Below are positions 1 through 64,000 of a stretch of DNA of 64,000 nucleotides, piece after piece. Made by a program: the position numbers and the translations under genes. Each line of letters begins with the position of its first letter. Within the stretch, counting starts at the first letter, position 1. The notes beneath the pieces were generated by a model. The model did no database searches, had not been told where the DNA came from, and saw only the letters and a program-made list of their open reading frames with translations. Origin of the DNA: Okeania sp. SIO2C9 (lineage in GTDB: Bacteria; Cyanobacteriota; Cyanobacteriia; Cyanobacteriales; Microcoleaceae); assembly GCF_010672455.1 (NCBI RefSeq), contig NZ_JAAHGO010000007.1, positions 338,659 to 402,658 of the forward strand, in the 5' to 3' direction.

Positions 1-58
1 CTTCTGTACGTCGCCAATCCGACGGCTCCCCTATCTGACTTCTGACTTCTGACGCGCG

Positions 59-982
59 TTAAAATTGTTCTACTGGACATGATATAATTGTGCGGTGACG
101 ATGAGTATTACAAATTATTTTGGGAGTCATAAAACCAGCATCAATTAATTCTTTTTCAATATCTAAAGTGAAATATTCATCCAAATAAGGTTCCGTACTT
201 TTCAACAAAGTAAAAACATAAGGTTTCATTGTGGCATAAACTTCTGATTTAGGGTTCATATCCATAATTGCAATATTGCCCTTTGGACGTAATAACCGTC
301 TTGCCTCGCGAAATATTTTTTTAGTAGCAGTTTGTGGTAGTTCGTGACAGACTAAAGAGATAGAAACTAAATCAAAAGAAGCATCAGGCAAACCAGTTTC
401 TTCCGCAGCAGCATGAACCCAATTAATGTCTAAATTTTGTTGTTGGGAACGATACAAACCAACTGCTAAAAAATAAGGTGATAAATCTACCCCTGTCAAC
501 TTAGCCTCTGGGTAAACTTTTTGTAGAGTAAAAGTATTTAACCCCGCACCACATCCTAAATCTAAAATATCTTTTGGTGCAGTAATTTTTGGTTTGAGAA
601 TATCAAGAAAACTTTTACGAAGTCTAGCATCTCCAGCAATACCTGATTCTGGCCAAATGCCAGCATGAACTGCCAAAGCAGCTACTTCTTCTTCTACAGC
701 AGCTTCCCAACTCATATTACCTTTTTCATAGGCATGAAATGAAGTAAGGTAATATTGTGGATAAATCAAATTAGGATTATTTACTATTTCCCATTCTTTA
801 TCCCAATTACGTTCGGAAAGTTCTTTTACTTGTTTGCGCCAAGGTACACCAATTTTTTCAGCACGTTTAATAATCATCTTTCGTGCTTGAGTTTTTGCCA
901 ATTTTGCCAGTGGTTTAATGGAGAGAATTCCATTTACTAATTGTGTTGCTATATCTGATTTAGGTTTTAAAGTAGTAGTCAT
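59..982 (-). CDS. Class I SAM-dependent methyltransferase
   Basis: A 307-residue protein with a Rossmann-type methyltransferase core. Motif I is DLGCGAG at residues 141-147, followed by an acidic motif II (TGVDLS, about 163-167) and a later LLRPKGNIAIMDMN strand typical of UbiE-like enzymes. The first 100 residues are helical and basic and are not part of the core fold. The substrate cannot be told from sequence; small-molecule (quinone, lipid or pigment) methylation is a guess from the UbiE-like core. It stands alone, with repeat-filled DNA on both sides. The start is the first ATG of the frame; a TTATCAG-type heptamer repeat lies directly upstream and no clear ribosome site was seen. Confidence 0.85.
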   Translation of the reverse strand: MTTTLKPKSDIATQLVNGILSIKPLAKLAKTQARKMIIKRAEKIGVPWRKQVKELSERNWDKEWEIVNNPNLIYPQYYLTSFHAYEKGNMSWEAAVEEEVAALAVHAGIWPESGIAGDARLRKSFLDILKPKITAPKDILDLGCGAGLNTFTLQKVYPEAKLTGVDLSPYFLAVGLYRSQQQNLDINWVHAAAEETGLPDASFDLVSISLVCHELPQTATKKIFREARRLLRPKGNIAIMDMNPKSEVYATMKPYVFTLLKSTEPYLDEYFTLDIEKELIDAGFMTPKIICNTHRHRTIISCPVEQF

Positions 983-1475
<493 letters not shown>

Positions 1476-2543
1476 TTACCGTTGCAAATTTCTTGGATCT
1501 AGAGCATCTCGCAACCCATCTCCTAATAAATTAAAGGCTAATACTGTCAAAATAATCAATAATGCTGGTGGCCATACTAACCATGGTTGTAATACTAAGA
1601 TTGAAGCGTTGGTGGCTAAAGATAGCATATTTCCCCAGGATGGGTCTGGTTGTTGAATGCCTAAACCAATCAAACTCAAAACTGATTCTGAGATAATAAA
1701 ACTAGGAATGGCTAAAGTGGCTGAAATAATTATGTATGTTGCAGTTTGAGGCAATACATGACGGATAATGATGTAAAAAGAATTTGCTCCCATTGCCCTT
1801 ACAGCTTGGACAAATTCTCGTTCTTTAATGGATAGCACTTGTCCACGAATTACCCTTGCTAAACCTGCCCAACTAATAAATGAAGTAATAGCTACAATTA
1901 ATAGAAATCTTTGAGCGCTAGTTAAACTAGGTGGTAATACAGCAGCTAATGCTACTAACAAATAGATACCTGGAATTGTCATTAGTACTTCAGCAAAACG
2001 CATCAAAATACTATCTACTAAACCACCAAAATAACCAGAAATTCCTCCAATAATCATCCCTAGAGGAAAGTAAATCAGAATACCTACTAAACCAATAAAT
2101 AGACTAATACGACCGCCAAAAATTAGGCGACTAAATTGGTCTCTTGCTTGTTCATCAGTGCCTAATATGTTAAATTTTGCTTCACCTGTACTGCCAAATA
2201 AATGTCGATCTAGCGGCAAGATGCCAAACAGTTTATAGGGTGTTCCTTTAACGAATAAACCGAGAGGGGATGGTTTATCTAAGTCTACATTTAATTTGCG
2301 CAGTCCAGTTTCTAAGTCTACTGGTCCTTGAGTTGTGGGATAAATATGGGGTCCAATAAAATTACCTGTTTGGTTTTGCCAATAAATTTTAGTGGGTGGT
2401 AGTAGGGAACCATTAGGTTGAGATGCGTAGGGGTCATAAGGGGCAACAAAATCAGCAGCAATTACTACTATGTAAAAAATTAATAGTAATAATGCACCAA
2501 ATCTCGCTAGAGGATTTTTTTTAAGATTTTTCCACCATTTCAT
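1476..2543 (-). CDS. ABC transporter permease, OppC/DppC family
   Basis: A 355-residue inner-membrane permease of the peptide/nickel (BPD-type) importer class. It has an N-terminal membrane helix (about 13-33), a long periplasmic loop, then five hydrophobic segments from about 150 onward. The EAA loop that contacts the ATPase is visible as EREFVQAVRAMGA followed by IIRHVLP. The C-terminus GDGLRDALDPR is typical of OppC. No OppB, OppD or OppF gene is adjacent. A family-5 substrate-binding lipoprotein occurs at 52-54 kb and could be a partner, but this is inference. The periplasmic loop of about 110 residues is longer than in E. coli OppC; such loops are common in cyanobacterial members. Confidence 0.9.
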   Translation of the reverse strand: MKWWKNLKKNPLARFGALLLLIFYIVVIAADFVAPYDPYASQPNGSLLPPTKIYWQNQTGNFIGPHIYPTTQGPVDLETGLRKLNVDLDKPSPLGLFVKGTPYKLFGILPLDRHLFGSTGEAKFNILGTDEQARDQFSRLIFGGRISLFIGLVGILIYFPLGMIIGGISGYFGGLVDSILMRFAEVLMTIPGIYLLVALAAVLPPSLTSAQRFLLIVAITSFISWAGLARVIRGQVLSIKEREFVQAVRAMGANSFYIIIRHVLPQTATYIIISATLAIPSFIISESVLSLIGLGIQQPDPSWGNMLSLATNASILVLQPWLVWPPALLIILTVLAFNLLGDGLRDALDPRNLQR

Positions 2544-2584
2544 ATTTAAGAAGTAAGAAGTAAGAAGGAAGGTTTCAGCAATTA

Positions 2585-2700
2585 ATAATTAATAATTAAT
2601 AATTACCTCTTCTTTTCAAGGAGAGGATTGACTCAAAGGAAAAGTTTTTCTTGTTTCTCCTTTACAAGGAGAGGCTTTAAACCTTAATTATTCGGTAAGA
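2585..2700. repeat. Dispersed repeat, AATTACCTC...TTCGGTAA family
   Basis: It begins with an ATTAATAATTA microsatellite, runs through AAGGAGAGGATTGA and GAGAGGCTTTAAACC and ends in TTATTCGGTAAG. Related copies lie at about 5299-5488 (opposite strand), 19040-19235, 22246-22290 (partial) and 38962-39102. No coding content was seen. Confidence 0.65.
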
Positions 2701-2781
2701 AGGAAGAAGGAAGAAAATAATATTATATTTCCTCTCCAGGGGAGTTACCCTATCGGATAATTACTGATAATAAGGTTTTTG

Positions 2782-3033
2782 TTCGTAGTTGGGCTTTAGC
2801 CCTAATACTATATTAGTCAGGACTTACGCATAAGGTATGAAAAATTAGGATTTGAGATTGCTTCCCTATCGGTCGCAATGACTAAAATATGTTGTATTGC
2901 ATAAGTTCTAGTAATTTAAAATAAAAATGAGACGGATAAATCTCTTATTCTTCAAGATTATATCAAGGTTAAGTGCCTCAAGATTAACTAGAATGACTAT
3001 CAGTATTGTCAGGGCTAAAGCCCAACTACGAGC
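2782..3033. repeat. Inverted-repeat (MITE-like) element with a second element nested inside
   Basis: The ends are inverted copies: TTCGTAGTTGGGCTTTAGCC on the left and GGGCTAAAGCCCAACTACGA on the right. A second copy of the family without the insert is at 33194-33375. Inside it, 2818-2910 carries CAGGACTTACGCA at one end and a decayed inverted copy at the other, matching the 40518-40612 element. The nesting gives relative ages: the GGACTTACGCA element arrived second. Confidence 0.7.
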
Positions 3034-3107
3034 CTAATTAAGTTAGAAAGAAGAAATAATTTAGGTAAAAGGAAGGATAGAAAAAAAAATAAGTAAGAGA
3101 TAATAAG

Positions 3108-4232
3108 TTAAGGAGAAATTTTTTGATTTAATTGTTTTATTTCTATTTCTGATAATTCATGTTCTTCATCCATAGGATTATAAAAGAAAGAGCCAGTTTG
3201 GGGTGGTAATTTTGGATTTAGCACCACTTCTACAATACTTTTTAAAACTCCAGTGAGTGGAATTGCTAATATTACTCCCAAAAGTCCTCCTATTTTACCA
3301 CCTAATAGTAATGCTGCAAAAATAATTACTGGGCTAAGTCCGGTTAAATTGCCCATGACTCTAGGGGCAACTATATTATCTTTAATTTGTTGGAGAGCGA
3401 TCGCTACGATTAAGACTTTTAAAGCTAACCACCAATTAATAAATGTTACTATACTGCCTACAGTGCCAATGCCCAAAGTTGCGCCAATAAATGGAATTAA
3501 TTCCATTAAACCTATAAATACTGCGAATAGTAGAAAATAGGGAACACCAAGAAGCCAAAAAGCAACAGATAAGGTAGTTGCCATAAATAAACCTAATAAC
3601 AACTGTCCAGAAACAAAACTTTGCAGATTAACTTCTAGGGATTTTGTAAATACATCTCGTACTTTTGGAACAATAATACTTGTTAGATTATCCCAAACTC
3701 TTTCTCCATCTAAGAGCATATAAAAAGAAATGACTAAGATTAAGATTAAGTCGAAAAACCAGTTAACTGTGCCTAAGACAAAAGCCAAACTTGTAGTAGC
3801 GATCGCTTGTATTTGTTCTTGGGTTTCTGCTAGTAATTGTTGTTGCCAAATACCAACATCGAAGGGTAAGTTATTATTTTCACTCCAGGTTTGAAATTCT
3901 GTTAATTGCCATCTGGCAGATTCTAATAAGTCGGGAAATTTCAACCACAATTGTCGAGCTTGGTTAAGAACTGGTGGAACAATAGTTAGGCCGATAATTA
4001 ATATTATTAAAGCAGCGGTTAAATATACTAAACCTGCTGCCAAACTTCGAGGCAAAATTTTTTGTAGTTTAGACACTGGATAGTTCAACAAAAACGCTAC
4101 TAATCCTGCTGTAATTAGAATACTAACTATTTCACCTACATAACTAATTGCCCCGATTGTTAACCATCCTGCTACTAATAATAATAACCATGTAATTAAA
4201 AACTGTTGAATAGGTGAAAATTTGACATCCAT
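3108..4232 (-). CDS. AI-2E family transporter (PerM-like membrane protein)
   Basis: A 374-residue polytopic membrane protein with the AI-2E/PerM layout: paired N-terminal helices (about 10-55), a third helix (65-90), a soluble amphipathic region (95-145), then four to five C-terminal helices. The motif PFIGATLG with a following NNIVAPRVMG-like segment (seen as DNIVAPRVMGNLTGLSP) is the family hallmark. Family members have been linked to autoinducer export or Na+/H+ antiport; the substrate here is unknown. It is a single gene with repeat DNA on both sides. The length is normal for the family. Confidence 0.88.
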   Translation of the reverse strand: MDVKFSPIQQFLITWLLLLVAGWLTIGAISYVGEIVSILITAGLVAFLLNYPVSKLQKILPRSLAAGLVYLTAALIILIIGLTIVPPVLNQARQLWLKFPDLLESARWQLTEFQTWSENNNLPFDVGIWQQQLLAETQEQIQAIATTSLAFVLGTVNWFFDLILILVISFYMLLDGERVWDNLTSIIVPKVRDVFTKSLEVNLQSFVSGQLLLGLFMATTLSVAFWLLGVPYFLLFAVFIGLMELIPFIGATLGIGTVGSIVTFINWWLALKVLIVAIALQQIKDNIVAPRVMGNLTGLSPVIIFAALLLGGKIGGLLGVILAIPLTGVLKSIVEVVLNPKLPPQTGSFFYNPMDEEHELSEIEIKQLNQKISP

Positions 4233-5508
4233 AAAGTCGGTAATTAGTATTAGTAATTGGTCAGAGCTTAGGCAGCTTCAAAGTTTATCAAAATAACATG
4301 GGTCGCGCAACCCCGCCTTTTAAGGCGATCGGGTTTTTGGAGCGGGGTAAATCCCCTACTTCCCCTCCCAGGAGGGGAGGGGTTAGGGGTGGGTTGGGAG
4401 GGGTTAGGGGTGGGTTAACTTCTGACTCACAGGAGTGCGCATTCCGCAAGCGAGCTGGCGTCGTCGCGGGGTCGCACCGCTTCTAACTTATGACTTATGA
4501 CTTCTGACTTCTGACTTCGTTAAGATATTCCTGTTTTGTAGAATTCTAGCGTCTCACAAATTACTTCACACTGATTATTGGAAATAGTCACCTGAGATTT
4601 TTGTCTGTGAAAATTTTTAATATTATCTAAAGACATAATTTTTTCCGTTAGAAAGTATAAAAATCGAAGAAAAGGGCGCGGAAATATCAAAAGTTTAAAA
4701 CTCAGACAAAACAAGATTTTTCCTCCTTCCTTTAGCTATATAAGATAGTGTTGAAAAAATTAAAATCTTTAGAGGTAAAGGTTTTTAACATTTAAGTAAT
4801 TAGCCGATAATAACTGAATTTAGTATTAGAGATATTTTCTTTTTCTTGTTGCCGAAAAATCGTGGTCTAAGGTATCCCCTTTTAAGGGGATAAAAAAAGA
4901 GAATTCCGTATTTTCTTGCCTCCTGATTGCAGAGGTACTGTTAACTGATAACTGAAATGACTTATTTCAACAAAATATTATACCAGTTGAAGGAAAATTT
5001 AGGATATATCAAAAGCTTAAAACTCAGACAAAACAAGATTTTTCCTTCTCTGGTAGATAAATAATTGCCTAGTGCAGGATGGCAGAAATAACTGACCAGT
5101 TACAAAATCCCAAAACAATTACAAATCAAAAATGATTGACTGTCAGATATGCGTCTTACATTCTGGAGGGGCTGTGTGCGGAATTACTTCCGCACAGTAG
5201 GCGCCCCGTAGGAAACCTCGCCAATTAGCACTCGATGCATGAATTTTGACTTTTAACTTCCGCGTAGCGACACTAGATAACTAAACACCTATTTCCTTCT
5301 TACCGAAAAATTGTGGGTATGCGCCTCCCCTTTTAAGGGGATAATAAGCGGTCGATCTTCGCAGCTTCCCCGTTGGGTGGGATGGCGAGGTCTCGGAGCC
5401 ATATCCAATCGACTCCTGTGAAGAACAATTTTCATAATTAGTCAATCCTCTTCTTGAAAAGAAGAGGTAATAATTAATAATTAATAATTAATTATTAATT
5501 ATTAATTA
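4233..5508. other. Repeat-rich non-coding gap
   Basis: No supported gene lies here. It holds a GGGTCGCGCAACCCCGCC element (4284-4357), GGGGTTAGGGGTGGGTT repeats, TGACTTC heptamers, two copies of a segment containing AAAACTCAGACAAAACAAGA (near 4695 and 5022), a GTGCGGAA...TTCCGCAC hairpin (5175-5194) and an opposite-strand copy of the TTCGGTAA-type repeat (5299-5488). A 64-codon minus-strand frame at 4520-4714 starts inside one of these repeats and is not trusted. Confidence 0.6.
4284..4357. repeat. Dispersed GC-rich repeat (ATGGGTCGCGCAACCCCGCC)
   Basis: Starts TTTATCAAAATAACATGGG, contains CGCCTTTTAAGGCG as a hairpin and ends with TTGGAGCGGGG. Two further copies are at 12765-12835 (same strand) and 30854-30922 (reverse strand). 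It is clearly richer in GC than its surroundings. Confidence 0.7.
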
Positions 5509-6354
5509 TTAAACAGCAACCTTCTGAGAAGGATCATGCTCTATTACAAATACATTGGAGTAAAGGTTAGCAATAATTTGCTTACCTTGCTGTGTTAGCG
5601 ACAAATATTTCAGAGCATTTTTGATATAAGGATGAACTCCTTGCCAAAAAAATTGCGGATAATTATCGCGCAGATCGCTAGGATTTTTATACCCTACTTT
5701 TTCATTGAAACCCATTTCCTCAAATTCATAATATAAAGAACAAATTTTATTGAGGTAGCGGGGGTCACTTAACTGGCCAATTAAATCTGCCGCTCGTACT
5801 AAACCAGGATGATTAACAGTATCTTGATGATCTGATTCTTTCGGAACAGGAAAGCGTGTTAATTCAATATTATGTTTAATTATTCCCACATCAATTAGTT
5901 TATGACCGCCAAATCGTTCATTAATAAATAATTTTGCGCGATCCACATGATAAGGAGTTAAACTAGCATCCGTACAACCTAATGGTAAATTAACCATTTC
6001 ATCACCCCTACCCGTAGCGTACCATCCTTTTTTGTCTGCCCGACAAACTCCTTTTACATATCCTATGTCATGGCAAACTAAGGAAATAATATAATGTAAC
6101 CAATCTTCGCAGGCAACTCCTCCTTCTCGAATATGTTTTCCCCGTAGAATTTCTTGGCCTACAAGAGTCACCAGAATTGTATGCTCTACATTATGGTAAA
6201 GAGCATCGCTATTGGCAATATTTTCTAGTGCCATATTTCCTGCCCAACCAATAATTTCTTCGTAGTTAGACTTATAACCGCCGTAAGTGCGACGGTAGCC
6301 ATCTTTAATTTTTTCGACAAATGAATTAATTAATATTTCAGTGGCATTAAACAT
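5509..6354 (-). CDS. HD-domain metalloprotein (cyanobacterial Npun_R2479-like family)
   Basis: A 281-residue soluble protein. An HD-type metal site is visible: YHNVEHT (H54, H58), CHDIGY at 94-99 (the HD pair) and a later conserved IKHNIE and RAADLIGQLSD that would supply the remaining ligand. HD proteins are metal-dependent phosphohydrolases, often acting on nucleotides or cyclic nucleotides; the substrate is unknown here. The overall pattern matches a cyanobacterium-specific HD family that I recall under the Npun_R2479 name. The 3' end runs straight into an ATTAATTATTA microsatellite. It is monocistronic. Confidence 0.8.
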   Translation of the reverse strand: MFNATEILINSFVEKIKDGYRRTYGGYKSNYEEIIGWAGNMALENIANSDALYHNVEHTILVTLVGQEILRGKHIREGGVACEDWLHYIISLVCHDIGYVKGVCRADKKGWYATGRGDEMVNLPLGCTDASLTPYHVDRAKLFINERFGGHKLIDVGIIKHNIELTRFPVPKESDHQDTVNHPGLVRAADLIGQLSDPRYLNKICSLYYEFEEMGFNEKVGYKNPSDLRDNYPQFFWQGVHPYIKNALKYLSLTQQGKQIIANLYSNVFVIEHDPSQKVAV

Positions 6355-6588
6355 ATTTTTTTCTTAATTTGTTTTGATTTTTTTAGGCTTTTCTAAATAT
6401 TGTAGTTGTCTGAATTATTTTTTTGCTTTCTTACGTCATTTATTCTTACTTACTTAATATTATAAATAGTGCTAAAGGTAATGAGACACAGAAAGCGAAA
6501 TCAGGGTCATTTTTATATTCGAGTTACTTCATGGTTTAAAGAAATCTAACAAAACTATAATTTTTCTTTACAATATAATTGTTGAGTG

Positions 6589-8577
6589 ATGATGGAAATG
6601 GGTGAAACTAAATTGAGACAAGATATTATACCAGAAAATATACTAGAAAAGCAAGATAGCGATCGTCTAGACAACTCTCATCAAGCCGAGAGCTACAATA
6701 TAAATACTCTGAGTGTCTATACTCAAAAAGAGGAAGGCGAAGAAATCATTAGTGACAATGTTGCATTTCCTCCCCAGAAGAATAGAGTTAGATGGCAAGG
6801 ATTAATTGTTGGTATTGGCATCGGTGTAGTTGCTAGTGTGGCAAGTATGCAGTTAGTTTCCGGACCACAGGACAACTCTGGGAACGAAACTATTCCGGGA
6901 AATTCTCCCACACAAGCGGTCGAAAATAACTTGGCTCCTACTATGAGTGTCACAGTAGCGGCCGTAGAATTAGCAACTGTAGAACGTACCTTTGATGCCA
7001 CAGGTGATGTTGTTGCCTTTGATTTGTTGCCAGTATTGCCACAGGCGACTGGGTTGCAAATTCAACAGGTATTGATAGAAGAAGGAGACAAAGTTACTTT
7101 AGGTCAGGTGATGGCAATTTTAGATGACTCTGTTTTGAAATCGCAAATTAACCAGGCCAAATCTCAAGTAGAATCTACTAGCAGTGGAGTAAAACAAAGA
7201 AAAGCGGCTTACAGCAAGGCTAAGGTAGGGGTAGAACAAGCTATTGCTGCACGCGAACAAGCTGAAGCTGACCGCGACCAAATTAAAGCTGCTATTGCTC
7301 AGGCAAAAGCAGGTACAGATGAGGCGATCGCTGGTTTGAAACAAGCAAAAGCAAGTCGGGATGATGCTATTGCTGCATTGAAACAAGCACAAGCAAGTCG
7401 AGATGATGCTATTGCTGCGTTGAAACAAGCACAAGCAAGTCGCAATGAAGCTCTGGCATCTGTAGCTCAAACTGAAGCTAAGTTAGCAGAAGCAAAAGCT
7501 AACAAAGAACAAGCTCTCAGAGAGTTTGAACGATATCAAATTCTGGAGTCAGAGGGGGTTATTAGTGCTCAAGAATTAGAAACTCGTAGCACTGCTGTGA
7601 AGACTGCTAGGGAAGGAGTGCGAGTTGCTGAGGCTAATATTGATAGTGCTAAAGCTAGAGTTGAAAGTGCTGATGCTAACGTTAGTAGTGCTGAAGCCAA
7701 AATTGATATTGCTGATGCTAATGTCAGTAGTGCTAAAGCCAAAGTTGATATTGCTAGCTCAAATGTTAGCAGTGCAGAAGCTAGAGTTGAAAGCGCAGAG
7801 GCAAATGTCAGTAGTGTTATGGCTCAACTACGCAGTGCAGAGGCAAAAGTTAGTAGTGCAAGTGCGAATGTGAATAGTGCTCAGGCAGAAGTTGACAGCG
7901 CTTTATCAAATATTGATAGTGCTATGGCAAATGTTAACAGTGACAAAGCTCGGGTGGAAGAGAGAAAAACTCAGTTAGCACAAACTTTAGTCCGGGCACC
8001 AGCAAATGGCATCGTGGCGGAACGAATAGCTCGCGTTGGTGATGTTACTTCTGGTAGTAAAATGTTGTTTTCTATTATTAGAGATAATCAATTAGAACTC
8101 CAATTAAAAGTACCAGAAACTCAATTACCACAAGTTAAAGTTGGCAAAAAAGTTCAGATAAGTTCTGATGCTGATAGTCGGATAAAAATGTTAGGAACAG
8201 TTAGAGAAATAGCGCCGTTAGTTGACCAAGAAAGTCGCGAAGCTACAATTAAAATTGACCTTCCTAAAAGTGATTTGTTACGACCAGGAATGTTTTTGCG
8301 GGCAACAATTACAACAGCAACTAATCAAGGGTTAAAAGTTCCGGCAAAAGCAGTATTACCTCAAGCAGATGGAAAATCTATTGTTTATGTTTTGGCAGAA
8401 AATAATCAAGTTAAAGCCGTGCCTATAGAAGTAGGAAAAATCCTGAGTAAAAATAGCGATTTAGCTAATGCTAAAATTGAAATAAAAGAAGGTTTAAAAT
8501 TAGGCGATCGTGTGGTAGTTGCAGGTGCAGGTTATCTTAAAGATGGAGATAAAGTGAAAGTGATTGAGAAAAATTAG
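6589..8577 (+). CDS. RND efflux periplasmic adaptor subunit (HlyD/MFP family)
   Basis: About 662 residues. A cytoplasmic N-terminal tail of about 68 residues precedes one membrane helix (about 70-91, LIVGIGIGVVASVASMQLV). A lipoyl/barrel-sandwich half (VLPQATGLQIQQVLIEEGDKVTLGQ) follows, then a very long alanine/serine-rich coiled coil (about 180-475), the second lipoyl half (LVRAPANGIVAERIARVGD) and the beta-barrel and membrane-proximal domains. The hairpin is built of short repeats: 14-residue KQAQASRDDAIAAL units, then 11- to 14-residue NVSSAEAKVDSA units. It is longer than the usual 350-450 residue adaptor because of this. A GTG at 6586 is in frame, but ATG at 6589 is preferred. The partner pump follows at 9302. 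Confidence 0.9.
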   Translation: MMEMGETKLRQDIIPENILEKQDSDRLDNSHQAESYNINTLSVYTQKEEGEEIISDNVAFPPQKNRVRWQGLIVGIGIGVVASVASMQLVSGPQDNSGNETIPGNSPTQAVENNLAPTMSVTVAAVELATVERTFDATGDVVAFDLLPVLPQATGLQIQQVLIEEGDKVTLGQVMAILDDSVLKSQINQAKSQVESTSSGVKQRKAAYSKAKVGVEQAIAAREQAEADRDQIKAAIAQAKAGTDEAIAGLKQAKASRDDAIAALKQAQASRDDAIAALKQAQASRNEALASVAQTEAKLAEAKANKEQALREFERYQILESEGVISAQELETRSTAVKTAREGVRVAEANIDSAKARVESADANVSSAEAKIDIADANVSSAKAKVDIASSNVSSAEARVESAEANVSSVMAQLRSAEAKVSSASANVNSAQAEVDSALSNIDSAMANVNSDKARVEERKTQLAQTLVRAPANGIVAERIARVGDVTSGSKMLFSIIRDNQLELQLKVPETQLPQVKVGKKVQISSDADSRIKMLGTVREIAPLVDQESREATIKIDLPKSDLLRPGMFLRATITTATNQGLKVPAKAVLPQADGKSIVYVLAENNQVKAVPIEVGKILSKNSDLANAKIEIKEGLKLGDRVVVAGAGYLKDGDKVKVIEKN

Positions 8578-8726
8578 TACATTTTGGATTTTAGGTGAAA
8601 TTTCATAGCAATAAAAATCGGATAAACATTAACTATAAAGTCATTGCGAATGTAACGCAGTGGAAGGAAGCAATCTCAGGGGTTTGAGATGTCTCTTCCA
8701 TGCTTATTATCCTATTAAATAATCAC

Positions 8727-9255
8727 TTCTTACTTTTAACTTTTGAATTAATTAGTTCTTGCTTTTGAGTTTTAACTTTTGAATTAATTAGTTCTTGCTT
8801 TTGAGTTTTAACTTTTGAATTAATTAGTTCTTGCTTTTGAGTTTTAACTTTTGAATTAATTAGTTCTTACTTTTGAGTTTTAACTTTTGAATTAATTAGT
8901 TCTTACTTTTGAGTTTTAACTTTTGAATTAATTAGTTCTTACTTTTGAGTTTTGACTTTTGAGTTTTGAATTAACTCCCTATTACTTTTGAGTTTTAACT
9001 TTTGAATTAACTCCCTATTACTTTTGAGTTTTAACTTTTGAATTAATTAGTTCTTACTTTTGAGTTTTGACTTTTGAGTTTTGAATTAACTCCCTATTAC
9101 TTTTGAGTTTTGACTTTTGAGTTTTGAATTAACTCCCTATTACTTTTGAGTTTTAACTTTTGAATTAATTAGTTCTTACTTTTGAGTTTTAACTTTTGAA
9201 TTAATTAGTTCTTACTTTTGAGTTTTGACTTTTGAGTTTTGACTTTTGAATTAAT
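8727..9255. repeat. Minisatellite with 36-nt and 43-nt units
   Basis: The basic unit is 36 nt (TTAATTAGTTCTT, then R-CTTTTGAGTTTT, then AACTTTTGAA). Variant units of about 43 nt contain TTAACTCCCTATTAC and an extra GACTTTTGAGTTTTGAA. Units lie head to tail with no unique spacers, so this is not a CRISPR array. It separates the adaptor gene from its pump gene and ends in a TTCCTTC heptamer run just before the pump start. Confidence 0.9.
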
Positions 9256-9301
9256 TACTTCTTCCTTCTTCCTTCTTCCTTCTTCCTTCTTCCTTAAAAT
9301 C

Positions 9302-12300
9302 ATGTCATTTCATATCTCAGCTTGGTCAATCAAAAAACCAGTTCCTACCATTGTGATGTTTTTAATCTTAACAATAGTAGGATTAATGTCATTTTTTCAA
9401 CTAGGAATAGACAACACTCCTAATATCGATGTTCCAGCAGTATCAGTTACAGTAACTCAACAAGGGGCAGGTCCCACAGAACTAGAAACTCAGGTAACAA
9501 AAAAAATAGAAGATTCTGTGGCAGGTTTGGGAAATATCGATAAATTAACCTCAAGAGTAACTGATGGAGTTTCTACAACCACCATCTTTTTTGACTTGGG
9601 AGTAGATACCGACCGCGCCACTAACGACGTTCGCAATGCCGTCACCGAAATTCGCGAGGAGCTACCTCCAGATATCAACGACCCTATTGTAAAAAGATTA
9701 GAAATTATTGGCAGCGGTCCCATTATTACCTACGCTGTCACCTCAGACAAACGTTCAGTCAAAGAACTCAGTGAACTCGTAGACAAAGAAATTAGTCGTA
9801 CCATTCTCAATGTTCCCGGTGTTTCCGAAATCAACCGTATTGGTGGAGTAGACCGAGAAATTCTCATCGATCTCAACCCAGACAGACTCGAAAGTCTTGG
9901 CATTACTGCTACTCAAGTAAACGATCAAATTCGTGCCCTCAACACTAATATCCCTGGTGGACGTTCTCAAGGTGGAGGCACAGAAAAAAGTATTCGTACC
10001 ATTGGTAGCACTGACACGGTAGAAGCATTAAAAGAATATCGAATCATCCTGCCCTCTGGTGGAGCAGTACCACTGTCCAGTGTAGGTGAAGTCATTGATG
10101 GTTTTGGCGAAACTAGACAAACAGCTTGGTTATTAGAAAAAAATCGTGAGGATGAAACTCAGGGTTTTGCACAAGACTCATCAATAGAAAGTAAACCCGT
10201 CGTTGCTTTTAGCGTACTTCGCAGCACAGGTACTACCCTAGTGACTGTAGAAAAAGGTGTACGGGCAAAAGTTGCTGAACTGGAACAAACATTACCAGAA
10301 GATGTAGACTTAGAACTAATTTTTACCCGGGCAACAGATATTGAAGAATCCTATCAAGCATCTGTAGACGCTCTAATTATTGGTTCCATTCTCACTGTTG
10401 TAGTTGTCGGTGTATTTTTGCGAGATTGGCGGCCGACTCTAGTCACGGCAGTAGCATTGCCATTATCAATTATTCCCACCTTTTTAGTAATGCAAATTTT
10501 AGACTACACCCTCAACAATATGAGCTTGTTAGCACTAGCATTAGCGATGGGAAACTTGGTAGATGATGCCATCTGTATGATTGAGAATATCGACCAACAT
10601 ATTAATATGGGGAAAAAGCCATTCCAAGCTGCTTTGGATGCGTCAGCAGAAATTGGTTTGGCTGTGGTAGCAACAACTGGAACTATTGTGGCAGTGTTTT
10701 TACCTGTGGCGTTTATGGGTGGAGTTCCCGGTCAATTTTTCCAACCCTTCGGCATAACAGTAGCAGTTTCAACGATGTTTTCCACATTGGTTGCTTGTAC
10801 TATGACACCAATGTTAGGAGCGCGGTTGTTGAGGCCAAAACGGTCTCAAAGTTCCTCATTTTTAAATGATAAATTGGGAGTCAAACAACCCAAAAATCGT
10901 CCCTACAATAACTTATTAACTTGGGCACTGCGTCATAAAATTACTACTTTAATTATTGCTGTAGCTTTCTTTATTGGTAGCTTGCAACTGGTGCCACTAA
11001 TTCCTAAAGGGTTAATGGGTTCTGATGACAATGCTGTAAGTATAGTTTCCTTAGAGTTGCCTCCTGGATCGACTTTGTCTGAAACTGAACAAGTTGCTCA
11101 ACAGGCAATGCAAATATTAGAACAAAATTCGATTGTTACCAGTGTGTTTGCTGATGTTGGTACTAGGGGCAATAGTGAAGCGGTAAATGAGGGCAAGTTG
11201 TATGTAAATATATTACCCAGGCAAGAGCGGGAGATTTCCCAAAAGGAGTTTGAACAACAGATGCGACCTCTATTTCAGGATATTCCAGGGGCGCGGGTGA
11301 GTTTTGGTGGTGGGGGTAGAGGAGGTAATAAGGATTTAACCCTTGTTCTGAAGAGTGAAAATGCAACTGCTTTGAAACAGACGGCAGATGCTTTGGAAGC
11401 GCAAATGCGAGAAATTTCAGGTTTGGTGGATGTCACTTCCAGCGCGAGTTTGGTGAAACCGGAGATTTTGATTAAACCATTACCTGCTAGAGCTGGAGAT
11501 TTAGGAGTTTCTGTACAGGCGATCGCTCGTACAGCTTCATTGGCGACTTTGGGAGATCGTGAGTCAAGTTTAGCTAAGTTTGATTTACCAGACCGTCAAA
11601 TTCCAATTCGAGTACAGTTGGCGGAGGAATTTAGAAATGACTTGGATGCAATTAAAAATTTACGCATTCCTAGTCAAAATGGTGGGTTAGTCCCATTGTC
11701 AGCGGTGGCTGAGATTACTATTGGTAGTGGGCCTGCTGAAATCAATCGTTTTGACCGTTATCGCCAGGTTTCCTTGGAGGCAAATTTACAGGGAATTTCT
11801 CTAGGAGATGCGGTAGAACAGGTAAAAGGGTTGCCAGCAATGAACCCACTACCGGAGGGTGTTACGGAACAACCTGATGGTGATGCTGAGATTATGATTG
11901 AGATATTTGCTGGATTTTTAGGTGCTTTGGGATTTGCAGTGTTGTGTATTTATGCAATTCTGGTATTGCTATACAATAATTTTCTGTATCCGATGGCTAT
12001 TTTGGTGGCGTTGCCGTTATCTATTGGTGGCGCTTTGTTAGGGTTATTGGTGATGCAGAAAGAGTTGGGTTTATTTGCTTTAATTGGAATAGTGTTGTTG
12101 ATGGGGTTGGTAACTAAGAATGCAATTTTGTTGGTAGACTGTTCGTTGGCAAATGAAAAGGAAGGAATGTCTCAGTTTCATGCAGTGCGGGAAGCAGGTA
12201 TTTCCCGGTTGCGACCAATTTTGATGACCACGTTTTCTACTATTGCTGGAATGTTACCTATCGCCTTAGAATTAGGAGCAGGAGGCGCAGAAAGAAGTCC

Positions 12301-12520
12301 CATGGCGATCGCTGTAATTGGTGGATTTTCGACAGCGACATTATTGACGTTGGTGGTAGTACCTGTGTGGTTCACTTATATTGATAATTTTATGCATTGG
12401 TTACAGAAATTATTCCGGGGTAAGGAAATTCGCCCGCAGTTAGATGTTTCTGTTAATGGTCATGGTAATGGGAAAAGTCCGAATGTTTTGAAAAAGGATT
12501 CTATTACTACTAGAGGTTAA
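9302..12520 (+). CDS. RND multidrug efflux permease (HAE1/AcrB-like)
   Basis: About 1072 residues, the normal size for the family. The first membrane helix is at about 12-32 and is followed by the porter motif (NIDVPAVSVTVTQQGAG), the LVDDAICMIENI helix-4 signature with the paired proton-relay aspartates, and the second half ending GLVTKNAILLVDCSLANEKEG. It would export hydrophobic compounds across the envelope together with the adaptor upstream and an outer-membrane channel encoded elsewhere. The reading frame extends upstream to 9239, but that part is translated minisatellite. ATG 9302, giving MSFHISAWSIKKPVPT, matches family N-termini. The distance to the adaptor gene (over 700 nt of repeats) makes tight co-transcription uncertain. 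Confidence 0.93.
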   Translation: MSFHISAWSIKKPVPTIVMFLILTIVGLMSFFQLGIDNTPNIDVPAVSVTVTQQGAGPTELETQVTKKIEDSVAGLGNIDKLTSRVTDGVSTTTIFFDLGVDTDRATNDVRNAVTEIREELPPDINDPIVKRLEIIGSGPIITYAVTSDKRSVKELSELVDKEISRTILNVPGVSEINRIGGVDREILIDLNPDRLESLGITATQVNDQIRALNTNIPGGRSQGGGTEKSIRTIGSTDTVEALKEYRIILPSGGAVPLSSVGEVIDGFGETRQTAWLLEKNREDETQGFAQDSSIESKPVVAFSVLRSTGTTLVTVEKGVRAKVAELEQTLPEDVDLELIFTRATDIEESYQASVDALIIGSILTVVVVGVFLRDWRPTLVTAVALPLSIIPTFLVMQILDYTLNNMSLLALALAMGNLVDDAICMIENIDQHINMGKKPFQAALDASAEIGLAVVATTGTIVAVFLPVAFMGGVPGQFFQPFGITVAVSTMFSTLVACTMTPMLGARLLRPKRSQSSSFLNDKLGVKQPKNRPYNNLLTWALRHKITTLIIAVAFFIGSLQLVPLIPKGLMGSDDNAVSIVSLELPPGSTLSETEQVAQQAMQILEQNSIVTSVFADVGTRGNSEAVNEGKLYVNILPRQEREISQKEFEQQMRPLFQDIPGARVSFGGGGRGGNKDLTLVLKSENATALKQTADALEAQMREISGLVDVTSSASLVKPEILIKPLPARAGDLGVSVQAIARTASLATLGDRESSLAKFDLPDRQIPIRVQLAEEFRNDLDAIKNLRIPSQNGGLVPLSAVAEITIGSGPAEINRFDRYRQVSLEANLQGISLGDAVEQVKGLPAMNPLPEGVTEQPDGDAEIMIEIFAGFLGALGFAVLCIYAILVLLYNNFLYPMAILVALPLSIGGALLGLLVMQKELGLFALIGIVLLMGLVTKNAILLVDCSLANEKEGMSQFHAVREAGISRLRPILMTTFSTIAGMLPIALELGAGGAERSPMAIAVIGGFSTATLLTLVVVPVWFTYIDNFMHWLQKLFRGKEIRPQLDVSVNGHGNGKSPNVLKKDSITTRG

Positions 12521-12965
12521 TTTTGTTGCATCTAAAATGGTGCGCTACGAAGGATTGTTAGAGCGGTTTCCGAAGTTATGAGGTACACCCATCGCTGGCA
12601 AGATGCCCGCACTGCAATATTTTCACCATTCACTTTGTACGTCATTTGCCCGAAATCTGCTGTAAATGCTTTTGAAACCTTTCTTTCTCTTTTGCCTTTT
12701 GCCTTCTGACCTCTGCCTTTAATAAGGGTAGTAGGGGCGAATGGCCATTCGCCCCTACATATTTTTTATCAAAATAACATGGGTCGCGCAACCCCGCCTT
12801 TTAAGGCGCAACATTTTTGGAGCGGGGCTCAAATCCCCGTTACCAAAATAACTTCTGTAGGGGCGAACGGCCGTTTGCTTCGCATAACTATCGTTAACGC
12901 CCCTACTGACTTCTGACTTCTGACTTCGTTAAACTTTCATACCCATTAATTGTCGGTCTAGATTT
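12521..12965. other. Non-coding gap with dispersed hairpins
   Basis: Contains the 28-nt palindrome (12731-12758), a copy of the GGGTCGCGCAACCCCGCC repeat (12765-12835), a decayed GTAGGGGCGAACGG hairpin and TGACTTC heptamers. No gene is seen. Confidence 0.65.
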
Positions 12966-13208
12966 ATTGACATACTCCCGACGTTGCCCTTACGGGACAA
13001 CGCGGGATTCTTCAGTCTGGGAAACCCTGACCGCTGTTTAGACAGAGGTGATGTCCTCCCCCTGTGTTGGACCTTACCACAACAAAATGTACCTAGCTTG
13101 TCAAGGGCATATGAACGTTTAGCTTATGAAGGTATCCGAATCTTGGCCCTGGCTTTCCCATACGACGCTCCCCTGCGGGAGAGCGCGGGACTTCCCGCCA
13201 GGGAAGTT
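12966..13208. mobile_element. Remnant of an IS200/IS605-type element
   Basis: Two hairpins of the form CCCGAC-stem-GCGGGATTC are present: one at about 12976-13012 after TTGACATACT and one at about 13160-13196 ending GCGGGACTTC. This sequence style is typical of the right ends and omega-RNA scaffolds of cyanobacterial IS605/TnpB elements. No transposase reading frame survives. The remnant lies exactly where the adjacent ADP-ribosylglycohydrolase gene loses homology, so it probably marks the event that truncated that gene. Identification is by pattern only. Confidence 0.5.
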
Positions 13209-14011
13209 AAAAAATCTCGTCCATACTTACCATTTTCTAATAATAATTTGAGATTTTCTGGCAAATCTTGAACTATTTCTTCACTACAAGAACCCGCAGC
13301 TAAAGCTATAGTTGCCACTGTATCTACATCCCCTGTAAAATTAATACAATCCATTAATAAACTGCTCATTTTTTCATTTCTTTCCACTGCAGTAATAGCA
13401 GCTCTGACACTCATCCAACCTTTAGAACCTACTTTTTTATCCCAAGTTTATGACCAAGGTTTTCCAGGAACATGAGTTTCAATAAACTTTCCTAATTTAC
13501 TTTTTTTACCTAAATTATAAATGCAATAATGACTCATTAAAGCCGAAGCGATCGCTGCATCAATTCCATCAGGACTATTATGAGTAATAGCTGCTTGAAT
13601 AGTTGCTTTTTCTTTCACTTCTTTGATAGTAGGAAAAATTCCAATGGGAGCAGCTCGCATTGCAGCCCCACTCTTATCACTTGTACCACCTATTTCTGCT
13701 AAAAATTGTTGACCATTTTTCACCCGTTTTAAAAAGCCATAAAATTTACTGGCATATCCTTCTCGTTCATCTCTTTTAAAAGCTTCAACAAATTTATCAG
13801 CTAAATCTTGTCGCGTCCAAAGTTTCTGAGAAACTATCATTTCGGTAATAGCAATACTCATTTGAGTATCATCTGTATAGGAACCCGGAATAAGTTTATG
13901 TCTTGGATGTTTCACATAAGTAAAAAGATGATTATGTGTTTTAATAAAATCCAGTGCTGCATATTCAAAACCCGCTCCGTAGGCATCACCAATAGCAAGT
14001 TCTAGTAACAT
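13209..14011 (-). pseudogene. ADP-ribosylglycohydrolase (DraG-like), broken
   Basis: The 5' part (from ATG 14011; the upstream ATG at 14032 is repeat-derived) encodes MLLELAIGDAYGAGFEYA, then SYTDDTQMSIAITEM, the paired acidic metal site of this family, and a NSPDGIDAAIASALMSH segment. An in-frame TAA follows PGKPWS at 13448-13450. The same frame continues for more than 70 codons with clear family sequence, including GWMSVRAAI and FTGDVDTVATIALAAGS, the C-terminal metal motif. At about 13209 family sequence stops and IS-derived sequence begins. One nonsense codon plus C-terminal loss makes a functional enzyme unlikely. Confidence 0.8.
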
Positions 14012-14270
14012 ATAGTCAAAATCAAAAGTCAAAAGTCAGATAATTTCTGTGACTGAGTTGAAAAATTAGAAATTTCCCTCAATAAACTAAATTTTTAAGC
14101 ATTATTTTTAAGAAAAGAGTGCGTAGACAAAAATCACAATATTTACCATTGAGATAGATAACTAAATATTTGCCTACCTTCCTACTATTCTTAATTTTTC
14201 TATGGGAATTTTTAGCAAACTGAAAATATCCTAGCCACAACTTAAACAAACAGAAAATAACTTTATCAAA

Positions 14271-14546
14271 TTACCCATTAAACCTCTGCAATAATTCCTC
14301 GCGAGAACCATTTAACAACAAAGGAGCCAACTCCTCTGGAGACAACTGCAACATCGGTTCAATAATGGCCAATAGTTCTGGGTCGAGAGAACCAAACCGG
14401 ACATTGAAAAAACATTCAGTTATTTGTCGCTTCATTATCCGTTGGCCTTCTTGGAAGCCTTTTTGAAAGCCTTCTTGCCAAACTTCTCGGCGAACTTGTT
14501 CAAAGGGATCTTCGCGCCAACGTAAATAAACAGGCGATCGCTTCAT
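14271..14546 (-). CDS. Short DUF4351 protein (partial duplicate of the upstream gene)
   Basis: The 91 residues are nearly the same as the last 80 or so of the upstream 303-residue protein: SPVYLRWRE near the start, then FGSLDPELLAIIEPMLQLS and REELLQRF. DNA identity is also high, including GGCCAATAGTTCTGGGTCGA. It looks like a tandem duplication of only the 3' end of the neighbour that kept an ATG. It lacks the nuclease-like N-terminal part. A KGFQEGQ-type linker replaces the related segment. It may be expressed as a free C-terminal domain or be debris. Confidence 0.6.
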   Translation of the reverse strand: MKRSPVYLRWREDPFEQVRREVWQEGFQKGFQEGQRIMKRQITECFFNVRFGSLDPELLAIIEPMLQLSPEELAPLLLNGSREELLQRFNG

Positions 14547-14565
14547 CAGTAACTCCTATCATTAA

Positions 14566-15477
14566 CTACTCACCAAACCTCTCCAATAATTCCTCACGAG
14601 AAGCACTCCATAATAAAGGAGTCAATTCCTCTGGAGACAACTGCAACATTGGCTCAATAATGGCCAATAGTTCTGGGTCGAGAGAACCGAACCGGACATT
14701 GAGGAAATTTTCAATTAGTTGCTTTGTTTTCTGTTGGCTTTCTTGGCGAACTTCTTGGCGACCTTCCTCCAAGGTCTCTTCGCGCCAACGTAAATAAACA
14801 GGTGATAGTTTCATTAGTAACTCCTGGTCATCTTCATTTATATTGTCTCTTACTTGAATTGTGATGTGCCAGCTTGCAAGAAGCTCGGTCAAATTTTCTC
14901 TAAGTGGGTTTCCTGGTGGTAAAGCTTCCAATTCTAAAATGGCTTGCTGTTGTGTTTGACCTTTTCCCAATACTCGCAACCAGAGGGTATCTTGGTTAAT
15001 TGGTAACTGATTAATGGCTACTATTGCTGTGTTTTGAAACTTTGGTAAAAAATAAACACCTGTAGGCCATTGACCGCTTGAGTCTAGTTTAGCGCCAAAA
15101 CCGTCAATTATTCTGGCCGAACAAGAGGGGGACAAAATCCACAATAGAGGCCATTCGGCTTCAGTATAGGGAGTATTTTCCCTTCTAGCTTTACGTTTTT
15201 TTTGGTTAATAATAAAGTTAAGTTTGGCTTGACAGTCGAGTATTTCTAGTCGTTGTGGTTGATTACGAAATGGCTCGTAAATAGAAGCAGTGGCTGCCAT
15301 TTTGCCTAATAACCCTAAAATTTGAGGATCTGTCGGCGGTGGAATAACGGGGATGAAATATACATCTATTTCTCGGACTTCGCTGGCAACATCGCGACTG
15401 GTTTCTACTTTACCTAATAGAGTTAGTAATTCTTCTAAATATTGTTTGGCAAATTGGTCGTGGGGAGTTCGCGTCAT
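14566..15477 (-). CDS. Rpn-like / DUF4351 domain protein
   Basis: A 303-residue protein of a family that is multicopy in filamentous cyanobacteria. The N-terminal part (MTRTPHDQFAKQYLEELL, DVASEVREIDVYFIP) resembles Rpn/PD-(D/E)XK transposase-like nucleases. The C-terminal part (about 245-303) is a DUF4351 segment with FGSLDPELLAIIEPMLQLS. Its biochemical role is unknown. The stop is followed 19 nt later by a partial copy of its own 3' end (14271-14546). The start is the ATG after a TTATCAG repeat. Confidence 0.75.
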   Translation of the reverse strand: MTRTPHDQFAKQYLEELLTLLGKVETSRDVASEVREIDVYFIPVIPPPTDPQILGLLGKMAATASIYEPFRNQPQRLEILDCQAKLNFIINQKKRKARRENTPYTEAEWPLLWILSPSCSARIIDGFGAKLDSSGQWPTGVYFLPKFQNTAIVAINQLPINQDTLWLRVLGKGQTQQQAILELEALPPGNPLRENLTELLASWHITIQVRDNINEDDQELLMKLSPVYLRWREETLEEGRQEVRQESQQKTKQLIENFLNVRFGSLDPELLAIIEPMLQLSPEELTPLLWSASREELLERFGE

Positions 15478-15479
15478 TT

Positions 15480-15755
15480 CAGTTATCAGTTATTAGTTTT
15501 TTACAGGAAGTTTTATGGGTAATTATAGAGTATAATTTTAGATATCAAACTATTTATAATTTATGGAAAAATTACAGCATATTCCAAGTATCTGAAGTAC
15601 AGATATTAAGAATTTAATTTTCCCAGTGCGAGCATCTTGCTCCCGTGGGTGCAACTCTTCAGTTATCAGTTTTTTACAGGAAGTTTTATGGGTAATTAAG
15701 AGTATAGTTGAGGATATAAAATTCTTTGTAATTAATGGAAAAATTCTGATAGAGG
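15480..15755. repeat. Direct duplication of about 95 nt
   Basis: The segment TTTTTTACAGGAAGTTTTAT followed by GGGTAATTA...GAGTATA and ...AATGGAAAAATT occurs at about 15481-15572 and again at about 15659-15749, diverged. The duplication lies between the divergent DUF4351 and PD-(D/E)XK-like genes, so it probably duplicated a promoter region. Confidence 0.6.
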
Positions 15756-15773
15756 AAATCAGGAATAGGTAAA

Positions 15774-16379
15774 ATGTCATATAGTGATTTTGATTTAAAA
15801 AAAGTAAAAGCTGAGTTTAACTTGAAAATTATAGAGACAGAAGATTTATTTTCTCAAGTTGAACCTGTAGAGATTAGTAATCTTTTAGCTGAAATGTTGA
15901 AGCAAAATGTTCCTATTGCTTTAGCGATCGCTACAGAAAAGGCAAGTTCTGAACTAATAATTATTAATATTTTGTTGGAGATTAAGAGACAACTTCAAAT
16001 CAGTTTTTTTTCGGGTATAGATTTCTCAGTGGATCGAGATAAGGGATTGAATGGATTTTGTGATTTTATTATTAGTCAATCTCCGGAACAACTATATTTG
16101 GATACTCCTGTAATTGTTCTTGTAGAGGCTAAAAATGAAAAGATAGTTGGTGGTTTAGGACAATGTATTGCAGAAATGGTTGGGGCTGAAATATATAATC
16201 AAAAAGATGGTAAAGATGTTCCTTTTATTTATGGTGCGGTTACGACAGGTCATGTCTGGAAATTTTTGAAATTGGAAAAGAATGTGGTGTTTATTGATGT
16301 AGAGAATTACTATATTAAAGATTCGAGAAAAATTATAGGAATTTTTGTGGAAATGGTTAGGTCGGTTAAGTCTTTGTAA
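15774..16379 (+). CDS. PD-(D/E)XK nuclease-like protein
   Basis: A 201-residue protein, cyanobacterial in style. The middle contains GFCDFII, then VIVLVEAKNEK and GLGQCIAEM, which matches the D...ExK...Q layout of the PD-(D/E)XK superfamily. A DNA-related nuclease role is therefore possible, but no function is known to me. It lies divergently to the DUF4351 gene, which belongs to the same superfamily by its N-terminal part. Confidence 0.65.
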   Translation: MSYSDFDLKKVKAEFNLKIIETEDLFSQVEPVEISNLLAEMLKQNVPIALAIATEKASSELIIINILLEIKRQLQISFFSGIDFSVDRDKGLNGFCDFIISQSPEQLYLDTPVIVLVEAKNEKIVGGLGQCIAEMVGAEIYNQKDGKDVPFIYGAVTTGHVWKFLKLEKNVVFIDVENYYIKDSRKIIGIFVEMVRSVKSL

Positions 16380-16469
16380 TTAGAAATTAAAGTAAGAAGT
16401 AGGGTAGGCAAATATTATAAATTTTACTGTGGATATAAATTCGTCAAAATTTGCCCACCATAACTAAAT

Positions 16470-17138
16470 CTAGCGAAAAACTATCTGATTTTTCTCAGGA
16501 GAAACCCTATAAAACCTGACAAAGTATGTACCTTCAGGTAAGGTAGATTTCTTATTCACATTATAACCAGGACAAATTCTGGTTCCCATTTTTTGATAAT
16601 TTCTAGAAGATAAATTAAAAGCCTTATCAGTTACACAAAATTCTGGTTTTCTAGAGTTACCTCCCTGAGAATTTTTATAACTTGTTATGTCTTGTCGAGG
16701 AAACTTTTTATTGTCAGAACTCTCTAGATATATCCAGTCTTCTGTGCGGTCATACCGTCCTTGTGGAGCATCAATATCTAATTTTAAAATGGGAAAACTT
16801 TTACATTCATTAGGAGGAACTGAACCCCATCCCCTCAGTTTTGATGCTTCTACTGTTACACCATATGGACTACCATAATTGCTAGCTCCTGCTACGGTAT
16901 AAATTCGTTCTTTTGCCCTAGCTACATATATTTTCTTTTTATACTCGTTGCAGACTTTAACATTGTAAAATATTTCAGTATTAATATTTAGTTGTGAGTT
17001 GGTTCTTTCCTGTATAGAAAAAGTTAAACTTAGAGCTGTTAAAAGTGCAGTAGGATAGAATAATAAGTTTTTGAGCAACTTTCTTTTCCTGACTATTGGA
17101 AATATTGTGGCTAGATTCAATAATTTTTGTGGTTTCAT
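16470..17138 (-). CDS. Secreted protein, DUF1036-like
   Basis: A 222-residue protein. A basic N-terminus and a hydrophobic stretch (about 24-42, LLFYPTALLTALSLTFSI) suggest export. The mature part has VKVCNEYKKKIYVARA and GWGSVPPNECKSFPI, resembling the pattern CN...GWW.V.PGEC of DUF1036 proteins, and ends with a disulfide-capable C-rich segment (FCVTDKAF, RICPGYN). It opens the 3' end of a minus-strand run of secreted proteins (16.4-20.1 kb). Function is unknown. Confidence 0.6.
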   Translation of the reverse strand: MKPQKLLNLATIFPIVRKRKLLKNLLFYPTALLTALSLTFSIQERTNSQLNINTEIFYNVKVCNEYKKKIYVARAKERIYTVAGASNYGSPYGVTVEASKLRGWGSVPPNECKSFPILKLDIDAPQGRYDRTEDWIYLESSDNKKFPRQDITSYKNSQGGNSRKPEFCVTDKAFNLSSRNYQKMGTRICPGYNVNKKSTLPEGTYFVRFYRVSPEKNQIVFR

Positions 17139-17243
17139 AATTTTTATTCCTATTAAAAATCTACTTTATGCCAAATTAATAGATTGAATCTTGCCAAATA
17201 ATTCAAATTTCAATAAACAGCTATCTTTTCTGTTCAGAAGTCA

Positions 17244-17843
17244 TTATCTATTTCTTACTGTAAATCTTAAGTTCTGGTCTCTCCAACCTGTATCGTCTCC
17301 TAAATAAATAGTTTCGGTATTATACTCAGAAGCGCATTTCCAACCAGTATTAATTACTTTTCCCGAACTACCACTTCTTCTTCTATGCTGTAAACACATT
17401 TCGTAATTTTCTCTAGGAGTATAAATAGTAAAAGTCAATTTTTGATCTTTCCAACCAGTATCATCTCCTAAATTTACTGACTTAATATCATTAACAGAAC
17501 TGCTACATTTGTTCTCTCTTCGCAATCCACTAGAGGGGCTAACTCTAGTATGCTCTAAACAAATTTATGCACAACCAATTGCTCTAAAAGCTAATTCTTG
17601 ATCCTTCCAACCAGTATCATCTCCTAGTCCAATTCATTGACTAAAATTACCTACTCTTGAACATATCCAATCAGTATCTACTACATTTCCAGATGAACCA
17701 CTTATTCTTGTATGTCTCAGACATAAACCGGGAGCAGTATTTTGACTATTTGTTTTTGAACTAATACCGAATATTAATAGTGTTGTTGTTAAAAAACAAT
17801 AGCCTATTTTTTTGAAGTCTTTAAGCATTATATTTCTCCTCAA
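17244..17843 (-). pseudogene. Secreted protein with three GDDTGW repeats, two in-frame stops
   Basis: One frame of about 200 codons from ATG 17843 begins with a signal peptide (YCFLTTTLLIFGISS). It then shows three repeats of about 55 residues with the pattern CL.HTR.SGSSG...W.C and LGDDTGWKDQ.L.F. Two stops interrupt it: a TGA after NFSQ (17634-17636) and a TAA after AIGCA, ten codons before the third block. Repeat periodicity continues in the same frame across both stops. The repeats recall lectin- or DUF-type modules, but I do not recognise the family. Either it is a recent pseudogene or an assembly error should be excluded. Confidence 0.7.
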
Positions 17844-17919
17844 TCTGGATGACTTAATTAATAGATAGATTCATCAATAATGACAAGAATAGATTGAACA
17901 TTATCAAATAATTTCAATT

Positions 17920-18363
17920 TCAATAAGCAGTTATAGTTATTCCGTTTTCTTCGAGGTCTTTTTCTACTTCTTTTTCTAACTCTTCTTCTATCTGTTCTTC
18001 CTGTGTTCCCAAGTTTCGCTTAATTTTTTTCATTTGTCGTTTAATTTCTTTCATTTGTCGTTCAATTTCTTTATCTACCTTCTGCTTTGAAATTTTATTC
18101 CCATTACTAATTGCTTCTTCTAGAAGATTTGTAGATGCTGTAGATGATAATTCTTTAACTACCTTTTTAATCTCGGAAACATCCTTTGGATTTGGGACTT
18201 TTGATGGTGGTACTATCACTTGGGTTGGCACTCCTCGAATTTTTCTCCAAATATCTAATAGTCCATCACCTGCTTTACGAAGTTGTTTTGCTTCGCTACA
18301 TCCCAATAATGAAGGAAAGATAATTAACAAAACGAGCATTAATTTTAAATATTTATTTTTCAT
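17920..18363 (-). CDS. Small coiled-coil lipoprotein
   Basis: A 147-residue protein with a lipobox: hydrophobic LMLVLLIIFPSLLG followed by Cys22. The mature part has a proline-rich linker (VIVPPSKVPNPKD) and then a highly charged helix (about 85-140, RQMKEIKRQMKKIKR and EEELEKEVEKDLEE) that should form a coiled coil. It is part of the minus-strand secreted-protein run. No family was recognised. Confidence 0.6.
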   Translation of the reverse strand: MKNKYLKLMLVLLIIFPSLLGCSEAKQLRKAGDGLLDIWRKIRGVPTQVIVPPSKVPNPKDVSEIKKVVKELSSTASTNLLEEAISNGNKISKQKVDKEIERQMKEIKRQMKKIKRNLGTQEEQIEEELEKEVEKDLEENGITITAY

Positions 18364-18449
18364 GTTTATCCTTTATTAGTAAATAACTTAGTGTTCGTAA
18401 ACAGCCAATCAAATATGTCTGAATGCCATATAAATTTTGAAACTTTTCA

Positions 18450-18878
18450 TCATTTTTTTAATATCAACTCAAGGTTAAACCTAGCAGACTGTAATTCATC
18501 TAAGGTTAAATCGCTCATATCAATATATTCAACATTAAGATATAACTCATCAAAATCTATATCGTTTAAACCTTCTACTAGATCAATAAAATTATCTAGA
18601 ATAGTCTCACCAATTTCACCAATATCTATTTCATCTCCATCAAAATCTAAATCCTCAAAATCCCCTGCTATTGCTGGTTCTGCCCCTCCAATTATTGGTA
18701 AAAATATTAGAGCTAACTGGACACCTTTTAGAAAATTTTTAGCTATTTTAAATGATGGATTATGTCGATTTTTTCTAACTTTTGAGGCTTCATTATTTAC
18801 TTGAGAAAGTAATTTAATTACTTCCTTAAGTTCTTCTTCTTTTTGTTTTTTTAGGCGCTTTTTTTTATTGAAAAACAT
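18450..18878 (-). CDS. Small membrane-anchored or exported acidic protein
   Basis: A 142-residue protein. The N-terminus is strongly basic and helical (NKKKRLKKQKEEELKEV), followed by one hydrophobic segment (about 51-70, GVQLALIFLPIIGGAEPAIA) that could be a membrane helix or a late signal. A very acidic tail rich in D, E and I (FEDLDFDGDEIDIGEIGE) comes last. The charge asymmetry suggests the acidic part lies outside the cytoplasm. No family was recognised. Same orientation as its neighbours. Confidence 0.5.
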   Translation of the reverse strand: MFFNKKKRLKKQKEEELKEVIKLLSQVNNEASKVRKNRHNPSFKIAKNFLKGVQLALIFLPIIGGAEPAIAGDFEDLDFDGDEIDIGEIGETILDNFIDLVEGLNDIDFDELYLNVEYIDMSDLTLDELQSARFNLELILKK

Positions 18879-19609
18879 AGATTCAACCTTTGTAAATTTG
18901 ATAGATGAGATAGAAAGTTTAACTAACCAATATATTCAGCAAACCTGACAAGTTTTATATTTATTAATCAAATCAATATTTGCTAAATTTATTTACTGCT
19001 TACTGGTATACAGTAATAAGTAAGGTGGTTCAATAATTGATAATTGATAATGGATAATTGATAATTACCTCTCCCTAAAAGGAAGAGGATTGAATAAAAG
19101 GAAAATTTTTTCTCTCTTGGTCGATTGGATATGGTTAGGAAACCCATCCATCCCATCCTAACGGAATGCTCCGCAAACGACCGCTTGTTTCTCCTTTAAA
19201 GGAGAGGCTTTAAACCTTAATTATTCGGTAAATATCATCACCTTTACTGTTAATATAGATTTATCAAATTTTGCTCTATCTACTAAGATTTTTACCTCCT
19301 GAAACATCAATTTTTCTAATTAGGTAATATTAATTATTTCGGGAAGATTCATCACAAACTTTTTACTCATAAATAGCAAAAATGACAAGCTTTATATTCA
19401 TTTAAAAAATCAATAATAAAATAGTCAACATTTGCCGCTCCTGTTAATTTATTTATTTCCTAAAACATCAGTTTTGAGAATCAGGAAATATCAATGGTTT
19501 CGGGAAGATTAATTACAAACTTTTTATTCATAAATAGCAAAAATGACAAGTTTTATATTTATTAATACCATCAATATTTGCCAAATACACTACTAGCTTA
19601 TTTACAATT
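18879..19609. other. Non-coding gap with a duplicated segment
   Basis: A copy of the ATTACCTC...TTCGGTAA repeat lies at about 19040-19235. A segment with TTTCGGGAAGATT, CACAAACTTTTTA and CATAAATAGCAAAAATGACA occurs at about 19325-19402 and again at about 19487-19563. A fragment of the same text (GACAAGTTTTATATTTATTA) is also at about 18948. No gene is seen. Confidence 0.6.
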
Positions 19610-20107
19610 TTAGATTTCAGATGAATTTAGCTTTTTAAGTTTATTTACCAGACTATTTCCACATCGAAAATTTCGATATGTGTTATTTATCTTGTTTACA
19701 AAAATCTTTGATTGACCTGCGATACTTCCCACAGCAACTTCTGCAGTTACATAACCAGAATATCTATCGTCATGTTCACTTGTTTTGACGGCAAAAGCAT
19801 TATAGTCTTCTCTAGTATGTTTACATTTCCAAGCTACTTTTAAATTAGCTGTAAATTCATCATCTACTTGTTTAATATTACTCAATTGAACAACTCCATC
19901 ACCTACCATTGTCCATGAATGATTCCATGTGTCGTTCCTACCTTTACCTCCCCAAGTTCCTTCGTCGTATGAACCTGATAAGGTTCTATTTAAGGTGGTT
20001 TTTAATGCTTGGGCAGAAATGTTTGCTAATGCTAAATTACTTACTGTCAGTGGCAATAAAATAACACCTAAATATAAAAGAATAGATTGAAAATTTGTAG
20101 TTTTCAT
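19610..20107 (-). CDS. Secreted hypothetical protein
   Basis: A 165-residue protein with a clear signal peptide (about 1-29, LLYLGVILLPLTVSNLALA). The mature part has SGSYDEGTWGGKGRNDTW and NLKVAWKCKHTREDYNAF, with two cysteines that could pair. It is most upstream in the minus-strand secreted-protein run. No family was recognised. Confidence 0.6.
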   Translation of the reverse strand: MKTTNFQSILLYLGVILLPLTVSNLALANISAQALKTTLNRTLSGSYDEGTWGGKGRNDTWNHSWTMVGDGVVQLSNIKQVDDEFTANLKVAWKCKHTREDYNAFAVKTSEHDDRYSGYVTAEVAVGSIAGQSKIFVNKINNTYRNFRCGNSLVNKLKKLNSSEI

Positions 20108-20154
20108 AGCTTACATATTCTTCAAATACTTATTGATTCAGATTACTTATTTAG

Positions 20155-20270
20155 GTGGTAGTGCATTGTAATTTTCGTGTATTGTTCGGCAATATTTGTT
20201 ACAAGAAAAGTGGGAGTATCTTGCTCCCATGCCAGGTATTTCTTTTTCCTATATACCATTACTATGTGGG
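20155..20270. repeat. Dispersed repeat with GGAGCATCTTGCTCC-like hairpin
   Basis: Contains GTAGTGCATTGTAA, CGGCAATATTTGTTAC and GGGAGTATCTTGCTCC and ends in ATATACCATTAC. Other copies are at about 37018-37090 (reverse strand) and 40640-40755. No coding content was seen. Confidence 0.65.
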
Positions 20271-20487
20271 ACTACCCTTGCTTAAAAGTAAAAAAAATTG
20301 TTATAGCTTCGCCAAGTAATCTTATATTTAATAATTTACTACAAGTAATAATCAGAGCTACTACCTATAAAACTCACAAAAAATAATGTATAACTAAACA
20401 TAATTATCAGAAAATATCAGATTTTTTTTCCGAAATATCAGAAAACATCAGATATAATAGGAATAAATTCCTAACTAAATTTGACTA

Positions 20488-21927
20488 ATGACTCTTAATG
20501 AAGTTTTAAGGTTTGTTGATGATGTGGTTTTTGACAAAACTGGCAAACACCTTGATAGTCTGCAAGAAGCTATTTTACGCGCTACTTGGCAAGGGGAAAA
20601 ATACTCAAAGGTTGCTCAACAATACCACTGCACTAAATTTCATGTGGGCAATGTCGCTTCAAATTTATGGCAACTTATTTCCAAGGAATTAAATGAAAAA
20701 ATTCATAAGTCAAATTTCCGCGCTGCGATGGAAAGATATCAAGTTTCTAATATTTCAAATGTATTTAATTTTGGACGACAAAGTAATTATGTAAAAGGTA
20801 ATATTAATCTTTGTACAGACAACACTCACCCCCTATTAGAAACTCAACAAAAATTACCCACTACACAAACAACAAACGAAAATAACACCCCACTGCCAAA
20901 ACTCGACCTCAGAGACGCACCAGATATCAAAAAAACATTCTACGATCGCTCCACCGAACTAACAACCCTCAAAACCTGGATAGTCAAATATCGTTGTCGT
21001 CTCATCACCGTCTCAGGAATAAGCGGTATCGGAAAAAGCACCTTTATTCGTCACCTCATCCCAGAAATAGAATCTAATTTCAACCACATCATCTGGCGCA
21101 CCCTCCGCACTTCCCCACCCCTAAACGTAACCCTCAAAAATTTAATTGAAATTATCTCCAACGTAACAGAAATAAACCTCTCCAATAACACCGATGCTCA
21201 ACTGTCATTACTCGTTGAAAAATTACGCGATCGCCGATGTCTAATTATTCTAGATGACTTACAGCAAATATTCAGTAGTGGGCAACTTATTGGTAACTAT
21301 AAATCAGGATATGAAAACTACGGCAACCTATTTAAAATTATCGGAGAATTACCCCACAATAGTTGTTTTATTCTTAATAGTTGGGAGCCGCCTTTAGAAG
21401 TTTTCAACTTTACAGATAATGACTCAGCAGTACATTTATTTCAGTTAACTGGTTTAACGGAAAAGGTGGCGCGTGAGATGCTCGAAAATCAAGGATTATT
21501 GGATGAGGAAAAATGGCAAGACTTGATAAATTTCTATCAAAGTAATCCCCAATGGTTAAAATTAGTAGGGCAGACAATTAAAAATTTATTTGGTGGGAGT
21601 GTCGCTCAATATTTGAGTTATCAACCATTATTTTTGTGCAGTGAATTAACCAATATTTTCCAGCAGCATTTTCAACGTTTGTCTGAATTGGAAAAACAAG
21701 TTATTTCTCTAATCAGCGAACAACCAAAATCTATTTCAGTTTCTCAAATATTAGAAAAATCCCAATTATCATCACCAGAATTATTTCAGACATTACTATC
21801 TTTAGAAAGACGAGGTTTGATAGATAAAATTACAGAGGAAAAAGAGATTTCATTTACCGTTAAAGCTATATTTAAGCATTATATAAAAAATTATACAGCT
21901 ATAACCAAAAGACCTAATATTTTATAG
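20488..21927 (+). CDS. STAND NTPase with N-terminal vMAP-type HTH
   Basis: A 479-residue protein. Residues 1-85 form the helix-turn-helix domain seen at the N-terminus of many cyanobacterial vWA-MoxR-associated and WD40-NTPase proteins (DSLQEAILRATWQGEKYSKVA). A linker (90-145) leads to an NTPase with Walker A GISGIGKST at 177-185 and Walker B LIILDD at 252-257, then a winged-helix region (SVSQILEKSQLSSPELFQTL). Such proteins usually continue into WD40 or TPR sensor repeats; this one stops after the winged helix, so it is either a short regulator or a truncated copy. Repeated ATATCAGA words lie just upstream (about 20410-20455). Confidence 0.75.
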   Translation: MTLNEVLRFVDDVVFDKTGKHLDSLQEAILRATWQGEKYSKVAQQYHCTKFHVGNVASNLWQLISKELNEKIHKSNFRAAMERYQVSNISNVFNFGRQSNYVKGNINLCTDNTHPLLETQQKLPTTQTTNENNTPLPKLDLRDAPDIKKTFYDRSTELTTLKTWIVKYRCRLITVSGISGIGKSTFIRHLIPEIESNFNHIIWRTLRTSPPLNVTLKNLIEIISNVTEINLSNNTDAQLSLLVEKLRDRRCLIILDDLQQIFSSGQLIGNYKSGYENYGNLFKIIGELPHNSCFILNSWEPPLEVFNFTDNDSAVHLFQLTGLTEKVAREMLENQGLLDEEKWQDLINFYQSNPQWLKLVGQTIKNLFGGSVAQYLSYQPLFLCSELTNIFQQHFQRLSELEKQVISLISEQPKSISVSQILEKSQLSSPELFQTLLSLERRGLIDKITEEKEISFTVKAIFKHYIKNYTAITKRPNIL

Positions 21928-22469
21928 CAATTTACACACTGACAGGGGGATAGGGTCATTTCAGTTATCAGTTGTTATGGAATGGCTAAATATAGAATTT
22001 ATTTCCCAAATTGATATTTATACAGTTATATCAAATCCAGTAGCATTGGTGTTATTCAGTATTAAAGAATTTTGGTGTTGGTGAATTAGTACATGATATT
22101 AATCTTAATTATTTAGGAGTCAGTCCTCAGTCCTCAGGAGTCAGGAGGAAAGAAAGAAGAAGAAAGAGTAGTAGAAGGAGAAAATTTTTTGTTCGCACTC
22201 TTATCCGGAAAAAATATCATACCTCAAATCACCAACGCCAGAATTTTGAGTCAATCTTCTTCTTTTCAAGGAGAGGTAATTATTAATTATTAATTATTTT
22301 GCCTATAGGCAGTGGGAGCATCTTGCTTCCGTTCTAAGTTTTGCTTGTCTCCACCTGCAATTACTATCTAGGACTACTAATTATTTAACCGGATATAATA
22401 TTAAGTGTAGCAATCAACAGCATTGCTGAGGGGCGGGATGAATATAAGGTTGTTATTCTGCCTGCGGTG
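21928..22469. other. Non-coding gap before the minisatellite
   Basis: Contains TTATCAG heptamers, a GGCGTTG-type inverted-repeat element (22072-22240), TCAGTCC/TCAGGAG tandem words and a partial TTCAAGGAGAGGTAATTATT repeat (about 22246-22290). No gene is visible. Confidence 0.6.
22072..22240. repeat. MITE-like element, GGCGTTGCTGA family
   Basis: The left end TTGGTGTTGGTGAATT and the right end TCAAATCACCAACGCCA are inverted copies of each other. Related elements are at 29881-30028 and 44528-44723. The interior is purine-rich with GTCAGGAG words. Confidence 0.6.
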
Positions 22470-23634
22470 AAAATATTTGGAATAGGAAAATATCTGGAAT
22501 GGGAAAATATTTGGAATAGGAAAATATCTGGAATGGGAAAATATCTGGAATGGGAAAATATCTGGAATAGGAAAATATCTGGAATGGGAAAATATCTGGA
22601 ACGGAAAAATATCTGGAACGGAAAAATATCTGGAATGGGGAAATATTTGGAATGGGAAAATATCTGGAATGGGAAAATATCTGGAACGGAAAAATATCTG
22701 GAACGGAAAAATATCTGGAATGGGGAAATATTTGGAATGGGAAAATATCTGGAATGGGAAATATCCACAACGGGAAAATATCTGGAATGGGAAAATATCT
22801 GGAATGGGAAATATCCACAACGGGAAAATATTTGGAACATAAAAATATCTACAACGGGAAAATATCTGGAATGGGAAATATCTGAAACGTGAAAATATCT
22901 ACAACGGGAAAATATCTACAACGGGAAAATATTTGGAATGGGGAAATATCTGGAATGGGAAATATCTACAACGGGAAAATATCTGGAATGGGAAATATCT
23001 GGAATGGGAAATATCTACAACGGGAAAATATTTGGAATGGGAAATATCTGAAACGTGAAAATGTTTGGAACGGAAAAATATCTACAACGGGAAAATATTT
23101 GGAATGGGAAATATCTACAACGGGAAAATATCTGGAATGGGAAATATCTGGAATGACAAAATACCTGGAATGGGAAATATCTGGAATGGGAAATATCTAC
23201 AACGGGAAAATATCTGGAATGGGAAAATATCTGGAATGGGAAATATCCGCAACGGGAAAATATCTGGAATGGGAAAATACCTGGAATGGGAAAAATCTGA
23301 AACGTGAAAATATTTGGAACATAAAAATATCTACAACGGGAAAATATCTGGAATGGGAAAATATTTGGAACGTAAAAATATTTGGAACGTAAAAATATTT
23401 GGAATGGGAAAATATCTGGAATGGGAAATATCTACCACGGGAAAATATCTGGAATGGGAAAATATCTGGAATGGGAAATATCTACCACGGGAAAATATCT
23501 GGAATGGGAAAAATCTGAAACGTGAAAATATTTGGAACGGAAAAATATCTGGAATGGGAAAATATTTGGAATGGGAAATATATGAAATGGCAAAATATCT
23601 GGAACGGAAAATATCTGGAATGGCAAAATATCTG

Positions 23635-23739
23635 ATACCAAATCAGATTACTATAGACCACAATTTATTATTGAAAAAAGCTTGATATATATGAATTGTA
23701 GTTGAATTATTTGTGGTCTAACTAAACAGGATTTGGTAT
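23635..23739. repeat. 105-bp inverted-repeat element in the minisatellite, copy 1
   Basis: The ends are ATACCAAATC and GATTTGGTAT, with an inner pair TAGACCACAA / TTGTGGTCTA. The centre holds AAAAAAGCTTGATATATATG. It is unrelated to the minisatellite unit and interrupts it. Confidence 0.85.
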
Positions 23740-26307
23740 GAAATGGGAAAATATCTGGAATCGGGAAATATCTGGAATCGGAAAATATCTGGAATTGGAA
23801 AATATCTGAAATGGGAAAATATCTGGAATGGAAAATATCTGCAACGGAAAATATCTGGAATGACAAAATATCTGGAATGACAAAATATCTGGAATGGCAA
23901 AATATCTGAAATGACAAAATATCTGGAATCGGGAAATATCTGCAACGGGAAATATCTGGAATGGCAAAATATCTGAAATGACAAAATATATGGAATGGCA
24001 AAATATCTGCAACGGGAAATATCTGCAACGGGAAATATCTGGAATGGCAAAATATCTGGAACGGAAAATATTTGGAATGACAAAATATCTGCAACGGGAA
24101 ATATCTGAAATGACAAAATATCTGCAACGGGAAATATCTGAAATGACAAAATATCTGCAACGGGAAATATCTGAAATGACAAAATATCTGAAATGGGAAA
24201 TATCTGAAATTGCAAAATATATGAAATAGGAAAATATATGAAATAGGAAAATATCTGGAACGGAAAATATTTGGAATGGGAAATATTTAGAACGGGAAAT
24301 ATCTGAAATTGCAAAATATCTGAAATTGCAAAATATCTGAAATTGCAAAATATCTGCAACGGGAAATATATGAAATGGCAAAATATCTGCAACGGCAAAT
24401 ATCTGGAATGGCAAAATATCTGGAATGGCAAAATATCTGCAACGGAAAATATTTGGAACGGAAAATATCTGAAATGACAAAATATCTGAAATGGCAAAAT
24501 ATCTGCAACGGCAAATATCTGGAATGACAAAATATCTGGAATGGCAAAATATCTGCAACGGCAAATATCTGGAATGACAAAATATATGGAATGGCAAAAT
24601 ATCTGGAATCGGGAAATATCTGGAATCGGGAAATATCTGGAATCGGGAAATATCTGGAATCGGGAAATATCTGGAATCGGGAAATATCTGAAATGGGAAA
24701 TATCTGAAATGGGAAATATCTGAAATGGGAAATATCTGGAATGAGAAAATATCTGCAACGGGAAAATATCTGCAACGGGAAAATATCTGGAATGACAAAA
24801 TACCTGGAATCGGAAATATCTGCAACGGGAAAATATCTGAAATGGGAAATATCTGGAATGAGAAAATATCTCGAATCGGAAAATATCTGGAATGGGAAAA
24901 TATCTGGAATGGGAAATATCTGAAACGTGAAAATATTTGGAATGGGAAATATCTGGAATGGGAAATATCTGGAATGGGAAAATATCTGGAATGGGAAATA
25001 TCTGGAATGGGAAATATCTGGAATGGGAAAATATCTGGAATGAGAAAATATCTGGAATGAGAAAATATTTGGAATGAGAAAATATTTGGAATGAGAAAAT
25101 ATTTGGAACGGGAAATATCTGAAACGTGAAAATATTTGGAACGGAAAAATATCTACAACGGGAAAATATCTGGAATGAGAACATATCTGGAATGAGAACA
25201 TATCTGGAATGGGAAATATCTGAAACGTGAAAATATTTGGAACGGAAAAATATCTGGAATGGGAAAATATCTGGAATTGGGAAATATCTGGAATGGGAAA
25301 TATCTACAACGGGAAAATATCTGGAACGGAAAAATATCTGGAATGGGAAAATATCTGGAATGGGAAATATCCACAACGGGAAAATATCTGGAATGGGGAA
25401 ATATTTGGAATGGGAAAATATCTGGAATGGGAAATATCCACAACGGGAAAATATCTGGAATGGGAAAATATCTGGAATGGGAAATATCCACAACGGGAAA
25501 ATATTTGGAACATAAAAATATCTACAACGGGAAAATATCTGGAATGGGAAATATCTGAAACGTGAAAATATTTGGAACATAAAAATATCTACAACGGGAA
25601 AATATTTGGAATGGGGAAATATCTGGAATGGGAAATATCTACAACGGGAAAATATCTGGAATGGGAAATATCTGAAACGTGAAAATATCTGGAATGGGAA
25701 ATATCTGAAACGTGAAAATATCTGGAACGGAAAAATATCTACAACGGGAAAATATTTGGAATGGGAAATATCTGGAATAAGAAAATATCTGGAATGGGAA
25801 ATATCTGGAATGAGAAAATACCTGGAATGGGAAATATCTGGAATGGGAAATATCTACAACGGGAAAATATCTGGAATGGGAAATATCTACAACGGGAAAA
25901 TATCTGGAATGGGAAAATATCTGGAATGGGAAATATCCGCAACGGGAAAATATCTGGAATGGGAAAATACCTGGAATGGGAAAAATCTGAAACGTGAAAA
26001 TATTTGGAACATAAAAATATCTACAACGGGAAAATATCTGGAATGGGAAAATATTTGGAACGTGAAAATATTTGGAATGGGGAAATATCTGGAATGGGAA
26101 ATATCTACCACGGGAAAATATCTGGAATGGGAAAATATCTGGAATGGGAAATATCTACCACGGGAAAATATCTGGAATGGGAAAAATCTGAAACGTGAAA
26201 ATATTTGGAACGGAAAAATATCTGGAATGGGAAAATATTTGGAATGGGAAATATATGAAATGGCAAAATATCTGGAACGGAAAATATCTGGAATGGCAAA
26301 ATATCTG

Positions 26308-26412
26308 ATACCAAATCAGATTACTATAGACCACAATTTATTATTGAAAAAAGCTTGATATATATGAATTGTAGTTGAATTATTTGTGGTCTAACTAAAC
26401 AGGATTTGGTAT
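26308..26412. repeat. 105-bp inverted-repeat element in the minisatellite, copy 2
   Basis: Reads the same as the copy at 23635-23739 throughout, with flanking minisatellite units also matching on the left side, as expected if both were carried by a segmental duplication. Confidence 0.85.
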
Positions 26413-26698
26413 GAAATGGGAAAATATCTGGAATCGGGAAATATCTGGAATCGGAAAATATCTGGAATCGGAAAATATCTGAAATGGGAAAATATCTGGA
26501 ATGGAAAATATCTGCAACGGAAAATATCTGGAATGACAAAATATCTGAAATGACAAAATATCTGAAATGGCAAAATATCTGGAACGGAAAATATCTGGAA
26601 CGGAAAATATCTGAAATGACAAAATATCTGGAATGGCAAAATATCTGGAATGGCAAAATATCTGAAATGACAAAATATCTGGAATGGCAAAATATCTG

Positions 26699-26803
26699 AT
26701 ACCAAATCAGATTACTATAGACCACAATTTATTATTGAAAAAAGCTTGATATATATGAATTGTAGTTGAATTATTTGTGGTCTAACTAAACAGGATTTGG
26801 TAT
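26699..26803. repeat. 105-bp inverted-repeat element in the minisatellite, copy 3
   Basis: Reads the same as copies 1 and 2 and lies 391 nt after copy 2. The right flank (GAAATGGGAAAATATCTGGA) is shared by all three. Confidence 0.85.
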
Positions 26804-27562
26804 GAAATGGGAAAATATCTGGAATCGGGAAATATCTGGAATCGGAAAATATCTGAAATGGGAAAATATCTGGAATCGGAAAATATCTGAAATGGCAAAA
26901 TATCTGAAATGGCAAAATATCTGGAACGGAAAATATATGCAACGGGAAATATATGCAACGGAAAATATCTGCAACGGGAAAATATCTGGAACGGGAAATA
27001 TATGCAACGGAAAATATCTGAAATGGCAAAATATCTGAAATGGCAAAATATCTGGAACGGAAAATATCTGAAATGACAAAATATCTGGAATGACAAAATA
27101 TCTGGAATGACAAAATATCTGAAATGGCAAAATATCTGGAATGGGAAATATTTGGAACGGGAAAATATTTGGAATGGCAAAATATCTGCAACGGGAAATA
27201 TCTGGAATGGCAAAATATCTGGAATGGAAAATATCTGGAATGGCAAAATATCTGGAATCGGAAATATCTGGAATGAGAAAATATCTGGAATGGCAAAATA
27301 TCTGGAATCGGAAAATATCTGCAACGGAAAATATCTGGAATGGCAAAATATCTGCAACGGGAAATATCTGGAATGGCAAAATATCTGGAATGGAAAATAT
27401 CTGGAATGGCAAAATATTTGGAATCGGAAAATATCTGCAACGGAAAATATCTGCAACGGAAAATATTTGGAATGGCAAAATATCTGGAATGGAAAATATT
27501 TTTCCTATTATTCCCTATTTTCTGCTATAAAACTAATCACTTATCCAAACTTGAAAATCATT

Positions 27563-29881
27563 ATGCAAAATCCACAAATTAAACCACATTTTCGCATCGA
27601 AATTATCCAACCAAAACACGTTTACCTCTTAGGAGAAAATTCCACTCACGCCCTCACAGGAGAATTTTATTGTCACCTAATTCCCCTATTAGACGGTCAA
27701 CATAGCTTTGAAGAAATTTGTCAATCCCTATCAGAAATAGCAGACTCAGAACAAATCGAATATGTTCTTGATCGCCTCCACAACAAAGGTTATTTAACCA
27801 CAGCAACTCCCCAACTCCCCCAACCAATCGCAGCATTTTGGTCATTACTCAATGTCGAACCACAACTCGCCTCCGAATATCTCCAGAAAATCTCAGTTTA
27901 TGTCGCCTCAGTCGGAAAAACAACCACAAACTTATTAATCGAAAATTTGACAGCAATAGGTATTAAAACCAAGCTTTGGGAAAATTATCCACTAACATCA
28001 GACCGCAACGCACTATTAGTTGTCCTCACCGATGACTACTTACAACCACAACTTGCGAAAATCAATGAAACCGCAGTCTGCGCTCATCAACCTTGGTTAC
28101 TAGCAAAACCTGTGGGAGGGTTACTGTGGTTGGGTCCAATATTTGAACCAGAAGATACCGGATGTTGGGAATGTTTAGCTCAACGTTTGCGCGGTCATCG
28201 GGAAGTTGAAGCTGCTGTTTTGCGACAGAAACAGAAATCTCCTTCCACCAAAAAATCTAGTGCTAGTAAAAGAGAAATTTCTGGATGTCTCCCTACCTCT
28301 TTTGGTTTCCTACCCTCAACTTTAGCAACTGCCATAAATCTAATAACCACTGAAGTTGCCAAATGGATAGTACAAAGATGTGGGGAGGAAATGCCTAACT
28401 TTACTACCCTCGCTGGAAAAGTAATTACCTTTAACCAGACCAACCTAACTACAGAAACTCATATTTTGAGTAAACGACCTCAATGTCAAACTTGTGGCGA
28501 TCCTAAATTACTCAAAGACATGGCATTTTATCCCCTGACTCTTACCAGTAGCAAAAAACATTTTACCTCTGATGGTGGTCATCGCGCACTCACTCCCGAC
28601 CAAACAACAAAACGCTACGAACAACTGATAAGTCCCATTACTGGAGTTGTCAGTGCTTTAGTACCAACCTCCGACCCAAATAATCCTTTAATTCATACCT
28701 ACAATGCTATTCATAGTTTCGGTAGTGCCAAAACCCTCAGTGCTTTGCGTCGTTCCCTTGGTCATAAAAGTGGAGGAAAAGGCAAAAGCGATCGCCAAGC
28801 TAAAGCTAGTGGTTTTTGTGAAGCGATCGAACGTTATTCAGGAATATTCCAAGGAGACGAACCCCGGAAAAAAACAACTTTAGCTGAATTGGGAGAAAAA
28901 GCTATTCACCCAGAAAAAATTTTGCACTTCAGTCCTACTCAGTACGCAAACCGCAAAAAGTTGAATGCCAAAAGTAAAGTAGACTGCGATTGGATTCCCC
29001 TACCTTTTAATGCCAGCAAAAAAATTGATTGGACTCCAGTATGGTCGCTCACAGAAGATACTCGTAAATACTTGCCTACTGCTTGGTGTTATTATGCTTA
29101 TAACTTGCCCACAAACCATAATTTCTGTATAGCTGATTCTAATGGCAACGCTGCTGGCAATACCATAGAAGAAGCAATTTTGCAAGGATTTATGGAATTA
29201 GTAGAGCGCGATAGTGTAGCAATTTGGTGGTACAATCGCCTGAAGCGTCCATCGGTAGATTTAGCCAGTTTTGACGACCCCTATTTATTGGCAGTACAAG
29301 AATTTTATCAACAAAATCATCGCGAGTTATGGGTGTTAGATTTAACCACAGATTTGGGGATACCAGCTTTTAGCGCAGTTTCACATCGAATTGATGGGGA
29401 GTATGAACGAATTATTACAGGTTTTGGAGCGCATTTTGACCCCAAAATTGCCATGCTGCGGGCAGTAACAGAAGTGAATCAAATTGGTTTGGGAATAGAT
29501 GAGGAAGATGTTAGTCAAATGGAAGAAGGGATACAGGAATGGATGACCACAGCAACTATAGAAAATCAACCTTATTTAGCTCCCCACCCAGAAATACCAG
29601 CCAAAGTTTATGGAGATTATCCTCTGCTTTGGAGCGATGACATTTATGAGGATGTTTTGACCTGTGTGAAAATTGCTCAAGGAGCAGGAATGGAAACTTT
29701 GGTATTGGATCAGACTCGTCCAGATATTGAATTAAATGTAGTGAAAGTTATTGTGCCTGAGTTACGCCATTTTTGGCCGCGGTTTGGGGGGGGTAGGTTG
29801 TATGATGTACCTGTGAAAAAGGGTTGGTTGTCTGAACCATTGCGGGAAGAACAGATGAATTCAATGCCGATAATATTTTAG
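27563..29881 (+). CDS. Cyanobactin heterocyclase (PatD/TruD-like, YcaO domain)
   Basis: About 772 residues, the size of PatD and TruD. It would cyclodehydrate Cys (and possibly Ser/Thr) of a precursor peptide to azolines using ATP. The N-terminal part (IKPHFRIEIIQPKHVYLLGE) is the leader-binding and E1-like region. The middle has the zinc Cys pairs GCWECLAQRLRG and CQTCGDPK. The C-terminal YcaO part has HKSGGKGKSDRQAKASGF, CEAIERYSGIFQGDEPRK and LQGFMELVERDSVAIWWYNR, the ATP-binding acidic motifs, and ends GGRLYDVPVKKGW. The frame is open upstream through the minisatellite to 27107, but MQNPQIKPHF is the family-like start. The stop TAG shares its last base with a MITE. No PatA, PatF or PatG is in the window. 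Confidence 0.92.
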   Translation: MQNPQIKPHFRIEIIQPKHVYLLGENSTHALTGEFYCHLIPLLDGQHSFEEICQSLSEIADSEQIEYVLDRLHNKGYLTTATPQLPQPIAAFWSLLNVEPQLASEYLQKISVYVASVGKTTTNLLIENLTAIGIKTKLWENYPLTSDRNALLVVLTDDYLQPQLAKINETAVCAHQPWLLAKPVGGLLWLGPIFEPEDTGCWECLAQRLRGHREVEAAVLRQKQKSPSTKKSSASKREISGCLPTSFGFLPSTLATAINLITTEVAKWIVQRCGEEMPNFTTLAGKVITFNQTNLTTETHILSKRPQCQTCGDPKLLKDMAFYPLTLTSSKKHFTSDGGHRALTPDQTTKRYEQLISPITGVVSALVPTSDPNNPLIHTYNAIHSFGSAKTLSALRRSLGHKSGGKGKSDRQAKASGFCEAIERYSGIFQGDEPRKKTTLAELGEKAIHPEKILHFSPTQYANRKKLNAKSKVDCDWIPLPFNASKKIDWTPVWSLTEDTRKYLPTAWCYYAYNLPTNHNFCIADSNGNAAGNTIEEAILQGFMELVERDSVAIWWYNRLKRPSVDLASFDDPYLLAVQEFYQQNHRELWVLDLTTDLGIPAFSAVSHRIDGEYERIITGFGAHFDPKIAMLRAVTEVNQIGLGIDEEDVSQMEEGIQEWMTTATIENQPYLAPHPEIPAKVYGDYPLLWSDDIYEDVLTCVKIAQGAGMETLVLDQTRPDIELNVVKVIVPELRHFWPRFGGGRLYDVPVKKGWLSEPLREEQMNSMPIIF

Positions 29882-30028
29882 GCGTTGCTGAATTGAAGTA
29901 TGAATGCGCGATTGTTTGGTTCTGGTCAAGCCCCCGCGCATCCCCCAAAATTGGGGGACTTTTAGAATTTTATTCCCCCCAAAATTGGGGGGCTAGGGGG
30001 CAAAATCATACCCAAAATCAGCAACGCC
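29881..30028. repeat. MITE-like element at the heterocyclase stop codon
   Basis: Begins GGCGTTGCTGAATT and ends AAAATCAGCAACGCC, an inverted pair. Its first G is the third base of the heterocyclase TAG stop. Inside is a CCCCCAAAATTGGGGG hairpin pair also found near 51730-51800. Confidence 0.75.
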
Positions 30029-30039
30029 ATATTTTAATA

Positions 30040-30345
30040 TCATGTCCGAATTGACATCCTCCCGACGCTGCACTTGCGTGACAGCGCGGGATTCCTAACC
30101 ATCGCGCTCTTAGGTCTTTCTGCTGCCTCTTGCAGAGGAGCTGCGCTAACAATGCACCAGCCTCCAAGGTCGAGCCTCTTTTCGGTCTAAAGGCGCGCTC
30201 CACAGACTGACACTGCTAGCCCAGCAGCCAGAGTTTTAGTCTAACATACTATTGACATGCGCCTCAAAATTGATTGGTTTTTCCTCCGGAATGCGCTCGC
30301 ATTCATCCCGACCCTCCCCTTTGGGAGAGCGCGGGTCTTCAACCA
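30040..30345. mobile_element. Decayed IS200/IS605-type end(s) between heterocyclase and precursor
   Basis: Two CCCGAC-stem-GCGGG hairpins lie at about 30059-30092 (after TTGACATCCT) and about 30297-30340 (TTTGGGAGAGCGCGGGTC). Between them the minus strand reads RPKRGSTLEAGALLAQLLC and QQKDLRARWLGIPR. This resembles the sequence found at the 3' end of cyanobacterial tnpB genes and their omega-RNA region. No intact nuclease gene remains. Confidence 0.45.
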
Positions 30346-30624
30346 ACGTTGAGATAATAGAGGAGTCAGGAGGACCGAGTCAGGAGGGAAGAAGAGGGAG
30401 TTTTCGAGTATAATATCAAATCTCATTAATTAGCCATAATAAATCAGCTATCTTTAGTCATCTTAAAGATGACTTCTGCTGTGAGCCAAGAAATAAATTT
30501 CTTGGCGGATGACAACGCCACACAACTTTATACCTGATGGCTCGCCAAGCCAAGCTTGACAGTAGTGACTCATAAATCTAAAATGCAAGCAAATTAAGCT
30601 AAAAATACACAGAGGAATAATCCG

Positions 30625-30810
30625 ATGGCCAAGAAAAATCTGATGCCACAACAACAAAAGCCTGTGATTCGCTTGAACATTGAAAAACCTATAGAGGGAC
30701 TTGAAGAAGAAAACCTGACAACTGGCTTTGCTTCCAGGGAGGGCATAGCCCCACAAGGTTCCAGGAGGAATCTGCCTTACAGATGTTCCTACGACAGTGA
30801 CGCAGAATAA
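30625..30810 (+). CDS. Cyanobactin-type precursor peptide (PatE-like)
   Basis: A 61-residue peptide. The leader MAKKNLMPQQQKPVIRL closely follows the PatE/TruE leader start (M.KKN..PQ...PVIRL). Residues 24-31 (EGLEEENL) sit where the heterocyclase-recognition helix LAELSEEAL is expected. GIAPQ (40-44) is a possible N-terminal protease site, a variant of the G.E.S type. The probable core is residues 45-54 (GSRRNLPYRC), ending in the only cysteine. SYDSDAE (55-61) matches the SYD/AYD C-terminal signal seen by macrocyclases. A GAGGAA ribosome site lies about 8 nt upstream of the ATG. It is about 740 nt from its likely heterocyclase, with two insertions between. The Arg-rich core is odd for the family. 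Confidence 0.75.
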   Translation: MAKKNLMPQQQKPVIRLNIEKPIEGLEEENLTTGFASREGIAPQGSRRNLPYRCSYDSDAE

Positions 30811-30853
30811 CGAAGTCAGAAGTCAGAAGTCAGAAGTCAGAAGTTATTTTTGT

Positions 30854-30922
30854 TTAAGCCCCGCTCCAAAAATGTTGCGCCTTAATAAGGTGGGGTTTTA
30901 GACCCATGTTATTTTGATAACT
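30854..30922. repeat. Reverse-strand copy of the GGGTCGCGCAACCCCGCC repeat
   Basis: Reads GCCCCGCTCCAAAAATGTTG then GCGCCTTAATAAGGTGGGG and ends ACCCATGTTATTTTGATAA, the complement of 12765-12835 with a few changes. Confidence 0.7.
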
Positions 30923-30984
30923 CTGCTTCATCACAATAAAAGTTGCTATATCAAAGCCAAGGATTTCAATCCTTGGCTAATAGT

Positions 30985-31091
30985 TTACAGCGGTTTTCAT
31001 TTCAGTAGACCACTGTAGGGACGTTGCATGCAACGTCCCTACAGGGTTTTGGTTATGGCGATGTGGTTCATCAAGAGCGAAAACCGCTATA
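30985..31091. repeat. MITE-like element, ACAGCGGTTTTCAT ends
   Basis: The left end TTACAGCGGTTTTCAT pairs with the right end GAAAACCGCTATAA. The centre carries GGGACGTTGCATGCAACGTC, a perfect palindrome. A second family member with the same layout lies at 63380-63483. Confidence 0.75.
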
Positions 31092-31293
31092 AGTCATCTT
31101 AAGATGACTCTTGAGGAGTATGCCATCTTTGATCATATTGTGGTTAAGTCAGTGCAATTTGATATCAAAGACCAAAGAAGGTACTTCTATATACTTCCCG
31201 TTCCCTGTTATCTATTCTCTTTGAAAAAAAACAAAACGCTCATGTTGCTACTTTGAACAACAGAGCGATCGCTCGAATAAATAACTATGTTGA

Positions 31294-31665
31294 TTAAGGA
31301 TTAATTTCACTCTCACCTACGGTAGAAGCAGGAGTATCACCAACAGCATTCTGTGATGGTTGTATAAGTTGCTGCTGTTTATTGCGAAACTGCGTCGCTG
31401 CATCATTAAGACTGTCACGTTGTTCGAGCATATACTCTTTCATATTCCGGTTATTTCCCAGTCTAGAGTTATGAATAATGTCGAACATATTCAACCCACC
31501 GGAACCACTGAAAGGATCAGGGTTATCTACGGTTTGCAAATCCTTTAGAGGATTAACTGTATTAGTTTCATAAGATTCAGCAAAAGATGGCTGAGGTAGG
31601 AATATAGTGATTATTCCTGTAGTTAAGGTGCTGAAAATGATTGTTGTCAAAAGTTGTGTAGACAT
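31294..31665 (-). CDS. Secreted hypothetical protein
   Basis: A 123-residue protein with a signal peptide (LLTTIIFSTLTTGIITIFL, cleavage likely near SFA-ES, residue 30). The mature part contains NPDPFSGSGGLNMFDIIHNS and a glutamine-rich helix (FRNKQQQLIQPSQN). The pattern resembles a small conserved cyanobacterial exported protein, but I cannot name a family. Confidence 0.6.
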   Translation of the reverse strand: MSTQLLTTIIFSTLTTGIITIFLPQPSFAESYETNTVNPLKDLQTVDNPDPFSGSGGLNMFDIIHNSRLGNNRNMKEYMLEQRDSLNDAATQFRNKQQQLIQPSQNAVGDTPASTVGESEINP

Positions 31666-31893
31666 AGGTCATATCGTAGCTTTTTTAGGAAACTTTAGAT
31701 ATATAGCATACAACTTTTTTGGTCTGTCTGAAGAAGAGAGCTAATTTTACGCACCATCTGTAGGGGCGAATGGCATTCGCCCTAGCCATAAGTAGAGTTC
31801 CTGCGTAAGTCCTGATTAATTATTAATTTTTGAGGGTAGCACTAGACTATTAGGGAGGGGACGGGTTTATCTGAATAGTTTGTAACACAATTA

Positions 31894-32006
31894 ATATCAT
31901 GTCCGGTTGAATAATTAGACTTTGGTGGAAGAAAGGCAGAAGGCAGAAGGTTTTCTTCTATTGTCACCTTAATTTTATACACAAACGATACTACCGGACA
32001 TGATAT
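31894..32006. repeat. MITE-like element, ATATCATGTCCGG family
   Basis: Ends ATATCATGTCCGG and CCGGACATGATAT are a perfect inverted pair. The interior is rich in GGCAGAA words. Other copies are at 48907-49059 (inside a gene), 49500-49628 and 58495-58625; single ends occur near 70, 30038, 33340, 38864 and 47975. Confidence 0.8.
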
Positions 32007-32068
32007 AAATTAACGTGGAACTGCCCCTACCCGATGCAACATTTTAGGCGTGTCACGCTACTACATTT

Positions 32069-32959
32069 TTAGGCAAACCGACGACGTAATAAAGGTTGAA
32101 TTGCGACTAAAGTCACTATATCAAATACCAAAAGTACCAACAATGCTGTACCAAAAGAAATATCAGCAAAAGGTGTTTCCATGATTATACTACCAATAGA
32201 CCAGTCACTATGTAGATACAAATAGCGAATAGGCTCGATCGCATAAGTCAAAGGATTTAAACTTGCCACTACCTGTAACCAATTAGGCATAAAAGATAGA
32301 GGTGCTAAAGCAGTACTGGCAAAGAGTAAAGGTAAGTTAGTGACAAAAATAACTGCCAAAAGTTCAATGTGACCAGGTAAAGCAAAGGCCAGACCCAAAC
32401 TTAAACCAGTTACGCCCACAACCAACATTAGGACAATCAGAGCGATGGTAGCTAATCCTAATATATCAGGTAATCCAGCACCCAAAAATGCACCAGCACC
32501 GATGATTATTGCTGACTGAATAAAACTCAGGGTGACAATAAAAGTAGCTGAAGCTATGACAATAGAAAAGCGGGATGTTAATGGAGCTACCAGTAGGCGG
32601 TTGAGAAAGCCAAATTCTCGGTCAAACATGACTGGCAAACCAGCATTCAGGGCACCAGCAAAAGCGGTGAAGACAATAATACCAGCACCGAGAAATTGTC
32701 CATAGTTTTGACTTTCACCAAATAAACCTTGAGGTACATTTTGGAAAAGTGCCCCAAATAGGATTAACCACATCAGGGGTTGGATAATTCCTGCTATTAA
32801 TGTCGAAGGGCGTCGTTTTAGTTGGATAAATAATCGACGGGTTAATGCTAGGGTTTCTTGGAAGAAATCTCCCACTACAGAACCGGAGGTTAAAGATGTC
32901 GTTTTAGTGTCAGACAACTGACTAATATTTGGTTGGGAAGGAGTAATAGTACTACTCAT
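32069..32959 (-). CDS. ABC-2 type transporter permease (DrrB-like)
   Basis: A 296-residue membrane protein. A soluble N-terminal tail (1-40) is followed by RRLFIQLKRRPSTLIAGIIQPLMWLILFGALF and five further hydrophobic segments, the six-helix ABC2 layout. FDREFGFLNRLLVAPLTSR is the ABC-2 signature loop and LNPLTYAIEPIRYL the conserved C-terminal one. Such permeases export drugs, lipids or polysaccharide with a separate ATPase. No ATPase gene is adjacent here, so the partner lies elsewhere. Confidence 0.88.
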   Translation of the reverse strand: MSSTITPSQPNISQLSDTKTTSLTSGSVVGDFFQETLALTRRLFIQLKRRPSTLIAGIIQPLMWLILFGALFQNVPQGLFGESQNYGQFLGAGIIVFTAFAGALNAGLPVMFDREFGFLNRLLVAPLTSRFSIVIASATFIVTLSFIQSAIIIGAGAFLGAGLPDILGLATIALIVLMLVVGVTGLSLGLAFALPGHIELLAVIFVTNLPLLFASTALAPLSFMPNWLQVVASLNPLTYAIEPIRYLYLHSDWSIGSIIMETPFADISFGTALLVLLVFDIVTLVAIQPLLRRRFA

Positions 32960-33193
32960 GTTAGATTTTAGATATTATTAGTGCAGAATGTATAGACAAA
33001 AGATAATACGGCAATGTGGAAGTTAAAGACTTTTAACTTATTATTAATATTTTTCCACTGTATGCCAATGACTTTTGCCCTATACACTGGTAATTCTAAC
33101 ACTGCTATTTAGAAATGGCAGAATAGGGGAAAAGTGGTAAGAATTATTAAAAAATAATGTAGGTTTGGTTAAGCGCTAGCAACAGCTATAATT

Positions 33194-33375
33194 GCTCGTA
33201 GTTGGGCTTTAGCCCCAATACTACTCTTTAAATACTCACAAATAACATTTATGAGCGAGTAGGTAGTAGAGGGCAATTTGATAGATTTTCAATTATCTTG
33301 AGAATATCGTTTTTATAACGTCTAATTAATGAGACATGATATAAGTATTGTTAGGGCTAAAGCCCAACTACGAGC
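33194..33375. repeat. MITE-like element, GCTCGTAGTTGGGCTTTAGC ends
   Basis: The left end GCTCGTAGTTGGGCTTTAGC and the right end GCTAAAGCCCAACTACGAGC are perfect inverted copies. This is the uninterrupted relative of the element at 2782-3033. Confidence 0.8.
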
Positions 33376-33440
33376 GTAGCACCCCCGGAGGGGTTTCCTG
33401 ACTCAACCCTACCTACAAGTTTCCAACTTTTTATACCCTC

Positions 33441-35538
33441 TTAATTTGGATTTTGCCACCCTTCCACAATAGCAACTCCAACGTTAACATAAGGATTATC
33501 TAATAATTCTTTGAGCGCTTCTTTGCCTCCCGCTTGCAATGCTCCGACAAAACGTTGACGGTTATTTGGGGGAATGGAGGCGGTGACAAATGCTTGTTTT
33601 TCTGCATCTGTCGCATCGGGATTATTTGATTCCAACTGTTTCAACAATTTTTGAATCTCATCAGCAGCTTCCGCAAGGGTTTGCTTTTCTTGGGAACCAT
33701 AGTTATTTTGGGTTCCTACAACTTGACTGCTACTTTCAGCAGTCCGGACTACAGGACTACCTTCAGCGTTCCCGACTACATTACCACTAAGATTCCGACT
33801 TTTTTCTTGATCTACTATATGATTACGTTCAGCTTGTCTCTGGTCATATTTTGAGCTGTAAGAATCATTCATTTTTTCATTCCTTATATTAGGGTTAAAT
33901 TCAGTATTAGGCTTAGTTTCAATATTAGGATTAACTTCAATATTTATATTATTATTTTTTTCAACAATCAGCAATTTAATAATTTCCACTAGATTCAAAT
34001 TCTCACCATCTTTGGATAGTTCCGACCGAGAGTTTAATCGTTGAATAAATCGGTCGCTGACAACATGGTCTTTGGTTTCCGCTGCATTTATTAATAATTT
34101 CTCTCGTAATAACAGTGCTTCGTTATAGGGTAACAAAGTTGCTAATAATAGATAAACTCCTCGAAATCTGGGGTCGTTAATATGTTGTTCTAATTTTTGA
34201 TTTTCCTCACCAAGAAATGTCTGGACGATAAAATATTCTTGAATTTTATCATGGCGGAAATACCATTGGGAACCTGAATTACCTTCTACATTGCGTTGAC
34301 GGCGCAAAACCATTTTGTAGTTTTCCATGGAATTTAGCTCTTTTTTCCACTCCGACGGAATATTAATTTCATCGTTGAGGCGCATTTGATATGCTGTTTC
34401 GGCAAATTCTGTTAGGGGAAAGGAATCAAAATTAATCCCCTCGTATGCTGCTGCCATAACGTTATACTGCTGTTGTTGCAGGTTGAGCAAGTCGGGGGTT
34501 TTCCCCTGGGCAAGAATTTGCGCCACAATAGTTAAATCCATGGGATTCGATAATAACCGACGTACTGCTTTGCGCTCCTCCTCTGACTGTTTGTTTGAAT
34601 TGAAGGTTTTTTCCAGGTATTCTTCGCAAGCTTCCTCATACTCAGACTGGGAAATTGATGTTTCTGCGGATGGGGTAAACTGACGAGTCTGGAGAAACTG
34701 TCGAATTTGCTGACGTTTTAATGGTTGGAGAATATAGGTTTTGGTGGCAGAGGGTGGAATCCAATCTAGGGGTTTGAATTTCGCGAGATTTGGGATAGAG
34801 GGAGAGGAGAGTGAACCAAGTTATGGCGTGAAGGAGTAGAAATTTCCAGATGTAGGAGAAAACTTGTATTCCTTTTAATAGCTTGATTTTTGTATTGATG
34901 GAATCAGCATGAGTAGAGCTGGCAGCTTTTAGGTTTTCGTGGTGGGTGGTGAGTAGGTTAATGTCTTGGGGTTGCCATTGGACGCGATCGACTACTTTGG
35001 CAATTTGTCTTTCTAATTCTGGGCGTAATTCTTCCAGGAGTTCGGTTGCTTCCCAAATTTCGGCAAAGAGGTTTAAGACTTTTTTGCCTTCTTTGCGGGT
35101 GTCGTCAAATTTATTGTTTTCGTAGGGATATTCTTTGGGTGAACCCAACCATTGAATTAAGGTAACGGCGTTAGATTCTCCGGCACTGACAAAGTAAGCG
35201 ATAAAACGAAGTCTTGCCTCTTCATAGCTGCTTTTATGAGCTGCATTCAAAATCGGTAAAATTTCCTGAGTATTCAATTTTCCCATCTGACTTACTGCTG
35301 TTGCTGCTGCTGAACGGACATTTGAATCTTCATCGCTCAACAACTGCTGCAACTGGGGAATGAATTTTTTAGCCTCCGACCCAATCTCACCCACTGCTTT
35401 TGCTGCTGCTGAACTGACATCTGAATTTTCATCCCTCAACAACTGCTGCAACTGAGGGATAAATTGTTTAGCTTCTAAATCCAAATTACCCACTGCTTTG
35501 ACTGCTGTAAAACGGACGCTCCAATCATCATCCCTCAA
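33441..35538 (-). pseudogene. HEAT-repeat/NACHT-type protein with the ATPase core deleted
   Basis: The 5' part (35538 to about 34790) encodes two clear HEAT repeats (AVKAVGNLDLEAKQFIPQLQ and AAAKAVGEIGSEAKKF), a helical linker and one membrane helix (FLLLHAITWFTLLSLYPKS). Shortly after YPKSREIQ the frame is lost. From about 34790 another frame reads KPLDWIPPSATKTYILQPLK, RQQIRQFL, EEERKAVRRLLSNPMDLTI and on to 33441. In related cyanobacterial proteins I recall a P-loop NTPase between these two blocks; no Walker A or B is present here. The C-terminal 85 residues (LAEAADEIQKLLKQLE to NVGVAIVEGWQNP) are a common cyanobacterial accessory domain. The 5' end is also cut by a repeat (35575-35655) and the track begins at a TTG. 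Confidence 0.65.
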
Positions 35539-35712
35539 TAAATGCAGTAACTGGGAAATGGGAAGATGGAAAATAGTTATTTTACCTCCATAAAAAATTC
35601 CATTAATCTTGGTTCGGGAATGGGATGGATAATGAATAATTAATAATTAATAATGGCTTTTAGGTAAGTTAGTGGAGCCAAACCTATAACCTAAAAAAAA
35701 TCACAACAAAAC

Positions 35713-36534
35713 GTGAAAACAGACAGCATCTTCTATAAATTATTTCTGACAATTCCATCCAGTTTTTTTGAACTCATTGGTATCCCTGGAAATGAAGCCA
35801 AAAATTACAAATTAACTTCCCGTGAAGTCAAACAATTATCATTTCGTATGGATGGATTATTTGTACCAACTAATGTTAATTCTGACCAACCATTCTATTT
35901 AGTAGAAGTACAATTCCAACCCAAAGAAGAATTATACTATCGTATCTTTTCCGAACTTTTTCTATATTTAAGACAATATCAACCAATTAATCCTTGGCGA
36001 GTAGTAGTTATTTATCCAACTCGTAGTATCGAAAGAGAAGAAGCTCACCAATTTGGAGATATTTTAACTCTAGAAAGAGTCCAACGAATCTATTTAGATG
36101 AGTTAGCAAAAACAAACTCGTTAGGAGTAGAAATTATTAAACTGGTAATAGAACCAGAAGAAACCGCAGTCGATCTGGCTAAGTCGTTAGTTGAAAAAAC
36201 TCAAACTCAATTAACAGATGCAGTCAGACAAGAAAATATCATCGAATTAATAGAGACTATAATAGTCTACAAATTACCACAAAAAAGTCGGGAGGAAATT
36301 GCAGCAATGTTTAATTTAGGAGATTTAAAACAAACCAGATTTTACCAAGATGCTTTTGCGGATGGTCAACTAATTGGTGAAGATATTGGGGAACAAACAG
36401 GCCAACAGAAGGCCAAACAAGAAGCAGTTGCTCGAATGGTTAAATTAGGATTGAGTTTAGAGGTAATTGCTGAATCTTTAGACTTGCCTTTGTCGGTTGT
36501 TCAACAAATAGCTAATTCGGCTAATAACAATTAG
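35713..36534 (+). CDS. DUF2887 / Rpn-type PD-(D/E)XK protein
   Basis: A 273-residue protein starting at GTG. The N-terminus MKTDSIFYKLFLTIPSSFFELIG is typical of DUF2887 proteins. SFRMDGLFVP followed by FYLVEVQFQP gives the D...ExQ variant of the PD-(D/E)XK site. The C-terminal part is a flexible, Q- and G-rich helix and a small HTH-like segment (GLSLEVIAESLDLPLSVVQQI). Families of this kind occur in many copies in filamentous cyanobacteria and may be transposase-derived; the function is unproven. Confidence 0.8.
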   Translation: MKTDSIFYKLFLTIPSSFFELIGIPGNEAKNYKLTSREVKQLSFRMDGLFVPTNVNSDQPFYLVEVQFQPKEELYYRIFSELFLYLRQYQPINPWRVVVIYPTRSIEREEAHQFGDILTLERVQRIYLDELAKTNSLGVEIIKLVIEPEETAVDLAKSLVEKTQTQLTDAVRQENIIELIETIIVYKLPQKSREEIAAMFNLGDLKQTRFYQDAFADGQLIGEDIGEQTGQQKAKQEAVARMVKLGLSLEVIAESLDLPLSVVQQIANSANNN

Positions 36535-37165
36535 ATAACTGAATAGGTTCATACTAACTTGGCTACAAAATATTTTTGATAAATGATTCAATTTTATTGG
36601 TAGTCAAGTTAACTTAAAAAAAATTAAGTAAGAGAATTAGGTAGAGTATACTTAAACAGTTTGTATAAATCAGTTTGTATTAGGAAAAAAAAGAATTAAC
36701 CACACACCGATTATTTATCAATCTGAAATTTATTCTCAAATTATGGAGATAAAACCATGAATAATGAACAACCTAAATTATTTTAATAAAGACTTCTTAA
36801 AGTATTAATAAAGCCATTGCTGAAGCCTTAGAAAGACACAGAAAATTAGGAGAGTCTATCGCTATTTTGCAAGATGGAAAAGTCGTTATTATACCTCCAT
36901 AAAAAATCCCATTAATCTTGGATAAGGAATGGGATAAATAATGAATAATGAATAATGAATAATTAATACGAGCCTTTTCTTCTTCTTCCCTCCTGACTCC
37001 TGACTCCTTAAAAAAGAATACCAGGCACGGGAGCAAGATGCTCCCACTGTTCTCGTAACAAACATTGCCAGACAATGTACTACCAATAAAAATGCACCAG
37101 CACCAAGCCTTCTTCCTCCTTTCTTCTTCCCTCTTACTTCTCTCCTAGATAACTCAACCCTTCCT
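36535..37165. other. Gap with a gene remnant and repeats
   Basis: Apart from the small remnant at 36757-36902, it holds an ACCTCCATAAAAAA...CATTAATCTTGG repeat shared with 35575-35655, ATAATGA microsatellites, TGACTCC heptamers and a reverse copy of the GAGCATCTTGCTCC-type repeat (about 37018-37090). Confidence 0.55.
36757..36902 (+). pseudogene. Remnant of a small conserved cyanobacterial gene
   Basis: ATG 36757 opens MNNEQPKLF and then two stops. From 36801 another frame reads SINKAIAEALERHRKLGESI and AILQDGKVVIIPP. The pattern AIAEALERHR.LGQSIA.WQDGKVV is one I know from short cyanobacterial proteins of antitoxin-like size. A frameshift plus stops separates start and body, and the last codons fall in a dispersed repeat. 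Confidence 0.45.
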
Positions 37166-38242
<1,077 letters not shown>

Positions 38243-38383
38243 CGATTATAATCATAAAATTTCGGTAAGTGGGAAACCACCGTCTTTTAAGCAGTGGATG
38301 GAAACGACTCGACGGATTTTAATCCGTAGTCAAAAAATGTGTTATAATTAACTAATAACTTAAAAAGTAGGCTCAATGGTCTT

Positions 38384-38578
38384 TTGGCCGGAGAGAGTAG
38401 TGGCAATTGGCACCGTAAGCGTGGACTGCTGCTGTATATGTACTACGGTACGGTACTGGCAATGTGGTTGTTTGCCTAACGGCATACTTCGTAAACGAGC
38501 AATGTGGAAACTGTGGTTTTACCACGATAGAAAGCTCCTCTGAAGAATCCACGCGACTTTAGTCCGTGGAGTGTCAAA
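38384..38578. ncRNA. Possible orphan omega-RNA-like / IS605 end structure
   Basis: 38545-38578 reads as a hairpin ACGCGACTTTAGTCCGTGG next to AGTGTCAAA, the usual right-end form of cyanobacterial IS200/IS605 elements. Upstream are several paired segments (GGCAATTGGC, GTACTACGGTACGGTAC, TGTGGTTTTACCACG) and, at about 38311-38337, a CGGATTTTAATCCG hairpin. No transposase or TnpB/IscB frame is near. A structured guide-RNA scaffold that outlived its nuclease gene is one reading; a plain IS end is another. Confidence 0.35.
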
Positions 38579-38668
38579 CTACCGATATTGATATGAGGAG
38601 GCGATCGATATTTCAAAATGTAGGGGCGAATGGCATTTGCGTTCCGCAAAGCTCCGAATGGCGCCCTC

Positions 38669-38839
38669 ATATCAAATCCGGTAGCATCGGTGTAATTAGA
38701 TGGGGAGATGGGGAGATGGGGAGATGGGGAGATGGGGAGATGGGGAGATGGGGAGATGGGGAGATGGGGAGTGAGAGAAATATTTGGTAATGCTTGAAGA
38801 TGGAACATTTTTGTATACCGAATTAAACGGATTTGATAT
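38669..38839. repeat. MITE-like element, ATATCAAATCCGG ends, with GGGGAGAT array
   Basis: The left end ATATCAAATCCGGTAGCATC and the right end CGGATTTGATAT are inverted. Inside, GATGGGGA octamers repeat about eight times. Relatives: 47973-48128 and, reversed, 38942-39255. Confidence 0.75.
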
Positions 38840-38941
38840 CACTCAATTTAGTGTCCCTGCGTAATATCATGTCCGCACTTTATTGTTTGTGTAAAACCAA
38901 GGGTGAATATCTACAGGAAGTTTAAGTTTTTTCAAGCTTTT

Positions 38942-39255
38942 ATATCAAATCCGTTTAATTCGGCACTTCAATAATGAATAATTAATAATGAATAATTAAT
39001 AATTACCTCCTCTTGAAAAGAAGAGGATTGACAAAGAGATGAAAATTTTTATTTATTATCCCCTATCCAAGGGGAGGCGCATACCCACAATTTTTCGGTA
39101 AAAAATGTTCCATCTTCAACCATTACCAAACATTTCCCCATCTCTTCATCTCCCCATCTCTTCATCTCCCCATCTCTGGGTCTCCCTACCTCCCCACACT
39201 CCCCACCCTCCCCACACTATGAATCTAATTACACCGATGCTACCGGATTTGATAT
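38942..39255. repeat. Reversed copy of the ATATCAAATCCG element with a second repeat nested inside
   Basis: Starts ATATCAAATCCGTTTAATTC and ends GCTACCGGATTTGATAT. From about 38962 to 39102 it is interrupted by the ATTACCTC...TTTTTCGGTAA repeat; after that the original text resumes with ATGTTCCATCTTCAACC. Confidence 0.7.
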
Positions 39256-39412
39256 TAAGCCTTCTTCCTTCTTCCTTCTTCCTTGTGATATAAGCCAAAA
39301 AAAAAGTCCCCTCTAGAAACAGGGAACCCCTATAAATAGCAACTACTCTTAGAGCTTGATTTCACTAAAACATTCGTTTTCGTTGGGAAATTCACTAACT
39401 CGATCGCTCACA

Positions 39413-39676
39413 TTAATCCCCAAGTACTTCCCTACAAAATAAGTTATTTGAATCAAAACTTTGACCTTCTCTATTTGCTTTAGCTTCTTTACTTTCTAGG
39501 ATGCTGGCAACTGAACCTTTAGCAAGAGAACGAGTTGTTGCACTGGCACTTTCATTAACCCAATCATTTGCGCCAACTTTATATCTAAAATTACATCTAT
39601 ACTGATCGTTTGCCGATCCTGCTTGTAAGAAAATACCGAGAGAAGCTAGTGCAGATAGGATTAAGTACCTTTTCAT
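39413..39676 (-). CDS. Small secreted protein
   Basis: An 87-residue protein with a signal peptide (about 1-22, LILSALASLGIFLQAGSA). The mature part has two cysteines (YRCNF, LFCREV) that could pair. No family was recognised. It stands alone among repeats; the reading frame has ordinary codon use and a GGAG-like site (AGGAGATT) about 5 nt before the ATG. Confidence 0.5.
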   Translation of the reverse strand: MKRYLILSALASLGIFLQAGSANDQYRCNFRYKVGANDWVNESASATTRSLAKGSVASILESKEAKANREGQSFDSNNLFCREVLGD

Positions 39677-41025
39677 TATAAATAATCTCCTGTAATCGGT
39701 TTACTTTTTGGATAGTGAATTACTATCTATATTCTTTTTATATCTCTAAATTCAGATCATTTATTGTTAACTAATATACTTTTTACTATCTTTTTTCTCA
39801 TTTTATGAGCGGTTGCTTGTTTTTTTAAGTATAAATTCTCAATCCAGAGAATGGCATTATTAATATTAGTTTTTACTGTCTCAATATCAATAAAAATTAA
39901 TAAAAAAAATTATTTTTTATGATATCATTAATCTTGGTTTATTGCGGCGATTATGCAAGTAAAATTTTACAGTCATCTACTTAAATTGTCAAGATAATAA
40001 GATAATTTTTCCCAAAACAATTATATCTGTAAATCTGCCAAATTAGCGAACATTTAAGTTGCTATTTAGACCAAAAGTAAACAAATATTAATTGTTACTG
40101 AACAGAGAATTAAATGGAGAAAAACTATGACTATCAGATGTTATGTTAGCTTCAATCGATAATTTTAAAAGTGAGAACAAGCCAAAATCAAAAGTGTTGC
40201 CAGTAAAAAATTACAAAATTAAGTCGATCGGGTATAATTGAATATGCGGTTTTTCAATCTTTACTCTACAAAAAACATAGATGCTTAAAGTAGAAGCGAT
40301 CGCTGCTAACAAAAGTATGAATAATATTAATAGCGATCGCTCATACAATTTGCCGAAGACAAGAACCTTCAGAGCAATTGATAAAAATTTTTCAGGCAAA
40401 GGTTATATCTGGAATGCGATCGTCATAACGAGACGAGTAGCTACAGCAAATTCTAAGTACATGAAGTGCAAACATTTAAGACCTTTCCCTTTGAGATTAT
40501 TTGTCAACAAAAAATTAACAGGACTCACGCATGAGGTACGAAAAACTAGGACTTGAGATTGCTTCCCTATGGGTCGCAATGACAGAAATACGTTGAGGTG
40601 CGTAAGTCCTAACAATAATACTTGTAGTGATGTTCTATGGAACGGGTGGTAGTACATTGTAATGGTAGTGCATTGTCCGGCAATATTTGTTACGAAAACA
40701 GTGGGAGCATCTTGCTTCCGTGCCAGATATTCCTCTTTGCTGTATACCATTACGCTCCGCAGGACTAATCATGGAATCTACCTACTATGGTCTCTTCAAA
40801 TGAAAACTGCTGTAATACCAATTTGATAAATGTTTGCTACAAATGACCAGTATCTTTAATTAGAAGTCAAGTAGGGGAGCCGTCAGTAGGGCAATGTACA
40901 GATGGCCATAAGCACATTTTGAAAAGTCAGATAAAATTATTTACTATGAAACTTTATATTTGATTGTCTAGTTGACCGGAAAGTCAATAACATGAAAAGA
41001 AACTGTACTAAATAAGGAGGCATAA
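39677..41025. other. Long gap without a supported gene
   Basis: AT-rich; contains two GCGATCGC HIP1 sites near 40298 and 40335, the GGACTTACGCA-type element (40518-40612) and a GGGAGCATCTTGCTTCC-type repeat (about 40640-40755). Short frames at 40211-40556 overlap these repeats and were not accepted. Confidence 0.55.
40518..40612. repeat. MITE-like element, GGACTTACGCA family
   Basis: Begins ACAGGACTCACGCATGAGG and ends GTGCGTAAGTCCTAA, an inverted pair. The interior AGATTGCTTCCCTATGGGTC is shared with the nested copy at 2818-2910. The element inside the Ap4A phosphorylase (37388-37480) has the same ends but another centre. Confidence 0.75.
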
Positions 41026-41931
41026 ATGCGTAGTAAACGCTCTAAACCCTGGATTCATCGTAATTCACGTTTTATTATTACTGGTATTTCCACAGTAGGA
41101 GCAGTAATTACAGCATATCTCGCTATAGAAAAATTTATGGGAGGAGTCGTGACTTGTCCTGTAGCTGGTTGCGATAAGGTACTTGAAAGTCCTTATGCTA
41201 TGATTTTTGGCTTACCTCTAGCTCTCTTTGGCTTTATAGCTTATGCTGGTATGGGAATAATGGCGATCGGTCCTTGGGTAATTAACCCAGATTCTCAGAA
41301 GGAGTTACGCTCAAAACTAGAAAACTGGAGTTGGTTATTAATGTTTGTGGGTGGCGTATCCATGACTATCTTCAGTAGCTATTTGATGTACATCATGGCA
41401 TTTGAGATTAAATCTCTGTGTTTTTATTGCATCGGTTCGGCTATTTGTTCTGTAGCTTTATTTGTTTTAGCATTAATCGGTCGTGACTGGGAAGATATTG
41501 GGCAATTAATCTTTACCGCTATTATTGTTGGAATGGTTACTCTTGTAGGAACATTTGCGGTTTATGCTCCCATTCATAGTCCTATTGCTGAAAAACAAGA
41601 TATTTATGCAGTTACAACTACTTCGACTCCGGCAAAAATTGCTTTAGCAGAACATCTGACAGAAGTGGGAGCAAAAATGTATGGTGCTTATTGGTGTGGT
41701 CACTGTCAAGACCAAAAGAAGTTGTTTGGTCAAGAAGCTGTTAGTAAACTTAATTATATTGAGTGCGATCCTAAAGGCAAAAACCCTCAACAAAGCTCAT
41801 GTATCGCAGCCAATATTACCGCATATCCGACTTGGAAAATTAATGGTAACTCTTACGAAGGTACAGTTTCTTTAGAGGATTTAGCAAAATATTCCGGTTA
41901 TAAAGGTCCAGCTAATTTTAACAATCTTTAA
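41026..41931 (+). CDS. VKOR-thioredoxin fusion (disulfide bond formation)
   Basis: A 301-residue protein. The N-terminal VKOR domain has four to five membrane helices (about 17-37, 58-82, 103-126, 133-151, 160-182), a first Cys pair (C44, C49) and the active-site CFYC at 132-135. A thioredoxin-like domain follows with YWCGHC (CGHC 224-227) and a later TAYPTWKING cis-proline segment. The fusion makes and passes disulfides to exported or lumenal proteins; in cyanobacteria it also affects photosystem assembly. A strong AAGGAGG ribosome site lies just before the ATG. Single gene, convergent with the PEP-CTERM gene. Confidence 0.93.
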   Translation: MRSKRSKPWIHRNSRFIITGISTVGAVITAYLAIEKFMGGVVTCPVAGCDKVLESPYAMIFGLPLALFGFIAYAGMGIMAIGPWVINPDSQKELRSKLENWSWLLMFVGGVSMTIFSSYLMYIMAFEIKSLCFYCIGSAICSVALFVLALIGRDWEDIGQLIFTAIIVGMVTLVGTFAVYAPIHSPIAEKQDIYAVTTTSTPAKIALAEHLTEVGAKMYGAYWCGHCQDQKKLFGQEAVSKLNYIECDPKGKNPQQSSCIAANITAYPTWKINGNSYEGTVSLEDLAKYSGYKGPANFNNL

Positions 41932-41938
41932 TATCAGC

Positions 41939-41966
41939 GTAGGGACGCTCCATGGAACGTCCCTAC
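41939..41966. terminator. Hairpin between convergent genes
   Basis: GTAGGGACG...CGTCCCTAC forms a stem around CTCCATGGAA. It lies 8 nt after the VKOR gene and before the end of the opposite-strand PEP-CTERM gene, so it could stop transcription both ways. Similar palindromes are found inside the MITEs at 30985 and 63380. Confidence 0.5.
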
Positions 41967-42000
41967 AGAAGATTTTGATTAATCATTGATTATCCGAACA

Positions 42001-43809
42001 TCATAAGAAGGCAGCATTTTCTTCAGTAGTTTTGTTCTTACGCTTCAACAATAACTTTCCTCCTGCTCCGAATACCAACAAACCAAAAATTGTACCAGGT
42101 TCAGGTACAGAATTAATTTCATAAATAGTAGTTGTACCACTAACTTCATTCGCCACTACTAACAAAGCTATACCATTGGGACTATCTTCTGCACTAATAA
42201 ATGTTAACCCCTCTGGCCCTAGATCGCCAGCACCAGCAGTACCAACTTCGGGTTCTCCAATGGGACTATCTTCTGCACTAATAAATGTGAACACCTCTGG
42301 CCCTAGAAGGCCAGCAGTACCAGCTTCAGGGTCTCCAAAAAAGTTACGATTATTCGTGTAGCTAATAAACTTAGGAGCCCATGGATTACTAACATCATAG
42401 GTCATAAAGCCACCAATCCTTTCTAAACCAATAAAGGCTAAAGTACTATTACCTACCATACCAATAGTCACACCTTCAGGTTCTGGGCCTTTATTATCAC
42501 TTCGATTATCAAAGGAGTCATTTTCATCATTATTGGAGTTGAAGAATTCAGGAAATAATTGAGCAGTTATTTGTTCAAAATCATCCCCACTGTCAAAAAC
42601 TAAAGCTCCCTCTTCATCCCAAATGGAAAAAGAGCGACCGCCGAAGGCATATAGCTCATCAAAGTCACCATCACCATCTGTATCACCCAGGGTATTTGTA
42701 ATTTCCAAAGGCCCTATAGTTTCATCTTGCTGGAGTATCTCAGCATCTGGGAAAGCATTTGGGTCTAGTATCTCATCTGCCACTTTTGTTTCTTCATTAA
42801 ACCCATCATAGTCACGACTATCACCCTCATTAGCTGTCACTAAGTAAGTTTTTCCTTCTACTGTATAGCTAGCAATTTCATCTGGTTGGTATATCCCAAA
42901 TACAGGATAATTATCAATATTAATTCGATCGTCTTGATTGCTACCATCTATTCCATTACCAGGTAGACTATGATCCTTAAAACCAAGAGCAACAATATCT
43001 GTAAATGTAGCTGTTTCTATATCGAGTATACCTATAGCATTATTTTCCTGTAATGTTACCCAAGCTGTTTTTCCATCTTCAGAAATAGTGAGCGCCTCCG
43101 GTTCCAAATCTTGGGCTACTGTTGCGCCTGGGCCAAATATCCGCACACCTTCTGCTCGTAGTTCATCTACTTGAGCATTAAAAGCCTGAAAACCTGCGAC
43201 ATTATGCGTGATATTTTCTATGCCATTAGACAGATCGATGATACTAACAGAGCCTTCTGGATCTATATCTCCTTCTAGATAACCTTCTGGTTCAGCTTCA
43301 TTGGCCACCAGTAGTTTAGTGCCATCTGGTGTAAAGGTCAGCATATCGGGTAAAGCACCCACTGTTATTTGATTGATGAGATTGCCATCATTATCAAAGA
43401 ATAAAACTTCTCCTGGATTTGTGATTGTGTCATTTTCAACAGCAACCGCAAATACACTGTTACTGTAAGCAACACTATTGACACCACCAAAATTGCCAAA
43501 TTGACCTAAATTTATACTAAAATCTAGATTTGGAGTGTTGGGGTTACTAATATCTAAAACATCTATTGCCACTGTGTTGTCGTTAACAACAAAAAGTCTT
43601 TCACTATTTGGATCGAAGGCTGTTATTCTTGATGCACTATCATCAAATACACCTGTAGCATAAGTACCTACTGGTGTGAAATTTAAACCAATAGCTGTAC
43701 TTGGTGCTGACATTATGGCGATTGCCATACTTGATTGTACAGTTACTTCAATGATTTTTTCTAATACATTAGTATTAGTATATTTACTTTTATCCTGATA
43801 GTTTTTCAT
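42001..43809 (-). CDS. Choice-of-anchor I family protein with PEP-CTERM sorting signal
   Basis: A 602-residue exported protein. After an N-terminal signal region (about 24-42) comes a beta-propeller-like body with repeated ISNPNTPNL, LLVANEAEPEG, GKTAWVTLQENNAIGILDI, YLVTANEGDSRDYDGF and LPEFFNSNN segments, the choice-of-anchor I pattern also seen in alkaline-phosphatase-like proteins. It ends SVPEPGTIFGLLVFGAGG, a hydrophobic stretch and KRK, the PEP-CTERM signal read by an exosortase. An 84-nt (28-codon) tandem duplication lies near the C-terminus (TFISAEDSP...EPEVGTAG). Surface or exopolysaccharide-associated function is likely. Confidence 0.85.
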   Translation of the reverse strand: MKNYQDKSKYTNTNVLEKIIEVTVQSSMAIAIMSAPSTAIGLNFTPVGTYATGVFDDSASRITAFDPNSERLFVVNDNTVAIDVLDISNPNTPNLDFSINLGQFGNFGGVNSVAYSNSVFAVAVENDTITNPGEVLFFDNDGNLINQITVGALPDMLTFTPDGTKLLVANEAEPEGYLEGDIDPEGSVSIIDLSNGIENITHNVAGFQAFNAQVDELRAEGVRIFGPGATVAQDLEPEALTISEDGKTAWVTLQENNAIGILDIETATFTDIVALGFKDHSLPGNGIDGSNQDDRINIDNYPVFGIYQPDEIASYTVEGKTYLVTANEGDSRDYDGFNEETKVADEILDPNAFPDAEILQQDETIGPLEITNTLGDTDGDGDFDELYAFGGRSFSIWDEEGALVFDSGDDFEQITAQLFPEFFNSNNDENDSFDNRSDNKGPEPEGVTIGMVGNSTLAFIGLERIGGFMTYDVSNPWAPKFISYTNNRNFFGDPEAGTAGLLGPEVFTFISAEDSPIGEPEVGTAGAGDLGPEGLTFISAEDSPNGIALLVVANEVSGTTTIYEINSVPEPGTIFGLLVFGAGGKLLLKRKNKTTEENAAFL

Positions 43810-45065
43810 TGATTATGTATCTCCTAAATAAATATCTTTTTGAAATTATTCCGCTATATTCTACATAATTTTTTTTCAATCGTGCTATAGCTTTGACAGC
43901 TAGTATTTTTAGAGCAAAGAAAATGTGTAAAAATTTTATACATTTTCCTATTTTATTACTGATCGTTCTCTCAATATTTAGTAAAGTTTAATGAGCTAAG
44001 ATGTATTTATTTTGGTAAGACAAAATAAAACTGTTAAAGGCAATACTTAATAGGGAGAGGCTTTTAAGCTATCAGCCCTACTTAATAAGTTAATATTCAT
44101 ATAGCCAAATTTCAGTGCTCAACAAGCTTACTACCTGATAAAAACACTTAAACTATAGTTATGGAATCTCAATGATAGAATAATTTATATGAACATTTTT
44201 ACTCAGTTATCCATGTTGTCATACCAATTTGATGTAATATTACACAGAATTAGGTTTTAGATTTTATAACAATTTGATGTAATATTACACAAAATTATGA
44301 GATTGATTAACTTATCTATCTTAATCTCATGTCAACTCTGATTAAGATATTATTTTATACAACCTCTAATGAATTTGGTATGAGTAAAAAAAACAATTTT
44401 GATCGATACTTTATAAATAATTGCATTATTAGTTATAAATATGCAATAGTTATGAGCTAACTTCATCAAATCTTCATATATTGTTGATTAATTAAAGTAG
44501 CAATCTTGAGTGGCTATTTACAAACAAGGCGTTGCTAATTTGAGGTATGATATTATTCAGGACTAAGAGGGAGAGCAAAAAACTTTCTCCTTCTACTCGG
44601 GGTTTCTGATTCTTTCTTCCCTCCTGACTCGGTCTTCCTGACTTCCCCTCCTGGAAGGGGCGCGCGGGTGGGTTGACTCCTAAGTAATTAGGATTAGTAT
44701 CATACAGGTGCTTCAGCAACGCCACAAACAATAGTTGTATTAAGTCGATATAATGAGCGGCTATATATATCTGGCCTACAGCCCTCCAATAATCTTGCTA
44801 GGATAGTATAAATATCTGTGGTGTTTTCAAAAAAGTGACAATAAAGATCCCTAACATTGATGGCCAAGTACTCAACAAAATCAGTCAAGTGTTTAAGTTT
44901 AGTAACTAGACTATTATTTATTGGCAATTTATAGAACTAATAAGACCTCAATGGCCAAACCGGGATAGAGCTGTGGAAAAATTACCTGATTAAAACTTTT
45001 GTTCGTGAATTTATTTGAGTTATATCCTTAAAGTTACAACTATCAAGAATGGAGAAGTGGAGAAA
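43810..45065. other. Gap with repeats, no accepted gene
   Basis: A 19-nt word AATTTGATGTAATATTACA occurs twice at about 44228-44290. A GGCGTTG-type MITE lies at 44528-44723. A 75-codon minus-strand frame (44700-44927) ends inside that MITE and could be a small gene cut by it, but I do not recognise it. The leading 17 codons of the frame before 45066 are not needed by the binding protein. Confidence 0.5.
44528..44723. repeat. MITE-like element, GGCGTTGCTGA family
   Basis: Begins GGCGTTGCTAATTTGAGGT and ends GTGCTTCAGCAACGCC. The interior has GAGGGAGAGC and TCCTGACT words and a CCCCTCCTGGAAGGGG hairpin. Confidence 0.7.
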
Positions 45066-45998
45066 ATGTTACGCAAGCTTTTTGTGAAACTATCACTTTT
45101 TGGCATGGTCATCGCCTTAGTCAGCTCTAGCTTAAAATCATCAGCATTAAACCCAAAGCTGTTAGCTAGTACTCAAGACCCAAGTACAATAGTTATTGCT
45201 GATATTTCTAATAATCCTTCAAAAAAGATTAAACGCTATCAACCCTTAGCAGACTACTTAGCAGAAAGACTAGGCCCATTTGGAGTAAAGGTAGGGGATG
45301 TCGAAATAGCTTCTGACTTACAAGAAATGGCCAATGCACTCAACTCAGGAGAAGTAGATATTTATTTTGATAGTCCCTACCCAGCAATGATTGTGAGCGA
45401 TCAGTCTAATGCTAAACCAATTCTACGTCGTTGGAAAGGTGGTGTACCAGATTATTATACTGTTATTTTTACCATGAAGGATCGTGGAATTCAATCCTTA
45501 GAGGATTTAAAAAGTAAGATAGTTGGTTTTGATGAAATTAGCTCTACTTCAGGCTATATGTTGCCCACTTCTTTGCTAATAGAAAGTGGTTTAAATCCTC
45601 AACAGAAGAGATCGGCTAGTTCCACAGTATCCGCTAATGAAGTAGGATATGTTTTTACTGATGATGATGAAAATACTATCCAATGGGTAATTAGTGGAAA
45701 AGTTGCTGCTGGTGCAGTTGACATCGGTACTTTTATGGAAATTCCGGAAGCAAACCGACAAGCCATGATAGTTTTAGCAAAAAGTGAGAAAGTAGCTCGC
45801 CATGTAGTTTTAGTTAGACCTGAGATGAAACCGGAAATGCTTGAGGCCATCAAAGCTATTTTGATTAAAATGGATCAAACGGCAGAGGGACGAGAAGTCT
45901 TAGAGAAGTTTGAAAAGACAGCCAAATTCGATGATTTTCCTCCAGAGTCAAGTATAGAAAGAATGCGAGAATTGTATGAACTTGTTCAAAACAGGTGA
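45066..45998 (+). CDS. PhnD-like phosphate/phosphonate binding protein
   Basis: About 310 residues from ATG 45066 (MLRKLFVKLSLFG); the frame is open to 45015 but this ATG follows a GGAG site and starts a proper signal peptide. The mature protein has RYQPLADYLAERLGPFG, NSGEVDIYFDSPYPAMIV, SLEDLKSKIVGFDEISSTSG and GAVDIGTFMEI, the PhnD/TauA-like periplasmic binding fold. The sensor kinase begins 5 nt after its stop, and no transporter permease or ATPase is nearby. This suggests a periplasmic ligand sensor feeding the kinase rather than an importer. Confidence 0.85.
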   Translation: MLRKLFVKLSLFGMVIALVSSSLKSSALNPKLLASTQDPSTIVIADISNNPSKKIKRYQPLADYLAERLGPFGVKVGDVEIASDLQEMANALNSGEVDIYFDSPYPAMIVSDQSNAKPILRRWKGGVPDYYTVIFTMKDRGIQSLEDLKSKIVGFDEISSTSGYMLPTSLLIESGLNPQQKRSASSTVSANEVGYVFTDDDENTIQWVISGKVAAGAVDIGTFMEIPEANRQAMIVLAKSEKVARHVVLVRPEMKPEMLEAIKAILIKMDQTAEGREVLEKFEKTAKFDDFPPESSIERMRELYELVQNR

Positions 45999-46003
45999 AT
46001 TAG

Positions 46004-47974
46004 ATGGGCTTATTCAGGGTTGGACAAGGGTCGCTAGCCACCAAGTTAACGCTAGCCATGACAGGTTTGGTTGTCATGGTAGTGGCCGGTGTCACTTGGC
46101 TATCCGTTCACCGTCAGCAACAAAATTTTCGTACTGAATTGAAAAAACAGGCGGAAATCTTACTTAATACTATATCAGTAACAGTTAGAGATTCTCTCTA
46201 CAGGCTAGATGCTGATTTTATGGAAGAAATAATGGAGCAGCTTGGAGAAGATCAAGTGCTGGCTGCTGGCCGTATTTATGAGAAAGATGGAAGAATAGTT
46301 GCTGATGCTTATGGTGAAGATGTTTTGGTTTACAATATTAAACCCGATGAATTTGGCCAGCGTCTATTAGAGAGCGATGAAACAATTTTTGAGTGGCAGT
46401 CTACTCAACTGCTTGCTGGTAAGGCAGTAGTGATTGGGCGAAAAAGACTGGGAGCTGTGAGTGTAGGTTTGTCTACAACTCCTTTAAATCAAAAAATTGC
46501 TGCTGTGCGTAATCAAGGTCTTATAGTAGCAGCGATGGCTGCTACTGCAGGAACTTTTCTGGCATTGTTAATTAGTCGCTCTATTACTGAACCTCTAAAG
46601 GAAATGACTGTAGTTACTAAATGTCTCGCTTCTGGAGACCTAACTCAGAAGATGGATATTTGTACTGGAGATGAATTAGCTGTATTGGCAAAGTCTTTTA
46701 ATAGTATGACTTATCAACTTAGAGAACTAATTCATAGCAAGGAGAAGCTAATTCGTAGTTTAAAACAAAGAGCAGAAGATTTACGGCAAAGTGAGGCTAA
46801 AAATAGAGCGCTGCTTGATGCTATCCCAGATGTAATTTTGCGATTCAGCAATCATGGGGTTTTTCTCTACTATAAACCTTCTAGAAAAAATGATTTACCC
46901 TGGTCTAGGGATAAATTAATAGGTAAAAAAGTTTCCGAAGTTTTGCCAGAAAATGCTGCAAAACAATATTTACAATATTTTAAGGAAGCGCTGCAAACAG
47001 GAGATATTAAAATATTTGAATATGAGTGGTTTGTCCATGGACGACGTCGTCATTTTGAAGCAAGAATATTGGCAAGCGGTAAAAATGAAGTTTTGGCTAT
47101 TGTTCGAGATATTACAGAAAGTAAGTTAGCTAATATAGAGTTGAAACAAGCAAAAGAGGCTGCAGAAGGTGCTAACAAAGCCAAAAGTATGTTTCTTGCT
47201 AGTATGAGCCATGAGCTGAGAACACCTCTGAATGCGATTATTGGTTATAGCGATCTGCTGCGAGAAGATGCTGAAGATTTAGGCTATGAAGATTTTATTC
47301 CAGACCTGGAGCAAATTAAAAACTCTGGTTTACATCTGCTAACAATTATTCAAGATATCCTAGATATTTCTAAGGTAGAATCAGGCGAGATGACTATATA
47401 TGAAGAAGAATTTGATATCTTGACATTAATAAGAGAAGTCCAATCCATTGTACAACCACTGATCATGAAAAATGGTAATTCTTTTCAGATACATTGTAGT
47501 AAAGAAATTGGAACTATGGTTGCTGACCGAACAAAAATTAAGCAAGTTGTGATTAATCTATTGAGTAATGCTAGCAAGTTTACTCACGAAGGTATCATTA
47601 CTTTAAAGGTAGTTCGGGAACACAACATACAGCAGCATGGAAATGGTAGCAGCACATGGGAAATAGGGTCAGGTCATCTTTCAGATAATCAGGTATTAAA
47701 TCAGATAATTTTTAGTGTAACTGATACTGGCATAGGTATGACTCCAGAGCAGATTGACAAAGTGTTTCAGCCTTTTGTACAAGCTGATAACTCTACGACT
47801 CGTAAGTACGGTGGAACTGGTTTGGGGTTGTCTATCTGTCAAAAATTTTGTGAAATGATGGGTGGAAAAATTACGGTAGAAAGCTCTGTTGGTGTTGGCT
47901 CTACTTTTAGTATAAATTTACCAACTGTTGTCACATTAAAAACTGACCATATTTTAAGTTCAGAGCGGTCGTAA
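46004..47974 (+). CDS. Membrane sensor histidine kinase (HAMP-PAS-HisKA-HATPase)
   Basis: A 656-residue kinase. One membrane helix (about 14-32), a periplasmic sensor (35-165), a second helix (about 170-190, [18 protein letters not shown]), HAMP (190-245), PAS (about 265-380), HisKA with [16 protein letters not shown] (phospho-His about 403), and HATPase with [20 protein letters not shown] and GGTGLGLSI. No receiver domain is fused and no response regulator is adjacent. It is translationally close to the PhnD-like protein, so the two probably form a signalling pair. Confidence 0.92.
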
Positions 47975-48128
47975 TATTATGTCCGGTAGCATCGGTGTAA
48001 TTGGATGGGGAGATGGGACCCACCCCTCGCCCCTCCCAGGAGGGGAATGTGGGGAGATGGGGGGGAAATATTTGGTAATGGTTGAAGATGGAACATTTTT
48101 TTATACCGAATTAAACGGATTTGACATT
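47973..48128. repeat. MITE-like element between kinase and HxlR genes
   Basis: Contains GTCCGGTAGCATCGGTGTAA, GGATGGGGAGATGGG, GGTTGAAGATGGAACATT and ends TTAAACGGATTTGACATT. Same family as 38669-38839. Its left end (AATATTATGTCCGG) looks like a mix with the ATATCATGTCCGG family. It overlaps the last bases of both flanking genes. Confidence 0.65.
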
Positions 48129-48480
48129 ATTCATCTATCTTTTCATTTTCCTGATGAGAATTCAGATGTTCAATCCCCCATTCGTGCATTTCATCAATCA
48201 TAGGTTTAAGACTTTTTCCGAGAGGAGTTAAAGAATATTCGACTTTTGGAGGAACCTGTAAATAAACTTCCCGATGAACAATACCATCTGCCTCCATTTC
48301 CCGCAATTGTTGGGTAAGCATTTTGTGAGTCACACCTTGTAAAGAACGATGAAGTTGATTGAAACGTTTGACCCCATCAAATAATTCCTTGAGAATCAAA
48401 AGTTTCCAACGTCCACCAATGACTTTGATAGCCATCTGTGCTGGGCAATTTTTCTTCTTATTTGTACTTTTAATTTTCAT
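48127..48480 (-). CDS. HxlR-type winged-helix transcription regulator
   Basis: A 117-residue protein. CPAQMAIKVIGGRWKLLIL, LFDGVKRFNQLHRSLQGVTH, KMLTQQLREMEADGIVHREV and the wing VPPKVEYSLTPLGKSL are the HxlR/DUF24 pattern, with the redox-sensing Cys near residue 12. It lies divergently to the broken CDGSH gene and upstream of pirin, a context seen for redox or electrophile-responsive regulators. Its ATG overlaps the end of an IscB remnant. Confidence 0.88.
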   Translation of the reverse strand: MKIKSTNKKKNCPAQMAIKVIGGRWKLLILKELFDGVKRFNQLHRSLQGVTHKMLTQQLREMEADGIVHREVYLQVPPKVEYSLTPLGKSLKPMIDEMHEWGIEHLNSHQENEKIDE

Positions 48481-48711
48481 CTCAAATTGTTGCTTTCCTC
48501 AGTTTTTATATTAAAGTTACCAGTTTTTATGACAGCCACTCGACCGAGATAAAAACCAATATTTTTGCTTTTGGTGACAACTACTTTAAAAATATCCCCA
48601 CTCATAAAACCATAGGATTATTGGTGTCTAAGTTTAGGTTTGGTTCTAGGAAAACCATATTGATCAGTTCTACACATTTGTCTACTACCTCTACCCATAG
48701 TATCTTTTTGG
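48477..48711 (-). pseudogene. C-terminal remnant of an IscB (RRXRR/HNH) nuclease
   Basis: The minus strand reads MGRGSRQMCRTDQYGFPRTK, then PKLRHQ, a TAA, and in the same frame SYGFMSGDIFKVVVTKSKN, IGFYLGRVAVIKTGNFNI. This matches the C-terminal end of cyanobacterial IscB proteins (GRGSRQMCR.D.YGFPR... GF.TGDIVKA... G.Y.GRVAVR..GSFNI). No RuvC or HNH part remains and the frame upstream has stops. It is the tail of a mobile element inserted upstream of the HxlR gene. Confidence 0.65.
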
Positions 48712-48845
48712 GTACTATCTTACTTTAAAGTGCATACTATACATACTAACCTGACTTAAGCTAGATTATAAATGTCAAAACAAAATCTCAGTTATTAACT
48801 CCTATAGATTTTGTATCCAGAGATTAATGCAATAGAGAAAACACC

Positions 48846-49236
<391 letters not shown>

Positions 49237-49430
49237 ATAAAATATTCATTTGTTAGTGTTGCATAATCAAACAATTATTTTGACTGAAAATTAACTTCTG
49301 GAAAATCACAATTATGCAACATTAGTTGGGAGTAATCAAACATAAATTATCATTTTCTTTATGGGTTTAATACCCCACCGTCTACACGGTGTTCAAAATT
49401 ACTTGGGGGAGCGAATCCCCATGTAATTTC

Positions 49431-49464
<34 letters not shown>

Positions 49465-49499
49465 TCTTCAACAAATAATTTCAGTTATTCAACCTAGTT

Positions 49500-49628
49500 A
49501 TATCATGTCCGGTTGAACAGTTATAAATAAACGACGAAGGAGTCAGTCCTCAGTTGTCAGGAGTTAGGAGGGAAGAAAGAAGAAGTAAAGAGAAACTTTT
49601 TTGACCACTAATTATCCGGAAATGATAT
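49500..49628. repeat. MITE-like element, ATATCATGTCCGG family
   Basis: Starts ATATCATGTCCGGTTGAACA and ends TTATCCGGAAATGATAT. It lies 88 nt before the pirin start and may separate pirin from its former promoter. Confidence 0.75.
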
Positions 49629-49716
49629 TATTAATTTTTTTTATTAGTCAAAATTAATATTAGTAATTAAAGTTTAATTTTCACAAAAAAATCAAATTTT
49701 ATCGGAGGTAGTAAGA

Positions 49717-50415
49717 ATGATTTCTATACGAAAAGCTGAAGCAAGAGGGCACGCAAATTATGGTTGGCTCAATAGTTATCATACATTTTCTTTTGCCAAC
49801 TATTTTGACCGTGAATATATGGGGTTTCGCTCTCTCAGAGTAATTAATGAAGATAGAGTTTCTCCTAATAATGGTTTTGGAACTCATGGACATCGAGATA
49901 TGGAAATTATTACTTATGTTTTAGAAGGAGCATTAGAACATAAAGATAGTGCAGGAAATAGTGCTGTACTTTATCCTGGAGAAGTACAACACATGAGTAC
50001 GGGTACAGGAATTATGCATAGTGAATATAACTACTCAAAATCTGAGGAGGTTCACTTTTTACAAATTTGGTTACTACCAAATTCTAGGGGTTTAAAACCA
50101 ATTTATAATCAACGTTCTTTTGATATAGAAAAAAACTCTGGTAAATTAAATTTAGTAGTTGCGAAAGATGGTAGAAATGGGGCGCTAAAAATTAATCAGG
50201 ATGTTGATTTATTTGCAGGTATTTTGAAAGAGGGAGATCGCTTGTCTTATTCTTTTGATTCTGAACGTTACGGATGGGTTCAAGTTGCTCGTGGGGAAAT
50301 AGACCTTAATGATTTATCTTTAAAAGCAGGTGATGGTGCTGCTTTAAGCGAAATTAATGATGTTGATATTACAGCTAAGTCAGATGCAGAAATTCTTTTA
50401 TTTGATTTAGCATAG
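49717..50415 (+). CDS. Pirin family protein (YhhW-like bicupin)
   Basis: A 232-residue bicupin. The metal site is in GTHGHRDMEIITYVLEG (two His) with LEHKDSAGN and TGIMHSEYN supplying the remaining ligands; QIWLLPNSRGLKP is the usual bridge to the second cupin. Members act as quercetin 2,3-dioxygenases or redox-sensitive cofactors. A GGAGG ribosome site (ATCGGAGGTAGT) precedes the ATG. The neighbouring HxlR regulator and CDGSH gene suggest a former redox-response group. Confidence 0.9.
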   Translation: MISIRKAEARGHANYGWLNSYHTFSFANYFDREYMGFRSLRVINEDRVSPNNGFGTHGHRDMEIITYVLEGALEHKDSAGNSAVLYPGEVQHMSTGTGIMHSEYNYSKSEEVHFLQIWLLPNSRGLKPIYNQRSFDIEKNSGKLNLVVAKDGRNGALKINQDVDLFAGILKEGDRLSYSFDSERYGWVQVARGEIDLNDLSLKAGDGAALSEINDVDITAKSDAEILLFDLA

Positions 50416-50750
50416 CTCATTTCAGTTATCAGTTATCAGTTATCAGTTATCAGTTGTCAGAATGAATAGATTTAATGCCAGTTTTGATGTCGTCAATTAT
50501 ATTTTTTGTCAAAGAGATATCTCTTGAACGTGTCTTTTAATCACACTTATTATTCATAAAATTCTTTTTTTTAAAGTGGTGTAATGTAATTTCCTGATAA
50601 TTAGCGACAAAAAAACTTTTTCCTCCTGATATCAAGTCTCATTAATTAGCCATAATAAGAATGTTTTCTCTGATAAATTTCTCCTTGTTCCCTCTTCCTT
50701 ATTCCCTAAATTTTTTATTGTGGGTATTCAAACAGATTTAACATTATACT
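50416..50750. other. Non-coding gap with heptamers
   Basis: A TTATCAG array (about 50421-50458) directly follows pirin. ATCAAGTCTCATTAATTAGC is shared with about 30414. No gene is seen. Confidence 0.55.
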
Positions 50751-52275
<1,525 letters not shown>

Positions 52276-54051
52276 TTACTCAGAAATTTGCAGTTCATAT
52301 AAATTCCAAAAACCTCCGGAAAGTTCAGTATATTGAATTCCTTTAATCCGATTTCTTATAGCTTCAAATTCTAGAGGATTGACCATATATATAAAAGGTA
52401 ATTCCTCAGCAATAATTTGCTGTGCTTGACCATAAATTTCTTTTCGTTTTTCTTCATCTAGCACTTGAGAAGCTCTAATATAAAGATCGTCTATTTCTTG
52501 TTCCCAATCATTGATTTTCCAACCTTCTATATTGTCTTCTCCAGGTTGAGGTCCTTGATTAAAAGTGTGTAATCTACCATTAACAGACCAAATATTATAA
52601 CCACCATGAGGTTCAATACCTCCTCCTCCAAAACCTCCTAGATAACCTTCCCAATCTCTGGATAAAGATAGTCTTTCTACATAAGTATTAAAACTGAGAA
52701 ACTGCATATTTACTTTAATACCTATTTTGGCTAAATCTTGATTAATTTGTGTTGCCATTTGTTCTCTAACTTTCCGACCCGCACTTGATAATAAATTAAA
52801 TTCTACTCGATTACCTTCACTGTCTAATAATTCACCATTTTGATTATATTTAAAGCCAGCACTCACTAAAAGTTCTTTGGCTTTTTCGGGGTTGTAATTG
52901 TAAATTTTTAAGCCTTCTTCTGGAGATAGATAAAAAGGACTGGTGACCGGAATTGGTGAATATTGGGGCGCACCTAATCCACGGTATATATTATTTGTCA
53001 TTGCTTCCCTATTAATTGCATAGGCGATCGCTTGCCGAAAAGCTTTGTTATTAAACCATCGAGATTTAAAGGGTTTAACAAATGGTTCACCTTGAGCATT
53101 CTTTGCCTCATTCAAATTAAAAGAAATAAAGCTAGAAGCAGATGTCGGACCGCCATTATAAATAGTATACTGGCCGCGATTTTCTTCTCGTTTTAACAGA
53201 GGATACATTTCTGCTGCTACTTGAATTGTATCTAGTTCTCCAGAACGAAAATTTAATAGTTGGTTATCTGTATTTTCGATGACTTGCCAGACAATATTTT
53301 CAATATAAGGTAAATTATTTCCTTGCTCATCTTGACGCCAGTAAAATGGATTTTTTTCTAAAATAATTCGCTGATTAGGTGTATAACTTTTGAGGCGATA
53401 CATACCATTACCAACAATTTCTCTTACCGGGGTATCAGTTCCCCATTTTGTGAGATAGTTTAATTCTCCTTCCGAATTAGTAGTACGAACTGACTCTTTT
53501 AAAGCATGAATAGGTAGAGTAGGTAATCCTCCGGCATATCTAATAAAAGGAGCAAAAGGTTCTGGTGTGGAAAATTCTATACGGCGATTATCTATTTTTT
53601 TGACTGTTGGTAAAGCACCACTTTGACCGATTCTGAGAATGTCTTTAAAGCTAGTAGGAATTTTATCGCTGAGGTATATTTCATTATAAGAAAAAACTAC
53701 ATCATCAGCAGTTAAAGGTTCTCCATCTGACCACTTCAAGCCTTCTTTTAAAGTAATAATTATTGTTTGTCCATCATCAGAAACTTTCCAGGATTCAGCT
53801 AAAGCTGGCTCCAATTCTCCTGTGATACCATTTTCAATAATTAAACCCTCATATAGATAACCAAAAACATTATATGCTGACTGATTTAATGGATAGTTGA
53901 AAGTAGAGGCATCACTAGGGGTAGGTACAACAATACGAGATTGATAATTTGATGGTGCTGGTCTACAAGCACTGAGGAAAAATATTAAAATAACTATGCA
54001 TAAAATTGCTAATTTACGGTAGTTATTTTTTTGGGTATTCAAGTTAGTCAT
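52276..54051 (-). CDS. Family 5 oligopeptide-type ABC substrate-binding lipoprotein
   Basis: About 591 residues from ATG 54051 (MTNLNTQKNN); the frame reaches 54090 but the later start gives a proper lipoprotein signal (LAILCIVILIFFLSAC, lipid on Cys). SBP_bac_5 features: AYNVFGYLYEGLI, LEPALAESWKVSDDGQTIII, LKWSDGEPLTADDVVFSY, RQAIAYAINREAM and YNPEKAKELLVSAG. It would deliver peptides or similar solutes to an Opp/Dpp importer; an OppC-like permease is at 1.5-2.5 kb but not linked. TTCCTTC heptamers abut the 3' end. Confidence 0.9.
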   Translation of the reverse strand: MTNLNTQKNNYRKLAILCIVILIFFLSACRPAPSNYQSRIVVPTPSDASTFNYPLNQSAYNVFGYLYEGLIIENGITGELEPALAESWKVSDDGQTIIITLKEGLKWSDGEPLTADDVVFSYNEIYLSDKIPTSFKDILRIGQSGALPTVKKIDNRRIEFSTPEPFAPFIRYAGGLPTLPIHALKESVRTTNSEGELNYLTKWGTDTPVREIVGNGMYRLKSYTPNQRIILEKNPFYWRQDEQGNNLPYIENIVWQVIENTDNQLLNFRSGELDTIQVAAEMYPLLKREENRGQYTIYNGGPTSASSFISFNLNEAKNAQGEPFVKPFKSRWFNNKAFRQAIAYAINREAMTNNIYRGLGAPQYSPIPVTSPFYLSPEEGLKIYNYNPEKAKELLVSAGFKYNQNGELLDSEGNRVEFNLLSSAGRKVREQMATQINQDLAKIGIKVNMQFLSFNTYVERLSLSRDWEGYLGGFGGGGIEPHGGYNIWSVNGRLHTFNQGPQPGEDNIEGWKINDWEQEIDDLYIRASQVLDEEKRKEIYGQAQQIIAEELPFIYMVNPLEFEAIRNRIKGIQYTELSGGFWNLYELQISE

Positions 54052-54166
54052 ATTCAGGTAATTGATATATCTGTAACTAGATAATACCAAATTAAACTAA
54101 AGATATTTCTGTTGTGAGCCAAGAAATTTATTTCTTGACGGATAACAAGGCTAGAAAATTTGGTGA

Positions 54167-54275
54167 TGCCCAAAATAATGAAAATTGGATCGTAGTTATT
54201 ATGAAAAACGATTTCAATATTATTTTTGAATCAAACCTATCAAGAACACCTCCAATGTGTCACTAAATCTTAATC
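54167..54275 (+). pseudogene. 3' fragment of the HAD phosphatase-like gene (copy 1)
   Basis: The plus strand reads AQNNENWIVVIMKNDFNI then IFESNLSRTPPMCH and a stop. This is the tail of the gene at 62341-63333 (AQNRENWIVVSMQNDFNT, SNPSRTPPMC). Nothing of the upstream part remains. It lies between two minus-strand genes. Confidence 0.8.
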
Positions 54276-54309
54276 CCTAGAGTAGACAATGCACACCAAA
54301 AAGCTATAG

Positions 54310-55323
54310 TTATCTTCTGAAGGTTTTTGAAGGAACCTCACCAAATACCTTATAATAATCCCTTGCTAATTGTCCTCGATGATAAAAGCCAAATTCCTGA
54401 GTAATTTCTCTGAGATTACCCTGTTTATCTTTTTGTTGAAGTTCTTCATGTAGAGCATGAAGACGTAGATGTTTAAAATATTTTTGGGGTGACATCTGAT
54501 AATAGTCTTTAAAGATATATTCTAAGGTTCTTTGACTAATTTTTAATTCCTCACATATATCCTGAGTTGTAATATATGATTTGAGATTACTAAGGTAAAA
54601 GTCTTCCGCTTTTTTTAAAATACGACTTCGGTTTATTTGTGGTTTTTTCAGTCTAATTTCTGTTGCTTCTGCGATCGCAACGATCAGAGTCTGAGCTATT
54701 TCTTCTTCTAATTTATGTTTAAGGTAATGGTTAATTAATAAGGAATTAACAGAAGAATAGGTTTGAGCATTGATTTGAAATAATAATTGATAAAGTTGAT
54801 AACACAATCGCCGTATATAGTTAATTTTTTGGCGATCGGCTTTGATGACTGGGGGAATACTTTGCTTATTCAGTTGTTTTTGAAATTCAAATAATTCTAA
54901 TGTTTCACAGATATTATTGAAAAATTCATCCTGAAAAAAGAGGAAATAATTACCGTGGAATTTCTGTCGTAAATCAGCTACTTGTTTTTCCGGATAAACA
55001 ATGGTGATCGTGTTTATATCTGTCTTGTATTTATGGGAGAATAAATTACCGTAATGAAAAGCAGAAAAAGCAAAAGTAAAGTGATTTAGGCAAACTCCCC
55101 TATATAAAAACTGAGAATTTTGCTGGAATAAACCTAATTTTATATTATCAGTGAAAACCTGGGATACATAGCACTCAAAACTTCGATCGCCTAAGTGGCA
55201 TATTTCACCAATAAACGTTTTCTCAAAACTTCTAAGTTCTGATAAATCCAGAAAATGATTATGTCTAAAAGTTATGTTTTTTTGTTCTAAAAGCAACTCT
55301 GATTTTTGTTCAAATTCAAACAT
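54310..55323 (-). CDS. AraC-family transcription regulator
   Basis: A 337-residue protein. The C-terminal 100 residues hold two helix-turn-helix units: ITTQDICEELKISQRTLEYI and REITQEFGFYHRGQLARDYYKVFGEVPSKTFRR. The N-terminal 230 residues are a ligand or dimer domain without recognised motifs. It is divergent to the first sulfatase, with a 348-nt shared promoter region, and a related regulator is divergent to the second sulfatase. Control of sulfatase expression is a reasonable inference. Confidence 0.88.
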   Translation of the reverse strand: MFEFEQKSELLLEQKNITFRHNHFLDLSELRSFEKTFIGEICHLGDRSFECYVSQVFTDNIKLGLFQQNSQFLYRGVCLNHFTFAFSAFHYGNLFSHKYKTDINTITIVYPEKQVADLRQKFHGNYFLFFQDEFFNNICETLELFEFQKQLNKQSIPPVIKADRQKINYIRRLCYQLYQLLFQINAQTYSSVNSLLINHYLKHKLEEEIAQTLIVAIAEATEIRLKKPQINRSRILKKAEDFYLSNLKSYITTQDICEELKISQRTLEYIFKDYYQMSPQKYFKHLRLHALHEELQQKDKQGNLREITQEFGFYHRGQLARDYYKVFGEVPSKTFRR

Positions 55324-55671
55324 ATTGTGATATTCAAACTAAGTCAAAAAACTATAGGCTTAAGCCACCATTAAGGTTAATTTTTGTTAAGAAAAAAAAC
55401 TTGCGTTTTTTAGATCGGTTTGAAGAATTGTATCGTTTATATTGTCGTTGTGTCCCAAAGATTCCAGCTAAAATTTAACTTTTTTAGGACTTACGCCGGA
55501 CAACCTATTTTCCTCATTGGGATTGAATGAATCAGGGTAATTTGCTTTACTAACTAGGCCGTTATAGTGGGCTTGATTTTTGCTCAAATCCAAATGATGT
55601 ACTCATAACTCACCCCAATTCCGCTTTGGAATGTGGTCTGAGTTCTGTTAACCCTTTTTTCAAGTAAATTA
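55324..55671. promoter_or_regulatory. Divergent promoter region, AraC regulator / sulfatase 1
   Basis: 348 nt without a gene between divergent starts. It holds a lone AGGACTTACGCCGG end (about 55487) and GATCGGTTTGAAGAATTGTA (about 55413), a possible regulator site. No exact promoter can be assigned. Confidence 0.4.
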
Positions 55672-58359
55672 ATGTTTTTCAACCATACTTTGACCCGTAT
55701 TGGGAGGTTAGTTGTGGTGTTTACCATCGCACTCTCTCTCCTGCTAGGTACCGCTGTCCCCCCTGGCATGGCCCAAGACCTGCCTCTCTCAGAACCCGAT
55801 TTTCAGGGTCACATTGACAAAATTAACAAAACCTACGTCTACTCAGAGCCAGATCCAGACATTCTCAGCTCACCTACTGCCCTCCCTACAGATGCACCTA
55901 ACGTTGTGCTGATAATGTTGGATGATGTGGGTTTTGGTGCCTCGGAAACCTTTGGTGGCCCAGTTCATACCCCCACCCTTGAGAAATTGGCAGCAGATGG
56001 CTTAAGCTACAACCGCTTCCATACCACGGCCTTGTGTTCTCCTACCCGCGCCGGGTTGCTAACAGGTCGCAACCATCACTCTGCTGCCACTGGGGCTATT
56101 ACAGATGTGTCAACTGGGTTCCCCGGTTATACCGGACTCATCCCCCAGAGCACTGCTACTGTTGCCCAAATTTTGCAAGACCACGGCTATAAAACAGCTT
56201 GGTTAGGCAAAAACCACAACTTACCTGCCGAGCAAAGCAGTAACGCAGGTCCATTCACCCGCTGGCCTAATGACCTTGGCTTTGACTACTTCTATGGCTT
56301 CCTCGGTGGCGGTGGGGAGACTGACCAATGGTATCCCGCCCTGTATGAAAACCGCAATCCCATCAATCAACCTTCCTACCCTAATGAGGAAGACCTTGAC
56401 AATAGCTACAACCTCACCCGCGATCTAGCCGATAAGGCCATTAACTGGGTGAGCTATAACCACTCCTTGTCTCCAGACACTCCTTTCTTTCTCTATTTTG
56501 CCCCAGGAGCTACCCATGCTCCCCATCAACCCCCTCCTTCTTATACCCAGAAGTACCAGGCCAGAGGAGAACACGCCATTGCAGCAGGAGTAGAACACAG
56601 AGGAATGTTTACCGAGGGCTGGGACGAGCTACATGATGAAATTTGTACAAATGAGAAAGATATGGGAATCATCCCTCAAGATGCCGAATGTACGGAGCGA
56701 CCAGAGGAGATTCCAGCCTGGGATAATAGCGATTTTAATTATCCAAACGATGAATACAGGGATTTAATGGCCTTGCAAATGCAAAACTATGCAGGCTTCC
56801 TGGAATACACGGACGAACAAGTTGGCCGAGTGCTTGAGGCCATAGATGACTTGGGTGAAAAAGATAATACCATAGTTATCTACATTGTTGGTGATAATGG
56901 AGCCAGTGCAGAAGGCGGCTTAATGGGTGGCTGTAATATGAGCGCCACCTATGCTGGCCTTGACTTTACCAAGGAAGAGAACCTCAAGTGCCAAGAAGAA
57001 TTGGGCTGGGGAAATCCTGGAACGACTCCTCACTATGCCGTGGGTTGGGCTTGGGCTCTGGATGCTCCCTTCCGCTGGACTAAACAAATTGCTTCTTACT
57101 TTGGCGGCACTCGCAATCCGATGGTGGTTTCTTGGCCAGGTCACATTAATGTCGAGGAAGATCGCACAGCAAATCTACGAGATCAGTTTCTCCATGTTAT
57201 TGATGTTACCCCAACAATTTTGGATTTGGTTGGCATCGAGCCTCCTGAGTATGTCAATGGCATTGAGCAAAAGCCAATGGAAGGCGCTAGCTTTGTCAAC
57301 ACCTTCGGATCTGATGGAGCAAACGCAATCCCACTTCGGGATACTCAGTATTTCGAGATGTTTGCCAATCGCGGGATTTACCATGATGGTTGGATGGCGT
57401 CGTCGTTCCATGGACAGCTACCCTGGGATATTTTTGCAAAGAGTACCCTGAAAGATAATCCAGAGCTAGAGGATGAGTGGGAACTGTTCGATCTGGAGAA
57501 AGACTTTGCCCAGAATACTAATTTAGCAACGCAGTATCCAGACAAATTAGAGGAAATGAAGGCTCTGTTCGATCGCGAAGCTGAAAAATACAATGTCTAT
57601 CCCATTGACGATCGCTTTGGCGGACGGGCAAATCTCCCACGGCCTACTGTTTGGGAAGATCGTACCAAATTTGAGTTTTATCCTGGGGCAGTCTTTCTGC
57701 CTGGAGATGTTGCTCCCAACATTGCCGCTGACGACAACTTAGGCTATATCATTACTGCAAACCTGAATATTACTGATAAGGAGAATGTTCAAGGGGTTAT
57801 CTTAGCCAGTGGAGGAGGAGATACTGGAGGCTATAGCCTCTATGTCAACGAAGACAATTATCCAGTCTTCGAGTACAAGTATCTCAATAGGACACGAAAA
57901 GCTATAGTTTCCGACGAAAGATTAAAGGATGGTCTGAATCAGGTTTCATTTTCCTTTAACTTTGACCCGGAGGAATTTAAGGAATCCAAAGACTTCAAGC
58001 GTATTGGTAGTGGTTATCTCTGTGTCAATGGTCAAAAGTTCGATTCCGATGAGAGTTGGGAAATCCTTAACGGTAACTTTAATATGGATAGCCAAGATGT
58101 GGGAATGGATCTGCGGGCTCCGGTGAGCAAGAACTATGAACCACCCTTTGAGTTTACAGACGGTGAGATTAAGAAGGTGACCATTGATATCGCTCCATCT
58201 GAAGAGGAACTCGCATCTGCTCAAAGCTGTGTATTGGATATCGCTCTAAATGAGGAGGAACTTACGTCTTCAGAAAAACCAGCATCTGGGGATAATCTGA
58301 TTCCTGAAGAGTTAACCGAGCGCATTATTGAGGAGATACTTGAAAGGCTGGAAAAATAA
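55672..58359 (+). CDS. Exported arylsulfatase (CSPTR type)
   Basis: An 895-residue protein with a signal peptide (about 1-35, ending GMAQ). The sulfatase core has VLIMLDDVGFG (metal Asp84, Asp85), the signature LCSPTRAGLLTGR with Cys122 to be converted to formylglycine, KTAWLGKNHN, IVIYIVGDNGAS and NPMVVSWPGH. The last 200 residues form a beta-rich accessory domain (GDVAPNIAADDNLGYII) and a charged tail with repeated APSEEELASA-like and ALNEEELTSS-like units. It would remove sulfate esters outside the cytoplasm. GC content and codon choice are visibly higher than in its neighbours, which suggests transfer. Confidence 0.92.
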   Translation: MFFNHTLTRIGRLVVVFTIALSLLLGTAVPPGMAQDLPLSEPDFQGHIDKINKTYVYSEPDPDILSSPTALPTDAPNVVLIMLDDVGFGASETFGGPVHTPTLEKLAADGLSYNRFHTTALCSPTRAGLLTGRNHHSAATGAITDVSTGFPGYTGLIPQSTATVAQILQDHGYKTAWLGKNHNLPAEQSSNAGPFTRWPNDLGFDYFYGFLGGGGETDQWYPALYENRNPINQPSYPNEEDLDNSYNLTRDLADKAINWVSYNHSLSPDTPFFLYFAPGATHAPHQPPPSYTQKYQARGEHAIAAGVEHRGMFTEGWDELHDEICTNEKDMGIIPQDAECTERPEEIPAWDNSDFNYPNDEYRDLMALQMQNYAGFLEYTDEQVGRVLEAIDDLGEKDNTIVIYIVGDNGASAEGGLMGGCNMSATYAGLDFTKEENLKCQEELGWGNPGTTPHYAVGWAWALDAPFRWTKQIASYFGGTRNPMVVSWPGHINVEEDRTANLRDQFLHVIDVTPTILDLVGIEPPEYVNGIEQKPMEGASFVNTFGSDGANAIPLRDTQYFEMFANRGIYHDGWMASSFHGQLPWDIFAKSTLKDNPELEDEWELFDLEKDFAQNTNLATQYPDKLEEMKALFDREAEKYNVYPIDDRFGGRANLPRPTVWEDRTKFEFYPGAVFLPGDVAPNIAADDNLGYIITANLNITDKENVQGVILASGGGDTGGYSLYVNEDNYPVFEYKYLNRTRKAIVSDERLKDGLNQVSFSFNFDPEEFKESKDFKRIGSGYLCVNGQKFDSDESWEILNGNFNMDSQDVGMDLRAPVSKNYEPPFEFTDGEIKKVTIDIAPSEEELASAQSCVLDIALNEEELTSSEKPASGDNLIPEELTERIIEEILERLEK

Positions 58360-58494
58360 TACTAGGACTTGATGGTGCAAATCTAAGATAGAATGAACCA
58401 CATCGTTGATTCTATATTGCACGCTAACTTTCCTTTTTCCCCTTTAGGCAAAGCTGTGGGGTGTCGATATCTTGACACTCCATAGCCTATACTA

Positions 58495-58625
58495 ATATCA
58501 TGTCCGGTTGAATAGTTACACTTTAGAGGAGGTAAGGCAGCGGGAGCAGGAGGCAGGAGGCAGAAGGAAAGAAAAGGTTAGAAGGGAAAAGGTTTTTTTA
58601 TCACGCTATTATCCGGACATGATAT
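58495..58625. repeat. MITE-like element, ATATCATGTCCGG family
   Basis: Starts ATATCATGTCCGGTTGAATA and ends TTATCCGGACATGATAT. It sits between sulfatase 1 and the HAD/FGE remnants. The interior has GGCAGCGGGAGCAGGAGGC-type purine tracts. Confidence 0.8.
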
Positions 58626-58639
58626 AAGACGATATTGAT

Positions 58640-58985
58640 TAGCGACCGCGACGTTCCTACAGTGTACGCAAAAGTATAATTTGGGAGGTTCTTTTCCAAG
58701 ATGATTGCAATCGGGAATATGAATACAATAATGTCCCTTCTCTAAATGAATCTCTCGACGAAGCTCAAAATCGTGACAATTGGATCGTAGTCAGTATGAA
58801 AGACGACTCCAATACTATTTTTGAGTCAGAACTATCAAGAACACCTCCAGTCTGTAACTAAACTTTAATCAGTAGGGTGGGCATTGCTTACCTGATATCA
58901 AATTAAATTAAGACCTTATATGATCAAATTCTCAAGCATTTTATGAAAACTTTTTGCTTAAAATCACTTATTATCTCTTTCCTAA
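58640..58985 (+). pseudogene. Degenerate HAD 3' end plus FGE 5' end (copy 2)
   Basis: 58640-58700 resembles the leader before the intact HAD gene (TACAGTGTACGC...GGGAGGTTCTTTT versus TACGGTGTACAC...GGAGGATCTTTT). It jumps straight to DDCNREYEYNN, AQNRDNWIVVSMKDDSNT and SRTPPVCN, the HAD C-terminus. After a spacer sharing TTACCTGATATCAAATTAAA comes ATG 58943, MKTFCLKSLIISFLT, matching MKTFWLKSLILCFLT of the FGE gene at 63515, and then homology ends. So one copy of the HAD-FGE unit has lost most of both genes. Confidence 0.8.
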
Positions 58986-59075
58986 CTTATGAATTATCTG
59001 AAGTTATCGCTTCATTACAAAATTTAGCTAGAGTAACACAACGGACCACTATCATATCCCCTGATTTTTCACTCT

Positions 59076-59957
59076 CTATGCTTTCTTTCGCAACGTCTCT
59101 GAAGGCAACTCTCCAAACATGGCTTTGTAATCTCTAGCAAAATGACCTGCACTCCAGAACCAAAATTGACCTGCAAGCATAGTTATAGTAGAGTTCTCCG
59201 GATCGCTTGCCTTCAGGCGTTGTCGTAATGCATTGAGTCTTCGCACCTTGAGATAACGCATCGGACTCATGCCAAATAACTCCTTAAAACCACGGGATAA
59301 GGGGGAACTGCTAGACTCTAAATTTTGAGCTAGCTGTTTTAAGGTCAGAGGTTCTTCAAAGCTAGATAACATTTCTTGCTCTGCTTGGGCAATCAACTTA
59401 GCTTGTCGGGAAGGTTTGAGGGAACTTTTGGAATTCCACTTGATGGGAATCTTACTAATTAACAAAGGCAGGAAATCATTAGTAATAAGATCCACAACAT
59501 GATCTTGTTGTAACCAACTTGGTTTATGTTCTGCTAACCAAAATATTTCCTTCAAGTAATCTTTAATTTCTTTCATCCCAGTTGGTAACAAATTCACATA
59601 ATTTTTACTCAGGAAACAATCATCCAGATCGTGGCGTTGTAGTTGGTTTGCATAAGCATGAAAAGTTTCCACAGGGATTAAAATATTTGCGATCGTTCCA
59701 CCTTGAGGCATGAGGAAGTCTACTTCATCTCCATTGAAACCAAAAATAGTCCTTTGAGGATCGATAGGGCGACGGTGGGAGTAAAATTCTCCTTCATTCT
59801 CAAACCAGACCATCGTAAAATCTCGGTATTTCTTCAAGTCTTCACCCCAAGTTTGAATCCCTTGATTCGCCTGATTGTATATGAAATGTAACTCACCAAT
59901 CCGGATCGACAAAAACTTACTCTGGAGAGGACCAGTAGTGAGTTGTATCATCTGCAT
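59076..59957 (-). CDS. AraC-family transcription regulator
   Basis: A 293-residue protein. The C-terminal DNA-binding part has LTLKQLAQNLESSSSPLSRG, FKELFGMSPMRYLKVRRLNA and FWFWSAGHFARDYKAMFGEL. The N-terminal part is a cupin-like ligand domain (FGFNGDEVDFLMPQGGTI). It is divergent to sulfatase 2 (60375), like the other AraC gene to sulfatase 1; the two share the ARDYK.MFGE.PS.T.R C-terminus. It probably responds to a sulfated compound or its product, but the ligand is unknown. Confidence 0.88.
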   Translation of the reverse strand: MQMIQLTTGPLQSKFLSIRIGELHFIYNQANQGIQTWGEDLKKYRDFTMVWFENEGEFYSHRRPIDPQRTIFGFNGDEVDFLMPQGGTIANILIPVETFHAYANQLQRHDLDDCFLSKNYVNLLPTGMKEIKDYLKEIFWLAEHKPSWLQQDHVVDLITNDFLPLLISKIPIKWNSKSSLKPSRQAKLIAQAEQEMLSSFEEPLTLKQLAQNLESSSSPLSRGFKELFGMSPMRYLKVRRLNALRQRLKASDPENSTITMLAGQFWFWSAGHFARDYKAMFGELPSETLRKKA

Positions 59958-60374
59958 TCCACGATAGCCACAAAACTCAGTTGAATCGTGTTTGAGTCTT
60001 AATCTGGATTACGAAGAGGCCATCGTCCTTTCTTATTGGCAATGGCGATCGCCTCTTTATTTTGAATGAACTCAGCAAACTGTGGTAAGTTACTCATTTT
60101 TTATCAAGTCAATTAATAGGTTTGTATAATCGACTGATTAGCAATAATCATTAAAAATTTCATATCATAATATGATAATTATTGCCTTTATATTAAGAAT
60201 TATTTTGATTATAAGAAAAATATTAAATCTTCCTCAAGCTATTTGACAAAGATAACTTTAGCTAGAATAATGACTAACTAAAGAACTTGAAGAAAAAGTT
60301 TTCAGTAAATTTGAATTTTCTCTTTCTGATTCTTTGTAACAAAATCTTAACATAAAAAAAGTAGATTTTGCCTC
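59958..60374. promoter_or_regulatory. Divergent region, AraC regulator / sulfatase 2
   Basis: About 417 nt. It holds a short minus-strand frame (60000-60096) and an AT-rich stretch with a ATATCATAATATGAT palindrome (60161-60175). The promoter of sulfatase 2 must lie in the last 200 nt, but no box can be fixed. Confidence 0.4.
60000..60096 (-). CDS. Possible 32-residue peptide or gene fragment
   Basis: Reads MSNLPQFAEFIQNKEAIAI then ANKKGRWPLRNPD and stops at TAA. It contains a HIP1 site (GGCGATCGCC) and looks like real coding text, perhaps the 5' end of a lost gene, on the same strand as the AraC regulator. No family was recognised. Confidence 0.3.
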
Positions 60375-62138
60375 ATGCGAAAAGCTATGAAAACAGGGAT
60401 TGCTATCGCAATTTCCCTAGTGTTTGCAATGTCGGGAATCCTGCCTTGGTTTCCTACATCTGCTGCATTAGCCCAAACAAATGAGCCTCCTAACATTTTA
60501 GTGATTATGGGAGATGATATTGGTTGGACAAATGTCAGCGCCTACGAAAAAGGCATTGTTGGTTACGACACCCCTAATATCGATCGTATTGCCAACGAAG
60601 GTGTGCTGTTCACTGACTACTACGGCGAGCAGAGTTGTACCGCCGGTCGATCAACATTTATCACTGGACAAAGCGGCCTGCGTACTGGTCTACTGAAAGT
60701 GGGCTTCCCTGGTGCGCCGTTCGGCATCCAAGACAATGATCCCACCTTGGCGGAGATGCTCAAACCCTTGGGCTACACGACTGGCCAGTTTGGTAAAAAC
60801 CACTTGGGCGATCGAAACCAGTTTCTACCGACGGTTCACGGCTTTGATGAATTTTTTGGCAACCTCTACCACTTGAATGCGGAAGAAGAACCGGAGAATG
60901 AGGACTACCCTGAAGACCCAGAATTTTACAACAAATTTGGACCTCGTGGCGTGCTTGATTGCATAGCATCGGATGAGGAGTATGAAGAGCCAATTTACCA
61001 GGAAGATGGAACGCCGATTCCTGATCAAGAGCTCAGGGAGATATCTCTCCAACGCTTCGGTGAATTGGGCTATCAGTTCTGTAAAGATACAGGGCCCCTG
61101 ACTATTCAACGAATGAAGAACGTAGATCGCGAATTCCTTAATCGCACCAAAACATTCATTACTAATGCTGTTGAGAACGACCAGCCTTTCTTTACCTGGT
61201 TCAACTCAACCCGTATGCACTTCTACACCCACATCAACAAGAAAGTGGATGGTCTTAGCGGTCAGGGTTTCTACGGCGATGCTATGTTGGAGCACGACGG
61301 CCATGTGGGCGAGTTGCTGAAGTTGCTAGACCCGCCTAGTGAAGACAACCCAAATGGATTGGGCATTGCTGACAATACGATTGTGATTTATACCACAGAC
61401 AACGGCCCCCATTACAACGAATGGCCAGATGGTGCTCTGAGTCCGTTCCGTGGTGAGAAGAACACCAACTGGGAAGGCGGCTACCGGGTTCCAGGTTTAG
61501 TGCGCTGGCCTGGTCGTATTCCGGCAGGCGTTGTCTCCCATGAAATTTTCTCCCACCTGGATTGGGTGCCAACACTGATGGCAGCAGCTGGCGTGCCAGA
61601 CATAAAAGAAGAACTGAAGCTGCCATGTACCGTGCTTCCAAATATCGGGAAGCCCAATCTCTGCAATACCTATCTGGATGGGTATAACCAACTGGCCTAT
61701 CTGGAAAATGCGGACCAAACCGATGCCGAGGGGGCGCGTCCGGGCTTCATGTACTTTAATGATGAGGGTCAATTGCCAGGGGTTCGGGTTGGTGACTGGA
61801 AAGTCGTCTATCTGGAGCAACGAGCCCACTATTTCGATGTTTGGCGGGAAGAGTTTGTACCCCTGCGAATTCCCAAGCTGTTTAACCTGCGTCGGGATCC
61901 CTACGAGCGAGCAGATACAGATTCAAACAACTATAACCAATGGTGGATTCGCCGTAGCTACTTACTGATACCTGCGGGCACACTGGTGAAGGAGTACCTA
62001 GATACTTTTTACAAGTATCCCCCCAGTCAGCCTCCTTTCCAGGCTAATCCTAACATAATTGTTGATGATATCATCGATTCAATCTCTAATCAGGAAGGAG
62101 CAGTCGGTACTAACTTATATCAGGGTGCTATTGATTAG
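60375..62138 (+). CDS. Exported arylsulfatase (CTAGR type)
   Basis: A 587-residue protein with a signal peptide (about 1-34, ending ALAQ). The core has ILVIMGDDIGWTNVSAYEKG (Asp47, Asp48), the signature SCTAGRSTFITGQ (Cys88; C.A.R rather than C.P.R), GQFGKNHLGDR, VIYTTDNGPHYNEWPDG, PGLVRWPGRI and HLDWVPTLMAAAGVPD. The Cys signature is accepted by formylglycine-generating enzymes, and one is encoded downstream. It is also GC-richer than the neighbouring AT-rich genes. A hairpin terminator follows. Confidence 0.92.
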   Translation: MRKAMKTGIAIAISLVFAMSGILPWFPTSAALAQTNEPPNILVIMGDDIGWTNVSAYEKGIVGYDTPNIDRIANEGVLFTDYYGEQSCTAGRSTFITGQSGLRTGLLKVGFPGAPFGIQDNDPTLAEMLKPLGYTTGQFGKNHLGDRNQFLPTVHGFDEFFGNLYHLNAEEEPENEDYPEDPEFYNKFGPRGVLDCIASDEEYEEPIYQEDGTPIPDQELREISLQRFGELGYQFCKDTGPLTIQRMKNVDREFLNRTKTFITNAVENDQPFFTWFNSTRMHFYTHINKKVDGLSGQGFYGDAMLEHDGHVGELLKLLDPPSEDNPNGLGIADNTIVIYTTDNGPHYNEWPDGALSPFRGEKNTNWEGGYRVPGLVRWPGRIPAGVVSHEIFSHLDWVPTLMAAAGVPDIKEELKLPCTVLPNIGKPNLCNTYLDGYNQLAYLENADQTDAEGARPGFMYFNDEGQLPGVRVGDWKVVYLEQRAHYFDVWREEFVPLRIPKLFNLRRDPYERADTDSNNYNQWWIRRSYLLIPAGTLVKEYLDTFYKYPPSQPPFQANPNIIVDDIIDSISNQEGAVGTNLYQGAID

Positions 62139-62236
62139 TCCGTGGGGACTTTGCCCATCAGTGATTTTCCAGGCAATTAAAATTGACTGCGATATTAATT
62201 CCATGACTACACTACGGTGTACACACAAGTAGAATT

Positions 62237-62280
62237 TAGGAGGATCTTTTAAAGACTTTTGTTGAAGATAGATCCTCCTA
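62237..62280 (+). terminator. Stem-loop after sulfatase 2
   Basis: TAGGAGGATCT and AGATCCTCCTA form an 11-bp perfect stem around a 22-nt AT-rich loop, followed by TTTCTGTT. It lies about 100 nt after the sulfatase stop and before the HAD gene. The related sequence at about 58660-58680 has lost the right arm. Confidence 0.65.
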
Positions 62281-62340
62281 TTTCTGTTAACAACAATTTG
62301 ACCTATTTTATTTCTTGATTTAAAGGTGCGTAAATCAATC

Positions 62341-63333
62341 ATGAACTTTCTCAATATCAACAGAAAAACTATCACATTTTTTCTTTCGGTTCTGCTCTCA
62401 ATCTTTTGTTTAGGCGGTACTTTAGGTTGTCTTCCTGCTCATGCTGTTGGTGAAGAGCACTTAAATTCTTGGAATGATACTGAAGCCAAAGAAGCGATCA
62501 CCAATTTCGTGAACCAAGTTATTACTGATGGTGTTCCAGTAAAAGATCGCATTGCTGTCTTCGATAATGATGGAACCTTGTGGTCTGAAAAGCCTGTGTA
62601 TTTCCCAATTCAGTTTGAATTGTCAATATTGGCAAATCACGAGAGTTCTGTTGGCTTAACAACAGACGAGTATATAGAGAAAGCTCATCAATTTGTCTAT
62701 GAAGAAAATCAGGTAGATTTTGGTGTTCCATATAGAGAACTTGTATATGAACCTGTAATTGAGTTAGTTAACTACCTCAAAGCTAACGGTTTCAAAGTCT
62801 ATATTTGTTCTGGAGGTGATATTGATTTTGTACGTTCCTTTTCTGACGAAGCTTATGGTATTCCCCCTGAACAAGTGATTGGTACTGCCGTCAAAACAAG
62901 CTTCGATGGAGAGTTTGGAGGAAACGTAACACGTGATACGGGTTTTTTAGCAGGAATGGTGGACCATGAGCAGCTAGCTCAGTATAACGATCAAGAGGGT
63001 AAACCAGTAGGGATTCAAAATCATATTGGCAAACGACCTATTATTGCAGTGGGTAACTCTAGCGGTGATTTTGAAATGTTTCAATACACTGATACTGGGG
63101 TTGATCAATCCTTGATCGTGCTAATTAATCACGATGATTGTGTTCGAGAATATAAATACAATGACGATCCTACAAGCTTTGAGATCACAGATTATGACTT
63201 AGTACTTGATAATGAATCTCTCTATGTAGCCCAAAATCGTGAAAATTGGATCGTAGTCAGTATGCAAAACGATTTCAATACTATCTTTGAGTCAAATCCA
63301 TCAAGAACACCTCCCATGTGTCCTAAATTTTAG
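62341..63333 (+). CDS. Exported HAD-superfamily phosphatase-like protein
   Basis: About 330 residues from ATG 62341; an in-frame GTG at 62326 is the other possible start. A signal peptide (FFLSVLLSIFCLGGTLGC, then AHA) is followed by the HAD nucleophile motif AVFDNDGTLWSEKP, motif II VYICSGGD and motif IV AVGNSSGDFEMF. The class is SerB-like acid phosphatases. It would dephosphorylate a small substrate outside the cytoplasm. It lies between sulfatase 2 and the FGE gene in one orientation. Two partial 3' copies exist at 54167 and 58700. Confidence 0.88.
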   Translation: MNFLNINRKTITFFLSVLLSIFCLGGTLGCLPAHAVGEEHLNSWNDTEAKEAITNFVNQVITDGVPVKDRIAVFDNDGTLWSEKPVYFPIQFELSILANHESSVGLTTDEYIEKAHQFVYEENQVDFGVPYRELVYEPVIELVNYLKANGFKVYICSGGDIDFVRSFSDEAYGIPPEQVIGTAVKTSFDGEFGGNVTRDTGFLAGMVDHEQLAQYNDQEGKPVGIQNHIGKRPIIAVGNSSGDFEMFQYTDTGVDQSLIVLINHDDCVREYKYNDDPTSFEITDYDLVLDNESLYVAQNRENWIVVSMQNDFNTIFESNPSRTPPMCPKF

Positions 63334-63379
63334 TTAGTCGTCATTCGGGTGAGCTTTGCTCACCTGATATAAAATTAAA

Positions 63380-63483
63380 TTACAGCGGTTTTCATGTCAG
63401 TAGACCAAAGTAGGGACGTTCCATGGAACGTCCCTGGATTTTGTTTGTGACCATGTGGTTCATAAATTTGAAAAGCGCTGTAA
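63380..63483. repeat. MITE-like element, ACAGCGGTTTTCAT ends, between HAD and FGE
   Basis: Starts TTACAGCGGTTTTCATG and ends AAAAGCGCTGTAA. The centre has AGGGACGTTCCATGGAACGT. The degenerate HAD-FGE copy at 58.9 kb lacks it, which shows it is an insertion. Confidence 0.75.
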
Positions 63484-63514
63484 TACCCTGTATTATCGAA
63501 ATATCAACCATTTT

Positions 63515-64000
63515 ATGAAAACTTTTTGGTTAAAATCACTTATTCTGTGTTTCCTAACAATATCCCTGATTTTCCCTTTCTCCACACCAGCACAAGCATC
63601 CTCTACAGATAATAGTTGTCCAGAGGGAATGGTATTTATTCCTGGAGGAACTTTTACAATGGGATCGGATAGTCATTATCCATCAGAAGTTTCGGCAAAT
63701 GATGTCACTGTAGATAGTTTTTGCATCGATCGCCACGAAATCACCAATGCCGAATTCCGCAAATTTGTCAAGGCAACAGGCTATAAAACTATTGCCGAAC
63801 GCCCCCTCTCAAAATCACAATTCCCCAATCTAACCGACAAGCAACGACAACCTGGTTCCCTCGTCTTTCAACCTCCCTCCGAAGGCATCCAACAAGTTGC
63901 TTACTTAAGCTGGTGGCATTGGACAGTCGGTGCTAATTGGCAACATCCCTACGGTCCAAAAAGCAACATCAGAGGGAAAAATAATTATCCTGTGGTTCAC
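63515..64000 (+). CDS. Formylglycine-generating enzyme-like protein (SUMF1), 3' end outside the window
   Basis: 162 codons are visible. A signal peptide (SLILCFLTISLIFPFSTPAQA) leads to CPEGMVFIPGGTFTMGSDSH, SFCIDRHEITNAEFRKFVKA and LSWWHWTVGANWQHPYGPKS, the usual FGE/SUMF1 N-terminal half. The catalytic Cys pair would be further on, outside the window. FGEs oxidise the signature Cys of sulfatases to formylglycine. Its position after two sulfatases fits that role, and export would be unusual for an FGE acting before secretion but is known in some bacteria. Confidence 0.85.
   Translation, partial: MKTFWLKSLILCFLTISLIFPFSTPAQASSTDNSCPEGMVFIPGGTFTMGSDSHYPSEVSANDVTVDSFCIDRHEITNAEFRKFVKATGYKTIAERPLSKSQFPNLTDKQRQPGSLVFQPPSEGIQQVAYLSWWHWTVGANWQHPYGPKSNIRGKNNYPVVH

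Follow-up and report, generated by a model that had tools for sequence, protein, structure and literature searches.

A probable trichamide-type cyanobactin pathway with dispersed genes in Okeania sp. SIO2C9

A heterocyclase gene (D) and a precursor gene (E), neighbors in a 64,000-nucleotide stretch of the Okeania sp. SIO2C9 genome (the window), probably belong to a functional cyanobactin pathway of the trichamide type whose genes are dispersed, with PatA- and PatG-type enzymes encoded elsewhere that would cleave and cyclize the core peptide. With some added reserve, we lean toward a fuller picture: a working pathway in which D-E and the proteases are unlinked genus-wide, yielding a cationic, arginine-rich thiazoline macrocycle, and inherited and lost as a unit. 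Most likely the pathway is whole and spread over two or three loci. Its chemistry is not new; this is a variant of the known cyanobactin pathway. The window lies on contig C285 of a draft genome (G000; 10.9 Mb, 99.98% complete). Features are collected in Table 1.

Table 1. Features of the D-E pair, the unlinked proteases, and the single cluster of a related genus (G054)
Feature	Location	Strand	Basis
D gene, fused cyanobactin heterocyclase (winged helix, leader-binding part, YcaO domain), 772 aa	27563..29881	+	ATG 27563, stop 29879-29881
D N-terminal winged-helix domain, residues 5-79	27575..27799	+	PF21084
D YcaO cyclodehydratase domain, residues 405-735	28775..29767	+	PF02624
E gene, cyanobactin precursor, 61 aa	30625..30810	+	DUF5837/PF19155
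Putative heterocyclase recognition stretch IEGLEEENL (RSI position, leader of E)	30691..30717	+	position and motif
GIAPQ of E, putative signal for PatA-type cleavage, at the RSII position	30742..30756	+	same in 4/4 intact Okeania precursors
Predicted E core GSRRNLPYRC, single Cys, C-terminal	30757..30786	+	sequence
Putative PatG-type tail signal SYDS of E	30787..30798	+	likeness to AYDG
C112b, oxidase-free PatG-type macrocyclase protease (G), 715 aa	C112:1941-4085	opposite to A	structure-chain matches
C112a, PatA-type protease (A)	C112:75711-77687	opposite to G	PatA chain match
C212, second PatA-type protease	C212:32653		PatA chain match
G054 G	C175:56088-58190		
G054 A	C175:59349-61343		
G054 E-like ORF	C175:62059-62259		
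G054 D	C175:66287-68593		
G054 stand-alone oxidase	C175 cluster		CyaGox-related, 440 bits

The heterocyclase and its precursor

D has the architecture of a PatD/TruD/LynD-type cyanobactin heterocyclase, with leader-binding and YcaO parts fused in a protein of about the expected 770 residues. Profile searches find the YcaO domain (PF02624) at E=2.9e-100, the leader-binding family TIGR03882 at 135 bits (cut-off 36.9), and the SagD family TIGR03604 at 257 bits (cut-off 219). MusD (7u58), LynD (4v1t) and TruD (4bs9) are homologous to D over its whole length, in alignments that begin at residue 4 or 5, end at 769 or 772 and score 1008-1067 bits, which bears out an earlier sequence-only reading that had matched the 772-residue protein to PatD/TruD from end to end; the coordinates and sizes which that reading gave for the pair are also correct. 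The genes for MusD, LynD and TruD themselves lie in contiguous clusters. The mechanical ORF start of D (27107) falls within a tandem repeat, and the start at 27563 is backed by the alignment with MusD and relatives. The repeat array (17-bp unit, about 300 copies, 22469..27499) ends 63 bp before the start of D.

The precursor family DUF5837 (PF19155) matches residues 1-60 of E with 36.8 bits against a cut-off of 25, and the PatE-type leader and SYD tail that the sequence-only reading gave for this 61-residue peptide are correct; three NCBIfam cyanobactin models also match it, every one below its own cut-off. Other PatE leaders, which the sequence-only reading had suggested looking for genome-wide, did not emerge above the PF19155 cut-off: E is the only one of the three matches listed in the genome to pass it, the weak candidate E2 (below) being found besides.

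E is intact as a 61-aa frame in three further Okeania genomes (87-93% identity). IEGLEEENL, which from its position and motif we take to be a putative RSI, is invariant in all four intact precursors, as is GIAPQ, and in all four GIAPQ and SYD flank the core, so that by sequence E qualifies as a precursor. The core is GSRRNLPYRC in the window genome and GARRNRPYRC in the other three; the tail is SYDS in the former and SYDG in the latter. So basic a core is unusual for cyanobactins, the known ones being mostly hydrophobic. Arginine-containing cyanobactins such as autumnalamide do exist (PMC9609003), and the recognition signal for PatG is described as AYDG (PMC10043927).

Proteases elsewhere in the genome, and a proposed route

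On contig C285 the pair stands alone, as it had appeared to from the 64 kb: none of the genome's 15 PatA/PatG-family (TIGR03895) matches and none of its 13 subtilisin (PF00082) matches lie there. PatF, likewise reported absent from the 64 kb, has no homolog above the TIGR04445 cut-off anywhere in the genome (best 11.3 bits, cut-off 140). A whole-genome search for PatA/PatG proteases, as the same reading had proposed, gives three TIGR03895 matches above cut-off, two on C112 (C112:75900 and C112:1944) and one on C212 (C212:32653). The remaining subtilisins were rejected as PatA or PatG candidates, only these three among the 13 PF00082 and 15 TIGR03895 matches surpassing the PatA/G cut-off.

One of the C112 proteins, C112b, is PatG-like, with 333-338 bits to the PatG macrocyclase chains 4h6x, 4aks and 4akt against 226-255 to PatA chains (338 to 4h6x versus 255 to the PatA-type 4h6w). 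Its phmmer alignment to the three PatG chains runs through the lid, which lies between catalytic Asp and catalytic His; by this alignment it has both the subtilisin triad and the lid insertion of a PatG macrocyclase, the putative triad residues being placed by known motifs and the lid being aligned as a region. Residues 436-714 match the PatG DUF (4uvq), and with the protease part at its very start the protein lacks a fused oxidase. C112a and C212 are PatA-like (447 versus 199 and 399 versus 206 bits, respectively). A tree built from 22 A/G proteins of 13 genomes has a 100/100 split between ten G-side proteins, among them C112b and the four fused PatG, and 12 on the A side, including C112a and C212. 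The C212 protein sits on a long branch. PatA-type and PatG-type proteases, both of which mark a cyanobactin pathway, are thus present within the genome. Searched for with two different precursors at E<=1e-4, no precursor was found beside A or G (loci L023, L024, L025, L105-L109 and L113). Nor was an ortholog of the PatG-type oxidase found in the window genome (best match 34 bits), and the separate thiazoline oxidase of trichamide-type pathways was likewise not found there.

In the family mechanism, RSI in the leader directs heterocyclization, A cuts at RSII, and G cuts at RSIII, where thiazoline or proline precedes the cut, and then joins the ends (PMC4663559, PMC10043927). In the proposed route, D would bind the E leader and convert Cys54, at the C-terminus of the core, to a thiazoline; the PatA-type protease on C112, or possibly that on C212, would cut after GIAPQ (after Gln44); and the oxidase-free PatG-type protease would cut before SYD (after residue 54) and close the ring. 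The predicted product is an arginine-rich cyclic decapeptide, cyclo(GSRRNLPYR-thiazoline), with [M+H]+ 1185.606 and [M+2H]2+ 593.307. The linear thiazoline core would have 1203.616, a mass shared with an unmodified ring, and the cyclic thiazoline from GARRNRPYRC would have 1212.628. Because no oxidase ortholog was found, the ring should stay a thiazoline, as in patellin 2 (PMC4663559), and because no PatF was found, it should be unprenylated. With Ser at P4', the SYDS tail may make the final step slower. The action of these separated enzymes on E, the cleavage sites, the cyclization and the product are all inferred from sequence.

One option offered by the sequence-only reading, that the other enzymes act from another locus, is supported by the presence of PatG- and PatA-type genes on C112, whose products would act on E. 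Another was a linear product: D and E alone might make a heterocyclized but uncyclized peptide whose leader is removed by an unrelated protease. Certain cyanobactins are linear (PMC4663559), and the bare contig and the lack of F above cut-off would fit. This is nevertheless improbable, and we do not favor it, because the same genomes keep, under constraint, a PatG-type protease whose alignment takes in the lid region, and this protease is broken in the sole Okeania genome where D-E is broken.

Gene layout, constraint and joint loss in relatives

Three Okeania MAGs found by name carry D at 93-96% identity (SIO2B3, SIO1I7 and SIO3B5; G041, G042 and G043) and form with the window genome the intact set, all drafts. 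D-E and A/G are on separate contigs in all four, and in none do the genes form one cluster; clustering is customary among cyanobactin pathways but lies outside their chemical definition. A and G are adjacent on one contig in G041 and G042 (about 0.6 and 0.8 kb apart), with D-E on another. The window genome is more scattered, with A and G about 72 kb apart on opposite strands of C112, and with D-E at least about 54 kb from G were C285 and C112 joined at their nearest ends. In G043 a contig end truncates A, and the match to G stops at most 0.3 kb from such an end.

In another genus of the same family, genome G054 has G, A, E, a separate oxidase and D in one 12.5-kb cluster, its D, A and G being 81%, 83% and about 78-81% identical to those of the window genome. 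Its E-like ORF ends GDGLHPRLCSC-SYDGDDE, the start of the putative core (11 residues, two Cys) being set by analogy with trichamide. ORFs resembling aminoacyl-tRNA synthetases, named by eye and not by family search, flank the cluster on both sides. All this fits the review description of the tri cluster of Trichodesmium erythraeum: about 12.5 kb, genes in both directions, oxidase apart from protease, two proteases, one heterocyclase, no F, bordering tRNA synthetase genes, for a product with an 11-residue ring and two Cys-derived thiazoles (PMC4663559). The G054 cluster likewise has a separate oxidase, two proteases, one D, one E, no F match, genes in both directions, and a two-Cys, 11-residue core. 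We infer that G054 is a Trichodesmium, a genus placed beside Okeania (PMC7825088). Compared with tri, the Okeania genes occupy two or three loci, the oxidase is missing or fragmentary, E is downstream of D, and the core is different, basic and with one Cys.

In a further relative, G056, contig C66 carries G, A and the oxidase along with several E-like stretches, and C107 carries D and two E-like ORFs; the two may be a single cluster split by assembly. Fragments of the oxidase (44-48 aa, 77-84% identity) persist in G041 and G042; neither an ortholog nor a comparable fragment was found in the window genome. That D-E is still at a G054-type site was rejected: among ORFs of at least 100 aa from the G054, G056 and G060 loci, only D finds a match in the Okeania D-E loci (E<=1e-15). 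A 112-aa ORF next to G in G056 does match G-flanking sequence (81-88%) in four Okeania genomes, and some of the G neighborhood may therefore be ancestral.

Pairwise Nei-Gojobori dN/dS among the intact Okeania is 0.136-0.191 for D (four genomes), 0.056-0.195 for A (intact pairs), 0.121-0.251 for E (resting on 1-8 nonsynonymous changes per pair), and 0.100-0.278 for G (three genomes, G043 partial and G041 left out for an extra stretch), showing that all four genes are under purifying selection. With the pieces so constrained, the split need not mean that function was lost, and the suggestion of the sequence-only reading that a cluster has been broken up holds as history (one cluster in G054, two to three pieces in Okeania).

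Could the pathway nonetheless be breaking down, D-E being a relic from which nothing is made and the open frames a sign that loss is recent? We think this unlikely, though it has several points in its favor: fragments in G041 and G042 are all that is left of the oxidase, with none found in the window genome, A and G lie apart there, SYDG has become SYDS, and the whole set has decayed in one sister genome. Against it, each of D, E, A and G has an open frame in the window genome; their dN/dS against each intact relative tested, 0.12-0.28 over the four genes, is not near 1; and dS for D reaches 0.23 within Okeania, time enough for a decay that did not occur.

In the decayed sister genome (G040, same genus, 99% complete), what is left of D is a stop-containing fragment that covers about residues 229-412 and ends about 170-210 bp ahead of E; E has its leader but loses the frame within the core; and G has two stops and is missing about residues 1-140. 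Searching G040 with the A protein gives only the broken G (two matches, six of six candidates scored), A being present in the other four Okeania genomes, cut only by the contig end in G043. A second heterocyclase, D2, and the precursor-like E2 persist in G040, and the loss there therefore follows the D-E-A-G set despite its members being unlinked. This is a single lineage, one event of support and not a statistic.

D2 (on C2, 48% identical to D) is the only other strong heterocyclase match in the window genome, and in the 20 kb around it nothing matches A, G or E at E<=1e-4. The sequence-only reading had named a complete pat-type cluster elsewhere as a finding that would count against it; such a cluster was looked for and not found. 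E2 (58 aa, C2:228616, no Cys) has a cyanobactin-like leader, and D2 and E2 are present in all five Okeania genomes. A and G might then serve E2, leaving D-E partnerless; lacking Cys, E2 may need no heterocyclase. We give this very little credence, in that E2 is a weak precursor-family match (16.9 bits against the PF19155 cut-off of 25) and is open in G040 (84% identical) despite the broken G and the lack of an A match, while D-E do track A-G.

The dispersed D-E-A-G pathway that we favor is also consistent with co-occurrence across 61 family genomes. D, defined by at least 57% identity over at least 722 residues, is present in 15 of the 61, and a PatA/G match (E<=1e-60) accompanies it in 15 of 15, versus 14 of the 46 others, among candidates scored (the best 18 in genomes having more); Fisher's p is 1.1e-6, with kinship ignored. 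The 14 include G040, whose G is broken. At E<=1e-50, a D-like match of some kind occurs in 23 genomes, eight of them outside the D class: G007 (54%) and G057 (53%) have partial D-like genes and no protease match at E<=1e-60 among candidates scored, and in G001, G019, G020, G032, G036 and G040 the best full D-like gene reaches merely 47-50%. Weighing against the favored explanation we count the SYDS tail, the very basic core, the roughly 72 kb between A and G in the window genome, the partial D-like genes without a protease, decay in one lineage, and the draft state of the genomes.

Relation to known systems, and implications

With the patellamide and trunkamide (pat/tru) systems the Okeania set has in common the D, E, A-type and G-type families and the leader and tail signals of E; it differs in having no PatF that could be found, a PatG-type protease without fused oxidase, and genes that are not contiguous. 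The exception described among cyanobactins for want of PatF is trichamide (PMC4663559). Heterocycloanthracin, of another TOMM family, often has its precursor encoded away from the enzymes (PMC4603692); there the precursor is apart from the cyclodehydratase, in Okeania the proteases are. Titles and the opening parts of abstracts gave no report of dispersed cyanobactin genes in Okeania, which is weak evidence of absence. For 24 marine genomes, ten of them Okeania, bacteriocins/cyanobactins are named as one of the major classes of gene cluster (PMC7825088), and going by that, Okeania cyanobactin genes, as a class, may already be in the literature.

What makes the case of interest is dispersal with constraint kept, the natural knock-out set of G040, and the basic core, from which a basic ring is predicted. 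A neighborhood-based search for cyanobactins would overlook the pathway and class D-E as an orphan heterocyclase. Okeania and the genus of G054 together offer a before-and-after case of a RiPP cluster coming apart with its constraint retained, and this contrast, with the decay in G040, makes the need for clustering in such pathways testable.

Additional cyanobactin-type genes

A second cyanobactin-type heterocyclase gene, D2, is present in all five Okeania genomes and also in other genera; in the 20 kb fetched around it, matches to the PatA-type (A) and PatG-type (G) proteases and to the precursor E were sought and none was found. About 52 kb away on the same contig is a second precursor-like ORF, E2, which encodes no cysteine, ends in FAGDDAE and has counterparts in the four other Okeania genomes (84-91% identity). 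The second PatA-type protease gene had no match to the heterocyclase D or to E in the 19 kb fetched; G043 (C46, 60% identity to C112a, the PatA-type protease on contig C112) and G042 (C33, 56%) also carry an additional PatA-type gene.

Locations of features (G000, the window's genome; G041 and G042, other Okeania)
Feature	Location	Strand	Remarks
17-bp tandem array	window 22469-27499		~300 copies, 78% matches
D2, cyanobactin-type heterocyclase	L022:9349-11664 (G000:C2:174367-176655)		48% identity to D
E2, stand-alone 58-aa ORF	L070:1393-1569 (G000:C2:228616-228789)	-	cyanobactin-like leader
Second PatA-type protease, G000	L025:8644-10665, contig C212	-	59% identity to C112a
G protease of G041	L106:11433-13724	-	
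Oxidase-like short stretch	G042:C33:585130-585261		sequence identity to G054 stand-alone oxidase
Oxidase-like short stretch	G041:C184:300767-300910		sequence identity to G054 stand-alone oxidase

Tandem array upstream of D

D starts 63 bp past the end of the 17-bp array, which may possibly have a role in rearrangement or in D expression. As judged by eye, ORFs of the same repeat type also lie upstream of D at loci L026 and L027.

G protease and oxidase stretches

In the G protease of G041, roughly 45-50 additional residues are inserted in frame past ~residue 390. The short stretches in G042 and G041, with 77-84% identity to the stand-alone oxidase of G054 (another genus), are probably relics of the lost oxidase.
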